In this document: positions 1-61,501 of the stretch, piece by piece
Layout: every line of letters begins with the position of its first letter
Position numbering within the stretch: the stretch's first letter is position 1
Source of the DNA: a virus
Virus record (IMG/VR): IMGVR_UViG_3300028007_000002
Coordinates: 1 to 61,501 of that record
Strand: one strand, 5' to 3'
DNA length: 61,501 nucleotides
Program-made: the position numbers and the translations under genes
Notes under the pieces: generated by a model
The model's input: the letters and a program-made list of their open reading frames with translations, nothing else
What the model was told of the DNA's origin: nothing
The model's database searches: none

Positions 1-22
1 AAGTTGAGGAGGAAGGTTCAAG

Positions 23-280
23 ATGAATGATCGGTTCGTCTCGGCTTTCAACGATACGCCAGATCAGCCCGCCGACGATCTGTCTGTTGCTCTAGCCATT
101 CTCCGGCAATTGGTCGATGGACCGAATGCCGGAATCGAGTTCTACGGCATAAGACTCATCAGGTTTTGCATCTACTGCAACCTGAAAGTAGAAGAACGCA
201 AGACTGCCGTGGATCACGAGGACGACTGCCCGATCCGTCTGGGCCGTCGACTGCTTGGCCTGCCGGAGGTGATGTGGTGA
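23..280 (+). CDS. Small phage protein, unknown function
   Basis: An 85-residue protein that I do not recognise. A strong ribosome binding site (AGGAGGAAGG) lies about 8 bases before the ATG. The protein is acidic at the N-terminus and has a CxxC near residue 50 (FCIYCNL) with H and C further on, which could bind zinc. Its stop overlaps the GTG start of the next gene (GTGA), the pattern of a translationally coupled early operon. Confidence 0.6.
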   Translation: MNDRFVSAFNDTPDQPADDLSVALAILRQLVDGPNAGIEFYGIRLIRFCIYCNLKVEERKTAVDHEDDCPIRLGRRLLGLPEVMW

Positions 281-429
281 CTGCTAGAAACTTAGACTGC
301 GTGCGCCGAGCCCTTGAAATGGCGGCCAGGCAGGCCAAGCATTATCCGCCGCAGCGTGCCAAGCACTGGGGCAAGACGTTGCACGGAGCGTGGACGGCGT
401 ACCCCGAATTGGTTGCCGAATACGGCTGA
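277..429 (+). CDS. Very small basic protein, unknown function
   Basis: A 50-residue open frame starting with GTG inside the stop of the previous gene (GTGA overlap). It is rich in Arg, Lys, His and Ala and has no recognisable domain. The coupled overlap is the main support. A longer in-frame reading from 166 would run inside the upstream gene and is less likely. Confidence 0.4.
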   Translation: MTARNLDCVRRALEMAARQAKHYPPQRAKHWGKTLHGAWTAYPELVAEYG

Positions 430-435
430 CCGGTC

Positions 436-660
436 ATGATCCTGAGCCGTGCGCTCAACCGCGATCCTGATCTTGCTCTTGACTGTATTAGCGTATTGTG
501 GATAGATACGTTTCACGATGATTGGAGTTATCTTGACGTTCTTCACAGGAACCCCGTCCGCGTGGCCGAGGTGTTTCGCCAGTGGGCCAGCGATCCCGAG
601 ATGCTGACCGGATTAGCCCGTGACTTGGGCCTAGTGGAGGATGACGATGGCGACCGTTGA
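436..660 (+). CDS. Small acidic protein, unknown function
   Basis: A 74-residue protein with no family I can name. It starts with ATG seven bases after the previous stop, without a clear Shine-Dalgarno sequence. It ends in an acidic tail (VEDDDGDR) and overlaps the next small gene. Confidence 0.4.
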   Translation: MILSRALNRDPDLALDCISVLWIDTFHDDWSYLDVLHRNPVRVAEVFRQWASDPEMLTGLARDLGLVEDDDGDR

Positions 661-772
661 AATCGTGGCTGGTCGTGAGACGGACGCCCGGATTGCCGAG
701 GCGTTCGGCTTGGAGGTGGCCCGACTGAAAGCCGCCGAGGCCCGCATCCGGGAACTGGAGGCGCGGCGGTGA
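647..772 (+). CDS. Small helical protein, unknown function
   Basis: A 41-residue open frame preceded by GTGGAGG six bases before the ATG. The C-terminal half (LKAAEARIRELEARR) has the heptad-like spacing of a short coiled coil. Its stop overlaps the next GTG (GTGA). Too short for family assignment. Confidence 0.4.
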   Translation: MATVEIVAGRETDARIAEAFGLEVARLKAAEARIRELEARR

Positions 773-1020
773 TTGACATCCTCGGCTTCGGCCCGATTCG
801 CCAAAGACACCAACCGGCCGGGCTCCTGTGCGGTGAGTGCGGAGAGGCGTATCCCTGCCTTCAGATTCGCCGGCTGGATTGGTTCCGGGACGTGATTTAT
901 GTGGGCAGTGAGGTCAACTGTGAGGCGAGGGACGTGCGCCGGGGAGCAACGCGGGACATGACACGACTGCGTGAGTTGTTGGACCTGTTCAATGAACTAA
1001 AACAGGAGATGCCCAGATGA
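769..1020 (+). CDS. Small zinc-binding-type phage protein
   Basis: An 83-residue protein with a GTG start overlapping the previous stop. CGECGEAYPC near residue 21 and a later Cys suggest a small metal site. The C-terminus is predicted helical. Function unknown. It overlaps the following endonuclease gene by four bases (ATGA). Confidence 0.45.
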   Translation: MIDILGFGPIRQRHQPAGLLCGECGEAYPCLQIRRLDWFRDVIYVGSEVNCEARDVRRGATRDMTRLRELLDLFNELKQEMPR

Positions 1021-1646
1021 CCGACCTCGACGCCATCCGACGACGCGCCGAGGCGGCCACGCGACCTGTTCCCGGATATGCGGGGTATGAAGCTGATGGG
1101 TATGGACGCATCTGGAGTGTCGCAAGCGATTGGCGCGGTTATGGTCGAAGAGTCCTTGTCCCTGACCCGAACGCTAGTGGCTATCTCAGTGTTCGGGTTT
1201 GCCGGGACGGTAAGAGGGTGCGGAGGCCTGTTCACACACTTGTTGCGCTGGCATTTCATGGTCTACCTCAACAAGGGATGCAGGTGCGTCACCTTGACGG
1301 CGATAAGATGAACAATTGTCCGTCTAATTTGGGTTGGGGGACTGCAAAAGAAAATGCGCTAGACCGCATGGTTCATGGCCGCACGCCTTGTGGCGACAAG
1401 AATGGATCACGGTTGCACCCTGAGCGATTGGCCCGTGGTGAGAGGAACGGGACTCACACACATCCTGAGCGCAGGGCGCGAGGCACACGACAAGGATCTG
1501 CCAAGGTCAACGAGTCAGCGGTAATTGAGATCCGGAGGCTTTCTGAGGCTGGGCAAACGTATACCAACATTGGCAGGCTCTTCGGCATACATCGTAAGAC
1601 CGTGAGGCTGATAGTCAACAGGAGCAGGTGGGCGCATGTTGGATAA
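1017..1646 (+). CDS. HNH homing endonuclease with NUMOD-type DNA-binding modules
   Basis: A 209-residue protein. Residues 18-35 (PGYAGYEADGYGRIWSV) match the NUMOD4 module. The HNH core follows: HTLVALAF, then VRHLDGDKMNNCPSNLGWGT, which carries the conserved His, Asn and WGT elements. Two similar repeats (GSRLHPERLARGERNG and GTHTHPERRARGTRQG) precede a C-terminal helix-turn-helix (EIRRLSEAGQTYTNIGRLFG). Such enzymes cut an intronless or insert-free allele and promote their own spread. The first residues (MTDLDAIRRRAEAAT) resemble the N-terminus of another phage protein family often followed by PGPW, so the gene may be inserted into, and fused with, the start of a resident gene. Starts at an ATGA overlap. 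Confidence 0.85.
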   Translation: MTDLDAIRRRAEAATRPVPGYAGYEADGYGRIWSVASDWRGYGRRVLVPDPNASGYLSVRVCRDGKRVRRPVHTLVALAFHGLPQQGMQVRHLDGDKMNNCPSNLGWGTAKENALDRMVHGRTPCGDKNGSRLHPERLARGERNGTHTHPERRARGTRQGSAKVNESAVIEIRRLSEAGQTYTNIGRLFGIHRKTVRLIVNRSRWAHVG

Positions 1647-2100
1647 AGGCAGTTTAGAAGCAATTGCACATCGCTGTTCCCATGCAACGCCGGGACCGTG
1701 GATGGCCTGCACTGGCTATGAAGATTTCGACTATGAGTCAGGCGGGGTGTTGGTTCACGAATCGCATCCATATAACGCGATTCGTGTTGCCGGATCTGAC
1801 GGCGCTGCATTCGGCGCCAACAGTCATGAGGTTGGCCAAGCATTCCACGATTTCAACGCCGAGTTCGTCGCTCACGCCCATGAGGATATCCTGGCCTTGC
1901 TGGCAGAGGTGGAGCGGCTCACCCGTGCTCACACCGAGGCAGCAGTCGTGTTTCGAGATCTGCTGGATCACCGAATTGCGGATGGCCGCTGCACCGAATG
2001 CTGGCGGCCGCCCAGCGATCACAAAGCCGGGTGCGATACTGAGGCGGCCGAGGCGTGGCTGCGGGAGTTTGGGCTGGCTGGAGGTGACGAGTGCTCCTAA
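1636..2100 (+). CDS. Phage protein with ATPGPW N-terminal motif, unknown function
   Basis: A 154-residue protein. Residues 9-22 (AIAHRCSHATPGPW) match a family of small phage proteins that begin with a helix followed by ATPGPW; I know no established function. The middle has NSHEVGQAFHDFNAEFVAHAHEDI, and a CxxC with a later Cys lies near residues 119-133. It overlaps the HNH gene by 11 bases in another frame. Its N-terminal motif resembles the one truncated in the upstream endonuclease. Confidence 0.6.
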   Translation: MLDKGSLEAIAHRCSHATPGPWMACTGYEDFDYESGGVLVHESHPYNAIRVAGSDGAAFGANSHEVGQAFHDFNAEFVAHAHEDILALLAEVERLTRAHTEAAVVFRDLLDHRIADGRCTECWRPPSDHKAGCDTEAAEAWLREFGLAGGDECS

Positions 2101-2183
2101 TCGTGGCACGCGGTCCGGCGTCGGGCGAGGGGCAGCGGGACGATCGGCAAGCGATCCGCGCGGTTGAACACAATCCAGGCTAA
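2091..2183 (+). CDS. Possible 30-residue peptide
   Basis: A GTG-started open frame with a Shine-Dalgarno-like GGAGGTGA upstream, overlapping the end of the previous gene. Only spacing supports it; no motif is visible. After it, 2184-2211 is an AT-rich stretch that may hold a weak promoter (TTGAAC at 2164, TATCTAAT at 2193). Confidence 0.25.
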   Translation: MLLIVARGPASGEGQRDDRQAIRAVEHNPG

Positions 2184-2211
2184 GACTATGCCTATCTAAT
2201 AAACTGCTACA

Positions 2212-2427
2212 GTGAACGACACACCGTCACCCGATACTGAGGTTTATTGTCATTGCTGCGGTCAGATGCTCGGGAAGTGGCGTCCGGGGTCGATTTACCT
2301 GCGCATCCGCGGCCGGTTATCGATCATCCGAGGGGCTGATCTCTCGCTTGATACGCGGTGTGAGCGCTGCGGCACCGTGACGAAAATCCAGGTTCCCAAT
2401 CCCAACCATTGTCCAGACAGGTTCTAA
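2212..2427 (+). CDS. Com-like zinc ribbon protein
   Basis: A 71-residue protein with two Cys pairs (CHCCGQMLGKW near residue 13 and CERCGT near residue 46). This matches the size and layout of small phage zinc-ribbon proteins such as Mu Com, a translational regulator of the mom DNA-modification gene. A regulatory RNA-binding role is inferred from the family only. Start is GTG. A second Com-like protein is encoded at 16683. Confidence 0.6.
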   Translation: MNDTPSPDTEVYCHCCGQMLGKWRPGSIYLRIRGRLSIIRGADLSLDTRCERCGTVTKIQVPNPNHCPDRF

Positions 2428-2521
2428 CTGGTACACTGCCGTCAAAGCGTGGCATCAGGCCGCCGAGAACCGACCCAGGTAGGTCAGTTCCCGGCGGCTT
2501 TCTATTTGCCCGCGGGACGTG

Positions 2522-3316
2522 GTGATGGATCCCATTCGATTCAGTCAGTCTGGCCAGGTACCCACCCCAATTCGTACCGGCAAAGAGCCCTATCGCTTTT
2601 CCGATCGACACAAGGTCGCCCTTGTCTTAGACGCTGTCGCGGCCGAGTACGGCACGACTATAGAACGACTTCAAGGGCGCGGTCGGGATCTACCGGCCAA
2701 CCTGGCTCGGCAGGCCGCGACCATTCTGCTGTCCCAGCTCCTCACCATCACAAACTCAGAGATCGGGCGCATCCTTGGCGGGCGAGATCACTCGCGGATT
2801 GCCGAGGCCCGGGCGAAGCTCCCGCTTCTGATCCTCGACACTCACTGGCGTGAATGCTACGAGGCTGCCTATCGTTCGGCGCTGATTGAACTCGAAGCTT
2901 TTGAGCGGGGCAATGCGACCGCTCAAGCACCAGGTGACGACGACGGCTTCCTGCCCCTCGTTCCGGTGCAGGTGGCGAGTTACCAGCAGGTCCCGGTCGT
3001 CATCGTGGCGGTGACGCCGAGTCGCCGTCGCTGTCGGGTTCGGTTCGCCGGGTCACCGCCGGCCGGCCTGCCTGAAACGACAATCTTGGTTGCCGGCGAC
3101 CTTCGCCCCCCGCCGCGGCTGGTGGTTGGCCTCGATGAACTCACGGCCTACGCCTCATTCTGGAGTAAGGTCGAGGAGAGCGGGTTAACCAATGGCCGAC
3201 ATCAGGATCAGTATCATCGGGCCAAGCTCGTGCTGACGACACTCCGCTACGGGGAAGACAGCGAACCGGTTGCCGAGCCGCCGGATGCCCTGCCGGGTCT
3301 GAGCGCAACCGCTTAG
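2522..3316 (+). CDS. Orphan DnaA domain IV-like DNA-binding protein
   Basis: A 264-residue protein. Residues 25-100 resemble domain IV of the replication initiator DnaA: SDRHKVALVLDAVAAEYG, GRDLPANLARQAATILLSQL, and the signature NSEIGRILGGRDHSRI, in which GGRDHS is the DnaA-box-binding motif. There is no AAA+ ATPase domain before it. Residues 130-264 are a poorly conserved C-terminal extension with a beta-rich part. The protein probably binds DnaA boxes; whether it acts in replication, host takeover or regulation is unknown. It has an isolated position before the recombinase and terminase genes. Start could also be the GTG at 2519. Confidence 0.75.
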   Translation: MMDPIRFSQSGQVPTPIRTGKEPYRFSDRHKVALVLDAVAAEYGTTIERLQGRGRDLPANLARQAATILLSQLLTITNSEIGRILGGRDHSRIAEARAKLPLLILDTHWRECYEAAYRSALIELEAFERGNATAQAPGDDDGFLPLVPVQVASYQQVPVVIVAVTPSRRRCRVRFAGSPPAGLPETTILVAGDLRPPPRLVVGLDELTAYASFWSKVEESGLTNGRHQDQYHRAKLVLTTLRYGEDSEPVAEPPDALPGLSATA

Positions 3317-3317
3317 G

Positions 3318-3363
3318 CCTGCGCGGAACCGGCCCCGGGACAGCCTCCAGCCGCCTACCATGG
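3318..3363 (+). promoter_or_regulatory. Copy 1 of intergenic repeat CCTGCGCGGAAC-N25-CTAnnaTGG
   Basis: CCTGCGCGGAAC at 3318-3329 and CTACCATGG at 3355-3363. The same pair recurs before 7726 and before 11406, at almost constant spacing (24-25 bases between GGAAC and CTA). TACCAT would be a fair -10 element. Each copy lies at the boundary of a gene block, so this is probably a phage promoter class or an operator. Here it overlaps the start codon of the zinc-ribbon gene. Confidence 0.5.
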
Positions 3364-3533
3364 TCCGTTGGAGGCGTCCCATTTCTCACCAGCCGATTGA
3401 CCTGAGATCCGTCGCTAAGCGCGACGGTCACTTGTGCTGCCCTGCCTGTGATCAGTGGACAAGCAAGCTGGTTCTGCTGCGCGACGGACGGATTCTCTGT
3501 GTCCGCTGCGCCGGCCGAAAAGTGGTCTCCTAG
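3360..3533 (+). CDS. Small zinc ribbon protein upstream of the recombinase
   Basis: A 57-residue protein. Two Cys pairs, CPAC (after LC) and CVRC, are 24 residues apart with a beta-hairpin-like segment (KLVLLRDGRILC) between, typical of a zinc ribbon. No Shine-Dalgarno is visible, and the ATG lies inside the conserved repeat CTACCATGG, so the message may be leaderless or nearly so. It ends one base before the recombinase start. Confidence 0.5.
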   Translation: MVRWRRPISHQPIDLRSVAKRDGHLCCPACDQWTSKLVLLRDGRILCVRCAGRKVVS

Positions 3534-3534
3534 A

Positions 3535-4506
3535 ATGACCGTTCTCGGAAACCAGTCGTCGGTCATTTTCGGAAGCCAGACGACACAACCGGACCCGGCC
3601 ACCCCCTTTGCCTTCGCGGCGGATCAGAACCCGGCTACCGTCTATCTGGCGCGGCTGGCTCCCGGCTCCCGACCGACGATGCGTGCAGCACTCGAGACCA
3701 TCGCCCGGTTGGTGTCGTCCGGAACCCATGATGCGACGGCTCTCCCGTGGGGCGCTCTCCGTTATCAGCACACGATGGCCATTCGGGCCGCCCTGTCCGA
3801 TCGCTACTCGCCGGCGACCGCCAACCGTCATCTCGCGGCCTTGCGTGGAGTCCTGAAGGAAGCCTGGAGGCTGGGCCATCTGACGGCTGAGGAATATCAA
3901 CGAGCGGCGGATCTTGGGCCGGTCCGCGGATCGACCGTTGCCAAGGGGCGAGCACTCGGCGGCGATGAACTCATGAATCTGCTGGCCGCGTGCGCCGCCG
4001 ATGACGGACCGGCCGGCTCTCGTGATGCCGCTCTCATCGCCACGCTGTACGCGAGCGGTCTGCGTCGGGCTGAGGTAGTGGCCATCGACCTATCAGACCT
4101 CGACCTTCCGGAGGCTCGTCTGCTCGTCCGCTCAGGCAAGGGCAACAAGGGGAGATTGGTCTATGTGGAGGCGGCGGTGGGTCAGCTCAGCGGCTGGCTG
4201 ACGGTGCGCGGGGATCATGCCGGCGCACTCTTCGTTCCAATTCATCGCTCCGGCCGGCTGACCTGGCGGCGCATGACCCCGGAGGCAGTTTTGGCCATCA
4301 TGAGAAAGCGTGCGATCACGGCAGGACTCGCTCACTTCAGTCCGCATGACCTGCGGCGTACCTTCATCTCCGACTTACTCGATGCCGGCGCCGACCTGTC
4401 CACCGTACAGGCTCTTGCTGGTCACTCCACGCCGAAGACGACGGCGCGTTATGACCGGCGTGGTGAGCGGGCCAAACGACGAGCCGCAGGATTGTTGAGT
4501 TTGTAG
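3535..4506 (+). CDS. Tyrosine recombinase (XerC/D-like integrase)
   Basis: A 323-residue recombinase. An N-terminal SAM-like core-binding domain (residues 40-140, with RYSPATANRHLAALRGVLKEAW) is followed by the catalytic domain. This has the first Arg in YASGLRRAEV, HDLRRTFISDLLDAGADL with the HxxR pair, and GHSTPKTTARYDRR with the nucleophilic Tyr. It could integrate or excise the phage or resolve genome multimers. It sits directly before the small terminase gene, with no gap, in the late operon, which is not the usual place for an integrase. Since a large serine recombinase is encoded at 44145, its role may be other than lysogenic integration. The ATG at 3535 is chosen because an upstream extension from 3448 would run inside the zinc-ribbon gene. 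Confidence 0.85.
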   Translation: MTVLGNQSSVIFGSQTTQPDPATPFAFAADQNPATVYLARLAPGSRPTMRAALETIARLVSSGTHDATALPWGALRYQHTMAIRAALSDRYSPATANRHLAALRGVLKEAWRLGHLTAEEYQRAADLGPVRGSTVAKGRALGGDELMNLLAACAADDGPAGSRDAALIATLYASGLRRAEVVAIDLSDLDLPEARLLVRSGKGNKGRLVYVEAAVGQLSGWLTVRGDHAGALFVPIHRSGRLTWRRMTPEAVLAIMRKRAITAGLAHFSPHDLRRTFISDLLDAGADLSTVQALAGHSTPKTTARYDRRGERAKRRAAGLLSL

Positions 4507-5082
4507 ATGGCTGCACGAAAATTCACCGAATTTCAGTGGAATGGACGGCGCGAGGAAGCAGCCTCGTTGTTGGCTCAGGATGTTCTCACGGATGAGCAGA
4601 TTGCCGAAAAGGTTGGAATCAGCCGGCGCCAACTCGCCAATTGGAAGCTGGTTCCGGAGTTCGCGGCGAAAGTGGCGTCAATCGTTGAGGAGACACGGCA
4701 GGCCCTTCAGCGTCGCGGGATCGCCGAGCGGCAGAACCGCGTCAATGCGCTGAATGACCGATGGGACCGGATGCAGCGGATCATCGCCGCCCGGGCCGAG
4801 GAATATCGGAATGTGCCCGGTGGTGAGACTGGACTCTTTGTCCGAGAGGTCCAGTTGGTGAAGGTCTACAACGGCGGCGATGATCCTGGTGACGAGGACG
4901 ACGTGCTGTACTCGGCCAAGAAATTCGTTGAGATCGAGAGGTTTTCGATCGATACCGGTCTGCTGAAAGAAATGCGTGCGCACGAAGAGCAGGCGGCCAA
5001 AGAGCTTGGCCAGTGGGCAGAAAAGATCCAGCAGACCGGCAATACCACGATCCGGGTGGTGTATGACGACCCTGAAGATTAA
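4507..5082 (+). CDS. Terminase small subunit
   Basis: A 191-residue protein. Residues 10-55 contain a helix-turn-helix (ASLLAQDVLTDEQIAEKVGISRR, then QLANWKLVPEF) of the phBC6A51-like small terminase type, which recognises the packaging site. A helical oligomerisation region follows (residues 58-100), then a C-terminal part that likely contacts the large subunit. It starts immediately after the recombinase stop and overlaps the large terminase gene. Confidence 0.85.
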   Translation: MAARKFTEFQWNGRREEAASLLAQDVLTDEQIAEKVGISRRQLANWKLVPEFAAKVASIVEETRQALQRRGIAERQNRVNALNDRWDRMQRIIAARAEEYRNVPGGETGLFVREVQLVKVYNGGDDPGDEDDVLYSAKKFVEIERFSIDTGLLKEMRAHEEQAAKELGQWAEKIQQTGNTTIRVVYDDPED

Positions 5083-6277
5083 GCTGCCGCGGCCGCACGC
5101 CGGGCAGCGTCAGGTCATTCAGGAGGCGCAACGGTTCAATGTGCTGGCGTGCGGTCGGCGCTTTGGTAAGACGACGTTCGGCATCGACCGGGTGATCGGC
5201 CCGGCGCTGGAGGGTTATCCGACGGCCTGGTTTGCCCCGACCTACAAAATGATGGCCGAGGTTTGGCGTGTCGCCCGTCAGGTGCTTCAGCCGGTGACCG
5301 CGGTGATCAATAGCCAGGAGAAGCGCTTGGAGTTGATCACGGGCGGCGTCGTCGAAATGTGGTCGCTGGATTCACCGGATGCGGCGCGGGGCCGGAAGTA
5401 TCGTCGAGCTGTGATCGACGAAGCGGCGATGATCCGATCTTTACAAGAGGCGTGGCAGGCGGTCATCCGACCGACGTTGACCGACTATGAGGGCGACGGC
5501 TGGTTCCTTTCGACGCCGAAGGGCGCTAATTTTTTCCGGCAGATGTATTTCTGGGGACAGGATCCCGGCTTCTCGGACTGGCAGAGCTGGCGGATGCCGA
5601 CCACGACGAATCCGTTCATTAAGGTCAGCGAGGTCGAGTCGGCGCGGCGAGAACTTCCGGAGCGCACGTTTGCCCAGGAGTACCTTGCTGAGTTCCTTGA
5701 GGATGCCGGCGGCGTGTTCCGTCGGGTGGAAACTTGCGCGACTCTGCCGGGGCTAGCGACGCCCGATCCGAGGCGACCGCGGCAAACGGTGATTGGCGTC
5801 GATTGGGCCAAGACCTACGATTTCACGGTCTTAGTGGTCATTGATGTTCGATCCGGGGATGTGGTCGATCTCGATCGGTTCAACCAGATTGACTGGGCGG
5901 TCCAGAGGAGCCGGCTGCGGGCACTATGGGAGAAATGGCGATCCACAACCATTCTTGCGGAGCGCAATAGCATCGGCGATCCGAACATCGAGGCGTTGCA
6001 ACGTGAAGGGCTGCCGATTCAGGGTTTCACGACGACGAATGCGACCAAGACCGAGATCATCGAAGGGTTGGCACTCGCCATTGAGACCGAGCAGATCCAC
6101 TTCCCGAAGATCCCGGAGTTGATCGGGGAACTTCAGAGTTACGAGATGGAACGGTTGCCCAGCGGGTTGATTCGGTACGGGGCTCCCGATGGGACGCATG
6201 ACGACATCGTGATGGCGCTGGCCCTGGCGCGCTATGCGGCGCACAACGGGATGAGCCGGCGGCTGGTCACCTGGTAG
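5063..6277 (+). CDS. Terminase large subunit
   Basis: A 404-residue packaging motor. The ATPase domain has Walker A CGRRFGKTTFG near residue 27 and Walker B VIDEAAM near residue 117, followed by the coupling motif FLSTPKG. The RNase H-like nuclease domain has acidic residues in IGVDWAKTYDFTVLVVID, ERNSIGDPN and GTHDDIVMALALA. It hydrolyses ATP to drive DNA into the prohead and cuts the concatemer. The ATG at 5063 overlaps the small subunit gene by 20 bases. Length is typical. Confidence 0.93.
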   Translation: MTTLKIKLPRPHAGQRQVIQEAQRFNVLACGRRFGKTTFGIDRVIGPALEGYPTAWFAPTYKMMAEVWRVARQVLQPVTAVINSQEKRLELITGGVVEMWSLDSPDAARGRKYRRAVIDEAAMIRSLQEAWQAVIRPTLTDYEGDGWFLSTPKGANFFRQMYFWGQDPGFSDWQSWRMPTTTNPFIKVSEVESARRELPERTFAQEYLAEFLEDAGGVFRRVETCATLPGLATPDPRRPRQTVIGVDWAKTYDFTVLVVIDVRSGDVVDLDRFNQIDWAVQRSRLRALWEKWRSTTILAERNSIGDPNIEALQREGLPIQGFTTTNATKTEIIEGLALAIETEQIHFPKIPELIGELQSYEMERLPSGLIRYGAPDGTHDDIVMALALARYAAHNGMSRRLVTW

Positions 6278-6285
6278 AGGGGACA

Positions 6286-7653
6286 ATGGACGAGATCACG
6301 CGAGCGCTTCAGGAGTTGAGGCGACGCCGGGCAGGCTATCAACTCTACTCGAACTACTACGAGGGCAACCATCGACTGACTTTTGCGACGGAGAAGTTCC
6401 GGAACACGTTCGGCAACCTTTTTCGGGAGTTCGCCGATAATTTGTGCCCGGCCGTGGTCGATGCCGTGTCCGACCGACTAAAGTTGATCGGCTTTGATGT
6501 GGAGGATGGGCCGGCCGGTGCAGCCGATGTGGCGTGGGAATTGTGGCAGGTCAATCGGATGGACGAACGCATGGGCGAGATTCATACCGAAGCTCTGATT
6601 GCCGGCGATGGGTATGCGATCGTCTGGCCCGATCCGCGAACAGGCCAACCAACCATCTATCCCCAGGACGGGACCTCGATGACGGTCCGGTACGATCCTG
6701 AAGTGCCCGGACACATCCTCTCCGCGGTCAAGGCGTGGCAGACGGAAGATGAATTCGTGCGGGTGACCTTGTACTTCCCCGATCGGATCGAGAAGTGGAT
6801 CACGCGATCGGCCTGTCCGGCGGGCTGGCCAGAATCAAGCCAAGCGTTTGTGCCTTACGAGGTGCCCGGGGAAGCGTGGCCGCTCCAGCACGACTATGGC
6901 CGGGTGCCGGTCTTCCACTTCGCCAACAACAGCCGGATGGGACGATCCGGCAAGAGCGAGTTAAAAGACGTTGTGCCCCTCCAGGACTGTTTGAACAAGA
7001 GTCTTTGCGACTTGATGGTTGCGCGAGAGTTTCTTGCTCTTCCGCAGCGGTATGCGACAGGGCTTCAGTTCGATATTGACCCGGAGACCGGGAAGCCGAT
7101 CCCCCTCTTTGTGCCGGGCGCCGATCGTGTCTGGGCGACCCAAAGCAAGGACGTGACCTTTGGTCAGTTCGAGGCGGCGGACCTCGGGCAGTTCATCCAA
7201 GAGCAGGACAGCTTCCGGGCCGAGATCGCCCGGGTGAGCCGGACGCCATTGCACTATCTGTTGCCCCAGAGTGGTGAGTTTCCGAGCGGGGAGGCCCTCA
7301 AGACGGCCGAGTCGCCGTTCTTGGCCAAGGTGATGAAACGGCAGACGGCTTTTGGGAATGTCTGGGAGGACCTGATCGGGTTTGCGCTCCAGATGGTGGG
7401 ACAGTCGGGGGTACGGCTCTCGGCGCTTTGGGAGGATCCGGCGCCGCGGTCGGAGAAGGACCAGGGCGAGGTTCTCCTGATCAAGAAGCAGATCGGCGTG
7501 GACGACGAGACCTTGCTCGGTGAGCTCGGCTACGCCCCCGAGCAGATCCGGGTGATGCTCGCTAAGAAGCAGGCAACTGCGGCCGAGGCTCAACGGACCA
7601 TGCTGCGCACTTTCGATCGGGGCGGTTCAGATCCGGATGAAGAAGTTGCCTAA
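6286..7653 (+). CDS. Portal protein (SPP1 gp6-like)
   Basis: A 455-residue portal. The N-terminus (YQLYSNYYEGNHRLTFATEKFRN cut into its elements YYEGNH and FRNTFG) and the central GVSRTPLHYLLP-like segment (ARVSRTPLHYLLPQSG) fit the SPP1 gp6 portal family, which forms the dodecameric ring used for DNA entry and tail joining. The C-terminal third is helical and charged. It follows the terminase by eight bases with a GAGGGGAC site upstream. Confidence 0.9.
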   Translation: MDEITRALQELRRRRAGYQLYSNYYEGNHRLTFATEKFRNTFGNLFREFADNLCPAVVDAVSDRLKLIGFDVEDGPAGAADVAWELWQVNRMDERMGEIHTEALIAGDGYAIVWPDPRTGQPTIYPQDGTSMTVRYDPEVPGHILSAVKAWQTEDEFVRVTLYFPDRIEKWITRSACPAGWPESSQAFVPYEVPGEAWPLQHDYGRVPVFHFANNSRMGRSGKSELKDVVPLQDCLNKSLCDLMVAREFLALPQRYATGLQFDIDPETGKPIPLFVPGADRVWATQSKDVTFGQFEAADLGQFIQEQDSFRAEIARVSRTPLHYLLPQSGEFPSGEALKTAESPFLAKVMKRQTAFGNVWEDLIGFALQMVGQSGVRLSALWEDPAPRSEKDQGEVLLIKKQIGVDDETLLGELGYAPEQIRVMLAKKQATAAEAQRTMLRTFDRGGSDPDEEVA

Positions 7654-7655
7654 CC

Positions 7656-7700
7656 CCTGCGCGGAACTCGCTTGACCTGAGCCATGACTGCCTAGACTGG
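7656..7700 (+). promoter_or_regulatory. Copy 2 of intergenic repeat CCTGCGCGGAAC-N24-CTAnnnTGG
   Basis: CCTGCGCGGAAC at 7656-7667, CTAGACTGG at 7692-7700. This copy also holds TTGACC (7672) and TAGACT (7693), with a short 15-base spacer. It begins three bases after the portal stop and precedes a run of small genes starting at 7726. Confidence 0.5.
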
Positions 7701-7725
7701 GCGCAGATAGCCCAGTGAGGCAGCC

Positions 7726-7914
7726 ATGATTGTTTCGCCCAAAGTTCCTGATCCGGCCGTTCGAGCCGCCGAGACGCTGGGACACAGTCTTTCCAGTCTC
7801 TATCGAGCCCTTGTTGATGGCGGAATGGCCATTGGCACGGCCGAGGTCTTAACCCGCGACTACATGCTCCATCTGTTCGTGCGTCTCTCGGACAGTCAGA
7901 GAGGTGGGGCATGA
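7726..7914 (+). CDS. Small phage protein, unknown function
   Basis: A 62-residue, mostly helical protein (VRAAETLGHSLSSLYRALV). No family recognised. A weak GAGGCAGCC precedes the ATG. Its stop overlaps the next ATG (ATGA). It heads a cassette of seven short genes between portal and head protein. Confidence 0.5.
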   Translation: MIVSPKVPDPAVRAAETLGHSLSSLYRALVDGGMAIGTAEVLTRDYMLHLFVRLSDSQRGGA

Positions 7915-8177
7915 GCGAACTCTTCGCCCGCCATTGCACTCGCTGTGCTCGGGTGTTCTATCCCCAGCAGTCCACGGGACGAACCCTCTGCCTGTGCTGC
8001 TTCACCGACGAACTCCAGTTGGCCGACTGGAATCGCATCTCTCAGAACATTGTCGGTGAGATTGAGGCGCTTGACCTCTTGATCTCTCCGGCCGAGACGC
8101 CCTCAGCGACCGAGCCGACGACGCCGGCCGAGAAGGACCAACCCGATGGCCGGCCAGACCTTTGGGGGCTCTGGTAA
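7911..8177 (+). CDS. Small zinc-ribbon phage protein
   Basis: An 88-residue protein with two pairs of cysteines near the N-terminus (CTRCARVFYP and LCLCCFTDEL), typical of a short zinc ribbon. A low-complexity Thr/Pro/Glu-rich C-terminus follows. Coupled to both neighbours by overlaps (ATGA upstream, TAATG downstream). Function unknown. Confidence 0.5.
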   Translation: MSELFARHCTRCARVFYPQQSTGRTLCLCCFTDELQLADWNRISQNIVGEIEALDLLISPAETPSATEPTTPAEKDQPDGRPDLWGLW

Positions 8178-8578
8178 TGGCGATGCGCCCCCTGACCGAC
8201 CCACTGTTCCACTCCCCGGACCTTTTTGATTTCCTCTGGGCTGCGACGTACCGGACTCGGTCTATCAAGGTCCAAGCGCGTCGTGTGACGCAACCTGAGT
8301 CGGTCTGGACGCCGCTCGGCGTGCGGCGAGCCAAGGCCGGTGATTGGATCGTTCGGAACCCCGACGGCACGTTGCATGTCCTGAAAGATGCCGCCTTCAA
8401 GGCTCAGTATCAGCGCATTCCCTCCAATCCTTTCGCGCGTGCCCTACAGATCGTCAGTGCGGCGGTTCTCGACTTCGCCGCGAAATCAACCATGGTCCTG
8501 AGCGACCTGGCCGCCATTGTGGCGGACGATCTGGCTACTTTGGCCCGCTTCATTCGGCACCTTGGAGATCCCCTGTGA
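8177..8578 (+). CDS. Phage protein, unknown function
   Basis: A 133-residue protein. The segment AKAGDWIVRNPDGTLHVLKDAAFKAQY resembles the small beta-rich module seen in phage proteins that follow GDWIVRNPDG; I know no defined activity. Starts at a TAATG overlap and ends in a GTGA overlap. Confidence 0.5.
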   Translation: MAMRPLTDPLFHSPDLFDFLWAATYRTRSIKVQARRVTQPESVWTPLGVRRAKAGDWIVRNPDGTLHVLKDAAFKAQYQRIPSNPFARALQIVSAAVLDFAAKSTMVLSDLAAIVADDLATLARFIRHLGDPL

Positions 8579-8757
8579 GTATTCCCTGCACCGAGCCGTT
8601 CGCGACCCTAACCTTGGTCTTCCAAGGGAGGCTCCCGCGGGTCCTCCGGGAGGCCGGCGACTATCTGGCCCGCATCCATGGTGAGGACATCACTGATGTG
8701 GTGGTGAGCATCGATGATGGTGAGGCCGAGATCCGTGCCTACGTGAGGCGGTCATGA
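8575..8757 (+). CDS. Small protein, unknown function
   Basis: A 60-residue open frame with a GTG start overlapping the previous stop and an ATGA overlap with the next gene. Predicted alpha/beta (LREAGDYLARIHGEDITDVVVSIDDGE). No family recognised. Confidence 0.4.
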   Translation: MSIPCTEPFATLTLVFQGRLPRVLREAGDYLARIHGEDITDVVVSIDDGEAEIRAYVRRS

Positions 8758-8894
8758 AGCCCGCACCGAGAAAGCGCCCCGTCCTCATTGTTGAGGGCGA
8801 GGTGATCCGAGGAGGGATAAGCCTCTCCCATGAGGAGCGTCGAAGTGGCCGTCTGTTAGTCCGCGTAGATTCTCGACGGAACACGGCACCGTGA
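8754..8894 (+). CDS. Very small basic protein, unknown function
   Basis: A 46-residue open frame bounded by ATGA and GTGA overlaps with its neighbours. Basic N-terminus (KPAPRKRP) followed by a beta-like segment. Supported by the overlap pattern only. Confidence 0.35.
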   Translation: MKPAPRKRPVLIVEGEVIRGGISLSHEERRSGRLLVRVDSRRNTAP

Positions 8895-9067
8895 GCGCGT
8901 CGCTGGCTGATCACCGAGGCATTCTCCGCTTCAGTGATGCTGACTTGAGGCGGCTCCTGCAACGGGCCACGGCGGACCTGGCCGGCCGCGAGATCCGGAT
9001 CCTCCACGCCGATCTTTGGACTGACGGCGGCCGGCACTACCTGAAGGTGTTCATTACCACGCCGTGA
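8891..9067 (+). CDS. Small protein, unknown function
   Basis: A 58-residue open frame with GTG start coupled to the previous stop. It resembles in layout the 8575 gene (a helix followed by a two-stranded beta element), so the two could be distant paralogues, but the similarity is weak. Confidence 0.35.
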   Translation: MSASLADHRGILRFSDADLRRLLQRATADLAGREIRILHADLWTDGGRHYLKVFITTP

Positions 9068-9174
9068 TTCAGTTGGCCTTTCTCGCGGACCTCTGTCTGA
9101 TCTCCCTCTTGCTCGCGGTTCTGCGCTCTCTGCCCACTCCGGATCGTCATGCCAGATATCTACGACCTCGCTGA
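9064..9174 (+). CDS. Possible small membrane peptide
   Basis: A 36-residue frame with a GTG start overlapping the previous stop. Residues 3-20 are hydrophobic (QLAFLADLCLISLLLAVL), like one transmembrane helix, with a basic tail. It overlaps the start of the head protein by 26 bases. Confidence 0.3.
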   Translation: MIQLAFLADLCLISLLLAVLRSLPTPDRHARYLRPR

Positions 9175-11236
9175 CCAGCATCGTGCCGAACTGCTGCGCC
9201 GGGAGCAGGCTGCCGCCGGCGCGATGGTGCGCGCCTACGGTCTGGCCTGGCAGCGGATCGAGCGTGACCTGAACGCCCTTTCGCGGCAGATCGAGGACAC
9301 GCGATCACGCGGCGAGGAGATCTCGCCGGCGTGGCTGCTCCGTCGGGACCGGCTGACCGAACTTCAGCGGCAGACGGAGATCGCGGTCGACCAGTTCGCC
9401 GCGTCGGTCGATCACACCATCCAGCAGGAGCAGACACGGGCCATCGAGGCGGGGCGACGTCACGCCGGTCAACTGATGCAGGCCGCAGCGGGTGGCGGGG
9501 CCGAGCTCGTCGGTAATTTTGCTCAGGTGCCGACGGGGGCACTGACCACGATGGTGGGGATGCTGGGCAATGGATCCCCGCTCCGGTCGCTCCTGGATCA
9601 GTTCGGGCTGGCGGCGAGTCAGGCTGTGGGCGATGCGTTGATTGAGGGGCTGGCCATCGGCCAGAACCCGCGGATGATTGCCCGGCGAATCCGGGATGCC
9701 CTCGACGGGAACATGGTCCGGGCGCTGACGATTGCTCGGACGGAGACGCTTCGAGCCTATCGCGAAGCCACCCGACAGACCTACGCGGCGAACAGCCGGG
9801 TAGTGAAGGGGTGGATCTGGCACTGCGCGCTCGATCGCCGGAGCTGCGCACTGTGCGTGGCCATGCATGGGAAGCGGTTTGACGTTCAGGAGCGATTCGG
9901 CACGCATCCCAATTGCTTTCCGGCCGGGACTGTTGCGTCAGGTCCCAGAGCGGTAGGGAGTACTGAGCGGTGGTATGAAGGCGATCTTGTCGAAATAGAA
10001 ACTGCCAGGGGGCACCGGCTTTCCGTCACCCCGAATCACCCGGTACTGACGGCGAAAGGTTGGGTCGCGGCGGGATTCCTCCAAGAAGGTGACGATGTAG
10101 TCAGCAGCATCGGAAGTCAGGGGCCAATTCCGGGAATCGACCCAGATGATTATCAGGTTCCAGCCCTGATCGAGGAGGTAGCACGATCGGTCGGGGGTTC
10201 GACTCCGATGCGAGCCGTAGGCATGCCAACCGCCCCCGAAGATTTCCACGGCGACGGGATCGGCTCCAAGGTCCACGTTGTACGGACCAATGGCCTTCTG
10301 AGGCGTACTCTCAATCCCTCGCTCTTCCAACCACCTCTTGAGCAATTCCTCGGTCGAGGATACCCCCAGCCGCCGCTCTTCTCGGGTCTTCGCTGTTTTG
10401 CATCGTTCTTCGATCGTCTTGACTCGGCCTCGAACGGCGGCATGGGCTGCCTCCGTCAGCCGTCTGTTGTCCTCAGGGCTGCGTCGCTCGGCCATCAACC
10501 GGTTTGCCTCGACAGAGCCTCGGCGGGGAACCCCCGCTTCGCGGAGTCGAACTCCGATGACGTTGCGAGACACTCCGTACTCTTCAGCCAAAGCCTTTTC
10601 GGACTCTCCCGCCAAATACCGGGCGGAGATTTCCGGCATGGGCAGGGGGATGTAGGCACGTCTTCGAGCGCTCGCGCGTTCACCCGCCAGCAGGTAGCGA
10701 GCGGCCTTGTCACGCCACAAACCCCGGTCCTTGATAGCCTCGCGGAGTCGCTGCTCACTAATGTGAAATCGAGCAGAGGCGTTCTGGCAGCTTTCGCCGG
10801 CGATGTAGGACTGGATCGCATTCTCAAGATCAGCCGCCGAAGCTTTCGTGGGCATGTCTACAACCTCGAAACAACTGAGGGGTGGTACCACGCCAACGGT
10901 ATTGTAGTTCACAATTGTCGCTGCGCGATGATTCCGGAAACCCGGACCTGGGACGAGTTGGGCTTCCGGGGCATCGCCGAAACCTCGGTTCAGGTGGAGG
11001 CCGGCGCCGACTGGTTTGCTCGGCAGTCAGTCGATCTCCAGCGGGAGATTCTGGGGCCAACGAAGCTGGTTGCTTATCAGGGCGGGGCGATTCGGCTGGA
11101 GGATCTGGTTGGGGTGCGGCAGGATCCACGGTGGGGCATCACCCGCCACCAGTTGAGCCTGCGGCAGCTCCTCGGCCCGGCTGAAACCAATCGCTGGCGG
11201 GTTGCGGCCGGGCTTCCACCGCAGCATCCAGTTTGA
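9149..11236 (+). CDS. Minor head protein (SPP1 gp7/Mu gpF-like) interrupted by an intein
   Basis: A 695-residue precursor; removal of the 334-residue intein gives about 361 residues. The N-terminal extein is helical, then RMIARRIRDALDG and ARTETLRAYREATRQTYAANS match the Phage_Mu_F head-morphogenesis domain. The conserved metal-binding end of this domain is split: CALDRRSCALC...GTHPN before the intein and CRCAMIPETRTWDELGF after it. Inteins commonly insert at such conserved sites. The C-extein nucleophile is Cys. The protein joins portal and capsid shell in this family. Splicing is required for a functional product. Confidence 0.9.
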   Translation: MPDIYDLADQHRAELLRREQAAAGAMVRAYGLAWQRIERDLNALSRQIEDTRSRGEEISPAWLLRRDRLTELQRQTEIAVDQFAASVDHTIQQEQTRAIEAGRRHAGQLMQAAAGGGAELVGNFAQVPTGALTTMVGMLGNGSPLRSLLDQFGLAASQAVGDALIEGLAIGQNPRMIARRIRDALDGNMVRALTIARTETLRAYREATRQTYAANSRVVKGWIWHCALDRRSCALCVAMHGKRFDVQERFGTHPNCFPAGTVASGPRAVGSTERWYEGDLVEIETARGHRLSVTPNHPVLTAKGWVAAGFLQEGDDVVSSIGSQGPIPGIDPDDYQVPALIEEVARSVGGSTPMRAVGMPTAPEDFHGDGIGSKVHVVRTNGLLRRTLNPSLFQPPLEQFLGRGYPQPPLFSGLRCFASFFDRLDSASNGGMGCLRQPSVVLRAASLGHQPVCLDRASAGNPRFAESNSDDVARHSVLFSQSLFGLSRQIPGGDFRHGQGDVGTSSSARAFTRQQVASGLVTPQTPVLDSLAESLLTNVKSSRGVLAAFAGDVGLDRILKISRRSFRGHVYNLETTEGWYHANGIVVHNCRCAMIPETRTWDELGFRGIAETSVQVEAGADWFARQSVDLQREILGPTKLVAYQGGAIRLEDLVGVRQDPRWGITRHQLSLRQLLGPAETNRWRVAAGLPPQHPV
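9914..10915 (+). other. Intein in the head protein
   Basis: Codons 256-589 of the head gene. Block A: CFPAGTVASGP with Cys1. Block B: HRLSVTPNHPVLTAKGW with the TxxH-type NHP motif. Blocks F and G: FRGHVYNLETTEGWYHANG, IVVHN, then Cys of the extein. This is a complete Hint splicing domain. The linker (about residues 60-300 of the intein) has no recognisable LAGLIDADG or HNH motif on this strand, although it stays open throughout. It contains PTAPEDFHGDGIGS, a motif I recall from related phage Hint proteins. The linker DNA encodes a Vsr-like endonuclease on the other strand. Confidence 0.9.
9938..10855 (-). CDS. Vsr-like (EDxHD-type) homing endonuclease, antisense within the intein
   Basis: A 305-residue protein encoded entirely inside the intein DNA on the opposite strand. 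The N-terminal 100 residues hold helix-turn-helix modules (SCQNASARFHISEQRLREAI and SEKALAEEYGVSRNVIGVRL). Near residues 190-265 is a Vsr-like nuclease fold: LLKRWLEERGIESTPQKAIG, YNVDLGADPVAVEIFGGGWH, then HRSRTPDRSCYLLDQGWN and IIIWVD. The EIFGGGWH and H.SRTPDR elements are typical of phage and metagenomic Vsr-like homing endonucleases. The ATG at 10855 has a GAGG eight bases upstream; an in-frame ATG at 10912 has no such site. The enzyme would spread the intein. Its nuclease motif lies exactly opposite the intein codons for TAPEDFHGDG. Confidence 0.82.
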   Translation of the reverse strand: MPTKASAADLENAIQSYIAGESCQNASARFHISEQRLREAIKDRGLWRDKAARYLLAGERASARRRAYIPLPMPEISARYLAGESEKALAEEYGVSRNVIGVRLREAGVPRRGSVEANRLMAERRSPEDNRRLTEAAHAAVRGRVKTIEERCKTAKTREERRLGVSSTEELLKRWLEERGIESTPQKAIGPYNVDLGADPVAVEIFGGGWHAYGSHRSRTPDRSCYLLDQGWNLIIIWVDSRNWPLTSDAADYIVTFLEESRRDPTFRRQYRVIRGDGKPVPPGSFYFDKIAFIPPLSTPYRSGT

Positions 11237-11306
11237 GGGCGAGGGCGAACGATGAACCAGTGCGCCGTCGTCACCCGCATTGACTGTGGCCCTCAATTTC
11301 AAACAG

Positions 11307-11351
11307 CCTGCGCGGAACTCGTTTCCCCCTCGGATGAGCGGCCTATCATGG
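11307..11351 (+). promoter_or_regulatory. Copy 3 of intergenic repeat CCTGCGCGGAAC-N24-CTAnnaTGG
   Basis: CCTGCGCGGAAC at 11307-11318 and CTATCATGG at 11343-11351. TATCAT is a good -10 match; GTTTCC 17 bases before it is a poor -35. It lies in the gap between the head protein and scaffold genes. A 48-codon frame (11252-11398) crosses this gap but has only a weak ribosome binding site, so the gap is better read as regulatory. Confidence 0.5.
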
Positions 11352-11405
11352 CGCCTGATGCGCGACCATTCATCCGGGAAGCATCCGGGAAGCACTGAGG
11401 GAAAC

Positions 11406-11990
11406 ATGCCTGACGAGCAGACGGGCCAGGAGCCCAACCCGACCGGCCAGGAGCCGACCGGGACCGCCGGCAGTGAGTCCACCGCCACGACGCAAACCAC
11501 GCCGTCAAGCGCCGGAGCCGAAACGCAGCAATTCACGGCTGAGTACGTGTCGCAGCTGCGTCGGGAAGCCGCCGAGAACCGCACCAAACTCCGCGCCCTG
11601 GAGGCGGCGGAAAAGAAGCGGCAGGAAGCGGAGATGACCGAGTCGCAGAAGCTTCAAGCGAGGGTGACCGAACTGGAGGCCAATCTGACGGCGCGGGAAG
11701 CCCAGTTGCGGGAGACAACCCTCCGCACCGCGGTGACCGCCGCAGCCATCGAGGCAGGCGCCAGCAACCCGAGCGTGCTCGTGCGGCTGATTGACCCGAG
11801 TGCCGTCGAGTACGCCGAAGACGGTAGCCCGAAGAACCTGAAGAAGCTGGTCGAGGGGCTCAAGGCCCAGGTGCCTGCCCTCTTCAAACCCACGACACCG
11901 GGCGGGTCCGCTGATGCCGGCGCGTCCGGCAAGGCCGGCGGTGCCCCGTCGATGAATGACCTGATCCGCCAGCGGGCAGGTCGCTCCTAG
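11406..11990 (+). CDS. Capsid scaffolding protein
   Basis: A 194-residue protein with the scaffold layout: a low-complexity N-terminus rich in Gln, Pro, Thr and Gly (residues 1-35), a long charged coiled coil (residues 45-105, LRALEAAEKKRQEAEMTESQ and similar), then VTAAAIEAGASNPSVLVRLI and LVEGLKAQVPALFK, the conserved C-terminal part of this family. It guides assembly of the capsid shell. The ATG at 11406 has GAGGGA six bases upstream. The major capsid gene follows. Confidence 0.88.
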   Translation: MPDEQTGQEPNPTGQEPTGTAGSESTATTQTTPSSAGAETQQFTAEYVSQLRREAAENRTKLRALEAAEKKRQEAEMTESQKLQARVTELEANLTAREAQLRETTLRTAVTAAAIEAGASNPSVLVRLIDPSAVEYAEDGSPKNLKKLVEGLKAQVPALFKPTTPGGSADAGASGKAGGAPSMNDLIRQRAGRS

Positions 11991-12019
11991 ACAGACCACT
12001 CCCACTCGAATCCATTTTC

Positions 12020-12048
12020 GAGGCCCGAGCCCAGTGAGGCCAGAGCCC
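12020..12048 (+). repeat. Intergenic repeat GAGGCCnGAGCCC, copy 1 (capsid)
   Basis: Two tandem units, GAGGCCCGAGCCC and GAGGCCAGAGCCC, separated by three bases, in the gap before the major capsid gene. The same tandem unit precedes four tail genes (16860, 17650, 18125, 18713). Each unit can form a short GGC/GCC hairpin. Likely a post-transcriptional signal or protein-binding site for highly expressed structural genes. Confidence 0.6.
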
Positions 12049-12064
12049 TTCTGAGGACAGCTCT

Positions 12065-13012
12065 GTGCCGTACAACAACATCACCGATCGCTCTGATGCC
12101 TCTGCCCTGATTCCCGAGGAGGCCGCGTCGCAGATCATTCAGGATCTGCCGAAAACCTCTGTCGCCCTGACCCGGTTCCGTCGGGTGACCATGAGCCGCA
12201 AGCAGCAGCGCATGCCGGTTCTTTCGGCCCTGCCGACCGCCTACTTCGTGGAAGGCGATACCGGTCTGAAGCAAACCACCGAACAGGCTTGGACCAACAA
12301 GTACCTGAACGCCGAAGAGTTGGCCGTCATCGTACCAATTCCGGAAGCCGTGCTCGATGACACCGAGTTCGACATGTGGACCGAGATCCGGCCGCGACTG
12401 GTTGAAGCTCTCGGGATCGCCGTCGATGGCGCCGTGCTTTTCGGCACCAACAAGCCGGCGAGCTGGCCCGACGCGATCGAAGATGGTGCGGCCGCGGCTG
12501 GCAACGCCTTCACTCGCGCCAGCGTGGCCAACAAGGACCTGGTTCACGACATCAACAAGTGCATGGGCTTGGTCGAGGCTGACGGTTTCGACGTGAACGG
12601 TTTCCTGGCGCGGAAGAGCCTGAAGGCCGACCTCCGAGATCTGCGGGACAGCAACGGCCAGCCGATTTATTCTGCCAGCCTGACCTCGCCGACGCCGATG
12701 ACGGTCTACGCCGAGCCAGTGCAGTACGTCGACAATGGCGCCTGGGATAACACGCGGGCTGATCTCATCTGCGGCGATTTCACGCAGGGGATCATGGCGG
12801 TCCGGCAGGATCTCCAGTGGAAGCTGCTGAGCGAGGCCGTGATTCAGGATAACACCGGCGCCATCATCTACAACCTCGCCCAACAGGATATGGTCGCCCT
12901 GCGCGTGACCATGCGGGTGGCTTTCCAAGTCGCTAACCCCACCACGCGCCTGAACCCCAACGGGAGCACCCGCTACCCGTTCTCGGTTCTCCGGCCGGCC
13001 GGCTTCGTCTAA
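12065..13012 (+). CDS. Major capsid protein (HK97 fold)
   Basis: A 315-residue capsid subunit. The order of elements fits the HK97-like Phage_capsid family: an N-terminal SQIIQDLPKTSVALTRFRRV, the E-loop-like segment with TTEQAWTNKYLNAEELAVIVPIPEAVLDD, the spine helix (EIRPRLVEALGIAVDGAVL), FGTNKPASWP, and the A-domain NANGQPIYS-like region (DSNGQPIYSASL). No long N-terminal delta domain is present, consistent with a separate scaffold. GTG start with GAGGACAG upstream. Confidence 0.92.
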   Translation: MPYNNITDRSDASALIPEEAASQIIQDLPKTSVALTRFRRVTMSRKQQRMPVLSALPTAYFVEGDTGLKQTTEQAWTNKYLNAEELAVIVPIPEAVLDDTEFDMWTEIRPRLVEALGIAVDGAVLFGTNKPASWPDAIEDGAAAAGNAFTRASVANKDLVHDINKCMGLVEADGFDVNGFLARKSLKADLRDLRDSNGQPIYSASLTSPTPMTVYAEPVQYVDNGAWDNTRADLICGDFTQGIMAVRQDLQWKLLSEAVIQDNTGAIIYNLAQQDMVALRVTMRVAFQVANPTTRLNPNGSTRYPFSVLRPAGFV

Positions 13013-13015
13013 GCC

Positions 13016-13273
13016 GTGATCTATCTCATGGTGAGGAGTCCGGAGGGTGATGTGATTCGGGTGAGCGCCAAGGCGTTCGCCCTGATCTACCGCCCTTTGG
13101 GCTTCGTTGAGCACACGGAAGAGGCAAACGATGCCGATGTCGGAGAACGAAGCCCGAACCCGGCTCCAGACGATGACGGCATCGAGCAAGGAGCCGACGC
13201 TGACCGAGGCGGAACTCGGCCTGCTGGTGGCAAGCGCCAAGCGGGCGGACCGCGACGGTCTGCCGCCAAGTGA
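13016..13273 (+). CDS. Small head-associated protein, unknown function
   Basis: An 85-residue protein; the first 35 residues (IYLMVRSPEGDVIRVSAKAF and LIYRPLGF) look like a compact conserved module. The C-terminal half is low-complexity (Gly, Arg, Ala, Asp) and overlaps the next gene by about 140 bases in another frame. GTG start. Only the N-terminal part may be constrained. Confidence 0.5.
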   Translation: MIYLMVRSPEGDVIRVSAKAFALIYRPLGFVEHTEEANDADVGERSPNPAPDDDGIEQGADADRGGTRPAGGKRQAGGPRRSAAK

Positions 13274-13490
13274 CGCGGCCTGGACCCCGACATGGGATCT
13301 GAACGCCGCGGCGGCCGAGGGCTGGCGCTGGAAGGCAGCGAAGGCCGCCGCGGATTTCGACTTCAGTGAGGATGGCCAGTCATTCAAGCGCTCGCAGATG
13401 GTCGCGGCCTGCGAGCGGATGGCCGACCTGTACGGCCGCCGGGTGATCGGAACGCTCCCGATTCCGGGGGCTCTGACGGTCCCGAGCTAA
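13131..13490 (+). CDS. Head-tail connector-type protein
   Basis: A 119-residue protein with GAGGC seven bases before the ATG. The segment GWRWKAAKAAADFDFSEDGQ with RSQMVAACERMADLY is typical of small phage proteins encoded after the capsid gene, probably at the head-tail joining site. It overlaps the upstream gene in a different frame, and its codon use (G/C in third positions) is that of a real gene. Confidence 0.55.
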   Translation: MPMSENEARTRLQTMTASSKEPTLTEAELGLLVASAKRADRDGLPPSDAAWTPTWDLNAAAAEGWRWKAAKAAADFDFSEDGQSFKRSQMVAACERMADLYGRRVIGTLPIPGALTVPS

Positions 13491-13541
13491 GTGACATGTC
13501 ACGTAGCAAGCCAGGTAGCAAGTTAAGTGCTGAGTTAGCGC
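13491..13541. other. Short intergenic region with palindrome and direct repeats
   Basis: GTGACATGTCAC is a 12-base perfect palindrome at 13491-13502. It is followed by GTAGCAAG-CCAG-GTAGCAAG, a direct repeat of eight bases. It is lower in GC than its surroundings. It could be a regulator-binding site; nothing else is visible. Confidence 0.35.
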
Positions 13542-13745
13542 ATGCCCACGGAAGATGAGCGCGCGGCGCAGTATCGTCGCGATCAGCAGGCCGGCGAGAA
13601 CGCCGCCGTGATCCGCTGGCGGGCCTTGGCCGGCAACAAGGCGGCCTATAAGGCGCTCTTGGGAAAAGTCCGGCCGCTCCAACGGGATGCTGGCTGGGAT
13701 CCGATTGAACGAGTCCGCGAGAACGAACGCGCGGCAAACGGCTAG
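13542..13745 (+). CDS. Small helical phage protein
   Basis: A 67-residue charged helical protein (TEDERAAQYRRDQQAGENAA, VRENERAANG). No family recognised. No strong ribosome binding site. Confidence 0.45.
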   Translation: MPTEDERAAQYRRDQQAGENAAVIRWRALAGNKAAYKALLGKVRPLQRDAGWDPIERVRENERAANG

Positions 13746-13757
13746 GGGAGGCGTTAC

Positions 13758-14624
13758 GTGCCGGATCAGGAGCTGCATGCCCGGAGTGAGAAGATCCTCC
13801 GGGGAGATGGAACGGTTGCCCGCGAGGTGGGCGACATCTTCGGGGTGAAGAGCGACGCGGAGAGCGCCGCCGGCGACGGCACGGTCATCGCACTCCTGAA
13901 ACGACTGCGGACGGCGTTGGCTCCCGCGACCGCCGCCGACGACCTGGCCAACCCGACCTCGCCCCAGGTGTTGAGCCACCAGCACGGCTACGACGGCACG
14001 GTCTGGCGGCGGCTGCGGACGACCGCGAGTGGCGGCTTAGTCGTGGATACTGAGCTGCCAGCCGCTGTTGTCGTCACCGACGATATGACCAGTCCGACCG
14101 CGCCTCAGGTATTGGCGCACCTGATGGCCTTCGATGGCGTTACCTGGGACCGGGTTGCCACAGTCAACCGGGTTGGAGATGCCGCTGCGACCGGCATCTT
14201 GGCTGTTGGAGGCTTTGCCTATAACGGGACTAATTTCGATCGGGTTCGAGCTAATACCGAAGGCACACTGCTGGCCAGTGCGGCCCGGACGGCATCTATC
14301 TCAAGTGCCGACCAGACCAATCATAACGCGTCCGGAGTTCTTATCACTCTGAATGTGACGGCAGTGTCCGGCAGCGCCGGCGTCGTGTTGAGGATTTCCG
14401 GCAAAGATCCCGTGAGTGGCTCTTACCACAATCTGAATGCAGCGATTGCTTCCATCACAACCGTCGGACTGCGGACGTACTATATCTACCCCGGTATAGC
14501 TGCTCTGAACAATGGCGCGACTCAGCCCGTCAACGCGATTCTACCCCGCACATGGCGGGTGACAGTGACGCATGACAATGCAGACTCGATTACTTATTCA
14601 GTCGGATTTGCTCTCATTCTCTAG
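13758..14624 (+). CDS. Structural (head fibre or decoration) protein
   Basis: A 288-residue protein. Residues 60-170 contain three similar segments (LSHQHGYDGTVWRRLRT, LAHLMAFDGVTWDRVAT, VGGFAYNGTNFDRVRAN) of the form FDGTxWDRVR, a repeat common in phage virion proteins. The C-terminal domain is beta-rich (VSGSAGVVLRISGKDPVSGS) like a jelly roll. The N-terminal segment is helical. Probably exposed on the virion; exact place unknown. GTG start with GGGAGG upstream. Confidence 0.65.
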   Translation: MPDQELHARSEKILRGDGTVAREVGDIFGVKSDAESAAGDGTVIALLKRLRTALAPATAADDLANPTSPQVLSHQHGYDGTVWRRLRTTASGGLVVDTELPAAVVVTDDMTSPTAPQVLAHLMAFDGVTWDRVATVNRVGDAAATGILAVGGFAYNGTNFDRVRANTEGTLLASAARTASISSADQTNHNASGVLITLNVTAVSGSAGVVLRISGKDPVSGSYHNLNAAIASITTVGLRTYYIYPGIAALNNGATQPVNAILPRTWRVTVTHDNADSITYSVGFALIL

Positions 14625-14632
14625 GAGGCAAC

Positions 14633-14893
14633 ATGCCAGCGGCACACATTGTCAGTCAGTGGCAGGACGCCCACAGCGCCTATCTCGCCGTCCGGGTGGA
14701 TGAGGGCGAGCGGGACGATAAGGGTAAGCCGGCCTACACCGAGTACATCGGCAGCGTCCCCCTCGGTGAGCTGGCCGATCTCAGCGAGTCCGACCAGCAG
14801 GCGGCCCTGATCGCGGCGGTCAAGGCGGAGCGGGATCGGCAGGTCGTGCCGGAGCAGCCCATCCCGGCCATGAAGGGGCCGGTGACGATCTGA
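14633..14893 (+). CDS. Small virion-associated protein, unknown function
   Basis: An 86-residue protein with AGGAGG upstream of the ATG. The segment DDKGKPAYTEYIGSVPLGEL is beta-like, then a helix (SDQQAALIAAVKAERDRQV). Coupled to the next gene by a TGATG overlap. Confidence 0.5.
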   Translation: MPAAHIVSQWQDAHSAYLAVRVDEGERDDKGKPAYTEYIGSVPLGELADLSESDQQAALIAAVKAERDRQVVPEQPIPAMKGPVTI

Positions 14894-15255
14894 TGATCAG
14901 TGCTGCGACCCTCGACGGGATGCGGGCAACCCTGAACGCGAGTCTGCCGGACGACGCGGTTATCCAGCGCATCGTGAAGGTGGATGACGGACAGGGCGGC
15001 TTCATCGAGGGGACGCCGACCATCGTGGCCTCGCCCAAAGTGCGGGTGAGCACGGCGGATCTGACCCGCGAGGAAAACACGATGGCCGAGCGGGTTGGGA
15101 TCCAGACAGCTTGGATCCTGACCTTTCCGGCCGAAACCGATGTCACAGCCAAGGATCGCATAGTTGTCGGCGGCCGAACGTTCGAGGTGGCGGCGGTGCT
15201 ACGGCCGCGATCATGGGAGATCAGTCGGCGGGTGCTGGCACGGGAGTTTTTGTAA
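14893..15255 (+). CDS. Head-tail joining protein (stopper-like)
   Basis: A 120-residue protein. The pattern of a first helix (LDGMRATLNASLPDDAVIQR), a DGQGGF-containing beta-strand turn, and a late VTAKDRIVVGGRTFEVAAVL strand pair matches the small beta-barrel head completion proteins (SPP1 gp16/HK97 gp9-like). It would close the portal channel and form the tail docking surface. Confidence 0.65.
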   Translation: MISAATLDGMRATLNASLPDDAVIQRIVKVDDGQGGFIEGTPTIVASPKVRVSTADLTREENTMAERVGIQTAWILTFPAETDVTAKDRIVVGGRTFEVAAVLRPRSWEISRRVLAREFL

Positions 15256-15512
15256 TGGATCAGATCGGGATGGTGATCTCCCGGCTGGACTCGATCGATC
15301 GCCGTCTTGATCGGATGGAGCGCCAGCAGGAATCGCATGTGAACAATCACGAGAGGGATCAAGCCGGTATATCGGCGCAGGCGGTCGTGCTGGAGAACCG
15401 ACTGACCAAGGTTGAGGGGAGTGTGAGCACACGCACCTGGCTGGGTGGTGTCGGCCTTGTTTTCTCGGCCCTGATCTCGGCGTTATCGACCACGATGGGG
15501 GTGAAACCGTGA
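15255..15512 (+). CDS. XhlA-like coiled-coil membrane protein
   Basis: An 85-residue protein. Residues 1-58 are a coiled coil (ISRLDSIDRRLDRMERQQES), and residues 62-82 form one hydrophobic helix (TWLGGVGLVFSALISALSTT). This layout is that of XhlA/hemolysin-type lysis helper proteins. It is coupled to the next two-helix membrane protein. Such pairs usually lie next to the endolysin; here they lie 14 kb away, among connector genes. Confidence 0.55.
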   Translation: MDQIGMVISRLDSIDRRLDRMERQQESHVNNHERDQAGISAQAVVLENRLTKVEGSVSTRTWLGGVGLVFSALISALSTTMGVKP

Positions 15513-15751
15513 AGGTGAATTGGGCGCTGGTGAGCTACGGGACACTGGCTGTGCTGAACCTGATGCTGACGGCGTTCGCGGTGGAACTGGGGGCCGGCCG
15601 CGTGCCGATCCCGGCCGAGGCACAGTGGGTCGTCCCGGTTTTGGTGGCCGGCCTCACCGGCGCGACGATGCTCCTGCCGAGGCTGCGACTGACGGCGGGA
15701 GGGAGTGCTCAGGTGACTGTGGATACTGCTATCTCAGAGAGCGAGTCATAA
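15509..15751 (+). CDS. Putative holin-like membrane protein
   Basis: An 80-residue protein with two predicted transmembrane helices (residues 7-25, YGTLAVLNLMLTAFAVELG, and residues 40-58, WVVPVLVAGLTGATMLLPRL) joined by a short loop, and a polar tail. Size and topology fit a class II holin. The GTG start overlaps the previous stop (GTGA). Alternatively it could be a membrane-anchoring accessory protein unrelated to lysis. Confidence 0.5.
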   Translation: MKVNWALVSYGTLAVLNLMLTAFAVELGAGRVPIPAEAQWVVPVLVAGLTGATMLLPRLRLTAGGSAQVTVDTAISESES

Positions 15752-15777
15752 CGTCAGCGCTCTATCGACCGGAGAGG

Positions 15778-16125
15778 ATGCGAGGTCAGGTGGCGAGAGT
15801 CAGCATCAAGACGCAGCTTGTTTTCAACAAGCTGCCCGAGCTTCGGGGGCAGGTACGCCGTCGAGCGGCCGACGCTGTGACGAAGGCGGCCTTCGATGTG
15901 GAGGCCCAGGCCAAGGCACTGGCACCGGTCGATACCGGTGCCCTCAAGAGCAGCATCCAGGCCCAACCTGAGGGTGATCTGGCGGCGCGAGTGGATGTCG
16001 GGGCCGAGTACGGCATCTACGTGGAGTTCGGGACGCGGAAAATGCGGGCTCAGCCATTTCTCGAACCGGCCGCCGAGCAGGTCAAGCCGAGCTTTGAAGC
16101 AGCCATGCGACAGGTCGCCGGGTGA
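15778..16125 (+). CDS. HK97 gp10-like tail component
   Basis: A 115-residue protein. The motif APVDTGALKSSI near residue 58 followed by GAEYGIYVEFGTRKMRAQPFLEPA is diagnostic for the HK97 gp10/Lambda gpZ-like tail-completion family. The helix AADAVTKAAFDVEAQAKALA precedes it. Start could be ATG 15778 or GTG 15790. Ends in a GTGA overlap. Confidence 0.85.
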   Translation: MRGQVARVSIKTQLVFNKLPELRGQVRRRAADAVTKAAFDVEAQAKALAPVDTGALKSSIQAQPEGDLAARVDVGAEYGIYVEFGTRKMRAQPFLEPAAEQVKPSFEAAMRQVAG

Positions 16126-16520
16126 ACGAGCTCGAGGCGGCAATCGCCACCCGGCTGAAAGAGGACACCACGCTGATCGGGTTGGGGATGACCGGCGTGC
16201 ACCGGTGGCCGGCGCCGGAGGAGGCGCCGTTCCCCTACGTGGTCTTTCAGCCACGGCCCGGCCGGGATCGGTACACCTTGGCCCGCCGGGCCTGGGAGGA
16301 ACTGCCCTATCAGATCGAGGCCATTGACAAGAGCCGGTCAGCCAAGCGGGCCGGCCAGATGGGCGACCGGATCGACGCTCTCTTCACGGATCAACCACTT
16401 GCGGTGACTGCGCGGAACACGCTCTACGCCCGGCGCCAAACCCGTATCAATTTCAGTGAACATGAAGACGGTGTCGTCTACCAGCATGGTGGCGGCGTTT
16501 TCGCGTTCTGGGAGGCGTGA
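16122..16520 (+). CDS. Tail terminator-like protein
   Basis: A 132-residue protein resembling the DUF3168/gpU-like tail terminator group: LEAAIATRLKEDTTLIGL, then a conserved PYVVFQ element, a helix-strand segment, and a hydrophobic end. It follows the gp10-like gene by the usual order (connector, gp10, terminator, tail tube). Family assignment is by layout and position. Confidence 0.65.
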   Translation: MNELEAAIATRLKEDTTLIGLGMTGVHRWPAPEEAPFPYVVFQPRPGRDRYTLARRAWEELPYQIEAIDKSRSAKRAGQMGDRIDALFTDQPLAVTARNTLYARRQTRINFSEHEDGVVYQHGGGVFAFWEA

Positions 16521-16690
16521 TGGCCGAGAAACGGCGCTATCTGGTCAAGAACGGCCTGAACTATGGGCAACGCCGGGTGGAAGCGGGCGAGATCGTGGAT
16601 GACATCCCACGCCAGTCGATTCATTGGCTGCTGCGGGATGGCCATATCGAGGTAGTGCCCAGGGAAGCGAAGGACGCGACTGATGAATGA
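16520..16690 (+). CDS. Small protein, unknown function
   Basis: A 56-residue basic protein starting in a TGATG overlap. The segment RYLVKNGLNYGQRRVEAGEI followed by IPRQSIHWLLRDGHIE is a short conserved-looking alpha/beta unit. No known activity. Confidence 0.5.
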   Translation: MAEKRRYLVKNGLNYGQRRVEAGEIVDDIPRQSIHWLLRDGHIEVVPREAKDATDE

Positions 16691-16850
16691 GCCGATCCGC
16701 TTGCAGGACGTGCGCTGCCCGGCCTGCGGGCGTCTCCTGTTTCGGGCGCGGCCGTGTGAGGGTGGCCATGCCGAGGTGAAATGCACCTGCCGGCGGCTCA
16801 TCGTCGTGCGGCGCGGCGTGCAGGCGATCGAGAGCAACCAAGCGGCGTAA
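16683..16850 (+). CDS. Com-like zinc finger regulator
   Basis: A 55-residue protein with RCPACGRLLFRA and KCTCRRL, two cysteine pairs, and a basic C-terminus. This is the pattern of Mu Com, a zinc-binding protein that exposes the ribosome binding site of mom by binding the mRNA. No mom-like gene follows; it lies before the tail tube genes, whose leaders contain the GAGGCCGGAGCC repeats, so an RNA-binding role at those repeats is an attractive but untested idea. Overlaps the previous gene by eight bases. Confidence 0.6.
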   Translation: MNEPIRLQDVRCPACGRLLFRARPCEGGHAEVKCTCRRLIVVRRGVQAIESNQAA

Positions 16851-16859
16851 TGCCGTCGC

Positions 16860-16888
16860 GAGAGGCCGGAGCCCGAGAGGCCGGAGCC
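16860..16888 (+). repeat. Intergenic repeat GAGGCCGGAGCC, copy 2
   Basis: Two tandem units GAGAGGCCGGAGCC(C) in the leader of the first tail tube gene. A GAGGAGG ribosome binding site follows at about 16898. Confidence 0.65.
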
Positions 16889-16910
16889 GGAATCCTGAGG
16901 AGGTTCCGGC

Positions 16911-17624
16911 GTGCCATTTCTCCACGGATCCCAGGCTCGGGTCTACGCCAATGGCTACGATCTCAGCCCCTACTTCTCTAGCATCAGCACGTCGGGGGAA
17001 TCCGACACGGCTGAGACCTCGACCCTTGGTGCCACGGCCAAGACCTACATCCCCGGATTGCGGGACGCGACGCTGAGCGCCGAGGGCTATTTCGACGGAG
17101 AGGCCAACGCGGTCGATGAAGCTCTGAGCACGGCGCTCGGTCAGGACGCTTCCGTTTGGACGGTCCTGCCGCAGGGCGACGTGATCGGCAGCTACGGCTA
17201 CGGCCTATCGGCCATCCTGACATCCTACGAGGTGAATAGTCCGGTCGATGGCGTGGTGGATTGCTCGGCCGAGGCACAGTCCAAGGTTGGCCGGGAACGG
17301 GGCATCGTTCTGCACGTGCTGGCGGCCCGGAACTCCTCGAGTAACGCGGCAAGCCAGAACAACAGTGCGGCCAGCACGAACGGCGGCGCGGCCTACCTTC
17401 AGGTGATGGGTCAGACCGGCAGTGCCAGCAATTCGACCGTGAAAGTCCAACACAGCGTCGACAACAGCGTCTGGACGGATCTGGTGACGTTCACGGTGTT
17501 CAACGGGCGGACGGCGGAGCGGCGGGCGATCACGGGCACCATCAATCAGTACACGCGGGCATCGTGGACGCCGGCGGCCGGCGCCACCATCACGTTTGCC
17601 GTGCTGCTGTCGCGGGCAGCCTAA
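16911..17624 (+). CDS. Tail tube protein with C-terminal extra domain
   Basis: A 237-residue protein. Residues 1-125 match the next-but-one gene (17697) closely: both begin PF.HGS.A, share TAETSTLG.T.KTYIPGLRD, and share the ILTSYEVN/S segment. This is the phage tail tube fold. Residues 130-237 are an additional beta-sandwich-like domain (VMGQTGSASNSTVKVQHSVD, WTPAAGATITFAV), of the kind used as surface decoration. GTG start with GAGGAGG upstream. Confidence 0.75.
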   Translation: MPFLHGSQARVYANGYDLSPYFSSISTSGESDTAETSTLGATAKTYIPGLRDATLSAEGYFDGEANAVDEALSTALGQDASVWTVLPQGDVIGSYGYGLSAILTSYEVNSPVDGVVDCSAEAQSKVGRERGIVLHVLAARNSSSNAASQNNSAASTNGGAAYLQVMGQTGSASNSTVKVQHSVDNSVWTDLVTFTVFNGRTAERRAITGTINQYTRASWTPAAGATITFAVLLSRAA

Positions 17625-17649
17625 GCCGCGACGCCAATTGAAAAAAGGT

Positions 17650-17676
17650 AGGCCGGAGCCCGAGAGGCCGGAGCCC
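17650..17676 (+). repeat. Intergenic repeat GAGGCCGGAGCC, copy 3
   Basis: TAGGCCGGAGCCC and GAGAGGCCGGAGCCC in tandem, in the leader of the second tail tube gene; AAGGAG follows. Confidence 0.65.
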
Positions 17677-17696
17677 AGATTCAAGGAGTCTGAGCG

Positions 17697-18098
17697 ATGC
17701 CTTTCGCGCACGGTTCACGAGCCAACTTCCGGTTGCACAACGGTTCGACCCTCACGGATCTCTCGACCTACATCACTAGCGTGGGCTGGTCACCGGAGCA
17801 GGAGACAGCCGAGACCTCGACCCTCGGCGTGACCAGCAAGACCTACATCCCCGGTCTGCGGGACGCGACCATCAGTATTGAGGGCAAGTTCGATCCAGCG
17901 GCTGACGCCGTAATCGAAGCGGCGTGGGGCAACCTGCGGGCGTTCCAGTATCAGCCGGCCGGCCCCGGCACCGGCAACGTGCAGTTCTCGGGCTCGGTCA
18001 TCCTGACCAGCTACGAGGTCAGCGCCGATATGGGCGATGCGGGCAGTTTCAGCGCCGAGTTTCAGGTGACCGGTGCCTATACCCGGACGGTTCTCTAA
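17697..18098 (+). CDS. Tail tube protein paralogue
   Basis: A 133-residue single-domain tail tube protein sharing the conserved core of the 16911 product (ETSTLGVTSKTYIPGLRD, SVILTSYEVS). It lacks the C-terminal extra domain. Two tandem tube genes could build the tube with a minor decorated subunit, as in phages that express long and short forms by frameshifting. AAGGAG lies ten bases before the ATG. Confidence 0.78.
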   Translation: MPFAHGSRANFRLHNGSTLTDLSTYITSVGWSPEQETAETSTLGVTSKTYIPGLRDATISIEGKFDPAADAVIEAAWGNLRAFQYQPAGPGTGNVQFSGSVILTSYEVSADMGDAGSFSAEFQVTGAYTRTVL

Positions 18099-18124
18099 TC
18101 CCTGACGCGATCCCACACCTGGCC

Positions 18125-18152
18125 CGAGGCCGGAGCCTATGAGGCCGGAACC
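18125..18152 (+). repeat. Intergenic repeat GAGGCCGGAGCC, copy 4
   Basis: GAGGCCGGAGCC and GAGGCCGGAACC in tandem before the tail assembly chaperone gene; the least conserved copy apart from the capsid one. Confidence 0.6.
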
Positions 18153-18170
18153 CTACAGGTGAAGAACGAC

Positions 18171-18539
18171 ATGACGACCGAAAAGACCGAGTCCCGCGTG
18201 CTAACCCTCGATGAGATCCTGCATGCCGGCGATCTGGAGACGCTGACCGTGCCCGTCCCCGAATGGGATGGCGCGGTGGTGATCCAGTCGATGACCAAGG
18301 CGGTCCAGCAGGATCTCCGACGGAAGGCCATGAACGGCAAGGATCTCGACAACGATCGCTTCGAGATGCTGCTTTTCATCCAGTCGGTGATTGAGCCGAC
18401 CATGGGCGAGGAGCACTACGAGGCGTTGCGGCAGAAAAGCGCGACGGCGATCGATCGGGTGAACAAGGCGATCCTCAATCTGAACGGGATATCGCCGGAG
18501 GCTCAGAAGGAGGCGGACCGCTCCTTTCGCGACGAATAG
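18171..18539 (+). CDS. Tail assembly chaperone, short form (gpG-like)
   Basis: A 122-residue protein. The N-terminus carries VLTLDEILHAGDLETLTVPVPEW and the middle a helical segment (QQDLRRKAMNGKDLDNDRFE), typical of siphovirus gpG-like chaperones, which coat the tape measure before tube assembly. It lies between tube and tape measure, as expected. AGGTGA lies nine bases before the ATG; an upstream GTG at 18159 is possible. It ends in an overlap with a second frame (see next entry). Confidence 0.8.
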   Translation: MTTEKTESRVLTLDEILHAGDLETLTVPVPEWDGAVVIQSMTKAVQQDLRRKAMNGKDLDNDRFEMLLFIQSVIEPTMGEEHYEALRQKSATAIDRVNKAILNLNGISPEAQKEADRSFRDE

Positions 18540-18708
18540 CGAGCAGCGCTTTCTCTACCGCCTGGCGCGCGACCTCAAGACGACGGTCGCGGAGTTGGAG
18601 CGGCGGATGACGGTCCGCGAGTTCAACCGCTGGCTGGCGTTCTACAACCACGAGGCCCGCGAAGAGAAAAAGGCGGCCGAACGGGCCAAGCGCCGTCGCG
18701 GGCGATAA
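18484..18708 (+). CDS. Frameshift extension of the tail chaperone (gpT-like)
   Basis: A frame open from 18484 to 18708, +1 (or -2) relative to the chaperone, without any usable start codon. After the short-form stop it encodes SEQRFLYRLARDLKTTVAEL and MTVREFNRWLAFYNHEAREE, the expected gpT-like C-terminal part. It must be made by a programmed frameshift between 18484 and 18539. A candidate slip site is TTT-C at 18525, with the Shine-Dalgarno-like AAGGAGG upstream at 18507. The gpG-gpGT pair by frameshift is known in many siphoviruses, most often -1. Confidence 0.7.
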   Translation, partial: TGYRRRLRRRRTAPFATNSEQRFLYRLARDLKTTVAELERRMTVREFNRWLAFYNHEAREEKKAAERAKRRRGR

Positions 18709-18712
18709 CCCC

Positions 18713-18744
18713 CCGAGAGGCCGGAGCCCGAGAGGCCGGAGCCC
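18713..18744 (+). repeat. Intergenic repeat GAGGCCGGAGCC, copy 5
   Basis: Two perfect tandem units GAGAGGCCGGAGCCC just before the hairpin at the tape measure start. Confidence 0.65.
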
Positions 18745-18766
18745 ACTTCGTTTGGAGTGGGCTTTT
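18741..18766 (+). terminator. Hairpin with T-tract overlapping the tape measure ribosome binding site
   Basis: GCCCACT (18741-18747) pairs with AGTGGGC (18756-18762), followed by TTTTCC. It has the form of a weak intrinsic terminator. The GGAG that would serve the TTG start at 18770 lies in and beside the 3' arm, so the hairpin can also mask translation initiation. Either effect would lower tape measure expression relative to the tube. Confidence 0.5.
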
Positions 18767-18769
18767 CCT

Positions 18770-21700
18770 TTGTCCGAAATCGCCAAACTCTTCGTAAAAA
18801 TCGGCGCCGACGTCAAGGACGCAATGTCCGGCTTCGACGCCGTTCACAGCCGAATTGAGTCATTCGGCAAGTCGGCGGCGACGACCGGCGCGGTCATGAC
18901 GGCCGGCCTGACCGTGCCGTTGCTGGGCACGGCGAAGGCGGTTGGTGACGTCGGGATTTCTTTCGAGTCGGCTTTCGCTGGCGTACGGAAGACGATCGAT
19001 GCGACTGAGGAAGAGTTCGCCCAACTGCGGACCGGGATCCGCGACATGGCCAAAGAGATCCCGACGGCCCGGGAGGAGATCGCCGGCGTGGCCGAGGCAG
19101 CCGGGCAGCTCGGCATCGCGAAGGAAAGCGTTCTCGGTTTCACCCGCACGATGGTGGACTTGGGCGTCGCGACAAATCTGACCGCCCGGGAAGCGGCCAC
19201 CGATCTGGCGCGGTTCGCCAACATCACTCGGATGCCCCAGACCGAGTTCCAAAACCTCGGCTCGACGATTGTGGCGCTCGGAAATAACTTCGCGACGACC
19301 GAGCGCGAGATCGTGGCGATGGGCATGCGCATCGCCGGCGCTGGATCAACGGTCGGGATGACGCAGTCCCAGATTATGGGCTTCGCGACGGCCCTGTCGA
19401 GCGTGGGCATCGAGGCAGAAGCCGGCGGCACGGCGATCTCGCGGGTGTTCGTGGACATCGCCAATGAGGTGGCCTCGGGCGGCAAAAAGCTGACGGAATT
19501 CGCCAAGGTCGCTGGCATGTCCGCGTCTGAGTTCTCGGATCGGTTTAAGACCGACGCCGCCGGCGCCGTGACGGCTTTCATCGGCGGGCTGGGGAGGATT
19601 CGGGACAGCGGTGAGAACGTCTTCGCGGTCTTGGAGAAGCTCGACATGAGCGACATCCGGGTTCGCGACGCGCTGCTCCGATCGGCCGGTGCGGGGGATC
19701 TGCTCGGTGACGCAATCGCCTTGGCAAGCAAGGCCTGGGATGAGAACAACGCGCTGACCAAAGAGGCCGAGCAGCGGTACGCGACGGTGGAGTCGATGCT
19801 CCAGATCGCCAAGAACAAGTTCACGGATCTGGGCATCACGATCTTCGATCGGGTGCGGCCGGCGTTGGTCTCGGCTCTCGGGATTGTCGAGGGAGTCACC
19901 GGCGGACTCAAGGGACTCATCGATCGGTTGGCCGAGGCTGATCCGCGACTTCTCGCGGCCGGCGCTGCCTTCCTCGGCGTATTGGCTGCGGCCGGCCCGG
20001 TGATCGGCATCGTGGGCGCACTGGCGACTGGATTGGCATTCTTGATGACTCCGATCGGGCTGATTGTGGCCGGGGTGGCGCTGCTTGCCGCCGCCTTTGC
20101 CGCAGATTTCCTGGGCATCCGGACAACGGTCCTCGGCTTCGTGGCAGCCGTGCAGCCGATCCTCTCCGCGTTCCTGGCTTTTCTCTCGACAGGCAGCTTC
20201 AGTTCCCTCGCCGACTTCAGCGCCGCTATCACCAAGGCGTTCGGCCCGGATGCGGTGGCTCTTGCGTTCGGCTTCGCCACCCAGGTTCAAGCAGCTCTCG
20301 AGAAGGTGAAGGCGATCGCCGCCGGCTTTGCCTCCGGCGGATTAGCCGGCGGAGCGACGAGCATCCTGTCTCAGATCTTTGGGATGGACGAGGATGCCGC
20401 GACCGGACTCATCCAGCGCGTCACCGGTCTGATAGGCCGCGTGGTGTCCACCGCTCAAGAGGTGATCGGTGCGTTTGCGTCCGGCGGCCTGGCCGGCGGC
20501 GCCATGAAGATCGGTGAAATCCTGGGCCTGGACGAAGCCGAAATCGGCCGAATTGTGGGGCTGGTGAGTTTCGCTTTCGGCGAGATCGTCAGCTTCGCCC
20601 AGACCCACCTGCTGCCAGGCCTCATGAACGTCGGGTCGGCTATTCAGTCCAACGTGATCCCAGCCATCATCCAGATTGGCCAGTTCGTGGTGACCGAGGT
20701 CATACCACGATTGGCGGAGCTGGAGGCGATGATCGCCTCCCGAGTCGTCCCCATTTTGACCCAGTTGGCGGGGTTCCTGATCGGGAACGTCGTCCCGGCT
20801 ATCCAGCAACTCGCGGCGAATTTCCAGAAGTTCGTGGGAGAGATTCTCCCACTAATCGGGCCAGCCATGGACGGTCTGATGAATAACATCGCGACTGTTT
20901 TGGCGGCTATCAGTGCCTTCTGGCAGGAACACTGGACTTCGATCCAGCGGGTGTTGCAGTCCACCTGGGACGTGCTCAAGAGCGTGGTCGAAGTGGGGCT
21001 GACGCTGATCTCGGGGTTAATCAAGACCATCTTGCGTGTGATCGCCGGGGATTGGGAAGGCGCTTGGGACGAGCTGAAAGCCACTCTGGAGAAAACCTGG
21101 CAGGTGATGCAATCGAACCTGGAGACATCTCTGATCCGGTTTGGGGCACTGATCATCGAGGGCCTCAAAACGCTGGAGTCCAAAGGCCGGGAGGCTGCTC
21201 AAGCGATCGGTCGGGCCATCGTGGACGGCATCACCGGGGCGCTCAATGCCGGATGGAGCAAGATCCAGGAGGCGGCCAGCGGGCTGGCGGACGCGATCCC
21301 CTCGACCGTTAAGAGCATTCTCGGGATCCGCTCACCGTCTCGGGTCATGTCCGAGCACGGGACCCAAGTGGTGGCCGGCCTGGCCCAGGGCATTACATCG
21401 AAGAAGGATCTGGTCAACGCGGCCACCAAGTCTCTCTCAATGGGTCTGATCGAAGAGTCGCAGAAACTGCTTCGGATGACCGAAGACATCGGCAAGCAGA
21501 TGCCGGTCCGGATCGCGGCCGGCATCCGGGCCGCCGAGAAAAAGTCCATCTACGCGGTAGAGAGTTTTGGTGACCGGCTCAATCGGTCATTCCACGATGA
21601 CAATCTGAGCTTCAAAGACGTGCTCTCGGAGCACTACGGCGTGCCCTATCTTGAGTCGATCTTTCAGGCCGGCCAAACGGAACTAAACCGCGTCTACGCC

Positions 21701-21859
21701 GAGGAAGCGAAGGCACGCGAAGAGCAAGCCATCACCGACGCCAAGATCATCAGCCTGTTGGAATACATCGCCGAGAAGGAAACCCGGCTGAACCGGAGCG
21801 ACCTGGCAGAACTCGGCAAGGTGGCCGCCAACGCTATCCGTGTCAAGGAGATGCGCTAA
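18770..21859 (+). CDS. Tail tape measure protein
   Basis: A 1,029-residue tape measure. The TTG start gives the family-typical SEIAKLFVKIGADVKDAMSG. Residues 60-330 form the conserved TP901-type core (EEIAGVAEAAGQLGIAKESV, LARFANITRMPQTEF, ALSSVGIEAEAGGTAISRVF). Hydrophobic segments lie near residues 385-440. Long helical repeats containing W residues follow, and SLGIRSPSRVM-like IRSPSRVMSEHGTQVVAGLAQG near residue 860 is a known tape measure element. Its length should set a tail of about 150 nm (inference from about 0.15 nm per residue). The ATG-free start and leader hairpin suggest low translation. Confidence 0.93.
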   Translation: MSEIAKLFVKIGADVKDAMSGFDAVHSRIESFGKSAATTGAVMTAGLTVPLLGTAKAVGDVGISFESAFAGVRKTIDATEEEFAQLRTGIRDMAKEIPTAREEIAGVAEAAGQLGIAKESVLGFTRTMVDLGVATNLTAREAATDLARFANITRMPQTEFQNLGSTIVALGNNFATTEREIVAMGMRIAGAGSTVGMTQSQIMGFATALSSVGIEAEAGGTAISRVFVDIANEVASGGKKLTEFAKVAGMSASEFSDRFKTDAAGAVTAFIGGLGRIRDSGENVFAVLEKLDMSDIRVRDALLRSAGAGDLLGDAIALASKAWDENNALTKEAEQRYATVESMLQIAKNKFTDLGITIFDRVRPALVSALGIVEGVTGGLKGLIDRLAEADPRLLAAGAAFLGVLAAAGPVIGIVGALATGLAFLMTPIGLIVAGVALLAAAFAADFLGIRTTVLGFVAAVQPILSAFLAFLSTGSFSSLADFSAAITKAFGPDAVALAFGFATQVQAALEKVKAIAAGFASGGLAGGATSILSQIFGMDEDAATGLIQRVTGLIGRVVSTAQEVIGAFASGGLAGGAMKIGEILGLDEAEIGRIVGLVSFAFGEIVSFAQTHLLPGLMNVGSAIQSNVIPAIIQIGQFVVTEVIPRLAELEAMIASRVVPILTQLAGFLIGNVVPAIQQLAANFQKFVGEILPLIGPAMDGLMNNIATVLAAISAFWQEHWTSIQRVLQSTWDVLKSVVEVGLTLISGLIKTILRVIAGDWEGAWDELKATLEKTWQVMQSNLETSLIRFGALIIEGLKTLESKGREAAQAIGRAIVDGITGALNAGWSKIQEAASGLADAIPSTVKSILGIRSPSRVMSEHGTQVVAGLAQGITSKKDLVNAATKSLSMGLIEESQKLLRMTEDIGKQMPVRIAAGIRAAEKKSIYAVESFGDRLNRSFHDDNLSFKDVLSEHYGVPYLESIFQAGQTELNRVYAEEAKAREEQAITDAKIISLLEYIAEKETRLNRSDLAELGKVAANAIRVKEMR

Positions 21860-22269
21860 TGGCCTTCTATGCGTTTCGCCTCGGAACCGCTAATCCCCTC
21901 ACTTCAGCCGATGACCTGCCGGGCGTGAGTCCCGACGATGTGACCAATGAGTACACGCTCATTGGCAAGCAGCGCGAGTTGGCCGAGGGGACGCTGGTTG
22001 AGGACATCATTGCCTATCGAGCAACCTACAGTTTTCAATTGCGCTCTTTGACCCACGCTCAGCGTGAACGGCTGGAAGTGCTGCGGCGGACAGCCGGCAC
22101 AGTGCGCCTCCGGGATGAGCGCGGTTTAGAGTACCCGGTCCGGTTCATCACACCCGTCACATTCACGACGATCCCTGTTAGCGTTGAGGACCCTCAGGAG
22201 GCCGGCCGGTACTTCCGGTACAACGCTGCGTTTGCCGTCCAGGTCGTCACGGCCGCGGGATCGTTCTAA
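21859..22269 (+). CDS. Distal tail-type protein
   Basis: A 136-residue beta-rich protein encoded directly after the tape measure (TAATG overlap), the place of the distal tail/baseplate hub component. Elements: LTHAQRERLEVLRRTAGTVR and GLEYPVRFITPVTFTT. Assignment is mostly positional. Confidence 0.6.
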   Translation: MAFYAFRLGTANPLTSADDLPGVSPDDVTNEYTLIGKQRELAEGTLVEDIIAYRATYSFQLRSLTHAQRERLEVLRRTAGTVRLRDERGLEYPVRFITPVTFTTIPVSVEDPQEAGRYFRYNAAFAVQVVTAAGSF

Positions 22270-23792
22270 TGGCCCGGCCACCTATCGATACCAGCAACAA
22301 CACCAGCCGCCGACCGGTCAAAAAGATCGAGATTGCTTGGGACGGCGTCACCTACGTTGACGAGTCAGCCCGGGTTATCAGCATCGCCGGCGTCAGTGAA
22401 ATCACGGCGCCGGATGCCGGGCTCTCGGCGGTGGGCGCGTCGATCGCTGACGCTTGCACCGTCATCCTCAACAACACCGACCGGCGCTACGGCGCCAACA
22501 ATCCGTCCGCGGCGCTCTATTCACTCCTCAACCGGACCGCCAACCCGGCGAACGCCGGCGGCTACCTGCGCCCGATCCGAATCTCACTCGGGTTCGTGAA
22601 CTCGTCTGGCACGCCCCAGTACCTCCAGGTGTTCCAGGGCGTGATCGTGAAACCGGCCGAGCGCTGGGGAGAGCGGACCTATGAGCTGGAGTGTCTTGAT
22701 CGGTGGGTTCTCCTCCGGCGGAAGCGGGCCTCGACTGGGCTCCTCCTCAACCGCCGACCGGATGAGCTGATCCAAGAGGCACTCAACGCCAGCGCACTCG
22801 GCTATGCCAGCAGTCTGGAGCCGAGCGAGCGCATCATCGAATATGCCTGGCTCGATGACGATCCGATCGCGGATGAGCTTGTCCGCATCGTCACTGCGGA
22901 CGGTGGGCTGATCTGGTTTCGCTGGGACGGCACCCTGATGTACGCCTCAAGCTCCTGGCCGGCCCGTAATACGACATCGGTCTACACCTTCACCACGCAG
23001 CGCTTCGAGGCGCTTGAGCCCGAGTGGGACTTCGATCAGGTCTATGACCAGATCAGCGTCCGTTGTCAGCCGCTCTATCCCGGATTGCTGGAGACCATCT
23101 GGGAGTCGGGCGAGGAGATCGTGATCGAGCCGGGTGGTACGAGGGCGATCACCGCACAATGGCGCCAGCCGGCCTATGCCGTCGTTGACCCATTGGCCTA
23201 CTCGACCGATGAGGATGCGACCGACTGGATCGCTCGGACCAGCGCCAATCAGCCAATGGAGTCGGGCGGGGCGTCCCTCGTCACCGTTGCCCTCTCGAAC
23301 GTGAAGGCCCAGCGCTGCACCGTGATGTTGACCAACACGGACACCAGCCGACGGGCCTACATCGGCCGGCTACGCATCCGGGGCCAACTGCTGGTGCCCG
23401 GTCAGGAAATCCACGCGGCAGCAGGGAGCGGTGATCAGGTCCTCTCGATCGACAACGAGTACGTCCAGAACCGTGCTCACGCCCAAGCAATCGCGGATGC
23501 ACTCCGCCAGCGCTTCCGGCGACCGCGCCAGACAGTCCGCCTGTCTGGTGTGCCGGCTCAACCCCATCTGGAGGTGACCGACCGGGTGACCGTTACCGAG
23601 ACATCAACGGGCATCAACCGGGATTTTTTCATCGCCCGGAAGGCCTACCGTTTCAGTGCAGACGATGGTTACGTCGAGGATTACGACCTGGTCGATGTCG
23701 CAGACTTCACCGAGCACAGCAACTATTTCCGGATGGGCACGAGCGTTTACGGCGGGCCTGGCGTCAGCGGTGCCGGCCGAGTGTGGTACTGA
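22269..23792 (+). CDS. Tail tip/baseplate protein
   Basis: A 507-residue protein. N-terminal segment with ISIAGVSEITAPDAGLSAVG and CTVILNNTDRRYGANNPSAA, the latter a motif of siphovirus tail-tip hub proteins in which short strands are followed by NTDRRY. Central YELECLDRWVLLRRKRAS and LIQEALNASALG, then repeated beta elements. Probably part of the hub that holds fibres. TAATG and TGATG overlaps tie it to both neighbours. Confidence 0.65.
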   Translation: MARPPIDTSNNTSRRPVKKIEIAWDGVTYVDESARVISIAGVSEITAPDAGLSAVGASIADACTVILNNTDRRYGANNPSAALYSLLNRTANPANAGGYLRPIRISLGFVNSSGTPQYLQVFQGVIVKPAERWGERTYELECLDRWVLLRRKRASTGLLLNRRPDELIQEALNASALGYASSLEPSERIIEYAWLDDDPIADELVRIVTADGGLIWFRWDGTLMYASSSWPARNTTSVYTFTTQRFEALEPEWDFDQVYDQISVRCQPLYPGLLETIWESGEEIVIEPGGTRAITAQWRQPAYAVVDPLAYSTDEDATDWIARTSANQPMESGGASLVTVALSNVKAQRCTVMLTNTDTSRRAYIGRLRIRGQLLVPGQEIHAAAGSGDQVLSIDNEYVQNRAHAQAIADALRQRFRRPRQTVRLSGVPAQPHLEVTDRVTVTETSTGINRDFFIARKAYRFSADDGYVEDYDLVDVADFTEHSNYFRMGTSVYGGPGVSGAGRVWY

Positions 23793-25231
23793 TGGGCTGG
23801 CTGGCGCTCCCCACGATCCAGACGGGTCAGATCCTCTCGGCCGAACATTGCAACCGGATCGCCGCAAATCTGGACTACCTGCTGACACTTGAGGCGTACG
23901 GATCGCCGCTCTCCCGGGTCTGGCGCTACCAGGCCAGCAATTGGCTGCATTCCGGCGGCGCCGATCAAAACTACCAGATGGCCTGGCAGGGGTGGATCCG
24001 TTATTGGTCGCCGACGCTCTTCTGGCGCTACTACGTCTACCGAACCAGCGAGCAGTCGTGGGATGCGGGCTACCCCTCACCGGCGTACCAGACCACGAAT
24101 AGCTACTGCGCGACCGGATCGTCCTCCTACGTGAAGATCCAGATCGACACGACGGGCGCCGGCGGCTGGGTGGACCTGCTCGGGGAAACAACCTACACGA
24201 CTGAGGGACGGATCACGGGATCGGCCTATCTGGTTGGTCTCGCCCTGACGCAGGGGAATGTCTATGGAATCCGCGTGCTGGCCAAAAACGTCGGCCTTTT
24301 CACCGAAGCGATCTATCAGGGCGGCGGTGTGCTCGGCCGGACCTGGCAGACACTCCCGACGGTCACAGATGGCGCGGCGAGCACGGCGGCGCACTTTAAT
24401 GACCGCTGGCACAACAACCTTGAGTATCTCCGCGAGGGCCTCTCGGGGCCGTGGGCACCGACTGGCGGGATGCTGGAGGGCGAGGTCGTCGGAACCACCC
24501 ATCCAGCCTACCGTGCCTGGACACGGCGGGTTGGGGATTATCTGGCCTACCGGTTCGGTGCCCGGAATACCGATCTCGGTGGGGCCGCCAACACCTTCGC
24601 GCTCGAGGTGAACGGTCAATCGGTCGCCACTGTGACCACGGATGGGGGCAAGAGCGGTAGCACCTACAACCCCGATTACGTGATCGCCGAGGGTCTCGCC
24701 AACCTGAACGCACTCGCCACGCCACCCGCGAAGGGAGCGTGGTACGAAGTCACGCTCCGGCGCACCGTGAATCCGGGCGGCTCCGGCAACGGTGCGCGGC
24801 CGGCCGTGAACTACCTGTTCGAGGTGAACGGCGCACCCTCACTTACGGGCTGGACCACTCCAGCCACCTGGGGCCACGGTGACTATCCCGCCGGCCAGCC
24901 GGTTTCGGATCGGCTCAGGGTGTGGAATGACGACCTGACGACGCTCAAGAGTCGCGTGGACGGGGCGATCAGTTTCGCGGTGCGACAGCAGTCGGATCAG
25001 TATCTGTATCGCCGCGGCGACGTCCTGCTCTGGGACGGGACCAACGTTCAACTCTACTGGGCGGGCGGCCGGGCCGGCGCCCCGACGCAGGGCGGCAGTG
25101 TCTACCTCAACAACGGGCCAGGGAGTATCGACCTGCGGGCGCTCAGTCGCCTAACCTACGGCGGCTACTACTACCTGGCCGGGCCGCCAAATCAAGCCGC
25201 GACGATTCGGTACGGAATGGAGGTGCTGTAG
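23792..25231 (+). CDS. Tail protein, beta-rich, probable minor tail or fibre-associated protein
   Basis: A 479-residue protein rich in Gly, Ser, Thr, Tyr and Trp. Two similar segments, LPTIQTGQILSAEHCNRIAA near residue 5 and LPTVTDGAASTAAHFNDRWH near residue 190, suggest an internal duplication. Jelly-roll-like sequence follows. It lies between the tip protein and the large fibre gene. The ATG at 23792 overlaps the previous stop (TGATG). Confidence 0.55.
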   Translation: MGWLALPTIQTGQILSAEHCNRIAANLDYLLTLEAYGSPLSRVWRYQASNWLHSGGADQNYQMAWQGWIRYWSPTLFWRYYVYRTSEQSWDAGYPSPAYQTTNSYCATGSSSYVKIQIDTTGAGGWVDLLGETTYTTEGRITGSAYLVGLALTQGNVYGIRVLAKNVGLFTEAIYQGGGVLGRTWQTLPTVTDGAASTAAHFNDRWHNNLEYLREGLSGPWAPTGGMLEGEVVGTTHPAYRAWTRRVGDYLAYRFGARNTDLGGAANTFALEVNGQSVATVTTDGGKSGSTYNPDYVIAEGLANLNALATPPAKGAWYEVTLRRTVNPGGSGNGARPAVNYLFEVNGAPSLTGWTTPATWGHGDYPAGQPVSDRLRVWNDDLTTLKSRVDGAISFAVRQQSDQYLYRRGDVLLWDGTNVQLYWAGGRAGAPTQGGSVYLNNGPGSIDLRALSRLTYGGYYYLAGPPNQAATIRYGMEVL

Positions 25232-28200
25232 TGGCGAAGGCCGATCGGCTCCGGCGGATTGAGTTCACACACGCGACGGGACGCGGAACCGCGGCCGGCG
25301 GCGCTGTGCCGGCCTTGGTGTCCACGGTCGCCGGATCCACGGACGCCGAGACAGTCAACGGATTCCGGGCCAGTGGTACGCCCCAGCCGAACACCCTGTT
25401 GGCCCTGGGGCCGGATGCCAAGTTCCCAGCCAGTGTCCTCCCGGATGCCACCAGCAGCACGCCCCAGAATTTCCCGGGGGGGCTCCGCACGGCGTTCATG
25501 GAGGTATTTCGCGCCGAATACGGTGCTGGTGGATCCCCCTGGATCAACGCCATCGACAACTGGCGCGGGGGCGGCGCCAAGACCGGAATCCGCTATGAGG
25601 TGCTCGGGACCGCCGGCACCGATTTCGCGCTCAACTCGGCCCTGATGGAACTTTGGGTCAACGGTGCGAGCCGGTTCAAGGTGCAGCAGGACGGTGCAGT
25701 CAGCGCTGTGAGCTTTAATGGCCTGACCGGGCTGGCGTCTGCAGTCACGACGCAGGCCATCGGGGACGCGGCGGTCACCGGCACCTCGACGCTGACGGCG
25801 CGGCAGGACCACCGGCACGCGATGCCCGGATTCGGCTCCCCGGCGGCACTCGCCATCGGATCTGCCAGCAGCAACGGCACGGCGACCACGCTGCCCCGCT
25901 CGGATCACGTCCACGCGATGCCGGCGTTTGCCACCCCGACAGTCACCCTCGGCACGGCAGCGGCGGCCGGCACGGCGACCACGCTGCTCCGGAGTGACGC
26001 GACCATCGTGGCGTTTGACGGCACGGCGCCGACGACCATCACGCCCAACGCGGCGGCGGCCACTGGATCGGTGGCGTTCGCGGCCCGCCGTGATCATACT
26101 CACGCCATTGCGACGGCCGCACCGGGTGCCAACAGCGTGAGCTTGGCCGCCTCGACCGAGGGGACCGGCAACAATTTCGCCCGCGCCGCCCACACGCATC
26201 AGCTTGATGTGAGCATTGCCCCGACCTGGACGGGCCTGCACACCTGGAGTCAGGTGGCCACGTTCAACAATCGCCTGGATATTTCGGGGGCGAACCCCCT
26301 CCGGTTGGGTGGGGATTGGTCGCTGAACCGGAGCGCCGCGAATGTGGCAGTCTTGGGGACCGGGAACGCCCTCCAAAGCACGACGTTCGTGACCGGCTTT
26401 GAGGGGAAAGGCTGGTCAATCGACGCGAACGGGCGGGCCGAGTTTCAGGACGCCTATATCCGAGGTAGCCTCTACGCGACGACCTTCACCTACAAGGAGA
26501 TCAACGCGCTCAACGGCTATTTTATGGTCACGAACGTCAGTCCCTTGGCGGACGATCTCACCGCTGGCCAGACGACGATTGATATCGAGGACCCCGTCCT
26601 CCGAGGCAACACGACGGACGGCAACAGTTACGTCGTGTTGCAACTGCTCGGGGCCATTCCCACGTCCGGTGGCGGCCCGCTGGTGGTTCAGCGGGAGGAG
26701 ATGCGGATCACGTCCTACGTTGGGACAGTGACCGCGACCAACGGGAAGACGGGCTATCGCTATAACGTCAACCGTGCTCAGAACAACACGACCGCCTATG
26801 CTTGGAAGAAAAAGACGGCGGTCGTTGAGTGGGGCCGGATCGGCGGATCGGCTGCCAATAAAGGCGGCTGGGTGACGCTGGTCGGCGGAAGCACGGACGT
26901 GGAGGGGCCCTACGTCCGGGTGAGTCACCGTTATGGAGACAATCCGACCGACTATCGGGTTCGTGTCCATTTCGGCCAGATGTTCGGCGTTCTCGGGGAG
27001 ACGCTGACCACGCGCTGGGGTTTTGCGGTCGGCAACGATCTCGGGGCTGGTGCGCCGGGCAGTGGCGCGACGTTTCTGGCCTATGACAACGCGAACGGCC
27101 TGAGGATCCAAAACGCGGACCTGAGCCTCTACAACGGGGCCGCTCAGACGGTCGGGATTCAGTCCTCCGGCCGAGCGCGGTTCGGCTCGAATATTGGGGC
27201 CGTGTCCACGACGGCGCTACTCGTCTCACCGGCCGGCGAGACCTACAACAGTGAGGCATTGGCGGCCGGCGCGCTCCTGCTCGGAGATAACTCGGCCGGC
27301 AAGCCGAACCTGCTGTGGGATCCGGTCACCGCCCGACTGCGCCTCCGACACGGCACGAGCGCGGGGGTGCAGGTCGGGGATCTGAACGGCGTTTACGGTT
27401 ATGCCGCTCAGACGTTCGGCGTCGGCGTCGGAACGGACGCCAATAGCAGCGCCAACCTGACGATCGATCCGACCAACGGCTTTCGGATCATTCGACGGGA
27501 CGGCGCCGGAGTCCGTACGTCGGTTGGGCAATGGGCGACTGACGGATCGATCACGGTCGGGCAGATCAAGGGCGGGCGCAGCCATGTTCTGATCACCGAT
27601 ACCGGGGATATCAAGCTGCGGACATCGGTCACCGACACAACCCACCGAGATCGGATCAGCCTGTCCGCTGCCGGCGTGCTGACCATCAACAACAGCGCGG
27701 CCAACGCGGTCTTCACCTTCGATTCCTCAAGCGGGGCCGAGTTCACCCTGCCGCTGACCCTCGGCTCCGGCGGTGGCATCTATCAGGGGACCGGCAGTTT
27801 CGCCTCACCGACCACGGGCCTGAAGGTCTGGAATGACGCTGGAGTTGGGCGGATCGCCGGTTTCAACGAAGGCACGATCCAATGGACGGCCGATACGGAC
27901 GGGAAGTTGAAGGCCGGCGCCGGTGCTGTGACGCTGGATAGCACCGGCATTCTGATGGCGTCATCAAGTGGCGTCGCAAACACGCTGGGGTTTGGTTTAC
28001 GGTCGGACTCTAGCCTCGTCGGGCGCATCTGGGCATTTCGGTCCACACTATCTGCCACTGATGACGACCTATCAATTCGTCGAACTCGCCATGACAACGC
28101 GAACTATTACACCCAGATCACGATCCGCGAGGGAGTAGTTCGGCTGTGGGACAACGGCGCGGTCTTCAGGGATGCCCACATCCAATTGGCGAACACAGCG

Positions 28201-29145
28201 ACGGCGCCGCTCTACGCGGGCGGTAGCTCCAATGTGAACTCCGGCCTCTATTTTCCGGGCATCGCTGAGGTCGGAGTCTCAGCAGACGGCACGGCGATCG
28301 CCCGCTTCACGGCTTCTGGCCTGACCGTCACCGGATCAACGACGGTCAGCGGCGGCCTGAATCTCGGCTCGGCGACGGGCGCGGCGGCCGGCGAGCTGAG
28401 AACGTCAGGCAATGCCACACTCAATGCCGAGTTGGTCTTCACGGGCACCTCGGCCACCTACGTGCGCCCGAGCGCGTTCACGTCGAACTATCAGTCGGTC
28501 TTCAAGAGCTACACGAACGCTGCTTTCTCCGACACCAACGGCGGTGGCGCAATCACCGTCCATGCCCTCGATACGGCAGGGTCGCCGGTCGCCGGCAACG
28601 GCTCGATCAACTTCTACGCCTACGGCCTCGGCTCGGCGGGGGAGTCGGGTGCCCACCGCTGGCGCACTCGGTCGGGGGCCGGCGCCTTTACCGAGCGGAT
28701 GCGCCTTTTCAGTGGCGGCGGGCTAGCAATCGGGACGATGACCGATCCAGGGGCCGGCGGGCTGTTCCTCTCGGGGAACACGGTGTTCGGGGCAGCGGCG
28801 GCTGGAGCGGGCAAAATTCGCCTGCCGAATAACCAGGGCATCTACTGGCGCAACGCGGCGAACAATGCCGATTTTGGGATTGTCTTCAACACGGACAACA
28901 ATTTCTCGTTCGGGGCGGGGATCGAGATGAACAATCAATCGATCTCCAACCTCAGCAGCCTCGTGACGGACACGACCAACGGGACGCGGATCGCCACCGC
29001 ATCGACCCAAAAGCTCGGGTTCTTCGGGGCGACGCCGGTCACTCAACCCACCGTGGCAGCGGCGGCCAGCGACCTGAACACGGTGATTACGCTGGCGAAT
29101 AGCCTCCGGACACTGGTTCGGGACCTTGGCTTGGCCTACTCCTAG
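25231..29145 (+). CDS. Large tail fibre protein
   Basis: A 1,304-residue fibre. Residues 175-330 contain four repeats ending in a metal-type HxH motif: TARQDHRHAMPGF, LPRSDHVHAMPAF, AARRDHTHAIATA, FARAAHTHQL. Such HxH repeats coordinate iron along phage fibre trimers. The rest is Gly/Ser/Thr/Asn-rich beta repeat (LGSGGGIYQGTGSFASPTTG), with the typical fibre phrase YAGGSSNVNSGLYFPG near residue 995. The C-terminal end is a short helix. No chaperone domain with the S74 peptidase motif was seen. Host-receptor binding is inferred. GTG start in a TAGTG overlap. Confidence 0.8.
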   Translation: MAKADRLRRIEFTHATGRGTAAGGAVPALVSTVAGSTDAETVNGFRASGTPQPNTLLALGPDAKFPASVLPDATSSTPQNFPGGLRTAFMEVFRAEYGAGGSPWINAIDNWRGGGAKTGIRYEVLGTAGTDFALNSALMELWVNGASRFKVQQDGAVSAVSFNGLTGLASAVTTQAIGDAAVTGTSTLTARQDHRHAMPGFGSPAALAIGSASSNGTATTLPRSDHVHAMPAFATPTVTLGTAAAAGTATTLLRSDATIVAFDGTAPTTITPNAAAATGSVAFAARRDHTHAIATAAPGANSVSLAASTEGTGNNFARAAHTHQLDVSIAPTWTGLHTWSQVATFNNRLDISGANPLRLGGDWSLNRSAANVAVLGTGNALQSTTFVTGFEGKGWSIDANGRAEFQDAYIRGSLYATTFTYKEINALNGYFMVTNVSPLADDLTAGQTTIDIEDPVLRGNTTDGNSYVVLQLLGAIPTSGGGPLVVQREEMRITSYVGTVTATNGKTGYRYNVNRAQNNTTAYAWKKKTAVVEWGRIGGSAANKGGWVTLVGGSTDVEGPYVRVSHRYGDNPTDYRVRVHFGQMFGVLGETLTTRWGFAVGNDLGAGAPGSGATFLAYDNANGLRIQNADLSLYNGAAQTVGIQSSGRARFGSNIGAVSTTALLVSPAGETYNSEALAAGALLLGDNSAGKPNLLWDPVTARLRLRHGTSAGVQVGDLNGVYGYAAQTFGVGVGTDANSSANLTIDPTNGFRIIRRDGAGVRTSVGQWATDGSITVGQIKGGRSHVLITDTGDIKLRTSVTDTTHRDRISLSAAGVLTINNSAANAVFTFDSSSGAEFTLPLTLGSGGGIYQGTGSFASPTTGLKVWNDAGVGRIAGFNEGTIQWTADTDGKLKAGAGAVTLDSTGILMASSSGVANTLGFGLRSDSSLVGRIWAFRSTLSATDDDLSIRRTRHDNANYYTQITIREGVVRLWDNGAVFRDAHIQLANTATAPLYAGGSSNVNSGLYFPGIAEVGVSADGTAIARFTASGLTVTGSTTVSGGLNLGSATGAAAGELRTSGNATLNAELVFTGTSATYVRPSAFTSNYQSVFKSYTNAAFSDTNGGGAITVHALDTAGSPVAGNGSINFYAYGLGSAGESGAHRWRTRSGAGAFTERMRLFSGGGLAIGTMTDPGAGGLFLSGNTVFGAAAAGAGKIRLPNNQGIYWRNAANNADFGIVFNTDNNFSFGAGIEMNNQSISNLSSLVTDTTNGTRIATASTQKLGFFGATPVTQPTVAAAASDLNTVITLANSLRTLVRDLGLAYS

Positions 29146-29159
29146 GCGAAAGGATTTCG

Positions 29160-29486
29160 ATGGCGACGTACGACCAGATCCATACGGCGGCCAATCACAG
29201 CGGGGTCTTGAACCGGGTTCGGGTGGCGATCGTGGATGTGGCGATCGCTGTCCAGCAGGAAAACCCCACCACGCTCTATCACCGGGAGCGCGGAGATTTC
29301 GCCCGGTCGGTCCTGATGGACCCGGATACCTGGGTCCGCCGGCTGGTCTACGGGGTGGCGCTCGATACGACCGTGCAGGTGGTCGGGGCGAATGCCACGG
29401 ACGCCCAGATCAAAACCGCGGTCGCGGCGATGTGGAACGCCTACGCGGTGGTGACGATGCCCCCGGCGACTGGATCAACCGTCTAA
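29160..29486 (+). CDS. Small phage protein, unknown function
   Basis: A 108-residue protein with GAAAGGA eight bases before the ATG. It has a helical start (YDQIHTAANHSGVLNRVRVA) and repeated TDAQIKTAVAAMWNAYA-type helix at the end. Of unknown function; found next to fibre genes in layout, so perhaps virion-associated. Confidence 0.55.
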   Translation: MATYDQIHTAANHSGVLNRVRVAIVDVAIAVQQENPTTLYHRERGDFARSVLMDPDTWVRRLVYGVALDTTVQVVGANATDAQIKTAVAAMWNAYAVVTMPPATGSTV

Positions 29487-29514
29487 AATTCGAGAGGACA
29501 GAAAAGGAGTCGAG

Positions 29515-29916
29515 ATGTCGGATAACCACGCGCACGCGGCCGCCCCGGATGTCGAGTCCTATATCAAGCAGGCCCTCAAGGATCTGCCGGACGCGGCGGA
29601 TCTCGACCTGGCCAATGACACGGAATTGGGTATCCCGAGCGCCTACGAGGATGAGGTAATCGCCGGCGTGGGACTGGAGCATGCCGACAACCTGATCGTG
29701 ATGCGGTGGAAGATCCTCAACGCCAAACTCAACCACGAGGACGATGAGGTCAAAAAACTCGCCGCCGCCGAGATGGCCAGCCGGGCTATCCTCACCCGGA
29801 TTAAACGGGAGCGACCAGCGGCCTACGCGGTCATTCAATGGGCGCTGAAGAAACGCGCCGAGGCCAACACGAAATCACGGCGCGATGCCGACGCCGAGGT
29901 CAAGAAGGGCGTCTGA
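29515..29916 (+). CDS. Small acidic phage protein, unknown function
   Basis: A 133-residue helical protein with AAAAGGAG upstream. Charged (MRWKILNAKLNHEDDEVKKL). No family recognised. Located between fibre and endolysin genes. Confidence 0.5.
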   Translation: MSDNHAHAAAPDVESYIKQALKDLPDAADLDLANDTELGIPSAYEDEVIAGVGLEHADNLIVMRWKILNAKLNHEDDEVKKLAAAEMASRAILTRIKRERPAAYAVIQWALKKRAEANTKSRRDADAEVKKGV

Positions 29917-29964
29917 AACCTTCCATCATGACGCCGATGGGCCAGCTCCGGAGCTGACCTTGTT

Positions 29965-32004
29965 GTGTGCTCAGAAATCGAGATGAGGATGAACAAGATC
30001 GGGATGGGGTTGCCCAATGGCCCCGGCTACCTGGATCTCGTGCGAGAGATCGAGTTCGGCGTGGTACTGGTGATCGACGCCGGCGCCTATGCGGATGAGC
30101 AGATCCGTCTGGTGCGTGAGTGGCATCCCCGGACGCGGATTGTGGTCCGCCGGATGGGGGGCCTCGGTACGCCACCGGATCGCCTGGCCCACGACTGTGC
30201 CCCGCGATTCGCCGACCTGAAGAACCGGTATGGCGTGGTCGATTGGTGTTTCTGGAATGAGCCCGATCGCCCCGAGGAGGGCGGCCATTCAGCCCAAGTG
30301 GTGGCCGACTTCGCGCGGGCCTTTGCGCCGGTTGCTCGTCAGGTGATGCCCGGCATCCGCCTGCACTGGGGGGCGTGGTCCGACGAGCAACGCTTCCAAG
30401 GGCTGGACCCGGACATCTGGCTACCGGTCATGCGCGAGTTCTACGACGTTCTCGACCTGCACGCCTACGGCCCCGGCTACGTGCGAACCTTCCTGCAATG
30501 GGCCGAGACCTTCCTACCGGACAAGCCTAACCTGATAACTGAGTTCAATCCGCGGCCGTTCGATGATGCCGAGCAGTATGTCGATGCTTACCGGACGGCC
30601 TATGAGTTCAGCCTGAATGAAGGAGTCTGCCCCTTCCTCCTTTTCTGGCACGGTGCCGAGACGATCTATGGCGACGCCCTCAACATCGCTGGCAGCTCGG
30701 CGAAGGAGGCCGCTATCCGGCGCGCTGCCGCCGAGCTTCCTACGCTCACCCCTGAGCCTCCCACACACGCCCCCGAACTCCCAACAGATGCGCCCGTGGA
30801 GGTGCCCATCATGCCCCTAACGCCCGACTGGATCAGCCGCAACATGACCGCTGAGGAGCGGTGGCGACATTATCAGCCGCGCGTCTGGCACTACGCCGGG
30901 CTCCACGGCGTCAACGCTGACCTCGCCACCGATCTGATCTGGCAGGAATCGCGGTTTGACCCATTGGCTCGGAGCAGCGCTGGCGCACTCGGTCTCATGC
31001 AGCTGATGCCCAAGACGGCCGAGAGCCTGGGTGTCAGTGACCCGCTAGACCCCGAGCAGAACCTCGACGGCGGGATGCGGTTTCTGAGTTGGTGTCTCCG
31101 GGAGTTTCCCGGCAACGCCGAGGCCGGGGTAGCAGCCTACAATGCCGGCGTCACTGGGGTCCGAACCTGGATCAAACAGCATCCCGGCAACTGGCGCTTG
31201 GCGCTGGTCACCCACCGGGGCGACTGGCCGGCCAAGTGGGGCGGCGCGGCCAAGGCCGATCAGGTCGCCACCTACCTCGACAAGATCCTTGGGCCGATGC
31301 AGTTGGCGCCGACACCAGCCACAGTCCTCGACGGCGTCATTGATCTCCGCGGCCAGCTCCCAGTCCTCGGCTGGGGCGAACACTACGTCCGGGGTTCAAT
31401 GGACGATGTCGAGGCGGTGACCTACCACTACACGGCGTCGAATCCGGGCGGATCCGTCCGATCCATTGCCGAGTATCAGGTCTCGGCAGCCGCGGCCGGC
31501 CAGACCGGGATTAAGGGACAGCCGTTCCCGGGAATCGCCTACACGATTGTCGTGAAGGGCGAGGGATCCCCACACCTGTGCTGGGATCCGGAGGTGGTGA
31601 CCTGGCATGCGCCGGGCTGGAATCGGAAGAGCCGGGCGGTCTGTTTTATCGGCAACGGCGCGCCGAATGCCGACCAGATTCGAGGGATGGCCCGCGCCCA
31701 TATCTACCTCGAACGCTACAAGGGCGCCGAGCTGGGCGTCCGTGGCCACTCCGACGATTACAACACACCCTGCCCCGGCGGGTGGCCGCGATTCAAGGCC
31801 CAACTCGTGGCCGCCATCGAGGAGCTGAGGGTGTCAGACCGCGAGGCGAAGATTCCCCCGAATGTTCCGATGTCTGAGTTGGAGCCGCTCGATGCGATCT
31901 TCGCGCTGGCCGGCGACATCTACAACGGCGCCAGCGACCGGCCCGATCTGCAGGAGGCCGCCCTGGAGATCCACCGACAGGTGGACCGGCTCAAAGCGAG
32001 TTAG
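29965..32004 (+). CDS. Three-domain endolysin: TIM-barrel glycosidase-like, lytic transglycosylase and amidase
   Basis: A 679-residue protein. Residues 8-255: TIM-barrel-like glycosidase domain with WCFWNEPDRPEEGGH (NEP catalytic-type motif) and LITEFNPRP (second Glu). Residues 270-290: Pro/Thr-rich linker. Residues 315-430: SLT-type lytic transglycosylase with WQESRFDPLARSSAGALGLM (catalytic Glu, ALGLMQLMP) and AYNAGV. Residues 480-625: amidase_2/PGRP domain with VTYHYTA, VVTWHAPGWN, and GHSDDYNTPCPGG, holding zinc His/Cys ligands. The C-terminal 50 residues form a helix. Together these would cut both glycan and peptide linkages. No signal peptide is seen, so release needs a holin. Start could also be ATG 29983 or 29989. 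Confidence 0.88.
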   Translation: MCSEIEMRMNKIGMGLPNGPGYLDLVREIEFGVVLVIDAGAYADEQIRLVREWHPRTRIVVRRMGGLGTPPDRLAHDCAPRFADLKNRYGVVDWCFWNEPDRPEEGGHSAQVVADFARAFAPVARQVMPGIRLHWGAWSDEQRFQGLDPDIWLPVMREFYDVLDLHAYGPGYVRTFLQWAETFLPDKPNLITEFNPRPFDDAEQYVDAYRTAYEFSLNEGVCPFLLFWHGAETIYGDALNIAGSSAKEAAIRRAAAELPTLTPEPPTHAPELPTDAPVEVPIMPLTPDWISRNMTAEERWRHYQPRVWHYAGLHGVNADLATDLIWQESRFDPLARSSAGALGLMQLMPKTAESLGVSDPLDPEQNLDGGMRFLSWCLREFPGNAEAGVAAYNAGVTGVRTWIKQHPGNWRLALVTHRGDWPAKWGGAAKADQVATYLDKILGPMQLAPTPATVLDGVIDLRGQLPVLGWGEHYVRGSMDDVEAVTYHYTASNPGGSVRSIAEYQVSAAAAGQTGIKGQPFPGIAYTIVVKGEGSPHLCWDPEVVTWHAPGWNRKSRAVCFIGNGAPNADQIRGMARAHIYLERYKGAELGVRGHSDDYNTPCPGGWPRFKAQLVAAIEELRVSDREAKIPPNVPMSELEPLDAIFALAGDIYNGASDRPDLQEAALEIHRQVDRLKAS

Positions 32005-32055
32005 GCGGAACCAGCCATTTTGACGCGACAGGACCTGGGGGCGTCGGTTTAATTG

Positions 32056-32268
32056 TCACACTAAGTCAACGCTCCCAGGCGCCGCACGAGCCCGACCACT
32101 GAAGGTCGGGCTCTTTTTTTGTGCCTCACGCAAGAGGATCACGAGCTGGGCATTCAAACTCCTCAGCTCATGGCCCGCCAAGCTCACCAGCCAGTCATGC
32201 AGATCGGGCGGGAGTCGCACGGTTAGCCGGACCGACTCATCGCCTTGGGGTGTTCTGAATTGCGCCAT
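32056..32268 (-). CDS. Ribbon-helix-helix regulator
   Basis: A 70-residue protein with the Arc/MetJ-type layout: strand ESVRLTVRLPPDLHDWLVSL then a helix with HELRSLNAQLVILLREA. Such proteins bind operators as dimers. Its gene is divergent from the accessory block, and TTATAG/CTATAA half-sites lie on its 5' side (32275, 32310, 32321), overlapping the divergent promoter, so autoregulation and control of that block are likely. The 3' end overlaps the terminator of the lysis gene on the other strand. Confidence 0.7.
   Translation of the reverse strand: MAQFRTPQGDESVRLTVRLPPDLHDWLVSLAGHELRSLNAQLVILLREAQKKSPTFSGRARAAPGSVDLV
32088..32120 (+). terminator. Intrinsic terminator of the late operon
   Basis: GAGCCCGACC (32088-32097), loop ACTGAA, GGTCGGGCTC (32104-32113), then seven T. 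Perfect ten-base stem. It ends the structural and lysis transcription unit. Confidence 0.9.
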
Positions 32269-32287
32269 GCGCCATTATAGCACCGTG

Positions 32288-32316
32288 TTGACACCACTGG
32301 CGATAGGCACTATAAT
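32288..32316 (+). promoter_or_regulatory. Sigma70-type promoter of the accessory block
   Basis: TTGACA (32288-32293), 17-base spacer, TATAAT (32311-32316): both hexamers match the consensus exactly. CTATAA repeats lie in and after the -10 element at an 11-base distance, and TTATAG lies before the -35 element, as expected for operators of the ribbon-helix-helix protein. GTGTTGACACC at 32285 is shared with the promoter at 34298. Confidence 0.85.
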
Positions 32317-32361
32317 GACACTATAACCAGCGCGGCCCGCGCTGACTACTAGGGAGGCAGG

Positions 32362-32529
32362 ATGGCCCGCACACTTGTCCAACAATCGTGGATTGACGCG
32401 ACCGAGGTGGACTTCGAGGTCTGCCCCGGCTGCGAGGGGTGCGACGAGTGCGTCGGCCACCCCGTAGATTGCACGGGATGCGACGCCTGCATCCCGTTCG
32501 CGTCCCTGGTCCGGCGGGAGGTGGCCTAA
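32362..32529 (+). CDS. Cysteine-rich small protein
   Basis: A 55-residue protein, first gene after the consensus promoter, with AGGGAGG before the ATG. Residues 21-44 contain seven cysteines in CxxC spacing (CPGCEGCDEC, then CTGCDAC). It could bind zinc or an iron-sulphur cluster; the CxxCxxCxxC spacing recalls ferredoxin-type sites, but the following CP is missing. Its stop overlaps the next ATG (TAATG). Confidence 0.6.
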   Translation: MARTLVQQSWIDATEVDFEVCPGCEGCDECVGHPVDCTGCDACIPFASLVRREVA

Positions 32530-33239
32530 TGGTCACTTTCGCGAAAGTCACCAACTACGACAACTCCCAGGCGCAGCGGCCGCTGCCCTGGGAGGGAGTC
32601 TCAGCCTGGGCTTGCTGGGACTCCGACGCCGTCATCCGGCTCGGGGAGTTCTACCCCGATCTGGTGATCGGGGAAATCGCCCAGCCGGCCGGAACGGTGG
32701 CCTGGGCCCTCCGGTTCTCGGAAGCAGACAACTACGTCTGCCACGAAACGGAGGACCTGCACCTCCGGCCGATCCCCGAGAGGTTCGACGCCGACCGGCA
32801 CTGGATCAAGGTGCCGGCGGCCGGCAGCCTCGGGACCTGCCCCTGCGGCTGCGGGGCACTGGAGGACATCTGCCCTCCGGTGGTCGCGGAGTGGCAGGTC
32901 CTGTTCGTGGCTCCTGAGGAGTCGCGGCGCCTGGAGCGCTTCCTCCTGCTTTCGTGGCAGGGGGACGGGCTCCACGCCCTCCGCGACCGGATCCGGACGG
33001 CCTTAGAACCGGTCGTCGGGACGGATTACTCCGATCTCGACATCAACGTGGAGTGGGTGGACGCCGATACCGCCCACTTCACGGTCGACGGGGGGCGACA
33101 GACCGGCGCCCCCCGTTACGAGCCACTGGTGACAGTGGCCGTCAGCCTAACCAGTTCCGCAGTCAGGCTGGTGGACTTCGCTGACAGCGAGTTCGCCAGC
33201 GCTGCACTGCCACTAGTGGCAGAATACTTCGCCCAATAA
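32529..33239 (+). CDS. Accessory protein with C-rich insert, unknown function
   Basis: A 236-residue protein. An aromatic N-terminal half (LPWEGVSAWACWDSD) and a CPCGCGALEDICP insert near residue 103. The C-terminal part is alpha/beta. I do not recognise the family. Its DNA holds several perfect inverted repeats, such as CTGCCACTAGTGGCAG near 33209, and is part of a hairpin-dense block. Confidence 0.5.
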   Translation: MVTFAKVTNYDNSQAQRPLPWEGVSAWACWDSDAVIRLGEFYPDLVIGEIAQPAGTVAWALRFSEADNYVCHETEDLHLRPIPERFDADRHWIKVPAAGSLGTCPCGCGALEDICPPVVAEWQVLFVAPEESRRLERFLLLSWQGDGLHALRDRIRTALEPVVGTDYSDLDINVEWVDADTAHFTVDGGRQTGAPRYEPLVTVAVSLTSSAVRLVDFADSEFASAALPLVAEYFAQ

Positions 33240-33251
33240 AGGAGGGACACC

Positions 33252-33800
33252 GTGGAAGCTCGGCTCATCAACCTGACACCCCACGCCGTGACGATCGTCA
33301 CGGCGGAAGGGGAGATCACAGTTCCGCCGTACGGGAGGACCATACGGCGGGAGGAGACGCGGGAGACGGTCGATACCGCCCACTCGGGCGGTATCGACAT
33401 CCCGATCACCCGCGTGACCCTCAGGGGGCTGGATGAGTGGGATCTCATCCTCCCGTCCGAAAACATGGTGCCCTGCGAGTGCGGGCACTTCTCGTACGAT
33501 CACGAGGATACAGAAGACTGTATTTATCGTGAGGATTGCGGCTGTCTGGGTTTTTTACCAGACAGCCAGTGTGAGTGCGGGCACCACGCCCGCACTCACG
33601 AGTACGCCATGGTGGACTGCCGTGAGTGCGGCTGTCGGCGGGTCAAAGACCGCCGACAGACACTCCTGATCGTGTCCCGCCTGGTGGCAGAGGCCTGCCC
33701 CGAGCGGGACGACCTGGTCGTTCCAGACGATACGGTCCGTGACGACGCGGGCCGGATCATTGGCTGTCGGGCGCTGGCCCGGGTGGGGCGCGCGCTGTGA
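33252..33800 (+). CDS. INLTPH-type phage protein with zinc-ribbon insert
   Basis: A 182-residue protein with GGAGG seven bases before the GTG start. Residues 5-15 (LINLTPHAVTI) match the start of a family of small phage proteins of unknown function. After residue 75 there are four zinc-type clusters: CECGHFSYDH, CIYREDCGCLGF, CECGHHARTH, CRECGCRR. The C-terminal LIVSRLVAEACPERDDLVVP and GRIIGCRALAR belongs again to the INLTPH family, so the zinc region is an insertion. The insertion is encoded by consecutive perfect hairpins (33540-33659). Confidence 0.6.
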   Translation: MEARLINLTPHAVTIVTAEGEITVPPYGRTIRREETRETVDTAHSGGIDIPITRVTLRGLDEWDLILPSENMVPCECGHFSYDHEDTEDCIYREDCGCLGFLPDSQCECGHHARTHEYAMVDCRECGCRRVKDRRQTLLIVSRLVAEACPERDDLVVPDDTVRDDAGRIIGCRALARVGRAL

Positions 33801-34033
33801 CGCGCGTCCGCCATTGGCACCTCTGCCGGGTGAGTTTCGATCCCGTGGGAGCCGTAACTCACCCCACCCAGCGCGAGGCCGACGCCACGGCCTCTGCTTA
33901 TCTCCGGCGCCGGCTCAACCGCGAGTTTGCCGAGCGGTTGATCGCCCAACTGCCCGGCAACTCGGTCCAGTTGGGCGAGGAAGATTATCTGGCGGTTCGG
34001 CCCTGCGCCGGCCGCTGCGAGGTGTTGTCATGA
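33797..34033 (+). CDS. Small protein, unknown function
   Basis: A 78-residue protein starting in a GTGA overlap and ending in an ATGA overlap. Helical middle (QREADATASAYLRRRLNREF), then a short strand. No family recognised. Confidence 0.5.
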   Translation: MTRVRHWHLCRVSFDPVGAVTHPTQREADATASAYLRRRLNREFAERLIAQLPGNSVQLGEEDYLAVRPCAGRCEVLS

Positions 34034-34281
34034 CGGACGCCCTAGCCGCGGAACTGGCCGAAGCCCTGACCAGCCTCCTCCGCACAATCCAGCCGGTCAC
34101 CCGTCCGGGCAAGACGGACCGGCAGGGCCGGCGGAGCAAGATCGCCACCTGCTCCGTCTGCCGGGACGGCGAGTGGCTCGCTTGGCCGCCGGATCTGGCC
34201 GAGCCCGAGTCCCACGCGCCGTGGTGCGCGATCGGGCGGGCTCGCGAGGCGCTGGAGCGGGTCCGCGATCAATCCACCTAA
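34030..34281 (+). CDS. Small zinc-binding-type protein
   Basis: An 83-residue protein; CSVC near residue 43 and a later HAPWC could form one zinc site. ATGA overlap with the previous gene. Last gene of the transcription unit begun at 32288; a second promoter follows at once. Confidence 0.5.
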   Translation: MTDALAAELAEALTSLLRTIQPVTRPGKTDRQGRRSKIATCSVCRDGEWLAWPPDLAEPESHAPWCAIGRAREALERVRDQST

Positions 34282-34293
34282 CCGCTTAATTCA

Positions 34294-34326
34294 GGTGTTG
34301 ACACCTGTCAACACCTATGGTAGACT
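34294..34326 (+). promoter_or_regulatory. Sigma70-type promoter with palindromic operator
   Basis: TTGACA (34298-34303), 17-base spacer, TAGACT (34321-34326). A near-perfect inverted repeat GGTGTTGACA-CC-TGTCAACACC (34294-34315) covers the -35 element and spacer, so a dimeric repressor bound there would block transcription. A further GGTGT half-site lies downstream at 34331. GTGTTGACACC also occurs at the 32288 promoter. Confidence 0.82.
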
Positions 34327-34372
34327 AAAGGTGTAAGGCCGGACGGACCGGCCGCACCGAAGGAGAGAGGCG

Positions 34373-34618
34373 ATGACCACTTCGACCCGCGCCATCCGGA
34401 ACATGTCCGGCGGCGAGGCTTGGGAGAGCTTCGTCGGCCGGCAGAGTGTAGACGAGTTCACCTCGGCCTACGCCGAGATGGGCATCTCGGACGTGGCCGA
34501 GATGGTCGGCGATTACGTCGCCGACCTGAACCGAGCGTCCAGTCACACCCACTCCGATGAGGAGTTGGGCGTGATCGCCGAGAAGCTGGCGGAGTACATC
34601 CGCCGCCAGCGCGCCTAA
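34373..34618 (+). CDS. Small acidic helical protein
   Basis: An 81-residue protein with GGAGAGAGG before the ATG. Acidic helices (DEFTSAYAEMGISDVAEMVG; SDEELGVIAEKLAEYIRRQR). No family recognised. First gene behind the operator-bearing promoter. Confidence 0.55.
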   Translation: MTTSTRAIRNMSGGEAWESFVGRQSVDEFTSAYAEMGISDVAEMVGDYVADLNRASSHTHSDEELGVIAEKLAEYIRRQRA

Positions 34619-34677
34619 ACCACCCGCCTGCCGGGTGAGCCACCGCCCGGCAGGGCATCAGCCAACGGAGAGAGAAA

Positions 34678-34986
34678 ATGAGCACGACCTATTTCCACGT
34701 CGCCGACAGATCCTACAAACCCGGCGAGGATCTGTTTTGTTGGGACGAACTGGAGCGTCTCGGCTGTGCGCCAGAGTGGAAATGGGAAGAGGCCGACATT
34801 GGATTCGACGGCGACGTGGTTTGTCTCTTCGAGTCGCTGGATCAGGCGCGGGAGTTTCAGGCCGTCCATAACCCGGACGGAATTATCCTCCGGGTCGAGT
34901 TGCCCGATCCCGCGCCGGTCCGTGTCGAAGAGGGCTATCCGGCCGTTTATGGTCGGATCCCGGCAGCCTATATCCGTCCGGCGTGA
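34678..34986 (+). CDS. Small accessory protein, unknown function
   Basis: A 102-residue acidic protein with AACGGAGAGAG upstream. YKPGEDLFCWDELERLG and ESLDQAREFQAVHNPDGIIL give an alpha/beta layout. I recall similar small phage proteins of unknown function. A nine-base perfect hairpin (CCTGCCGGG/CCCGGCAGG) lies in the gap before it. Confidence 0.55.
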   Translation: MSTTYFHVADRSYKPGEDLFCWDELERLGCAPEWKWEEADIGFDGDVVCLFESLDQAREFQAVHNPDGIILRVELPDPAPVRVEEGYPAVYGRIPAAYIRPA

Positions 34987-35020
34987 CCACCGCGCCGGGC
35001 CAGCAATCGAGGAGAGAGAC

Positions 35021-35227
35021 GTGAGTACGACACTCGACATCATCGCGGAGCGCACCACCGGTACCCGGACAATCGCCGGCACCGACTGGCCGATCATCGA
35101 TCGTGTTTGGCGGAACGGTCCGCGCTCGTGGATCTACGTGCGCGGGCTGTGCAACGGTATTCCGGCTGCAAGCTCGGAGTACCGGACCAAGCGCGAGGCG
35201 CTCGAAGCCTACGAGTGGGACGAATAA
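35021..35227 (+). CDS. Small protein, unknown function
   Basis: A 68-residue protein starting with GTG after GAGGAGAGAG. Its first residues (STTLDIIAERTTGTRTIAGT) and aromatic second half show no known family. Its leader is like those of the two preceding genes (CGGAGAGAG), so the three share expression signals. Confidence 0.5.
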   Translation: MSTTLDIIAERTTGTRTIAGTDWPIIDRVWRNGPRSWIYVRGLCNGIPAASSEYRTKREALEAYEWDE

Positions 35228-35302
35228 GCCCAATCGTCCGGCGTGGTGACTCACGCCGGACAACTCGCTTGAAGGCGTCTCGGCTCTGGACGAGGGAAGA
35301 AA

Positions 35303-36301
35303 ATGAAAATCCTTATGATTACGCACGACTGCCAGCGGGCCGCCGCTGGCTCCATCACGGAGCGGCGTTGCGAACGCTGCTCCGCGGAGTGGGCTGAGGT
35401 ACGGGAACTCCCGTACCAAATCCCACAAAACCGGTGGCCCAAAATCTGGGACGCGGTGGTTGTTCGGGCCGGCACGAGTCGAACCGGCCTTCACGAAGCC
35501 ACCATTCGGCCGGAGGCCGGGTTCCTGCCCACTCGGCCAACACGGGATCCGGCGCGGGCCGCCGCATCCGTTCTGCCCGGCCCAATTGAATTGGTGCCGA
35601 CCGAATTCGCCGACCGTCCATGGGCCACATGGACGGTTGACGAACCGTTCAAGCACATCGTGGCCGCCGTTCCAGCCGGCGGCCAGAGTCCCCACAAACC
35701 GGAGATCAAGCCCACACTTGAGTGTGGACTCTGCTACCGGGATCGGCTGGAGGCGACCGGCCTCCGGCAGGGCCACCTGTTTGTGGCCCTCCTCCACACC
35801 AACCTTTGCCACCGCCTCTCGGCGGACGGGCAGTATTGCTTCACGCCGTCCGTGGAGCACCCTGTCCCGTGCCAGCGTTGCAGTCGCTGGCCGTGGGATC
35901 ATCCCGCACCCACGCGGGACGGGGAAATCCACGGTTACGTCCCAGCGGGCGGGAAGCCGTTGTCAGCGCTCGCCCACACCTTCGAGGGTCATTACAGCCC
36001 TCGAATCCGAAGCCCTCACCAGGAGGGCGCATCGAGGCTCTATTTTGAGCCTCAATACGACAAGATTGACCCAGAGGATCGGGGCGCCGTCTGGCGGGAC
36101 GGAGACACCATCCGGATATTCAACCACAGAATTGCTCCCGCCCAGGAGGTTGAGGTTACCTGGCGCGGGAACATCGGGACCATATCCGCCAAGGCGGATG
36201 TCCTGGTGACGAGTCCCGATCACCCAGACGAGACCCTTCGTCTGGGTGACGGGACCTACGAATGGTACCACCCCTGGCCGTCACGGGACGGCCGGGATTA
36301 G
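35303..36301 (+). CDS. Zinc-motif protein encoded by a chain of hairpins
   Basis: A 332-residue protein that I do not recognise. It has scattered zinc-type motifs (RRCERCSAEW near 22, LECGLCYRDRL near 138, PCQRCSRWPW near 188) and a C-terminal beta-like part (DTIRIFNHRIAPAQEVEVTW). AGGGAAG precedes the ATG. The DNA is remarkable: more than 20 different perfect or near-perfect inverted repeats, with arms of 6-11 bases and short loops, follow one another through the whole frame. Other frames also stay open here for long stretches, so the coding assignment is less sure than its length suggests; the forward frame is preferred for its binding site and zinc motifs. Confidence 0.5.
   Translation: MKILMITHDCQRAAAGSITERRCERCSAEWAEVRELPYQIPQNRWPKIWDAVVVRAGTSRTGLHEATIRPEAGFLPTRPTRDPARAAASVLPGPIELVPTEFADRPWATWTVDEPFKHIVAAVPAGGQSPHKPEIKPTLECGLCYRDRLEATGLRQGHLFVALLHTNLCHRLSADGQYCFTPSVEHPVPCQRCSRWPWDHPAPTRDGEIHGYVPAGGKPLSALAHTFEGHYSPRIRSPHQEGASRLYFEPQYDKIDPEDRGAVWRDGDTIRIFNHRIAPAQEVEVTWRGNIGTISAKADVLVTSPDHPDETLRLGDGTYEWYHPWPSRDGRD
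35331..36293. repeat. Array of unrelated perfect inverted repeats (hairpins)
   Basis: Examples: 35331-35350 GCCAGCGG/CCGCTGGC; 35398-35417 GGTACGGGA/TCCCGTACC; 35613-35637 ACCGTCCATG/CATGGACGGT; 35661-35685 TGGCCGCC/GGCGGCCA; 35769-35790 AGGGCCAC/GTGGCCCT; 35982-36004 TCGAGGG/CCCTCGA; 36034-36053 GAGGCTC/GAGCCTC; 36184-36199 ATCCGCC/GGCGGAT; 36213-36255 GTCCC..CACCCAGACGA/TCGTCTGGGTG..GGGAC; 36276-36293 GGCCGTC/GACGGCC. The arms differ from hairpin to hairpin, so this is not a repeat family but a repeated structure. Confidence 0.8.
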
Positions 36302-36311
36302 GAGGGCTGAG

Positions 36312-36605
36312 GTGGACTACGAACGAAAGTATTTCGTGCAATTCTATCTAGGTTCCGGCCGGCCCACCGGCCATGTCTGCCGGAACCATCACGTCGTTGT
36401 CCCGGTGCCCGGCTGGACGGTCGGCGGCTACGAGGGCCGGGGCGATTCAGGCAAGACCCTCTGTGTCCACAATGACACGGAGGGATCTCTCTGGACAGCC
36501 GCCGACGTGGAAGCGGATTTCGAGTCCGCTTTCTACGCCGGGGAGCATGACGCGGGCTTCCACGAGCGGGAGGCCCGGCCCAATTGCCCAAATTGCTCCA
36601 GCTAA
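36312..36605 (+). CDS. Small accessory protein, unknown function
   Basis: A 97-residue protein; the GTG at 36312 has AGGAGG six bases upstream. RKYFVQFYLGSGRPTGHVCR and CPNC near the end suggest a compact, possibly zinc-binding, fold. A nine-base inverted repeat (GGTTCCGGC/GCCGGAACC) lies within its first third. Confidence 0.55.
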   Translation: MDYERKYFVQFYLGSGRPTGHVCRNHHVVVPVPGWTVGGYEGRGDSGKTLCVHNDTEGSLWTAADVEADFESAFYAGEHDAGFHEREARPNCPNCSS

Positions 36606-36609
36606 CCCA

Positions 36610-36651
36610 CCCAAAAGCCCGGACGGTGTGGCAACCGTCCGGGCTTTTGGG
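36610..36651. terminator. Long perfect hairpin, probable bidirectional terminator
   Basis: CCCAAAAGCCCGGACGGT (36610-36627), loop GTGGCA, and the exact complement ACCGTCCGGGCTTTTGGG (36634-36651). An 18-base perfect stem with TTTT in each arm's outer part. GCGTCCA/TGGACGC forms a further hairpin directly after it. It separates the hairpin-dense genes from the endonuclease gene. Confidence 0.75.
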
Positions 36652-36680
36652 CGTCCACCGTGGACGCGGAGGGAGACAAT

Positions 36681-37115
36681 TTGTCTGAGGCAAAGCGTCC
36701 GAGCCGCCCTTGGCCGTCGCTTGAGGAGCGGCTCTGGCGGCAGGTCGATCGGACGGGTGACTGCTGGCTCTGGACGGGTAACGCCAGCCTCGGCGGCTAC
36801 GGCTCAATCGGCGTTTCTCCCGAGCGACGGCGCGAACTCGTTCACCGGGTTGTCTGGGAACTGACCCATGGCCCAATCCCGGAAGACCGGCACGTCTCTC
36901 GCCTCTGCGGCCAGAAACTCTGTGTCCGCCCATCTCACCTGCAACTCAGCGCAACGGCTCCGGAGCCGCCCCGGCCACGGCTCACGGCAAAGGAGAGGGT
37001 AAAAATCCGCGCCGCCCTGGCCTCGGGCAAAACGCACCGAGAATTTGCCAACCGATTCCATGTCAGCGCAGCGACGATTGGGCGTATTGCCCGGAGAGTT
37101 GAAAATGGACACTGA
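36681..37115 (+). CDS. HNH endonuclease (homing-type) with C-terminal helix-turn-helix
   Basis: A 144-residue protein. The HNH_3 core is clear: CWLWTGNASLGGYGSIG, HRVVWELTHGPIPEDRHVSR, LCGQKLCVRPSHLQL. This is followed by a linker and a helix-turn-helix (IRAALASGKTHREFANRFHV, SAATIGRIARR). Such free-standing enzymes are common in phages as mobile elements. A TTG at 36681 with GGAGGGAG upstream is the likely start; a GTG at 36660 is possible. Confidence 0.8.
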   Translation: MSEAKRPSRPWPSLEERLWRQVDRTGDCWLWTGNASLGGYGSIGVSPERRRELVHRVVWELTHGPIPEDRHVSRLCGQKLCVRPSHLQLSATAPEPPRPRLTAKERVKIRAALASGKTHREFANRFHVSAATIGRIARRVENGH

Positions 37116-37569
37116 CACCAAGCCCGCCCAGAAGCGCCCGACCGTCTCGTTCCGGGACTTGGCCATGGAGCAGCGGGAGTTGGCACCACGCGCGGGTGAT
37201 GACTCGCTCGGCCTAATTGCTCAGCGGGACCTTGGCCGATATTACGAGGTGCTCCGGCGAGAATTGGCATCCATTGATCTGACGGAGGGTGAGGCCCTCC
37301 TGATCATGGAGGCTTGCAACGGCACCTACTGGGAGCCCCACACGATACCGCTCCTCTGGGCCGAGGTGGCGGATCATGTCCAACTCGAGAACGCCCACAT
37401 CAGGTGGCAGGTGGACGAAATGGCCCTCGTCCACAAGCTCCGCGCCCTGACGCCCGCCCAAGCGTTCGCCGTGGTGGACGCGATCGAGCGGGCTTGGCTG
37501 CACCCATCCGGGGATGCGGTCGAGGCGCTCCGGGCGGTTGGATTACTTCGTGACCCAAAGGGGGAGTGA
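37105..37569 (+). CDS. Accessory protein, unknown function
   Basis: A 154-residue protein overlapping the HNH gene by 11 bases; GGAGAG lies before the ATG. It is helical; the segment LTEGEALLIMEACNGTYWEP is a recurring phrase in small phage or actinobacterial proteins of unknown function, followed by ALTPAQAFAVVDAIERAWLH. Last gene of the + strand accessory block. Confidence 0.55.
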   Translation: MDTDTKPAQKRPTVSFRDLAMEQRELAPRAGDDSLGLIAQRDLGRYYEVLRRELASIDLTEGEALLIMEACNGTYWEPHTIPLLWAEVADHVQLENAHIRWQVDEMALVHKLRALTPAQAFAVVDAIERAWLHPSGDAVEALRAVGLLRDPKGE

Positions 37570-37590
37570 ATAGTCTTCGGACATCCCAGC

Positions 37591-37626
37591 AAGAAGCCTG
37601 TTCACCCCTGAATGAACAGGCTTCTT
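37591..37626. terminator. Bidirectional terminator between accessory block and CRISPR operon
   Basis: AAGAAGCCTGTTCA (37591-37604), loop CCCCTGAA, TGAACAGGCTTCTT (37613-37626). A perfect 14-base stem between converging transcription units; the last bases of cas6e overlap it. Confidence 0.85.
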
Positions 37627-38309
37627 CAATCACGGGGAATCAGACCGATCGAGAGCAGGCCGAAGCCAAAGGCTTTGCCCGACCCGATGCCCTGACGCAG
37701 CGTGGCGCGGAACCGATCGGCGTCGGTGATAACCAACTCCCCCGCGAAGAGCACCGATCCGAATGTCAGCCGGCCGGGCGAGGCCGGCTTGCCGTCCCCA
37801 GTCTGTTTGATCTCCGGGGTGACGGAGTGTTGGGCGAGCCGGAAGCCGCCGGCCTCGCCCTTACGAATGAGCCAGGCGATCTGTTCGGCCTCGGCGCGAA
37901 ACACGATCCGTTTGCCGTTCCAGCGGCTTGCCTCGACGCGGTTAGCAGGCAGGCGTTTGGTGGGATTGGCACGGAGCCGGAAACGCAGACGATCGCCGGC
38001 CCGAAGGCTCTCCCAATACCCATGGTGCGACTCGACCGCGGGGTTGCGGATCAGCCTGCCGGCCGTATCGGCCAAGTACTCGGACCACAACCGCGACCAA
38101 TCGGGATACACTGCCGATTGAACAATGACGACCAAGCCATCCTCCGGCCACTGATCGACGCGATAGAGTACACCGAGAGTTGCGCGGGCATCCGGATTAA
38201 TCATCTCGGGAAAGGCGCTCAGGATGGTCCGATGAAGTTGTCGGCAATCGGCCAGATCGCGCCGGACATGCGGATCGCTGAGATTGAGGATCAGGCGGGA
38301 CAGATACAT
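37626..38309 (-). CDS. cas6e: CRISPR endoribonuclease Cas6e (CasE)
   Basis: A 227-residue protein with the full Cas6e pattern. MYLSRLILNLSDP at the start; DCRQLHRTILSAFP with His26 at the place of the catalytic His of characterised Cas6e; VLYRVDQ and VIVQSAVYPDW; LRAGDRLRFRLRANPTKR; and the C-terminal glycine loop GIGSGKAFGFGLLSI. Cas6e cuts type I-E pre-crRNA at the repeat hairpin. No other type I-E gene (cse1, cse2, cas5e, cas7e, cas3) is present. It is the last of nine coupled genes, starting in a TGATG overlap with the cas6 gene. Confidence 0.92.
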   Translation of the reverse strand: MYLSRLILNLSDPHVRRDLADCRQLHRTILSAFPEMINPDARATLGVLYRVDQWPEDGLVVIVQSAVYPDWSRLWSEYLADTAGRLIRNPAVESHHGYWESLRAGDRLRFRLRANPTKRLPANRVEASRWNGKRIVFRAEAEQIAWLIRKGEAGGFRLAQHSVTPEIKQTGDGKPASPGRLTFGSVLFAGELVITDADRFRATLRQGIGSGKAFGFGLLSIGLIPRD

Positions 38310-39070
38310 CAGTCCGCCTGCACGGGAAGTATCTGAGGGCAAACAGCGGTAGGACGACGGAGGGGAGCTGGGGTCTCCCACACGCTGACCGGATCGCCTT
38401 CACGCCATCGCTCATACTGTGCGAGGATGCGCAGTCGGCCGTACCCGTAACCGGTCTGATGTCCAACACCGCGATACTCGCCGAACCGAAACAGCGTCCA
38501 GACAATGGCCTGCTGCTCAGGCTCAAGTCGCCAGAGATCAAAGCGCACCAGCCCCAGGAATCCCAATCGTCGCTCTCCGGCGGCCCCAGTCCCCGGACGC
38601 TGCAACAGATCACCGACTGGCGCAACCGCGATGCGGCGCAACGCGACGTCGGGCAGTTCGGGCGTCTCTAGCCAGCCGAGCGCATTCCACCGTAGGGTCA
38701 GACTTCGGTAGATCTTGCTGTACTCGGGAATTAGATGATCGTTGTCGCTGGTCCGAAATCGGGTCGGTGTCGTGAAAGCGATCCAGATCGCTTTGCCGCC
38801 CGCCGGCTGACAGAAATCAGCCATGCGCACCCGTCGAATCAGCCGCGCGGCGGGTTCACCAGACAAGAGCGCCTGGGCGATGTCGTCCTGGCAGGCTATC
38901 ACATCCAAACTGGTTTGCCGTCGAACAACCGAGTAAGGCCGGACTTCATCCGGGTGATGAAGTCGCTGGGCGAGATCGAGATCGACCCGACCAACCGTGG
39001 AAATCACGCGCTCGATCGGGTCAGATTGATAGCCGGGGTAGGGCAGGCGGACAACGGTGATAGCAGTCAT
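38309..39070 (-). CDS. cas6: CRISPR endoribonuclease Cas6
   Basis: A 253-residue protein of the Cas6 family found in type I-A/I-B/I-D and type III systems. The central WIAFTTPTRFR and SLTLRWN elements are typical. The C-terminal domain has LGFLGLVRFDLW and GEYRGVGHQTGYGYGRLRI, the glycine-rich loop. It would cut CRISPR repeat RNA. A second, differently classed Cas6 (Cas6e) directly follows, an arrangement I do not know from any described operon. The catalytic residue cannot be fixed without alignment. Starts in an ATGA overlap with the methyltransferase gene. Confidence 0.85.
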   Translation of the reverse strand: MTAITVVRLPYPGYQSDPIERVISTVGRVDLDLAQRLHHPDEVRPYSVVRRQTSLDVIACQDDIAQALLSGEPAARLIRRVRMADFCQPAGGKAIWIAFTTPTRFRTSDNDHLIPEYSKIYRSLTLRWNALGWLETPELPDVALRRIAVAPVGDLLQRPGTGAAGERRLGFLGLVRFDLWRLEPEQQAIVWTLFRFGEYRGVGHQTGYGYGRLRILAQYERWREGDPVSVWETPAPLRRPTAVCPQILPVQAD

Positions 39071-39873
39071 TCGAGACGCTCCACGGCAAGATCGCGCTGA
39101 GTAGCCAGGTCGAGGGCCCAGGCCACCAACCGAGGATCCCGCTCCATCCCGAAACACCGCAGGCCGATCGACTCAGCGGCAATCAGGCTAGTGCCCGCTC
39201 CGAGATAGGGATCAAGGATGTCCCCCTCACGGTGAGTGTTCTGGATCAGGCAACGGATCCAGTCCTCGGGTTTCTGGTGGGCGTGGATCGCGCGGGCATG
39301 AAACGCCGGGAGCTGCTCGACGTAGAGATCGCTGAGCACATGGCCCGGTGTCTCGTGGCGCGAGGGATATTTCGCGGGATCACCGTAGCGTCCGAAATCA
39401 CGGTAGTCCTCTCGCTGCCCGTACCAAAAACAGAGCTTCATCCGCTGCAACGGCCGCCCCGAGCGCGGCCAGGAGGCGACGCAGTCCCAGACAAAGATCC
39501 AGGCCGGGGCACCGAACAAACGGATCGTGTCACCCGCCCACCGCCCATCGCAAAACGCCAGAATGGTCCGCCATTCCCCGGCGGGCGGGGTCAAACCGGC
39601 CTCCCAAGGAGGATCGAATATCAGCGTGGACGGACACGCATCTCCCAGCAGCCTGGCGACCTGGTGCGGAGCTGTACTGTCACCACACAGCACCCGGTGC
39701 TGGCCGATCCGCCAAACCTGGCCAGGCTCCACCTGCCAGCGCGCTTGAGCGAGGGTGAGAGCGAGATCGCGTCGCGTCTGGGTCTGCGTATTCAGGCGAA
39801 TAATCCCACCTCCGGGAAGCGGGTGAGGAATTGCTGCCAAAGATCGGGATAGTGCAGCTTCAGGTAAGCCCAC
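39067..39873 (-). CDS. DNA methyltransferase (N6-adenine/N4-cytosine, class beta order)
   Basis: A protein of up to 268 residues. Motif IV, FDPPWEAG, precedes motif I, DILDPYLGAGTSLIAAESIG, the order of class beta enzymes; ERDPRLVAWAL follows. The N-terminal WRIGQHRVLCGDS is a common lead-in of phage and plasmid methyltransferases. It probably methylates DNA; the target is unknown and no partner restriction enzyme is seen. It lies inside the CRISPR operon between cysH-like and cas6 genes. The start is unsure: the given one overlaps cysH by 82 bases, and an ATT after GGTGGG near 39801 would remove most of that overlap. Confidence 0.85.
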   Translation of the reverse strand: MGLPEAALSRSLAAIPHPLPGGGIIRLNTQTQTRRDLALTLAQARWQVEPGQVWRIGQHRVLCGDSTAPHQVARLLGDACPSTLIFDPPWEAGLTPPAGEWRTILAFCDGRWAGDTIRLFGAPAWIFVWDCVASWPRSGRPLQRMKLCFWYGQREDYRDFGRYGDPAKYPSRHETPGHVLSDLYVEQLPAFHARAIHAHQKPEDWIRCLIQNTHREGDILDPYLGAGTSLIAAESIGLRCFGMERDPRLVAWALDLATQRDLAVERLE

Positions 39874-40544
39874 CGGCCGTGACGCCGGTTCGTCTCACCG
39901 GCCCAATAGCTGATCCGCCGGTCGCGCGCCGGGCGATCGCCCATCACGTCATAGGCTCGGTTGTAATCCACGTTACGACTGACCAGGTAGGCCCAGATAT
40001 CGTCATGGGTCCAGCGGCCGACCGGCAACGCCTCCCGGATGCCCTCCCGCTGGTTGAAAAACAGCAGGCCCCGCGTTCGGACCAACATCCGGCGGCCGGG
40101 GGATTCGTCGCCACGCAACCCCAATACCACGGCATCGTAGTAGCGCTCTGCCAGCAACCGGCGCACGGGCTCATAGACGGTGCCCCACATCGTCGCGTCC
40201 TCGACGCCCGGTGCATCCGGCCCGCCGGCCGCGGCGAGGATGTCCAAGAAGGGCCGGCAAGGAAACTTCTCGACCGGTCGCCCGGCGGCGATTAGGACAT
40301 CGAGTCGGGCGCGTGATTCGGGGAAGGCGCAGTCGGCATCGAAGTAGATCGCCGGAACCGTGGGCGCCTGCCGCCAGACCAGATCCAGAACGACTTCCGA
40401 ATCCTTCCCGGTCGAGTACCCCACGTAGGGATTCCGGGTATCAGTCAATACCCGCTCAATAACCGCGTTCGCCTCGTCGAGCCGGCGCGCAAAGGCCCGC
40501 GTCCGAGCGTGGGCCAGAAAGCCGGCTCGTTCCAACGGCGTCAT
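39792..40544 (-). CDS. CysH-like PP-loop enzyme (PAPS reductase family)
   Basis: A 250-residue protein. The PP-loop is YVGYSTGKDSEVVLDL near residue 35; IYFDADCAFPES and LGLRGDESPGRR are further family motifs. The Cys of the classic sulphate-assimilating CysH C-terminus (ECGLH) is missing, so simple PAPS reduction is unlikely; ATP pyrophosphatase-type chemistry on a nucleic acid or nucleotide is possible. CysH-like genes are the known companion of type IV-B CRISPR systems, with unknown role. The ATG at 40544 is chosen for its ATGA overlap with the glycosyltransferase gene. Confidence 0.85.
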   Translation of the reverse strand: MTPLERAGFLAHARTRAFARRLDEANAVIERVLTDTRNPYVGYSTGKDSEVVLDLVWRQAPTVPAIYFDADCAFPESRARLDVLIAAGRPVEKFPCRPFLDILAAAGGPDAPGVEDATMWGTVYEPVRRLLAERYYDAVVLGLRGDESPGRRMLVRTRGLLFFNQREGIREALPVGRWTHDDIWAYLVSRNVDYNRAYDVMGDRPARDRRISYWAGETNRRHGRWAYLKLHYPDLWQQFLTRFPEVGLFA

Positions 40545-41155
40545 GACGCGGCCGGGCTCCAGGTCTTCGCCTGTCGCACGTACTGCCCGTAGAGCAGGGG
40601 CGGACAACCAATGACGCTGGGCAGGTCGAGGCGATGCTGGACCAGACTCGGTGACGTCTGCCAGATCGATTCTGACTGGTGGGCCAGAAAGTCTGCCAAG
40701 AGCACGTCCGACCAGTGACGATGTTCAGCGAGATGCGGCTGAATCCACTCGACGAGCCGGTCGGCCAGGTCTCGGGTCAGCGCCACCGCCTGGTCATTAC
40801 AAAATTGGCCGGCCGGCTGCTGCCACCAACGATCACCACGCGCCAGGGCGTCCGCGACCGATCGGCGCTGGGAGTAGAAGCTGACGGCCCGCGCTCCGAG
40901 GTCCTGAGCTTCTCGGAGTCGTGCCACGGCACGGGCCGGGAAATCGTCGCAGAGCAGGATGTCGTCCTGAAGGACTCCCACCCAGGCGGCGCCGGTCTCG
41001 ACGCCAGCCTGCCAGGCCCGCAGCATGGTGACGCGGTTTCCTGCGTGGTCAGTGTCCTCGATGACCCGCAGGCTGGGGATTTGCGCCCGGAGGAACTCGA
41101 CCGACCCGCACCGCTCCGGGACGGCCATCATGACCCAGGCGCACGGGAGGCTCAT
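40541..41155 (-). CDS. Glycosyltransferase-like protein
   Basis: A 204-residue protein. The N-terminal SLPCAWVMMAVPERCGSVE and central AAWVGVLQDDILLCDDFPAR match small phage glycosyltransferase-fold (GT-A) proteins, in which QDDI takes the place of the metal-binding DxD. Substrate unknown; DNA-base or protein glycosylation is possible. It lies inside the type IV operon, coupled on both sides by ATGA overlaps, which I do not know from described type IV loci. Confidence 0.7.
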   Translation of the reverse strand: MSLPCAWVMMAVPERCGSVEFLRAQIPSLRVIEDTDHAGNRVTMLRAWQAGVETGAAWVGVLQDDILLCDDFPARAVARLREAQDLGARAVSFYSQRRSVADALARGDRWWQQPAGQFCNDQAVALTRDLADRLVEWIQPHLAEHRHWSDVLLADFLAHQSESIWQTSPSLVQHRLDLPSVIGCPPLLYGQYVRQAKTWSPAAS

Positions 41156-41904
41156 CTGTCAACCTCCTGCCAGTCTGGGGGCAGCAGGCAGGGGTGATGC
41201 CAGTCGGTCTTCCACACCGGTGGAGTCCAACCACGCGGGGCGATGGCCGCCCCATCCGGGATCGAGGGCATCTCGGAGAGGGCGCCAATGGGCACCGGCC
41301 GCGATCGGAGGATGATCGCTTTGGCCTCTTCGAGTGACATGTTGAGCATCGTTTCGACCTGCCAGTGTCGGACCAAACCCCGGCCGATAGACGCCGCTTT
41401 GCTCACGTGCGTCAGGCGGCGAATCAGATCCATGGCTGTCTCGCGATGCCCGATTGCCAGAGCGGCCAGTGATTTTGTGGCGATCAATGGGATCGCAGTG
41501 CGTCTCTCGGCCCAACGCCCGGTGGAGGTTTGCGCGTTGGGCCGCTCGCAGAGCCAGACCCGGTCGCGTGGGTGGCGTTTGTGCGTGTATTCGATGAAGG
41601 GGTGGAATTTCCCGACCGGCCGCAGATCGCTGGTGGCCCAGAGCGGCAGCCCCTCCGGCGATTGCCAGATCAATTCGATGGGGAGGGGGAAAATTAACCC
41701 CTCGGGCGGAAATTCCGGTTCGACCGGCAACGAGAGTTTGAGCCCCAAGGCCAGCCGCGTATCGAGAGGCACGGCCGGCCCATCGAAGCCCCGCACGTAG
41801 GGGGTTTCCAACGTGCAACTCACGAAAAACGGTTCTTTTGGGAGATCGGCGTACTCCCAGGCTCGCGCTTCGAGGCCGGGGACGATCGCGGCTATCGGGC
41901 GCAT
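41152..41904 (-). CDS. csf3: Type IV Cas5-like protein Csf3
   Basis: A 250-residue protein. The second half has the Csf3 pattern: KSLAALAIGHRETAMDLIRR and LTHVSKAASIGRGLVRHWQV, the glycine-containing loop of the Cas5 group, which holds the 5' crRNA handle. N-terminal FVSCTLETPYVRGFDG is the RAMP-type first strand and loop. The ATG at 41904 overlaps csf2 by 13 bases and has GGAG just upstream; a longer frame from 42069 would lie inside csf2. ATGA overlap with the glycosyltransferase. Confidence 0.85.
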   Translation of the reverse strand: MRPIAAIVPGLEARAWEYADLPKEPFFVSCTLETPYVRGFDGPAVPLDTRLALGLKLSLPVEPEFPPEGLIFPLPIELIWQSPEGLPLWATSDLRPVGKFHPFIEYTHKRHPRDRVWLCERPNAQTSTGRWAERRTAIPLIATKSLAALAIGHRETAMDLIRRLTHVSKAASIGRGLVRHWQVETMLNMSLEEAKAIILRSRPVPIGALSEMPSIPDGAAIAPRGWTPPVWKTDWHHPCLLPPDWQEVDR

Positions 41905-42908
41905 AGCTCCAGACTCGTGCCGAAAGTCCCATCCAACAGTCCCGCTCGCATCTGGTCTTTGTTGCGGGCCAGGTGGGCCAGATAGGGCTCGCTGTCGGGA
42001 AGGTCGGTGCAGAGGATCTGCATCAGGCCACGCCCCTGCCGGCTGCTCCCGCCAAAATAGCGATCCCATTTCTCGATCGCCTTGGCCAGCGCGGCGACCG
42101 TGACGGGGGACGTCTGCTGATCGAGGGTGAACCGCACGACGAATTTCACCCCCGAGGCGAGCGCCTCGTAGCTGTAGAGCATCTGGTTTCCGGATGATTC
42201 CGCGCCGGTCCCGCGGGTTCGGGTCTCTTCGTACAGGCAGTTGCGGATCCGTAGTCGGCGGGCTTCTTCCAGCAGGTCTTGCCCGAGAAACTGGCTGGCT
42301 GGCTGGAGGTAGGAAAAGTGCTGAAGGGTCCCGAGGTACTCCTGAGTGATCGGGAATATGTTGACCTTGAGGCGGCCGGCCGGCAGCATGAAGCGATCGA
42401 CCGAACCACCCAGGAGGTCAATGCTGGGATACCTGCTGCGAACCAATCGCCCCAGGGAATCCCGGCTGGTTGGCGCGATTTTACCTGCCGCGATTGCGCC
42501 GCCCGAGTAGAGCAGGTTCAGGGTCGCCTGCGACAATTGGCCTTCTTGGGCATAGAGCAGATCGGTTGCCGGTGAAAGCGCCGCCTGGACGCCGGCCGGC
42601 AAGGCGCCCCCTGCAAGGTCCAGCGTCTCGATCAGGTGATCGGCAAGGGGCCGACGAACTGCAACGGCCCGGAAGGCATTCTCGGAGAGCGTGGGGTAGC
42701 GCGGCGGATCCGTCCGGGTTGCATCGGTTTGGTCGGCCAACGGACGCCGCAGGAATAACGTTTTGTTCGTGCTGGTGTTGAGGCCGACCACGGTGTCACC
42801 GTGAACGATCGGCGACAGGTTTTGCAGGATCAGGTGGTAGCGCAGGCCGTAGGGTTCGGCGATGAGAATGCGCGACTGGCTCGGGGCCATCATCAGGGTG
42901 GCGGTCAT
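41892..42908 (-). CDS. csf2: Type IV Cas7-like protein Csf2
   Basis: A 338-residue backbone subunit. It begins with a RAMP-type strand (YHLILQNLSPIVHGD), and the centre has LSENAFRAVAVRRPLADHLI and NLLYSGGAI, which are typical of Csf2. The C-terminal QTSPVTVAALAKAIEKWDRY and FGGSSRQGRGLM complete the fold. It would polymerise along RNA. GGAGGAAACCG stands before the ATG. Confidence 0.88.
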   Translation of the reverse strand: MTATLMMAPSQSRILIAEPYGLRYHLILQNLSPIVHGDTVVGLNTSTNKTLFLRRPLADQTDATRTDPPRYPTLSENAFRAVAVRRPLADHLIETLDLAGGALPAGVQAALSPATDLLYAQEGQLSQATLNLLYSGGAIAAGKIAPTSRDSLGRLVRSRYPSIDLLGGSVDRFMLPAGRLKVNIFPITQEYLGTLQHFSYLQPASQFLGQDLLEEARRLRIRNCLYEETRTRGTGAESSGNQMLYSYEALASGVKFVVRFTLDQQTSPVTVAALAKAIEKWDRYFGGSSRQGRGLMQILCTDLPDSEPYLAHLARNKDQMRAGLLDGTFGTSLELCAR

Positions 42909-42941
42909 CGGTTTCCTCCGGTCGGCGTCATCAGTGCAGTC

Positions 42942-43358
42942 TCAAGCGAGGATTTGTGATGGCTCAGGCTGGGCGCCACGTTTGCGGTGATGCTGCTGGC
43001 GAGCAATTTGGACGAGGCTGGCCGATCGCTGGATGATCGTTTGGATTGCCTCCGCCCCATTCGGTTGACTCCAGAGCTTAATCAGGGGACCGTCTGCCGT
43101 CAGAGGAGGGCAGGGCCATCCCATTGCTTGGAGCAATCGTGACCAGAACTCCATCAAGGTGTCTGACTGATTGGCGCATTCGTACGCCTTCTCGCTGAGT
43201 GATTCATACCGCCCGACGCCCGACAGCAGACCGAAGCTCCCCGGACTGTAGATGTCCAAAGCGATCGTGAGGATATCGACAGCGAGGCGTTGCCCAGGGG
43301 TGGCCTGAGCCATCAACTCGTCGATCGCCGCGTAGAGTTCCGCGTTGGGATCATTCAC
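42942..43358 (-). CDS. cas11: Type IV small subunit, Cas11-like
   Basis: A 138-residue all-helical protein between csf1 and csf2, the place of Cas11 in type IV-B operons. The GTG at 43358 has GAGAGGAG upstream and overlaps the csf1 stop. Sequence alone (LYAAIDELMAQATPGQRLAV, AEAIQTIIQRSASLVQIARQ) is not diagnostic; the assignment rests on order, size and helical nature. Confidence 0.7.
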   Translation of the reverse strand: MNDPNAELYAAIDELMAQATPGQRLAVDILTIALDIYSPGSFGLLSGVGRYESLSEKAYECANQSDTLMEFWSRLLQAMGWPCPPLTADGPLIKLWSQPNGAEAIQTIIQRSASLVQIARQQHHRKRGAQPEPSQILA

Positions 43359-44040
43359 TGGCTGTCTCCTCTCGGGATGTGGCAATCAAGGCTGGCAGAA
43401 AGGCCGGATCTCGGCGGAGCCCCCTCAGGTCACTTTCGAGGGCGTAGGCAATAGCGGGTGCCTTCTCAAACGACTTGTGGCGGCCGAGATCCCTGGCGAT
43501 CGTGCGTTTGCTGAAGCCCAGTGCCAACGCTTCACCAATCGTCTGTCCAATGTCGAGCGCTCGGCGGGCAGAGAAACTGACCCAGAACCCGGCGTTGTAT
43601 TCCGGCGTGTTGAGGAAAAGCCCAAAGGCGCCGGCCGTCGAGACGTGCGTCTTGGTCCAAAGGCGTGGCTTCGGATCGGTGGTGAGGACGCCGGTCGTGG
43701 GGGTGAGGAGATCGGCGTCCGCAACGCGCTGAAACATCTCAGACCATTGAGGACGATGGGGTTGGGCAGGATCGGCCTTGATCAGGGGCCAGAATAGGTT
43801 ATTGCCGAGCGCCAGAACGGCCCGGTTCTTCTGTTTGGGCTGCGTATACATCCACGCGCAGGCCGGGCAACTCTGCGTCGTTACCTTCGGATCGCCTAGC
43901 GGGTGGCTCGCCCGCTCCGTAACCACGATGTGGCAGGTGCCGCATTTACCGGGACTTGGCTCCAGCGGCCACTCGGCCGCTGGGCATCCCGCCGCCCGCC
44001 AGATCAGCCAAGAGCTCGCGAGGTGGTAGTTTGCGTCCAT
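43351..44040 (-). CDS. csf1: Type IV signature protein Csf1
   Basis: A 229-residue protein with the Csf1 zinc finger near residues 32-62 (KCGTC, then SCPACAWMY) and LALGNNLFWPLIKADP. A helical C-terminal half follows. Csf1 is the large-subunit-like component of type IV complexes. The ATG at 44040 gives the natural start; an upstream frame from 44076 runs through the promoter. First gene of the nine-gene operon. Confidence 0.85.
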   Translation of the reverse strand: MDANYHLASSWLIWRAAGCPAAEWPLEPSPGKCGTCHIVVTERASHPLGDPKVTTQSCPACAWMYTQPKQKNRAVLALGNNLFWPLIKADPAQPHRPQWSEMFQRVADADLLTPTTGVLTTDPKPRLWTKTHVSTAGAFGLFLNTPEYNAGFWVSFSARRALDIGQTIGEALALGFSKRTIARDLGRHKSFEKAPAIAYALESDLRGLRRDPAFLPALIATSREETASE

Positions 44041-44047
44041 GCTCAAA

Positions 44048-44076
44048 ACAATAATCACTCTAGAGCAATTAATCAA
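44048..44076 (-). promoter_or_regulatory. Putative promoter of the type IV operon
   Basis: On the minus strand, TTGATT (44076-44071), 17-base spacer, TATTGT (44053-44048), in a distinctly AT-rich gap. Transcription would start about at the csf1 ATG, so the message may be leaderless. TAGAG/CTCTA in the spacer forms a short palindrome. Confidence 0.45.
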
Positions 44077-44144
44077 TCCCTTTGTCGGGGTAACAATCTA
44101 ACATAGCCATTCGGCCGCGACGACGAAGAACCCGCGTTCTGGTT

Positions 44145-45893
44145 CTAAGCAGTTGGCTGAACAGAGGTGATATCCTGCCGGACGTACCAATACTCACCGA
44201 CCCGAATGGCCTTCAGCCGGCCTTCGGTGACCCTCCGCCAGAGGCGGCCATACCCGATGCCCGTCTGGCGGGCGAGCTCTGGTAGGCTCAGCAGACGGTA
44301 CTGTGTGCTCAGTCGGAACGAATCAATGTGATTGCAGTCATTGCGGTAATACGAAGTGTCCGCAATACCAGTGGAGCTTTCACCGGCCGGCCGCCTAAAT
44401 CGGTAGCGCGGGTTCAAATGGTACTCGCCGCGCCGACTGGGTTCCACGATCACCTTCTCGACCAGCAACTCCATGAGCATCCGCTTGGTCTCCGGCGTGG
44501 CCTTGTCAGCCTTCCCCTGCAACGCGGCGAGGAGTTCAGCCACCCCGCGGATTCGTGCCTTCTCCTCCTCTCGCTGAGCCCGCGCGTTCTCCAAGACCAG
44601 TTTGCGGCCGGCCAGATCATCCCGCTCCCGAGCTGAGGCGATCAGTTGCGCCTCCCCCTCAGCCTCTGAGATGAGCCCCTTCCTAATCAGCGAAATGACA
44701 CGGGAGCGCTCAGCCTCCACCCGCTGGAGTGCCCGGCTCAGGGCATCAAGCTCGGCCTCTCCTTCCGCGCCGGTCAGGTCATTGACCTGCGTCATCAGTT
44801 TCGCGACCAAGTCGCCTGGCCGATCAATCCAGTCCCGAATGTCCGACCAGACGACGTCCTCGACGAGTTCCACCCGGACATCGGGATTCGGACAGCGGTA
44901 CTGACCACACCGGTAGTAGGCGATGTGATTCTGGTTCGTCTGAGTCAGGCCAGAGTACCGCCGACCACAGATACCGCAATCAATCAGGCCGCGCAGGAGG
45001 TACAGCCGCTTGGCGTTCCTTGATGACATTTTCCAGTTCAGCGGGCGCAATTCCTGGGCTCGATCCCACGTCGCCCGATCGAGGATCGCTGGGACCTCCT
45101 GAGTAATGGTCTGTTTGCTCTTACTCTGGCGGCCGATGCGGCGCTCGCCCATATACGTCGGGTTCTTCAACATCATGAGGACCCGTGTGTGATCCCAGTG
45201 GTCTACGAGCTTGATCCGCTTGCTAGTGATCCCTCGCCGGGTGCTTTGTGTCGCCACTCCCAATGCATTCAGCCGCTCAGCGATGGCATAGGCGCTGAGC
45301 CGCTCTTCGTTGTACCAACGGAAGATCTGCCGAACGATCTCCGCCTCTTCTTCATCAATGACTAACTTCTGATCAAGGACCCGATAACCGAGGGGAGCCC
45401 GACCTCCTGTCCAGTATCCCTCCCGGGCCTTTCGCCGACGGCCAAGGCTGGAGCGCTGGACGATAGAGTCGCGCTCATAGGCGGCCACCATGGCCAAGAT
45501 GCCCATGACGAACTCGCCGAAAGGATTGCTCGTGTCAAAGGGTTCCGTGAGGCTCCGAAATGCAACGCCGCAGCGTTTGAGTGCATCGTGGGCCGACAGG
45601 ATAATCATGCCCGTTCGGCCGATGCGGTCCAGTCGGTAGACGACCACCTGCTCGAACTGGCCCGCCTTGGCATCGGCGAGGATGCGGGCGCCGGCCGGCC
45701 TCTGCTCGATGGGAATCGTGCCGGGAACGCCGTCGTCGAGGTATGTCCCGACGATCGTCATCCCGAGTGCAGGGCAGATCGCATTGGCCGCTTCGATCTG
45801 GTTCTGGATCGACTCACGTTCGATCTGATCTTCGGACGAGACGCGGGCATAGAGAGCCACCCGCGGGGATGCGGGTGGTGATACACTGGACAC
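44145..45893 (-). CDS. Large serine recombinase with C-terminal excisionase-like domain
   Basis: A 582-residue protein. Residues 10-150: resolvase catalytic domain with YARVSSEDQ (nucleophilic Ser), VYRLDRIGR and AYERDSIVQRSS. Residues 170-290: recombinase domain (GRAPLGYRVLDQKLVIDEEE, NPTYMGERRIG). Zinc ribbon: LIDCGICGRRY then YRCGQYRCP. Coiled coil near 390-460. Unusual C-terminus: residues 530-580 (LSLPELARQTGIGYGRLWRR, GRLKAIRVGEYWYV) are a MerR/HTH_17-type excisionase-like DNA-binding domain. It may integrate the phage, and its own fused domain may control direction. AGGAGG lies seven bases before the GTG start. Confidence 0.9.
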   Translation of the reverse strand: MSSVSPPASPRVALYARVSSEDQIERESIQNQIEAANAICPALGMTIVGTYLDDGVPGTIPIEQRPAGARILADAKAGQFEQVVVYRLDRIGRTGMIILSAHDALKRCGVAFRSLTEPFDTSNPFGEFVMGILAMVAAYERDSIVQRSSLGRRRKAREGYWTGGRAPLGYRVLDQKLVIDEEEAEIVRQIFRWYNEERLSAYAIAERLNALGVATQSTRRGITSKRIKLVDHWDHTRVLMMLKNPTYMGERRIGRQSKSKQTITQEVPAILDRATWDRAQELRPLNWKMSSRNAKRLYLLRGLIDCGICGRRYSGLTQTNQNHIAYYRCGQYRCPNPDVRVELVEDVVWSDIRDWIDRPGDLVAKLMTQVNDLTGAEGEAELDALSRALQRVEAERSRVISLIRKGLISEAEGEAQLIASARERDDLAGRKLVLENARAQREEEKARIRGVAELLAALQGKADKATPETKRMLMELLVEKVIVEPSRRGEYHLNPRYRFRRPAGESSTGIADTSYYRNDCNHIDSFRLSTQYRLLSLPELARQTGIGYGRLWRRVTEGRLKAIRVGEYWYVRQDITSVQPTA

Positions 45894-45917
45894 GCAGGCC
45901 TCCTGATCAGGTCTGCC

Positions 45918-45956
45918 GCCCCGGCGTGAGTGCGAGTCAGCCGGGGCACTTTTTTC
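45918..45956 (+). terminator. Forward-oriented hairpin with T-tract, 5' of the serine recombinase
   Basis: GCCCCGGC (45918-45925), 14-base loop, GCCGGGGC (45940-45947), then ACTTTTTT. It is a good terminator for + strand transcripts, but no + strand gene ends here. It may block antisense transcription through the recombinase gene's promoter region or mark an attachment site; the loop GTGAGTGCGAGTCA shows no symmetry. Confidence 0.55.
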
Positions 45957-46024
45957 TATAGTGTCGGGAGTCCCGATCGGCGCCCTAAAGCTGCGGCTGA
46001 GGAGCGTTCCCTTACCTCCTCTGA

Positions 46025-46210
46025 CTACCAGATCCGGATTCCGAACAGGCTGGCCCGCACCCCTCGCCGCCCCACTGTCACCCGATTATTCCTGCCGCCG
46101 GCGGTCACCGAGACGCTCTTCTTGTTCACGTTGAGTCGGACATTTTTCCGGACCTTCTTGGACGTTGGACGCGATGGCTTCTTGGATTCCTCGAAAAGCC
46201 AGCCGAACAT
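46025..46210 (-). CDS. Small basic protein (DUF4236-like)
   Basis: A 61-residue protein with GAGGAGGGAG before the ATG. It has VRLNVNKKSVSVTAGGRNNR and VTVGRRGVRASLFGIR, strand-turn repeats typical of the DUF4236 group of small proteins with unknown function. Basic overall. Confidence 0.5.
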   Translation of the reverse strand: MFGWLFEESKKPSRPTSKKVRKNVRLNVNKKSVSVTAGGRNNRVTVGRRGVRASLFGIRIW

Positions 46211-46221
46211 GATCTCCCTCC

Positions 46222-46968
46222 TCAGCACGCGCCCCATAGACCGGCCCCATTCGCCCGAGCCTCGGCTTGTGCCGTGCGATAGAGCCCCTGCCGTTGATAG
46301 GCTATGCGGAACGTGTATTCCCGCGCCTGCCCCTCCCGGATCATCCATTCACCGACGTCCCACCAGCCGAAACTCGGGTCTTCATGCCAGAGATAGCGCA
46401 GTAGTCGGCCATAGGCGTCCCGATCGTCCTGCGTGAAATCCCTCTCGATCCAGACCCATTCGCCCTGCACCCAGTTCTGGAGAGTCGCCGCGGACTCGAG
46501 CGCGTAGCATTGCCGGGGACTGAGTTCCGGCGTGTTGATGCCAACAATCCGCACCCGCTCGGTAGCCCCTGACGGATAGAGCGACACGTCAACCGTGTCG
46601 CCGTCGATGACGCGCGTCACCATCGCCCAGCCATCAGGGACAGATGCGGCAGCGGCCGGCCTTGGTGTCGCAGTTGCGGCCGGTCGGGGAGTCGCCGTGG
46701 CAGCCGGCTGGGCCGGTTGAGAGGGCGAGCTCGACCGATTGACCGGAGTCGGATCGCAGGGGCATCGATTGGACTCGCACGCGATGCCGTCTCGGTCGGC
46801 ATCAAGGTTGGCCAGCCCCACCGGGTCAGCGCGATAGGCAGCCTGCGCTGCTGCTTGGCTTGAGAACGACGAACAGGTGACACGCTGGGCGTCGACGACT
46901 TGGGATGGGCTATAGACCGGCATCAGGACGATGGCCAGCGTGAAAAGGGCAATGATGAGTCGGCGCAT
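46222..46968 (-). CDS. Secreted thermonuclease with Excalibur domain
   Basis: A 248-residue protein. Residues 1-28: signal peptide (RRLIIALFTLAIVLMPVYS). Residues 33-72: Excalibur calcium-binding domain ending in NLDADRDGIACES. Residues 78-105: linker with repeated PAATATPRPAA. Residues 112-245: staphylococcal nuclease fold with VIDGDTVDV, RIVGINTPEL, DRDAYGRLLRYLW and YRTAQAEARANGAGLW. It would digest extracellular DNA or RNA and probably serves the lysogen (a moron gene), for example as nutrient or competitor-DNA scavenger or against superinfecting DNA. The start at 46968 has GAGGAA seven bases upstream. Confidence 0.88.
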   Translation of the reverse strand: MRRLIIALFTLAIVLMPVYSPSQVVDAQRVTCSSFSSQAAAQAAYRADPVGLANLDADRDGIACESNRCPCDPTPVNRSSSPSQPAQPAATATPRPAATATPRPAAAASVPDGWAMVTRVIDGDTVDVSLYPSGATERVRIVGINTPELSPRQCYALESAATLQNWVQGEWVWIERDFTQDDRDAYGRLLRYLWHEDPSFGWWDVGEWMIREGQAREYTFRIAYQRQGLYRTAQAEARANGAGLWGAC

Positions 46969-47004
46969 GATGTTCTTCCTCATGGTTGATGGGGTACTGG
47001 GTAC

Positions 47005-48162
47005 CTATCTACCGGACTGATAATCCGCCCAAGCACGCCGCAGCGACAGATGGACGTAGACGCCGTCCTCCCGACCTGTGAGAACTCGCTCAAAATTTCG
47101 TTGGTTGAAGTTCGGCCAGTTGATACCACCTGCGGTGCGGCGCGAAATGGTGATCTTCATGGCCACGTTGGGAGATGAGTTACCCCGAACGTCTGTGAAA
47201 TCGGAAAAGGCGCGTAGTTCGAGAACATCCACACCTTGGACTTGAAAGGCTTTCGGGATGAACTCCTTCGCCTTCATGGTCGCCGAACGGATCGCCATTG
47301 ATTCATCCCATTGGGCGCCGAGGTTGTAATCCACGGTGGCATACCGGACGACCTCGTCGCCGGGACGCGGCTCGGAAGCGTCGGTAGCTTCCTGTTCCCC
47401 GCTGAGAATCCGCTCCAAGTTGGATAGGTTGATGGGGGTAACCTTGGCCGATCGAAGATCACCACGGAACTGATCACGAGCAACGCGGGAGAGAACATCG
47501 CTGGGGCTCGGGGTGTTCGTCGGCTCCGGAGTGCTGGTTGGGGTGGGTATGTATCGCACCATCTCGGCATCGACTTCAGCTGAAGGGTATTCCTCTTGGA
47601 TGGTGCGCAAATAGTTGAGAGCCACCACGCTGTAGCCGGTGTCACCTGCTCGAGTCGCGGCATTCCAGAGGGCGGCTCGGTGTTTCTCCGCCCACTCAGG
47701 TTCGTCCGGGTATTGGCGCTTCAACTGATTGGCTATACGGATCGCGCTCTCCCAGTCGGACGATTCCCACGCCGCAACCAGCATTGTGATCATCGAGTCC
47801 TTCGACATGGCGGTTGCCGTCGGGATCGGTGTCTCCGTTGGCTGAGCTTGGGCGGTCGTTTTCACGGCAGTGGAGGCGGCGGTGACGTTGGCAGCTACTC
47901 GAGTGCCGGAGCGGCCACCCAAGCTGCTGATGGCGGCCAGACCAATACACCCAACCACGAGGAGCCCGAGACAGCCCACGACAAAGGGGTTGCTTCGCCA
48001 ATCGCGCCGGCGAACGGTTGACTGCACCGGCTGTGCAGCCGGCCCGATGGTTCGTTCCTGCACCCCCGCCGGTCGCTTCAGGTCAAAATTGCACTCTTCA
48101 CAAACTTGCCGGTCCGGACTGTTCAGATGCCCGCACGCCAAGCACTCAATACGGTCCGCCAT
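47005..48162 (-). CDS. Membrane-anchored protein with zinc ribbon and repeat domain
   Basis: A 385-residue protein. Residues 6-26: zinc ribbon (CLACGHLNSPDRQVCEECNF). Residues 58-82: one transmembrane helix (FVVGCLGLLVVGCIGLAAIS). Then a Thr/Ala-rich stalk, a helical repeat domain (SAWESSDWESAIRIANQLKR-like, TPR-type pairs), a Pro/Thr linker and a C-terminal domain. The ribbon would face the cytosol. Function unknown; perhaps host-surface or stress related, another lysogen-expressed gene. AAGGGGAG precedes the ATG. Confidence 0.6.
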   Translation of the reverse strand: MADRIECLACGHLNSPDRQVCEECNFDLKRPAGVQERTIGPAAQPVQSTVRRRDWRSNPFVVGCLGLLVVGCIGLAAISSLGGRSGTRVAANVTAASTAVKTTAQAQPTETPIPTATAMSKDSMITMLVAAWESSDWESAIRIANQLKRQYPDEPEWAEKHRAALWNAATRAGDTGYSVVALNYLRTIQEEYPSAEVDAEMVRYIPTPTSTPEPTNTPSPSDVLSRVARDQFRGDLRSAKVTPINLSNLERILSGEQEATDASEPRPGDEVVRYATVDYNLGAQWDESMAIRSATMKAKEFIPKAFQVQGVDVLELRAFSDFTDVRGNSSPNVAMKITISRRTAGGINWPNFNQRNFERVLTGREDGVYVHLSLRRAWADYQSGR

Positions 48163-48182
48163 TCCAGTGCTCCCCTTAAAGA

Positions 48183-48200
48183 CCTAGGGGTTTCCCTAGG
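48183..48200. terminator. Small hairpin between the membrane protein and ImmA-like genes
   Basis: CCTAGGG (48183-48189) and CCCTAGG (48194-48200) around GTTT. A seven-base stem, no clear T-tract. Possibly an attenuator or the end of the immunity transcript. Confidence 0.35.
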
Positions 48201-48253
48201 TAGAACTCTTAATCAGCCTTCCAAGCCGGACACGTTGTATAGATCACGTCTTG

Positions 48254-48733
48254 TTACATAGCCTGCTCCCAAAAAATCGGGCCATTCCGCCCGTTTGGTG
48301 TCGCTCCCGTGAGGTAGGCCCATCTCCGTATGCACCGCCACGGTAGATTGGCTGCATAGGCCAATTGATCGCAGGTAGATCCCCGCGGCGGATGGCCCAG
48401 ATAGAACCACCCTGCGAAGACGTTGGCCTGTCGTTCCTGTTTATCGACCAGAAGCGAATTAGTCTCCATCAGCTTTAGCTGATCGCCACGGTGCATCCGC
48501 TGATGGCCAACTGCATGAGCCTTGATCCACGGACGCCACTCGTGCGGGATAAAGCTCGACAAGATAATCAAGCGTCGGCCGATGAATAGCTCGAGCATGG
48601 GCAAGGGTAAGTGCCAGTATTTAACTTCGACGTCGAGGTAATCCAGTGCTCGATCGATGTCGGAGCTATGAAGAATCCCTACGAAGCCAAGTTTCTGCCT
48701 GAGTTCCATAGCTTTGCGCTTGGGATAGTTCAT
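48254..48733 (-). CDS. ImmA/IrrE-like protein with altered active site
   Basis: A 159-residue protein in an ATGA overlap with the Xre repressor, the classic ImmA-ImmR pairing in which the protease cuts the repressor to induce the element. The metal-site helix reads AHAVGHQRMH instead of the usual HELGH, so the catalytic Glu is replaced by Ala; ERQANVFAGWFYLG supplies the next conserved helix (normally with a metal-binding Glu). The protein may have lost proteolysis and act by binding, or use a different Glu. IRHSSDIDRALDYLDVEV-like N-terminal helix-strand is normal. Confidence 0.72.
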   Translation of the reverse strand: MNYPKRKAMELRQKLGFVGILHSSDIDRALDYLDVEVKYWHLPLPMLELFIGRRLIILSSFIPHEWRPWIKAHAVGHQRMHRGDQLKLMETNSLLVDKQERQANVFAGWFYLGHPPRGSTCDQLAYAANLPWRCIRRWAYLTGATPNGRNGPIFWEQAM

Positions 48734-49092
48734 GACGTAGGGTCGTTCTCCTCATCTCTCGGGCGTGTGGCCTTCAGTGTATCCACGAACGCGGCAAGTG
48801 CCCTGCGCTCTTCGCGGGTCAACCCCCGGATCTGGTACATCATCAGGTCTAACTCCGGGTCATCGTCAGGCATCACCCGAGATGGCGTTAATCTCCCCCA
48901 CAGGTCATCCGGGTCAACATCCAAGGCATCAGCGATCTTGACTACGACCTCATAGCTGGGCCGAATGCCTTTCTCATTCTCGAGCTCGCTGAGATAGGAC
49001 TGGCTGACCGACGCAGCCATAGCAAGCTCTTCTTGAGTCAGCCGCCGGCGACGCCGCATCTCCCTGACTGTTCGCCCGAACGATTCCGCCAT
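48730..49092 (-). CDS. Xre-family repressor
   Basis: A 120-residue protein. Residues 7-62 form a helix-turn-helix (REMRRRRRLTQEELAMAASV, SQSYLSELENEKGIRPSYEV). The C-terminal part is helical (RGLTREERRALAAFVDTLKA). It likely represses the + strand promoter at 49146 and keeps lysogeny. No Shine-Dalgarno is seen before the ATG, so its message may be leaderless, as for many cI-type repressors. Confidence 0.85.
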   Translation of the reverse strand: MAESFGRTVREMRRRRRLTQEELAMAASVSQSYLSELENEKGIRPSYEVVVKIADALDVDPDDLWGRLTPSRVMPDDDPELDLMMYQIRGLTREERRALAAFVDTLKATRPRDEENDPTS

Positions 49093-49145
49093 ATCGACAT
49101 TCTAATATCGCCCGCACGATTTTGGACTATCTGTGTTGGGAGGGA

Positions 49146-49174
49146 TTGACAAGGGCGAAGACGGGTATTATCAT
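49146..49174 (+). promoter_or_regulatory. Early lytic (PR-type) promoter
   Basis: TTGACA (49146-49151), 17-base spacer, TATCAT (49169-49174). ATATCG/CGATAT motifs occur at 49093, 49105 and 49177, around and after the promoter, and are candidate operators of the two divergent regulators. Confidence 0.8.
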
Positions 49175-49196
49175 AGCGATATCGGAGGGGCGAACT

Positions 49197-49454
49197 ATGA
49201 TCATCGACAAGGCGATTTTGAAGCAGCGCGAACTCGGAATGCTGGACTTCCAGTTCGCTGAGCACATCGGCGTCAGCCAGGCCCACTGGTCGGAGCTGAA
49301 GAACCGCAAGGCAAAGCCAGGCCTTACGTTCCTCCGTGGACTGGCCACATCTTGCCCCGATCTGAAGGATGATTGTCTCCTTTTTTTGGCGGGAAATATC
49401 GCTGATAACGAAGATTCTGCCGCTACAGCGATTCCCTCGACGGAGGGCGCCTGA
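49197..49454 (+). CDS. Cro-like helix-turn-helix protein
   Basis: An 85-residue protein divergent from the repressor. The helix-turn-helix is DFQFAEHIGVSQAHWSELKN. GGAGGGG lies seven bases before the ATG. As first gene behind the early promoter it likely acts as the antirepressor-type Cro switch protein. TGATG overlap with the next gene. Confidence 0.7.
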   Translation: MIIDKAILKQRELGMLDFQFAEHIGVSQAHWSELKNRKAKPGLTFLRGLATSCPDLKDDCLLFLAGNIADNEDSAATAIPSTEGA

Positions 49455-49792
49455 TGGTCACTCAAACCCGCCCCAGCCGAATGGATCGCTCCCGCGACAT
49501 AAATCTCCTCGCGGTCAGCTACCTCGGCAACGACCAGTTCTCGGTCCCGAGCGCCACTCGGAACGGCAGCTATCTGGTCGACGTGGCCCGGCGGACCTGT
49601 GAGTGCGTCGATGCCCAACGGCACCCCGACCGGCCTTGTAAACACCGGCTGACGGTCTCTGTTTGCCGGGAGTGTGGCGGCCAATGCGTCGCCCACCTGG
49701 CCTACATCGGCGGTCAGGGTTACCGGCCGGTCTTGTCCTGTGTGGCCTCGGATTGCGGTTGGGGCTCACGGCTCCGAGATGACTGGAGCTAA
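49454..49792 (+). CDS. SWIM-type zinc finger protein
   Basis: A 112-residue protein. Residues 48-66 (RTCECVDAQRHPDRPCKHRL) match the SWIM pattern CxCx(n)CxH; a second site, CRECGGQC with later CVASDCGW, resembles a zinc ribbon. SWIM domains bind DNA or proteins. Early gene; role unknown. Confidence 0.65.
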   Translation: MVTQTRPSRMDRSRDINLLAVSYLGNDQFSVPSATRNGSYLVDVARRTCECVDAQRHPDRPCKHRLTVSVCRECGGQCVAHLAYIGGQGYRPVLSCVASDCGWGSRLRDDWS

Positions 49793-49795
49793 CTG

Positions 49796-49966
49796 ATGGC
49801 CGAACGCCAGCCGCGCCAACCCCAGGTGACCGTCACTGTCCGAGCCGAGTACGCGCCGGACGAAGAAAGGTGCCTTGAGGCATTGCGCTACCTTTTAAAC
49901 CAGCCGAAGGGGGGTGATCGCCCAACCGACCAGGGGACCGGCACCACTGATGAAACGGCCGCTTAG
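49796..49966 (+). CDS. Small acidic protein, unknown function
   Basis: A 56-residue frame with GGAG ten bases before the ATG. RQPQVTVTVRAEYAPDEERC gives a strand and a helix. No family recognised. Confidence 0.4.
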   Translation: MAERQPRQPQVTVTVRAEYAPDEERCLEALRYLLNQPKGGDRPTDQGTGTTDETAA

Positions 49967-49986
49967 GGCCGATACCACAGGGGGGA

Positions 49987-50250
49987 ATGATGCGCGATCC
50001 GTTACCGGATCGGCGGAAGAAGCCGCCGATCGACACCATTCAGGGTCTGGTCGAGAACCAGACCTGTGTCCTGCTGAACGTCCGGGATTACCTGATGGCC
50101 GGTGATGCCGCGGCGGCCGCCGCGGCCATTGAGAGCGGGCTGGCCGAGAACCGGATCATCCGACGGTACCTCCAGAAGGGTGAACTCCGAGAGGTGACGA
50201 TCCGGGAGATCCGGCGCGAGAGGATGCGCCCGACCGCCGAGGCAGCGTGA
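49987..50250 (+). CDS. Small helical early protein
   Basis: An 87-residue protein, or 86 from a second ATG. GGGGGG lies before the start. Alanine-rich helix (DAAAAAAAIESGLAENR) followed by a basic end. TGATG overlap with the next gene. Function unknown. Confidence 0.5.
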   Translation: MMRDPLPDRRKKPPIDTIQGLVENQTCVLLNVRDYLMAGDAAAAAAAIESGLAENRIIRRYLQKGELREVTIREIRRERMRPTAEAA

Positions 50251-50738
50251 TGACGACAAAAAGAAAGCCGGCGAGCGGCGCAAACGCTCAGCCGGCAGAG
50301 ATCTACCAGCACCCGAGGGCTAGCAACCTTCAGGGCTCAACGTCATTGTACACCCAGCCGATCGACCTGTGGGAGAGGAGGTCACACGGCGGGCGGAGGA
50401 TCCGCACGATGCCGCTGTCGCTCTCCTTGGTTGGCACCCATTTTCGCAATCTCGAAAGCCGCCTGACGCAGTTCACGAAGACCTCGATGCACGACTGCCC
50501 GGCTGATGACCCGCTGGGCTGCGACTGCCGGCGCGTGCGCCACGGCTACCCACCGGTTCAGTGCCAGCTCTGCGGCGAGTACCCGCGCTGTCTCGCTCAG
50601 CGCGAGCTGATCGGCCGGTCGACCGAGACCTACGGCCGGCGCGAGATTCTGGTTCCGGACTGCTGCGAGCTGGTCATCGAGGAGGTGTTCCTCGTGGCCG
50701 GTGTCACGCCCATCGAAGGAAAGGAGAGTGCGGCATGA
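50250..50738 (+). CDS. Early protein with cysteine motifs, unknown function
   Basis: A 162-residue protein. CPADDPLGCDCRRV and CQLCGEYPRCLAQRELIG in the centre suggest zinc sites. N-terminus is polar and probably disordered. The C-terminal part is hydrophobic beta/alpha. Ends in an ATGA overlap with the next gene. Confidence 0.5.
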   Translation: MTTKRKPASGANAQPAEIYQHPRASNLQGSTSLYTQPIDLWERRSHGGRRIRTMPLSLSLVGTHFRNLESRLTQFTKTSMHDCPADDPLGCDCRRVRHGYPPVQCQLCGEYPRCLAQRELIGRSTETYGRREILVPDCCELVIEEVFLVAGVTPIEGKESAA

Positions 50739-50917
50739 CTCATTTCCCGGTGAAACACGCGGCCTGCTGTCGCGAGTGCCGGCGCGCCCGGCAGTTGGTC
50801 CGCGATGCGGCCACGAAGCCCGAGTGGATCGAGTGGCCGGTCTGGACCGTGGTGTTCCTGAGCGTTGTGCTCGCGGCGGCCGCCGGGTTTCTTCTGGTTT
50901 CTCCCCGTCTCGGCTAG
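50735..50917 (+). CDS. Small single-pass membrane protein
   Basis: A 60-residue protein with HAACCRECRRARQ near the N-terminus (possible metal site) and one transmembrane helix (VWTVVFLSVVLAAAAGFLLV). GGAAAGGAG lies before the ATG. Role unknown; early phage membrane proteins may interfere with superinfection or host functions. Confidence 0.55.
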   Translation: MTHFPVKHAACCRECRRARQLVRDAATKPEWIEWPVWTVVFLSVVLAAAAGFLLVSPRLG

Positions 50918-51268
50918 CCCGAGGCACTTTGTGGCAGGTGTCGGTTGGTGGCCTCCGGCCGGCATCTGCCAAACACGGAGCGTGAGGCGTGTTGGTACAC
51001 GCGGGCCGGAGGGTCCACCAAACCGGAGTGCGCAGGACACCCTAGCCGGACAAGTGGCCATCAGTCCGGCTCAGCATCCGTGGCCAAACCAGTTCGACTC
51101 TGGAGCGCTCCACCGGCCGACGGACACACGAGTGTCCCGGCTTAGCAATAAGTGACCTGTCGTCCTCTGCGAGGCTGCCTATGAGCTGAGAGTGCGCGAA
51201 CTGAAGTAACGAGAGGCGGGGCCAGCGGCTCATACGGCCCCGCCTCACCAGCGCTGAAGAGGAAGGTG
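50918..51268 (+). ncRNA. Structured non-coding region, candidate RNA
   Basis: No convincing gene in 351 bases. Fold elements: TTGGTGGCCTCCGGCC (50945-50960) pairs with GGCCGGAGG (51004-51012) plus CACCAA (51016-51021), enclosing GCGTGT-TGGT-ACACGC; GGAGTGC (51025) pairs with GCGCTCC (51105-51111) around AGCCGGAC/GTCCGGCT and a T-arm-like CCAGTTCGACTCTGG; GGACAC/GTGTCC at 51122-51137; GAGGCGGGGCC/GGCCCCGCCTC at 51214-51245 just before the annealing protein gene. The last could be an attenuator of that gene. Confidence 0.5.
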
Positions 51269-51997
51269 ATGAACGACGTCAAGGCTTTGACGGAGGCGCT
51301 GTCAAAGCCCTTCCCGAAAGAGGCGATCAAGAAACGCGAGGGGGCTCGCGGGAAAATGCTCGACTACGTTGAGACGCACACGGTTATCCACCGGCTGATT
51401 GAGGCGACCGATAACCAGTGGTCGCTGTCCGTCAATCGGCTGGAAAAGCAGGGCAACGTCCTGGTGGCGGTGGTCGAGCTAACGATTCCGGGGCTGGGCA
51501 CCCGGAGTCACATCGGCGTCCAAGCGGTGGCCGAGAAGAGTGGCGAGGATTTGATCAAAGGCGCGATCAGTGACGGCCTTAAGAAGGCCGCCACATTATT
51601 CGGCGTTGGCCTGGAGCTTTACGGTCCGGACTACGAGGGAATAGCCGAGTCCAAAAGTGCCGCCACCACTCCGGCCCGACCCGCTCCGGCTCCGCCGAGC
51701 GCCCCTCCCGTCAACCCCCCGGCCCAGAATGGGCACACGCCCTCGGGCAAGGGATCGGCGCTCGCCGGAAATACGCTTGATGACGTCTTCGGCCCGTCGC
51801 CGAATACACTGATCCAGCGTGATCAGGCGATCGAGATCTGCGACCTGCTTAAAGAGACTGGCGCGAACGTCGAGTCGTTCAAGAGGCATTTCGGGATCCC
51901 CGCGATTGAGGACCTGACCATTGAGCAGTATCCCGAAGCTCGTCGAATGCTCCTGACGAAAGCGGCCAAACTGGCTCAGAACAGGACAGGACGCTGA
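51269..51997 (+). CDS. Single-strand annealing protein (Rad52/22-like)
   Basis: A 242-residue protein. The N-terminal 120 residues hold ALSKPFPKEAIKKREGARGK, LDYVETHTVIHRLIEATDNQ and GEDLIKGAISDGLKKAATLF, GVGLELYG: the core of Rad52-type recombinases, which anneal complementary single strands. The middle is Pro/Ala-rich linker, and the C-terminal 70 residues (DQAIEICDLLKETGANVESF) form a helical domain often fused in phage annealing proteins. AGAGGAAGG before the ATG; coupled to the helicase by TGATG. Confidence 0.88.
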   Translation: MNDVKALTEALSKPFPKEAIKKREGARGKMLDYVETHTVIHRLIEATDNQWSLSVNRLEKQGNVLVAVVELTIPGLGTRSHIGVQAVAEKSGEDLIKGAISDGLKKAATLFGVGLELYGPDYEGIAESKSAATTPARPAPAPPSAPPVNPPAQNGHTPSGKGSALAGNTLDDVFGPSPNTLIQRDQAIEICDLLKETGANVESFKRHFGIPAIEDLTIEQYPEARRMLLTKAAKLAQNRTGR

Positions 51998-54378
51998 TGA
52001 CCACTGAGAGCAGCGCTCCAACCCTCGGCACTGCGATCCGACTTCTGGCCGGCCGCTGTGATTGGGCGAATAGCCTCGACGGCGCTGGGTTCAACGCCGC
52101 TGACGCCGCTTTTGGGCACAGCCTCGCAGGGCAGGCGGAAGAGGAGTGGTCACCGAAGAAACGGCGGGCCGCCTGGAAGATGCTCCGAAAATACCGCGGC
52201 CAGTTGAGCGGGGCCGGCATCAACTTCGATGCGATCCCGGAACCGCCCGAATCAGACCCAAGCCATCACCTGGCAATCGTTCCAAAGACGCTGGCACCGA
52301 TCGCGCCAGCGTCACCACCGATAGTTGCGGCATTCACGCCGCAACTGACGATCCGGGGAATTCTCGGACCCGGCGGTGTCATTGCCCGACAGCTCCCCGG
52401 CTACGAGTGCCGCGATCCCCAGATCCAGATGGCCGAGCTGGTCGAGGCGGCGATCGCTAAGAGTCGGCATGCGGCCATCGAGGCGGGCACGGGTACAGGT
52501 AAGAGCCTCGGCTACCTGGTGCCAGCCATTCTGAGTGGTCAGCGGACCGTGTGTAGCACCGCCGACAAAGCCCTTCAAGTGCAGATCTGGGCGAAGGACA
52601 TTCCGTTCCTCCAGTCGGTCTTGCCCCAGCCATTCCGGGCAGCCATCCTGAAGGGCCGATCGAACTATCTCTGCCTCCATCGTTTCGCGGAGATGAGCGA
52701 CCAACTGTCGGGATCCCTGCCAGGGATGGCCGACGTGGCACTTTTCAAGAGCACCGACGCGGCACTGGCCTGGCCCGAGGTGGTCACCTGGGCGGCCGAG
52801 ACGAACACCGGGGATCTGGAGACAGCGCCCTTCGCGGTGCCCCTCGACCTCTGGTCGGATCTGACGGTGGACTCGGATTCATGCCTCGGCAAACGCTGTC
52901 CGCAGTTCGGGAACTGCTGGGTCGAGAAGGCCAAGACCAAAGCCAGTGAGGCTGAGGTGATCATCGTGAATCACGCTCTCCTGCTACGGGATCTGGAACT
53001 CCGCTTCCAGACCGACGGCCACGCCAGCGTCCTGCCAGATGACGTCTCAGTCATCGTCCTCGATGAGGCGCACCATCTGGAGGACATCGCAACGAACGCG
53101 TTCGGCGTTGAGATCAGTCTCGGCCGATGGACGCGGATAGCCCGCCGGATTGAGAACCTGACGGTCAAGCACAAAGCGGTCAAGGGGCAGCCAAGCGGGA
53201 CCGAGGACCAGGACGAGGCCGAGAAATGGAGCCTCAAAGCCGGTGCGGTTCAGTCCCAGATGGAGAGCCTGTTCGGGGCAATTCAGGATCGCTTCGCTGA
53301 GTCTCGGTCGGCGTCGATGATCCTGAGGGATGAGCGTCCGATCGCGAACGCGGCGCTTCAGGCCCTCCGATTCTTTACGGAAGAGATCAAAGGTGGCGCG
53401 CTCCACTGGCTGACACCTGACCAGCAGACCAGTTGGGGGAAGCTCGGCGACCAGACCGATCGGCTGACGGGTCACCTTGAGTGGGTCGTGACACCGGGCA
53501 CCGAGGATGTGTTGGTGCGCTTCGCGGAGTTGAGTAACGGCCGGATCGTTCTGCACGCGAAGCCGATCGACGTATCTGACCTTCTTGCGGAGCGGCTTTT
53601 CGAGGTGTTCCCAACGGTGATCGCCACCTCGGCCACCATTGCGACCGACGCCGGCATGGCCTACTGGCGGTCGCGGGTAGGGCTTGAGCAGGTCGACGAA
53701 CTAATTGTGTCCAGTCCATTCGACTACCGTCGCGCGGCGCTGATCTATCTCCCTCAGGATGGACAGAGCTTTGATCCGAGCCGCTTCCGGCAGGAGGGCA
53801 GCATCGAGTACGTCGAGCGCCTGGCCGGCGAGATCGAGCGCCTCCTGCTAGCGTCAGACGGTCGAGCCTTCGTCTTGTTCACCAGCTTCCGTATCCTGCG
53901 GGATGTCTACGATCGGCTGGCTCCACGGCTCCGGTGGACCTTGCTCCGGCAAGGTGATCTACCGCGTCCCGAACTGGTTCGGCGATTCCGCGAGGACACC
54001 CATAGCGTCCTCTTCGGGGTCAAATCGTTCTGGGAAGGCGTCGATGTGCAAGGCGAGGCGTTGAGCCTCGTGATCATCGACAAACTGCCCTTCACGCCAC
54101 CAGACGATCCGATCTGGGCGGCTCGCTGTGACGCGGTGAACCGCGCGGCCAATGATCGCTGGGCCTGGTTCAACCAGCTTGCCATCCCGGTCGCCACCAT
54201 CGCCCTCAAACAGGGTTTTGGTCGGCTGATTCGCACCAAGACCGATCGGGGCGTGGTGGCCATTTTGGATGGCCGGCTGACCACGAAACCCTACGGCCGA
54301 CGCATCGTGAGGAGCCTACCGCCGGCGACGGTGACGCGCAGTCTCGACGCGGTGCGCGCTTTTTTTGGGGCGTCATGA
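51997..54378 (+). CDS. DinG-like iron-sulphur helicase
   Basis: A 793-residue superfamily 2 helicase. Walker A AIEAGTGTGKSLGYLVPAIL near residue 165; four cysteines of the XPD/DinG iron-sulphur domain (YLCLH, then DSCLGKRCPQFGNCW near 295); DEAHHLED near 355; SATIATDAG, FTSFRILRDVY; and the C-terminal GVKSFWEGVDVQGEALSLVI and QGFGRLIRTKTDRGVVAILD. It unwinds DNA 5' to 3'. The first 110 residues are an extra N-terminal region. It belongs to the replication/recombination operon, but DinG-type helicases are also components of type IV-A CRISPR, and this genome encodes a type IV operon. Confidence 0.9.
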   Translation: MTTESSAPTLGTAIRLLAGRCDWANSLDGAGFNAADAAFGHSLAGQAEEEWSPKKRRAAWKMLRKYRGQLSGAGINFDAIPEPPESDPSHHLAIVPKTLAPIAPASPPIVAAFTPQLTIRGILGPGGVIARQLPGYECRDPQIQMAELVEAAIAKSRHAAIEAGTGTGKSLGYLVPAILSGQRTVCSTADKALQVQIWAKDIPFLQSVLPQPFRAAILKGRSNYLCLHRFAEMSDQLSGSLPGMADVALFKSTDAALAWPEVVTWAAETNTGDLETAPFAVPLDLWSDLTVDSDSCLGKRCPQFGNCWVEKAKTKASEAEVIIVNHALLLRDLELRFQTDGHASVLPDDVSVIVLDEAHHLEDIATNAFGVEISLGRWTRIARRIENLTVKHKAVKGQPSGTEDQDEAEKWSLKAGAVQSQMESLFGAIQDRFAESRSASMILRDERPIANAALQALRFFTEEIKGGALHWLTPDQQTSWGKLGDQTDRLTGHLEWVVTPGTEDVLVRFAELSNGRIVLHAKPIDVSDLLAERLFEVFPTVIATSATIATDAGMAYWRSRVGLEQVDELIVSSPFDYRRAALIYLPQDGQSFDPSRFRQEGSIEYVERLAGEIERLLLASDGRAFVLFTSFRILRDVYDRLAPRLRWTLLRQGDLPRPELVRRFREDTHSVLFGVKSFWEGVDVQGEALSLVIIDKLPFTPPDDPIWAARCDAVNRAANDRWAWFNQLAIPVATIALKQGFGRLIRTKTDRGVVAILDGRLTTKPYGRRIVRSLPPATVTRSLDAVRAFFGAS

Positions 54379-54391
54379 CTTCCCGACTCGA

Positions 54392-54450
54392 GCCTCCCGA
54401 CTCGATCGAGTCGGGAGGCCTTGCGCTGAGCACCGGCGCGGCCGGTGCTC
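54392..54450. repeat. Palindromes between helicase and replication genes, possible origin
   Basis: GCCTCCCGACTCGA followed by its exact complement (54392-54419), a 28-base perfect palindrome; CCCGACTCGA also occurs just upstream at 54382, so the decamer occurs twice direct and once inverted. GAGCACCGGC-GCG-GCCGGTGCTC is at 54428-54450. Candidate origin iterons or a terminator without T-tract. Confidence 0.5.
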
Positions 54451-54553
54451 CTTAGCCGGGTAGCTTGGCCGGGTCTGGACCGTTATTCCGCCGGCCGGCT
54501 GCCCACCTTCACCCATCCACTGATTCCCAACTGCCAACGAAAGAGGCTCGCCG

Positions 54554-55063
54554 ATGGCACGCAAGCGCGACATTGATCCCCGGCTCTGGGAGAACGAGCA
54601 GCTCGCTGATGTCAGCCGTGACGCTCGGCTGCTCTTCATCGCCTGCATCAACTTCGCGGACGACGAGGGCCGGCTCAAAGGCAGCGCGCGGTATCTGCGG
54701 GCTCAAGCCTTCCGCTACGACGTCGATGTCACCGAAACGATGGTGGCTGAGTGGCGTGACGCGTTGATTGCGGCCGGAGTGCTCAGCCTCCACGACCACG
54801 ATGGCGCTCCCCAGCTTCAGATTGTCGATTGGCGTTCTTTGACTCGCCCAGAAAGGCATCCAGTTCGGCGCCATTGGGACAACATCGCCCGCCGAGTACG
54901 CCCAACCATATTGGCGAGAGATGGTTACCACTGCGCTTTGTGCGGGGCACCCGCGCCTCTGGAAGTCGATCACATCGTCGCGATTGCTAAGGGCGGCTCC
55001 AATGACCTCGCTAATCTGCGAACTCTTTGTTTGCCTTGCAATCGGCGCAAGGGAGCGGACTAA
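54554..55063 (+). CDS. Replication-type winged-helix protein fused to HNH nuclease
   Basis: A 169-residue protein. Residues 1-95 (ARKRDIDPRLWENEQLADVS, ARLLFIACINFADDEGRLKG) match the N-terminal domain of phage replication initiation proteins encoded before helicase loaders. Residues 115-169 hold an HNH domain: CALCGAPAPLEVDHIVAIAK, GGSNDLANLRTLC, CNRRKG. The fusion probably arose by insertion of an HNH gene, because the following gene has a similar N-terminal domain plus a normal C-terminus. TAATG overlap with that gene. Confidence 0.82.
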   Translation: MARKRDIDPRLWENEQLADVSRDARLLFIACINFADDEGRLKGSARYLRAQAFRYDVDVTETMVAEWRDALIAAGVLSLHDHDGAPQLQIVDWRSLTRPERHPVRRHWDNIARRVRPTILARDGYHCALCGAPAPLEVDHIVAIAKGGSNDLANLRTLCLPCNRRKGAD

Positions 55064-56001
55064 TGCCTAACCGCATTCTCTTCGAACGCATCTGCACATC
55101 GGACACGATCGACCAGCTCTCGGCCGAGGAGGAGCGCTTCTTCTACCGTCTGATGGTCCAAGTGGACGACTACGGTCGCTTCGACGCACGGCCGGCGGTG
55201 TTGCGGGCGCGGTGCTTCCCTCTGCAACTCGATAAAGTTCGCGACGAGGACATCAGTCGCTGGCTGGGCCGGCTCGTCGAAGTCGATCTCGTGCGGCTGT
55301 ACACCTTCGACAACCAGCCGTTCCTCTTCATCGTGAAGTGGGAAAAGCACCAGCGGATGCGTGCGAAAACCAGCAGATTCCCGGATCCGCCGGAATGTGC
55401 GGACATGTGCGCGCCGATGACCGCCGACGGCGGCGAAATGCCCCCGTATTCGTATTCGAGGAGGAGGAGGCGAGAGTCAGAAACGAATGCGGATGCGGAT
55501 CTCGATATGCGAGGAGGCGGAGGCGAGAACTCATTGACCGACGCTGAATCCGACGATGACGTGGCGTCGCCGCCGTCTGCCGTCGAAAGCGCGCCGGTGC
55601 CCGACGCGACGAAGCCCCCTCCTCCCAGCGAGAGCGAGAGATCGCTGCTGCTTTTGCTGAAGGGCGTGCCGAACTATCCCTTCGACCCCTGGCAGGACCT
55701 GGCGCATATCCGGTCGCTGGCGGCTGATTTCCCGACGATCGACGTGGGGCACGTGCTCAAATCGTGGATTGCGTCGAAAACGACCAAGCCCTTGAAAGCG
55801 CGCGACTCCCCGCGATCGCAGCACCGCAACTGGTGCGCGGTCGAAGCCAATGGCAATGCCGAACGGAGCAATCGCAATGGACACTCAGCCGGATTTTCAC
55901 GCTCTCAGCAGCGTCATAGCGTCCCCACTCACGACGAATACGCAGCGCAGGCCGCCGAACTGGCTGCACTCCGTGCCGGACGAGCCGGCCCCGGAACCTG
56001 A
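55063..56001 (+). CDS. Phage replication initiation protein
   Basis: A 312-residue protein. The N-terminal 110 residues (PNRILFERICTSDTIDQLSA, EERFFYRLMVQVDDYGRFDA, LRARCFPLQL) form the same winged-helix-type domain as in the upstream gene. A long disordered region follows, then a C-terminal helical part (DPWQDLAHIRSLAADFPTID; VLKSWIASKTTK) resembling DnaD-type domains. It likely recruits the helicase loader encoded next. The last 125 bases overlap that gene. Confidence 0.75.
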   Translation: MPNRILFERICTSDTIDQLSAEEERFFYRLMVQVDDYGRFDARPAVLRARCFPLQLDKVRDEDISRWLGRLVEVDLVRLYTFDNQPFLFIVKWEKHQRMRAKTSRFPDPPECADMCAPMTADGGEMPPYSYSRRRRRESETNADADLDMRGGGGENSLTDAESDDDVASPPSAVESAPVPDATKPPPPSESERSLLLLLKGVPNYPFDPWQDLAHIRSLAADFPTIDVGHVLKSWIASKTTKPLKARDSPRSQHRNWCAVEANGNAERSNRNGHSAGFSRSQQRHSVPTHDEYAAQAAELAALRAGRAGPGT

Positions 56002-56755
56002 GCCGGCGTGTGCGTCCTGCCGAGGGTACGGCTTCGTCCGTCGTGCGGTGCCGATCAGCGATCCGGATTTTGGCCGGGCGATCCCGTGCCATTGCCGGTT
56101 GGTCGATGTCGAGCAGCGCCGGCAAGAGCATTATGTGCAAGCCGGACTCTCCTTGCTCCCCCGGGCGGCGTCCGGCCAGACGTTCGATCGGTTTCGGCTG
56201 ACCGGCTTCGGGCGAGAGCTCGCCACCGAGGCCTACGAGACCGCGCGGGCCTGGGCGGAACGCGAGGACGACGATGACGCTGTGCCGCCGCTGCTCTTCA
56301 TCTACGGGACGACTGGCAACGGCAAGACGCATCTGTCGTACGCCGCGGCGCATCGGTTGATCGAGCGGGGCAAGCTCGTCGTTTGGCAGAACCTGCCGGC
56401 GATGCTCGATCGCTTCCGCAATTGCTTTGATGCCCGTCTGGCCTGGGAGCGGGACGGCGGACTGCGGCCACCCCTTTTCGCCGAGGAGTTCGCCAACGTG
56501 CTGGAGGCGGACTACCTGATCCTCGACGATCTCGGGGCCCAGGTTTTTTCCGAGTGGGCGGCCGAAAAGCTCTACCTGCTGGTGGATGATCGGTATCGCC
56601 AGCACAAGCCCCTCTTTGTGACCTGCAACAGCCTGTTCAACCAGATCCCGGATCGGCTGGCCAGTCGGTTCAAGGCATCCGACGTGTGTCGGCTGATTTG
56701 GAACCAGGCAACCGACTGCCGGCCGTATGTGACCCAACTCCAGACCCAGGATTGA
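55877..56755 (+). CDS. DnaC-like helicase loader ATPase
   Basis: A 292-residue AAA+ protein. N-terminal zinc motif CASCRGYGFVRR with CHCRLVD; Walker A FIYGTTGNGKTHLSYAAAHR near residue 150; Walker B YLILDDLGAQVFSEWAAEKL; sensor 1 PLFVTCNSLF; LASRFKASDVCRLI. It loads the replicative helicase, here presumably the host's, since no DnaB-like gene is in the window. The ATG at 55877 has CGGAG nine bases upstream. Confidence 0.9.
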   Translation: MDTQPDFHALSSVIASPLTTNTQRRPPNWLHSVPDEPAPEPEPACASCRGYGFVRRAVPISDPDFGRAIPCHCRLVDVEQRRQEHYVQAGLSLLPRAASGQTFDRFRLTGFGRELATEAYETARAWAEREDDDDAVPPLLFIYGTTGNGKTHLSYAAAHRLIERGKLVVWQNLPAMLDRFRNCFDARLAWERDGGLRPPLFAEEFANVLEADYLILDDLGAQVFSEWAAEKLYLLVDDRYRQHKPLFVTCNSLFNQIPDRLASRFKASDVCRLIWNQATDCRPYVTQLQTQD

Positions 56756-56780
56756 TCGCCAACTCCACAAGGAGAGTGAA

Positions 56781-57212
56781 ATGGTAGTCGAGTTCAGTAC
56801 CCGCTTTGATCAGTGGTCCACGAAGCCCAACAAGGATCTGCTCACGCCGACCGTCAAGGTCGTTTTCGAGATGGCCGCCACTCCCGAGCTGATGGGCCAG
56901 CTCGTTCAGGTCTTCGGCCAGCAGGTCCGGGTACGGTTGGAGTCGGCGCAGTCCAGCTTGGATGACTACCTGGCCAAGCAGGAGCCGGTCACCGAGCCGG
57001 AGGAAACCGAGGCCAGCTACCCCTTCACCGTAGACGTGGATGGGAACGTGATCGACGGCGAGCATCGGTTGCTGCCCGCCCTGGCCGGACCGGAGGACGA
57101 TGGCGTGTCGGCCGGAACCCGCGAGCGGCGACGCCAGCGCACGGTCGCCCAGGCCGACTCGATTCCCGGCGAGCTCGTGGCCGCCGGCGCCGAGTGGAAG
57201 TCGGCCAACTGA
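56781..57212 (+). CDS. Early phage protein, unknown function
   Basis: A 143-residue protein with AAGGAGAG before the ATG. Helical N-terminal half (PELMGQLVQVFGQQVRVRLE), acidic linker, a strand segment (YPFTVDVDGNVIDGE). No family recognised. Confidence 0.5.
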   Translation: MVVEFSTRFDQWSTKPNKDLLTPTVKVVFEMAATPELMGQLVQVFGQQVRVRLESAQSSLDDYLAKQEPVTEPEETEASYPFTVDVDGNVIDGEHRLLPALAGPEDDGVSAGTRERRRQRTVAQADSIPGELVAAGAEWKSAN

Positions 57213-57294
57213 CTCTCGACGCGACTGCCTAGACGGAGCGGCTGACCAGAGCTCGTACCTCTGGCCAGCCTGCATCACAACCCGAGGAGACAGG

Positions 57295-57351
57295 ATGCAA
57301 GTCCAGATTACCCGATCCGAGGCGACCTCGCGCGAGCACCCGACATGGTGA
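57295..57351 (+). CDS. Possible 18-residue leader peptide
   Basis: An ATG with a strong GAGGAGA site five bases before it opens an 18-codon frame that ends (ACATGGTGA) across the start codon of the following gene. The following gene has no clear ribosome binding site of its own, so the short frame may couple its translation. Confidence 0.4.
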   Translation: MQVQITRSEATSREHPTW

Positions 57352-59624
57352 GCAATCGCCTTGACGATACCTACCGCGCCTTTCTGGCCAGAAAACGCGT
57401 CCAGGCTCAACCCGTCGGATTCACGGTGGATCGCAGCGCATTGAATCCAGCCCTATTCGACTGGCAGCGGGATATCGTGGAGTGGGCGATTCGACGTGGC
57501 CGGGCTGCTCTGTTTCTCGATTGCGGTCTCGGCAAAACGCTGATCCAACTTGAGTGGGCGCGGCACATCGTGGCTCAGGTCGATCGGCCGGCGCTGATAT
57601 TGGCGCCGTTGGCCGTGGCCCAGCAGACCGCTCGTGAGGGTGACAAGTTCGGCATTCAGGTCACGGTTTGCCGGACACAGGCCGACATTCGGCACGGCAT
57701 CAATATCGCCAACTACGAAATGCTCCAGCATTTCGACCCGTCCGGATTCGGAGCGTTGGTTTTAGATGAATCATCGATCCTGAAATCTTACGACGGGCCA
57801 ACTCGTAAGGCGATCACGGAGTTTGGCCGGTCGATTCCGTTCCGACTTGCCTGCACGGCCACGCCCGCGCCGAACGACTTGATGGAACTGAGCAATCACG
57901 CCGAGTTCCTCGACATCATGACCGGCAAGGAAATGATGGCCCTGTTTTTCACTCAGGACGGGAACTCCACTCACCAGTGGCGACTCAAGGGCCATGCTCG
58001 GCAGGACTTCTGGCGGTGGATGGCATCATGGTCGGTTGCCATGCGCAAGCCATCGGATATCGGCTATCCGGACGCCGATTTCATTCTGCCACCGCTCCAC
58101 ATGCATCAGGTGACGGTGGGCGTCAGTCAGCCGACGGCAACGCTTTTCCCAGTCGAGGCACTGACGCTTCAAGAGCGACAGCAGGCCCGGCGCGAAAGCA
58201 TCAGCGATCGCGTGGCAGCGACAGCGAACCTCATCAACAACTCGCCTGAGCAATGGCTGGTCTGGTGCAACCTGAACGCGGAATCCGAGGCGTTGGCAAA
58301 GGCGATTCTCGGTGCGGTGGAGGTGACCGGCTCTGACACGATTGCCCACAAAGAGCAGGCGTTGCTTGATTTCGTATCCGGGCGGGCACGCGTGCTGGTG
58401 AGCAAGAGCACGATCTTTGGGTTTGGCCTGAATCTCCAGAACTGCGCCAATGTGGCGTTCGTTGGCCTCTCCGATTCCTACGAGCAACTCTATCAGGCGA
58501 TCCGGCGCTGCTGGCGATTTGGGCAGACCCGGCCGGTCAACGTGTACCTGATTACCGCTGAGACGGAGGGTGCGGTTGTGAAGAATATCGCGCGAAAAGA
58601 GCGACAATCTGCCGAGATGTTTGACCAGATTACGGCCAATATGGCGGGGCTTCAACTCTCCTCGGCCGAACGGTCGGAGATGGCCTACGAGGAATCAGTC
58701 GCCTACGGAAAAGGGTGGACTCTCTATCTCGGCGACAGCGTCCAACAGTTGTCCAATGTGGCGAGTGAGACAGTTGGATTGTCTGTGTTCTCGCCGCCCT
58801 TTCCCGGCATGTACGCCTACACGAATTCTCCACATGACATGGGCAATGTGCGCGGGATTGAGGAATTGATCGAGCAGTACAGCTACCTGATCCCGGAACT
58901 GCTCCGCGTGACCATGCCCGGCCGGTCGGCTTGTGTCCACCTGACACAGGCAGTCGCGTTCAAAGGCACTGACGGCTATATCGGCCTCAAGGATTTTCGC
59001 GGTGCCGTGATTCGGGCGATGGAGGCCGGCGGCTGGATTTATTACGGCGAGGTCTGCATCGACAAAAACCCGCAGGTGAAGGCGATTCGAACGAAAGACC
59101 GCGGCCTGTTGTTCAAAACGCTGGCTAATGATTCCAGTCACATGCACATGGCACTGGCTGATTACCTGCTGCAATTCCGCAAGCCGGGCGATAATCCGCA
59201 GCCAATCCGGGCCGGGATCAGCACGAAATATCAAAACGAGTCCGGCTGGATTACCGCCGATGAATGGATCGAATGGGCGGCTCCGGTCTGGTATCGGGCC
59301 GATGCCGGCATTCCGGGTGGAATCCGGGAAACTGACGTGCTCAACGTGGTGCAGGCCCGTGAAACGGATGACGAACGCCACCTCTGCCCGCTGCAACTAG
59401 GCGTGATTGAGCGGGCGATCAAACTCTGGAGCAATCCGGGCGATTTAGTTCTTGATCCCTTTGCGGGCATCGGCTCAACCGGCTTTGAGGCTCTGAAGCA
59501 CGGCCGACGGTTTGTCGGGTGTGAACTAAAACCGTCGTACTTCCGGTCAGCTTGCATCAACCTCGACCGGGCAGTGTTTGAGCGCAATCAGCCAACCCTC
59601 TTTGACGTGGCGGCGGGATCATGA
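57345..59624 (+). CDS. SNF2-like helicase fused to DNA methyltransferase
   Basis: A 759-residue two-part protein. Residues 35-440: SF2/SNF2-type helicase with FLDCGLGKTLIQLEWARHIV (Walker A), LVLDESSIL (motif II, DESS), LACTATPAPND (motif III) and YQAIRRCWRFGQTRPVNVYL (motif VI). Residues 450-755: N6/N4 methyltransferase with LYLGDS, VFSPPFPGMY (motif IV, SPPF) and LVLDPFAGIGSTGFEALKHG (motif I). The order IV before I is class beta. The fusion would couple DNA translocation with modification; it may protect phage DNA or act in replication. No nuclease domain is visible. Confidence 0.88.
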   Translation: MVSNRLDDTYRAFLARKRVQAQPVGFTVDRSALNPALFDWQRDIVEWAIRRGRAALFLDCGLGKTLIQLEWARHIVAQVDRPALILAPLAVAQQTAREGDKFGIQVTVCRTQADIRHGINIANYEMLQHFDPSGFGALVLDESSILKSYDGPTRKAITEFGRSIPFRLACTATPAPNDLMELSNHAEFLDIMTGKEMMALFFTQDGNSTHQWRLKGHARQDFWRWMASWSVAMRKPSDIGYPDADFILPPLHMHQVTVGVSQPTATLFPVEALTLQERQQARRESISDRVAATANLINNSPEQWLVWCNLNAESEALAKAILGAVEVTGSDTIAHKEQALLDFVSGRARVLVSKSTIFGFGLNLQNCANVAFVGLSDSYEQLYQAIRRCWRFGQTRPVNVYLITAETEGAVVKNIARKERQSAEMFDQITANMAGLQLSSAERSEMAYEESVAYGKGWTLYLGDSVQQLSNVASETVGLSVFSPPFPGMYAYTNSPHDMGNVRGIEELIEQYSYLIPELLRVTMPGRSACVHLTQAVAFKGTDGYIGLKDFRGAVIRAMEAGGWIYYGEVCIDKNPQVKAIRTKDRGLLFKTLANDSSHMHMALADYLLQFRKPGDNPQPIRAGISTKYQNESGWITADEWIEWAAPVWYRADAGIPGGIRETDVLNVVQARETDDERHLCPLQLGVIERAIKLWSNPGDLVLDPFAGIGSTGFEALKHGRRFVGCELKPSYFRSACINLDRAVFERNQPTLFDVAAGS

Positions 59625-60013
59625 ACGTCGCCCTGCCGCATCCCAACCTGAAATTGCGCCTTTGGACCGTCCCGCTCTGCCCGTCGTGGAACGACCGCTA
59701 TCACCTCGGCGGCCAACGCCCGGTGATCAAACAGGCGGTCCGCGACTGGGAGGAGGATGCCTACGCCCGCCTGATTGAGCAAGGGTGGGAGACGCCGGCG
59801 TTCACATTGTGGGTGCTTCTGGCCAAAGCGTACATGCCCGTCAGCCGCGATCTGGACAAGGTGATCCCGACGCTGGCCGATCTGCTCAAACGGCCGCAAC
59901 TGGTCGGGAGTGACGATCGCTACCTGATGGACGTGATGGCCGAGAAGTTCCCGACGCGGGACAGGACGCTTCACCGGATCGAGTTCGGCCTCACGGAGTA
60001 CGTGAGCGGATGA
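59621..60013 (+). CDS. RusA-family Holliday junction resolvase
   Basis: A 130-residue protein. The RusA pattern is visible in SRDLDKVIPTLADLLK and LVGSDDRYLMDVMAEK, which hold the conserved acidic residues and the Lys of the active site (DxDK.. DD..). The N-terminal PSWNDRYHL corresponds to the PxxN.R element. It cuts recombination and replication junctions before packaging. ATGA overlap with the helicase-methyltransferase. Confidence 0.82.
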   Translation: MNVALPHPNLKLRLWTVPLCPSWNDRYHLGGQRPVIKQAVRDWEEDAYARLIEQGWETPAFTLWVLLAKAYMPVSRDLDKVIPTLADLLKRPQLVGSDDRYLMDVMAEKFPTRDRTLHRIEFGLTEYVSG

Positions 60014-60390
60014 ACGAGTACGAGGATTACCTCAACGGCCGCATCACGGCCCTCCGAATCACCCTGACCGCACTGGCCCACCACGGCAACGACCTCGCCG
60101 CTCGGGCGCTGCTGGAAGACGACGTGAAACAAATCCGTCGTTCCGAGGGTCAGCGTGGCGCGATTTGGCTGAACCCGGCTCGTCCGGCCCGCCGGAGTCC
60201 CGCGCCAACCGGATCGGGCGGCCGGGTGAAACAAGCGCGGCTGGATCTCGGGATTCCGCGATCCACCGCCGCGCGGCTGCTGGGCTGCTCACCGAACCTG
60301 CTGACCAAAATCGAGGAGGGTCTTCGGGCGATTCCGCTGGCCCGGCAGGACGATTTCCGCCGGGTGTTCGGCGCGGAGGTGGCGCCATGA
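60010..60390 (+). CDS. Xre-type helix-turn-helix protein
   Basis: A 126-residue protein in an ATGA overlap. The C-terminal 60 residues have a helix-turn-helix (QARLDLGIPRSTAARLLGCS, NLLTKIEEGLRAIPL) like plasmid and phage Xre proteins. The N-terminal part is helical. Possibly regulates late genes. Confidence 0.65.
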   Translation: MNEYEDYLNGRITALRITLTALAHHGNDLAARALLEDDVKQIRRSEGQRGAIWLNPARPARRSPAPTGSGGRVKQARLDLGIPRSTAARLLGCSPNLLTKIEEGLRAIPLARQDDFRRVFGAEVAP

Positions 60391-60584
60391 TCGCCTACAG
60401 CGCAGTCCAGCCCTACGACTGCCTGACGCTGTCCGAGGACAGGCCGAACCTTCGCTGCCCGTGTGGCGGCGTGCAGACCGCGACGGGCTGGGACTGGAAT
60501 CCCTACCGGGTGCGCGCCTGCCACGACTGCCGGCGGGAGCACGTGCCAGATCAGCCGGCGCGGCGTTGGACGGAGGCGGTGTGA
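60387..60584 (+). CDS. Small zinc-binding-type protein
   Basis: A 65-residue protein with CPCGG and CHDCRREH, two Cys/His pairs 22 residues apart: a likely zinc ribbon. Coupled on both sides (ATGA and GTGA overlaps) to the regulator and methyltransferase genes. Confidence 0.55.
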   Translation: MIAYSAVQPYDCLTLSEDRPNLRCPCGGVQTATGWDWNPYRVRACHDCRREHVPDQPARRWTEAV

Positions 60585-61501
60585 TTAATGGTCTGGCTCT
60601 TTGTGCCGGGGCTGGCGGACTCGAGCTCGGACTCGGGCTTGCCATCCCTGCCTATCGAACTGTCTGTTACGTTGAGAGGGAAACCTATGCGGCGGCGGTA
60701 CTTACTGCGCGCATGGCTGAAGGGTGGCTTCATCCGGCGCCTATCTGGGATGACGTTGCCGCCTTCGACGGCCGACCGTGGTGTGGCGTCGTGGATATCG
60801 TCTCTGCGGGATTCCCGTGTCAGCCGTGGAGCGGTGCCGGTCAGCGGAGAGGAACAACCGACGACCGCTGGATCTGGCCCGACACCGTCCGTGTTATTCG
60901 CGAGGTGGGACCGACAATCGTCTTCTTGGAGAACGTGCCAGGTCTCCTTCGAGGAGGCTTGGAATACGTACTCGGGGACCTGGCCTCGCTCGGGTTTGAT
61001 GCGGAATGGGATGTGTTTTCAGCGGCTGGGGTCGGCGCGCCGCACCGTCGGGAGCGGCTTTTCATCCTGGCCCACGCCAGGGGCAGAAGATTCGGAGAGT
61101 GCAGGCAACCATCCGGGAGCGACGGACAGTCTGCCCGGGGTGATTCGGGACTGGTGGGCCACACCCACGGCGACGGCGCCGAACGACGGCGAGACGCCGG
61201 AGACGTTCTTTGCTCGGGCGGATGCCTTGAAAGCGAGGCACGGCAACGGGAACGGAGCTGGGATTCCGTTGGCGGTGCAGGTGAAAGCGTGGTCAACACC
61301 ACGGGCATCGGACGGCACGAGCTCGTCCAGCAGCCAGCACGGGCAAGGTGGTCTCGATCTGCGGACGCAGATCAAGACGTGGCAGACGCCACGCGCCCTG
61401 GAATCGGGAGGCTATCAAAGGTCCCGCGGCACCACAGTACTGACGCTGGATGGGCAGGCGCGTGGCCTATCCTCTTTCCGCCCAGACCCAACGATAGCGC
61501 C
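60581..61501 (+). CDS. C5-cytosine DNA methyltransferase, 3' end outside the window
   Basis: 307 codons open to the window end, GTG start overlapping the previous stop. Motif I ALCAGAGGLELGLGLAIPA; motif IV SAGFPCQPWSGAGQRRG with the catalytic Cys of PCQ; motif VI FLENVPGLL; motif VIII GAPHRRERLFILAHA. The target-recognition region and motifs IX-X lie beyond the end. It probably protects phage DNA from host restriction. It is the third methyltransferase of this genome. Confidence 0.88.
   Translation, partial: MINGLALCAGAGGLELGLGLAIPAYRTVCYVERETYAAAVLTARMAEGWLHPAPIWDDVAAFDGRPWCGVVDIVSAGFPCQPWSGAGQRRGTTDDRWIWPDTVRVIREVGPTIVFLENVPGLLRGGLEYVLGDLASLGFDAEWDVFSAAGVGAPHRRERLFILAHARGRRFGECRQPSGSDGQSARGDSGLVGHTHGDGAERRRDAGDVLCSGGCLESEARQRERSWDSVGGAGESVVNTTGIGRHELVQQPARARWSRSADADQDVADATRPGIGRLSKVPRHHSTDAGWAGAWPILFPPRPNDSA

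What the first reader, a model, noticed from the sequence alone, without database searches (positions are those of the whole stretch)
37626..39070. Two different Cas6 families side by side in one operon
Cas6 (generic, with TPTRFR, SLTLRWN and GVGHQTGYGYG) and Cas6e (with LHRTIL and GIGSGKAFGFG) belong to different CRISPR classes of repeat processing. Having both, coupled and without an array, suggests that the phage processes two different host repeat types in trans, or that one of them has another RNA target.
Basis: partly seen in the sequence, partly recalled or inferred. Interest (0 to 1): 0.82.

Follow-up and report, generated by a model that had tools for sequence, protein, structure and literature searches.

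The report
Phage type IV-B with two Cas6s
A bacterial virus carries a guide-RNA (CRISPR type IV-B) complex of the kind defined as having no RNA-cutting enzyme of its own, yet here it has two different, apparently intact ones and no guide array, which suggests that it makes guides from its host's CRISPR arrays.

Summary
At 37626-39070 (minus strand) lie an intact cas6e (227 aa) and an intact generic cas6 (253 aa), overlapping by 1 nt. Both keep the invariant family histidine (Cas6e His26, 44/44 aligned; Cas6 His38, 32/33 homologs) and the glycine-rich loop.

They are not a free pair. They are the 3' end of a tailed phage's type IV-B operon: csf1-cas11-csf2-csf3-glucosyltransferase-cysH-methyltransferase-cas6-cas6e, beside the serine recombinase. 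A profile of its Csf2 family matches only the type IV-B Csf2 structure (7jhy, E 1.4e-8) convincingly. I found the same core in ten more IMG/VR phage contigs and one Dehalococcoidia genome. One of them (L107) has an independently acquired cas6e between csf3 and cysH; none has both.

IV-B is described as lacking Cas6 and array, so this is a new variant of a known kind. I found no array, mini-array or solitary repeat in the contig. The window's Cas6e nests among Cas6e of ordinary type I-E systems. Best explanation (about 0.45): the phage processes host pre-crRNAs of two repeat types in trans and loads them into its Csf complex, or denies them to the host. The mechanism is inferred, not shown. The host is probably Chloroflexota but is not proven.

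The parts
37626..38309 (-). cas6e (227 aa): pre-crRNA endoribonuclease of the type I-E family
   Evidence: PF08798 1.7e-52, TIGR01907 7.4e-25; 37-39% to T. thermophilus Cse3 and homologs; His26 invariant in 44/44, G-loop kept, nested among I-E Cas6e
38309..39070 (-). cas6, generic family (253 aa)
   Evidence: PF10040 1.5e-13; T. thermophilus Cas6A 4c8y 1.2e-8 over residues 92-214; His38 conserved in 32/33 homologs
39067..39873 (-). DNA methyltransferase-like ORF (DPPW motif; start uncertain)
   Evidence: PF01555 5.3e-8, phrog_498 1.2e-21
39792..40544 (-). cysH-like (PAPS-reductase family, motif STGKDS); ORF open from 40607, likely ATG at 40544
   Evidence: PF01507 3.6e-13; 38% to the G015 CysH in the same operon position; conserved in the phage operons except the truncated L109
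40541..41155 (-). glucosyltransferase-like protein
   Evidence: phrog_854 3.7e-12; syntenic counterpart in G015, about 30% in a global alignment
41152..41904 (-). csf3 (Cas5-like); ORF open from 42069, likely start 41904
   Evidence: PADLOC typeIV_Cas5 1.5e-19; 38% to G015
41892..42908 (-). csf2 (Cas7-like backbone subunit)
   Evidence: PADLOC typeIV_Cas7 4.1e-25; 47% to G015, 41-44% to ten phages; family profile hits IV-B Csf2 7jhy at 1.4e-8
42942..43385 (-). cas11 (small subunit; start uncertain)
   Evidence: 40% to G015, same position in nine of ten phage contigs (L104 is truncated); the L107 counterpart hits typeIV_Cas11 at 1.1e-3
43351..44040 (-). csf1 (Cas8-like large subunit with a four-cysteine zinc finger); ORF open from 44076, likely ATG at 44040
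   Evidence: PADLOC typeIV_Cas8 0.007 only, but 40% to G015 and 29-36% to phage Csf1; CxxC...CxxC invariant; the L107 counterpart hits Csf1 at 3.2e-9
44145..45893 (-). large serine recombinase, next to the operon
   Evidence: PF00239 2.7e-32, PF07508 1.3e-19
37591..37626 (-). 16-bp hairpin right after cas6e, probably a two-way terminator between convergent genes
   Evidence: MFE -29.7 kcal/mol for 66 nt, z -4.3; not I-E-repeat-like

Best explanation
Shown: a tailed phage carries a type IV-B CRISPR effector operon (Csf1, Cas11, Csf2, Csf3, CysH-like) with two translationally coupled, apparently active pre-crRNA endoribonucleases of different families (Cas6 and Cas6e) at its 3' end, and no array in its 61.5 kb. 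Inferred: with the operon expressed (it lies beside the recombinase, so possibly from the lysogen), Cas6e cuts host type I-E pre-crRNA and Cas6 cuts the other host repeat type (I-A/I-B/III-like). The resulting crRNAs are assembled into the phage's Csf complex through Csf3 (Cas5-like) and Csf2. The phage then either uses host spacers against competing elements or takes crRNAs away from host Cascade/Csm. Two Cas6 enzymes widen the range of host arrays that can be tapped.
For: Gene identities and order; Csf2 family profile matches only the solved IV-B Csf2 convincingly, not IV-A. Both Cas6 keep the invariant histidine and G-rich loop and are coupled by overlapping start/stop codons. The window Cas6e nests among I-E Cas6e whose loci carry 29-nt GTNGTCCCC-type repeats. 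A second phage IV-B (L107) has a very different Cas6e at another place in the operon, so recruitment of Cas6e by phage IV-B probably happened at least twice. No array, mini-array or solitary repeat to explain the maturases in cis. In 301 Chloroflexota genomes 66 hold this Cas6 family, 24 hold Cas6e and 7 hold both, among them G015, which also carries the closest sister IV-B locus.
Against: The one IV-B complex studied (Mycobacterium JS623), co-expressed with I-E Cas6 and array, bound mostly non-CRISPR RNA and did not enrich crRNAs (PMC7937560). Nine of ten sister phage cassettes have no cas6 in the sequence available, so the core does not need one. The host is not identified, and no spacer or repeat ties this phage to any I-E or Cas6-dependent array. 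The contig is linear without terminal repeats, so an array could lie in missing sequence.
Confidence: 0.45

Rival explanations
1. Anti-CRISPR by maturase decoy and RNA sponge: the phage Cas6 enzymes bind and cleave host pre-crRNA and keep the 3' hairpin, and the Csf filament soaks up the products, so host Cascade/Csm is starved or poisoned; no target is ever recognised by the phage complex.
For: Same anatomy; Cas6 stays on the crRNA hairpin in I-E-like systems (PMC8616872); sponge function has been proposed for IV-B (PMC8175902); phage Racr RNAs work by derailing Cas6/Cas7 (PMC10651486); the JS623 IV-B RNP binds RNA without sequence preference (PMC7937560).
Against: Active-site residues are kept, which a pure decoy would not need; the full Csf core with Csf1, Csf3 and CysH is also kept.
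Confidence: 0.27
2. The system has its own array on sequence missing from this contig (or used to), and the two Cas6 process that array in the ordinary way.
For: The record is linear and may be a fragment; a viral IV-B with a mini-array is known (Fuxivirus, PMC10848311).
Against: No repeat of any kind near the operon; structural, replication and recombinase modules are all on the contig; one array would not need two Cas6 families.
Confidence: 0.13
3. The Cas6 pair acts on non-CRISPR RNA, for example cutting phage or host transcripts into pieces of fixed length for loading into the Csf complex, or regulating the operon.
For: The JS623 IV-B complex carries heterogeneous RNA of uniform length (PMC7937560); a strong hairpin follows cas6e.
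Against: Cas6 enzymes are repeat-specific as a rule; the hairpin looks like a terminator and not like an I-E repeat; the window Cas6e is close to I-E enzymes.
Confidence: 0.1
4. Passenger genes: cas6 and cas6e were captured by chance and have no role.
For: Only one of eleven viral cassettes has the pair; no close relatives to test selection.
Against: Both ORFs are intact with conserved invariant residues, coupled starts, and a separate Cas6e acquisition exists in L107.
Confidence: 0.05

Closest known systems
Type IV-B CRISPR-Cas (Mycobacterium sp. JS623; csf1-cas11-csf2-csf3 plus cysH)
   Same: Core genes and order, CysH-like gene, carriage by a mobile element, no array; Csf2 profile hits the JS623 structure 7jhy
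   Different: IV-B is described as lacking any crRNA maturase (PMC8175902, PMC7937560); here there are two, plus a glucosyltransferase and a methyltransferase
Fuxivirus IV-B with mini-array (archaeal virus, PMC10848311)
   Same: Virus-borne IV-B effector operon with CysH-like gene and no adaptation genes
   Different: Fuxivirus has a mini-array and no Cas6 is mentioned; here there is no array and two Cas6
Type IV-A / IV-D / IV-E systems with Cas6, Csf5 or Cas6e
   Same: Csf-type complex with a Cas6-family maturase; IV-A is known with Cas6, Csf5 or Cas6e (PMC8175902)
   Different: IV-A has a CRISPR array and DinG, IV-D a RecD-like helicase; here CysH and Cas11, no helicase in the operon, no array, and two maturases at once
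Type I-E Cas6e/Cse3 (T. thermophilus, E. coli)
   Same: Sequence family, catalytic histidine, G-rich loop; nested in the I-E tree
   Different: No other I-E gene found next to it in the phage; linked to a Csf operon
Phage RNA anti-CRISPRs (Racr) and other phage-borne CRISPR parts
   Same: Phage use of CRISPR parts around Cas6 and crRNA
   Different: No solitary repeat here; the phage carries the enzymes, not the RNA

Membership tests
Type IV-B CRISPR-Cas | csf1, cas11, csf2, csf3 in one operon | tested here: met
   csf1 and cas11 rest mainly on conservation with G015 and phage homologs, weak HMM hits for the window proteins themselves
Type IV-B CRISPR-Cas | Csf2 of the IV-B kind | tested here: met
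   profile A11 hits 7jhy (IV-B Csf2) at 1.4e-8 and no IV-A Csf2 chain; no full subtype tree was possible
Type IV-B CRISPR-Cas | CysH-like gene linked | tested here: met
   PP-motif S-x-G-K-D-S kept in the homologs
Type IV-B CRISPR-Cas | no CRISPR array | tested here: met
   (for the contig only)
Type IV-B CRISPR-Cas | no cas6/csf5 maturase | tested here: not met
   two Cas6-family genes in the operon; hence 'IV-B-derived variant', not plain IV-B
Cas6e (TIGR01907/PF08798) | family score, catalytic His, G-rich loop | tested here: met
   Tyr23 of T. thermophilus is Arg here, a position that varies in the family (Y in 23 of 44)
Cas6e (TIGR01907/PF08798) | cleaves I-E repeats | not testable with these tools
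   needs an enzyme assay
Cas6, generic (PF10040) | family score, N-terminal histidine, C-terminal G-rich loop | tested here: met
   a single-sequence AlphaFold model was unusable (pLDDT 35)
Type IV-A | DinG helicase and array | tested here: not met
   no DinG in the operon, no array

The most novel reading that the evidence does not exclude
A phage-encoded type IV-B complex that makes its own guides by processing two kinds of host CRISPR arrays in trans with two Cas6 enzymes, that is, guide hijacking across CRISPR types. This would answer where at least some IV-B complexes get their guide RNA.
Probability: 0.4. Interest if true: 0.87.

Novelty: new variant of a known kind. Interest (0 to 1): 0.68.

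Why it matters
What RNA type IV-B complexes carry, and why, is an open question: they are described as having no array and no maturase, and the one studied complex bound random RNA. A phage whose IV-B operon carries two intact maturases of different families, and a second phage that gained a Cas6e separately, point to host crRNA as the guide source and give a concrete pair of enzymes and substrates to test. If true, it is a phage strategy that turns host immune memory of more than one CRISPR type to the phage's use.

Tried and rejected
Close relatives of the two Cas6 and of Csf2 alone in viral contigs and phage records: none near. First genome-contig scan with a four-sequence Csf2 alignment: nothing confirmed. 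Array, mini-array or I-E-like repeat in the window: rejected. Spacer matches to name the host: only partial, chance-level matches. JS623 plasmid records by accession: not in the collection. AlphaFold model of Cas6 from one sequence: pLDDT 35, not used. Csf2 tree to decide whether the two Cas6-bearing phages are sisters: unresolved. Portal search in Chloroflexota for the host: 31% matches over most of the protein, no better than actinophages. That the Cas6 pair is a decayed remnant: rejected.

Full report
OBSERVATION. The window is an IMG/VR virus record of 61,501 bases, linear, no end repeats, with terminase, portal, head, tape-measure, tail and helicase genes of a tailed phage and a large serine recombinase. 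At 37626-38309 and 38309-39070 on the minus strand lie two complete ORFs. The first is Cas6e (PF08798 1.7e-52; TIGR01907 7.4e-25, above cut-off), the second a generic Cas6 (PF10040 1.5e-13, above cut-off; TIGR01877 below its cut-off). cas6 starts inside the stop of the preceding gene (ATGA) and cas6e starts in the stop of cas6 (TGATG), so the three are likely translationally coupled. GC by codon position is that of phage coding sequence.

ARE THEY INTACT? In an alignment of 44 Cas6e, mostly from I-E loci, the histidine equivalent to T. thermophilus His26 is invariant and present in the window, and the glycines of the C-terminal loop are all kept; the neighbouring Tyr23 of T. thermophilus is Arg here, at a variable position. 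In 33 relatives of the generic Cas6 the best conserved N-terminal residue is a histidine (32/33), present here as His38, and F99, P102, F105, G173, L193, G203, G209 and G211 are kept too. That these histidines are catalytic rests on established work on these families; it was not tested here.

WHAT IS AROUND THEM. Upstream on the same strand, closely spaced or overlapping: csf1 (43351-44076), cas11 (42942-43385), csf2 (41892-42908; typeIV_Cas7 4.1e-25), csf3 (41152-; typeIV_Cas5 1.5e-19), a glucosyltransferase-like gene (phrog_854 3.7e-12), a CysH/PAPS-reductase-like gene, and a DNA methyltransferase. The serine recombinase is next upstream. Csf1 and Cas11 of the window score weakly or not at all against HMM libraries; they are assigned by their conserved position and by 40% identity to the sister locus below, and their counterparts in phage L107 do hit Csf1 and Cas11 models.

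RELATIVES. A PADLOC Csf2 search in genomes that hold near Cas6e found one close sister: Dehalococcoidia bacterium KatS3mg060 (G015) with csf1 40%, cas11 40%, csf2 47%, csf3 38%, a gene at the position of the glucosyltransferase (about 30% in a global alignment) and cysH 38% in the same order, and no cas6 or methyltransferase after cysH. It was the only hit at E<=1e-12 among 400 Chloroflexota genomes drawn. A Csf2 alignment from these two then found ten IMG/VR phage contigs (L100-L104, L107-L111) with csf1-cas11-csf2-csf3-cysH, as far as each contig reaches (L104 and L109 are truncated). PHROGs hits show that L101, L102, L104 and L107 sit in phage genomes, some right beside terminase or portal genes. 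Searching the whole ten records for PF10040 and PF08798 found Cas6 only in one: L107 (G660) has a 173-aa Cas6e-family protein (PF08798 6.5e-13, PADLOC Cas6e 1.5e-15) between csf3 and cysH, with the N-terminal histidine and G-loop kept. In the Cas6e tree it is on a very long separate branch, whereas the window's Cas6e nests among ordinary I-E enzymes (53% to the nearest, within a group rich in Chloroflexota and Bacillota; supports moderate). The two acquisitions look independent, also by their different positions in the operon. L107's operon too is near an integrase.

WHICH SUBTYPE? A profile of the phage Csf2 family hits one Csf2 chain in the PDB, 7jhy, the type IV-B complex of Mycobacterium sp. 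JS623 (E 1.4e-8), and no IV-A Csf2. With Cas11 and CysH and without DinG this is the IV-B core. But IV-B is described as lacking a Cas6 and an array (PMC8175902, PMC7937560; the array also in PMC11656645), so one stated feature is not met. I call it a IV-B-derived variant. Viral IV-B systems as such are known: 'some prophages' (PMC11656645), lytic phages (cited in PMC10848311) and Fuxivirus with a mini-array (PMC10848311). I found no description of a IV-B operon with a Cas6, nor of two Cas6 families in one; the library holds only open-licence papers, and the 2020, 2021 and 2022 surveys by Pinilla-Redondo, Moya-Beltran and Al-Shayeb were not readable.

NO GUIDE ARRAY. Direct-repeat searches, a spacing-aware array finder, a two-copy mini-array search and BLAST of the repeats from related I-E loci all found nothing array-like or repeat-like in the window. 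The strong hairpin just after cas6e (37591-37626; z -4.3) has a 16-bp stem with AAGAAG/CUUCUU ends, lies between convergent genes and reads as a terminator. The contig may be incomplete, so 'no array' is a statement about 61.5 kb.

MECHANISM. Two intact maturases with different expected repeat specificity, coupled to an RNA-binding Csf complex and with no substrate in cis, are best explained by substrates in trans: host pre-crRNAs of type I-E (Cas6e) and of a Cas6-dependent type (I-A/I-B/III). Both kinds exist in Chloroflexota: of 301 genomes, 66 hold this Cas6 family, 24 Cas6e and 7 both, not far from the 5.3 expected if independent, and G015 itself is one of the 7. Whether the phage then uses the guides (inter-element competition, superinfection exclusion) or denies them to the host (anti-CRISPR) cannot be told from sequence. 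Against loading stands the JS623 experiment, in which a IV-B complex ignored co-expressed I-E crRNAs (PMC7937560), though Csf1 and Csf3 were not resolved in that complex and its operon has no Cas6 of its own. The window's operon is a natural case where that experiment could come out differently.

HOST. Not proven. Near Cas6e, the sister IV-B locus and GC content suggest Chloroflexota; the portal is about equally near actinophages (35% to a Streptomyces phage) and Chloroflexota prophage-like portals (31%); no convincing spacer match.

VERDICT. Observation confirmed; interpretation partly supported and made more specific. New variant of a known kind; interest 0.68, rising to about 0.87 if guide hijacking is shown.

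Noticed in passing
L107:11475-11996 (IMGVR_UViG_3300026534_000004): A second phage IV-B operon has a strongly diverged Cas6e gene between csf3 and cysH, with no array found in the 43 kb record.
   Followed up: partly
L100-L104, L107-L111 and L098/L099 (G015:C2:192343-196771): A family of phage-borne IV-B cassettes (csf1-cas11-csf2-csf3-cysH), in several phages set directly beside terminase or portal genes rather than in a lysogeny region.
   Followed up: partly
L111:11532-15508: Between csf3 and a CysH lie a second, larger CysH/DndC-like protein, a ParB-like protein and a DPPW methyltransferase; haloarchaeal plasmid loci L003/L004 have DUF3440, ParB-like and PAPS-reductase genes after csf3. 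A ParB/CysH/methyltransferase module seems to recur with IV-B.
   Followed up: no
window 57345-59624: One 759-aa ORF matches DNA helicase profiles in its first half and DNA methyltransferase profiles in its second half: a helicase-methyltransferase fusion.
   Followed up: no
window 16859-16888, 17646-17675, 18123-18152, 18714-18743: A 15-mer (CGAGAGGCCGGAGCC) in tandem pairs recurs around structural-gene boundaries upstream of the tape-measure gene.
   Followed up: no
L002:7089-7512 (Thermoanaerobacterium plasmid): A type IV locus with csf1, csf2, csf3, cas6 and a RecD-like helicase (IV-D-like) has a 7-repeat CRISPR array between csf2 and csf3.
   Followed up: no
window 44483-44504: Partial match (22 nt, 1 mismatch) to spacer 74 of the I-E array in L042 (Myxococcales MAG); weak, near chance level given 1668 spacers searched.
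   Followed up: no
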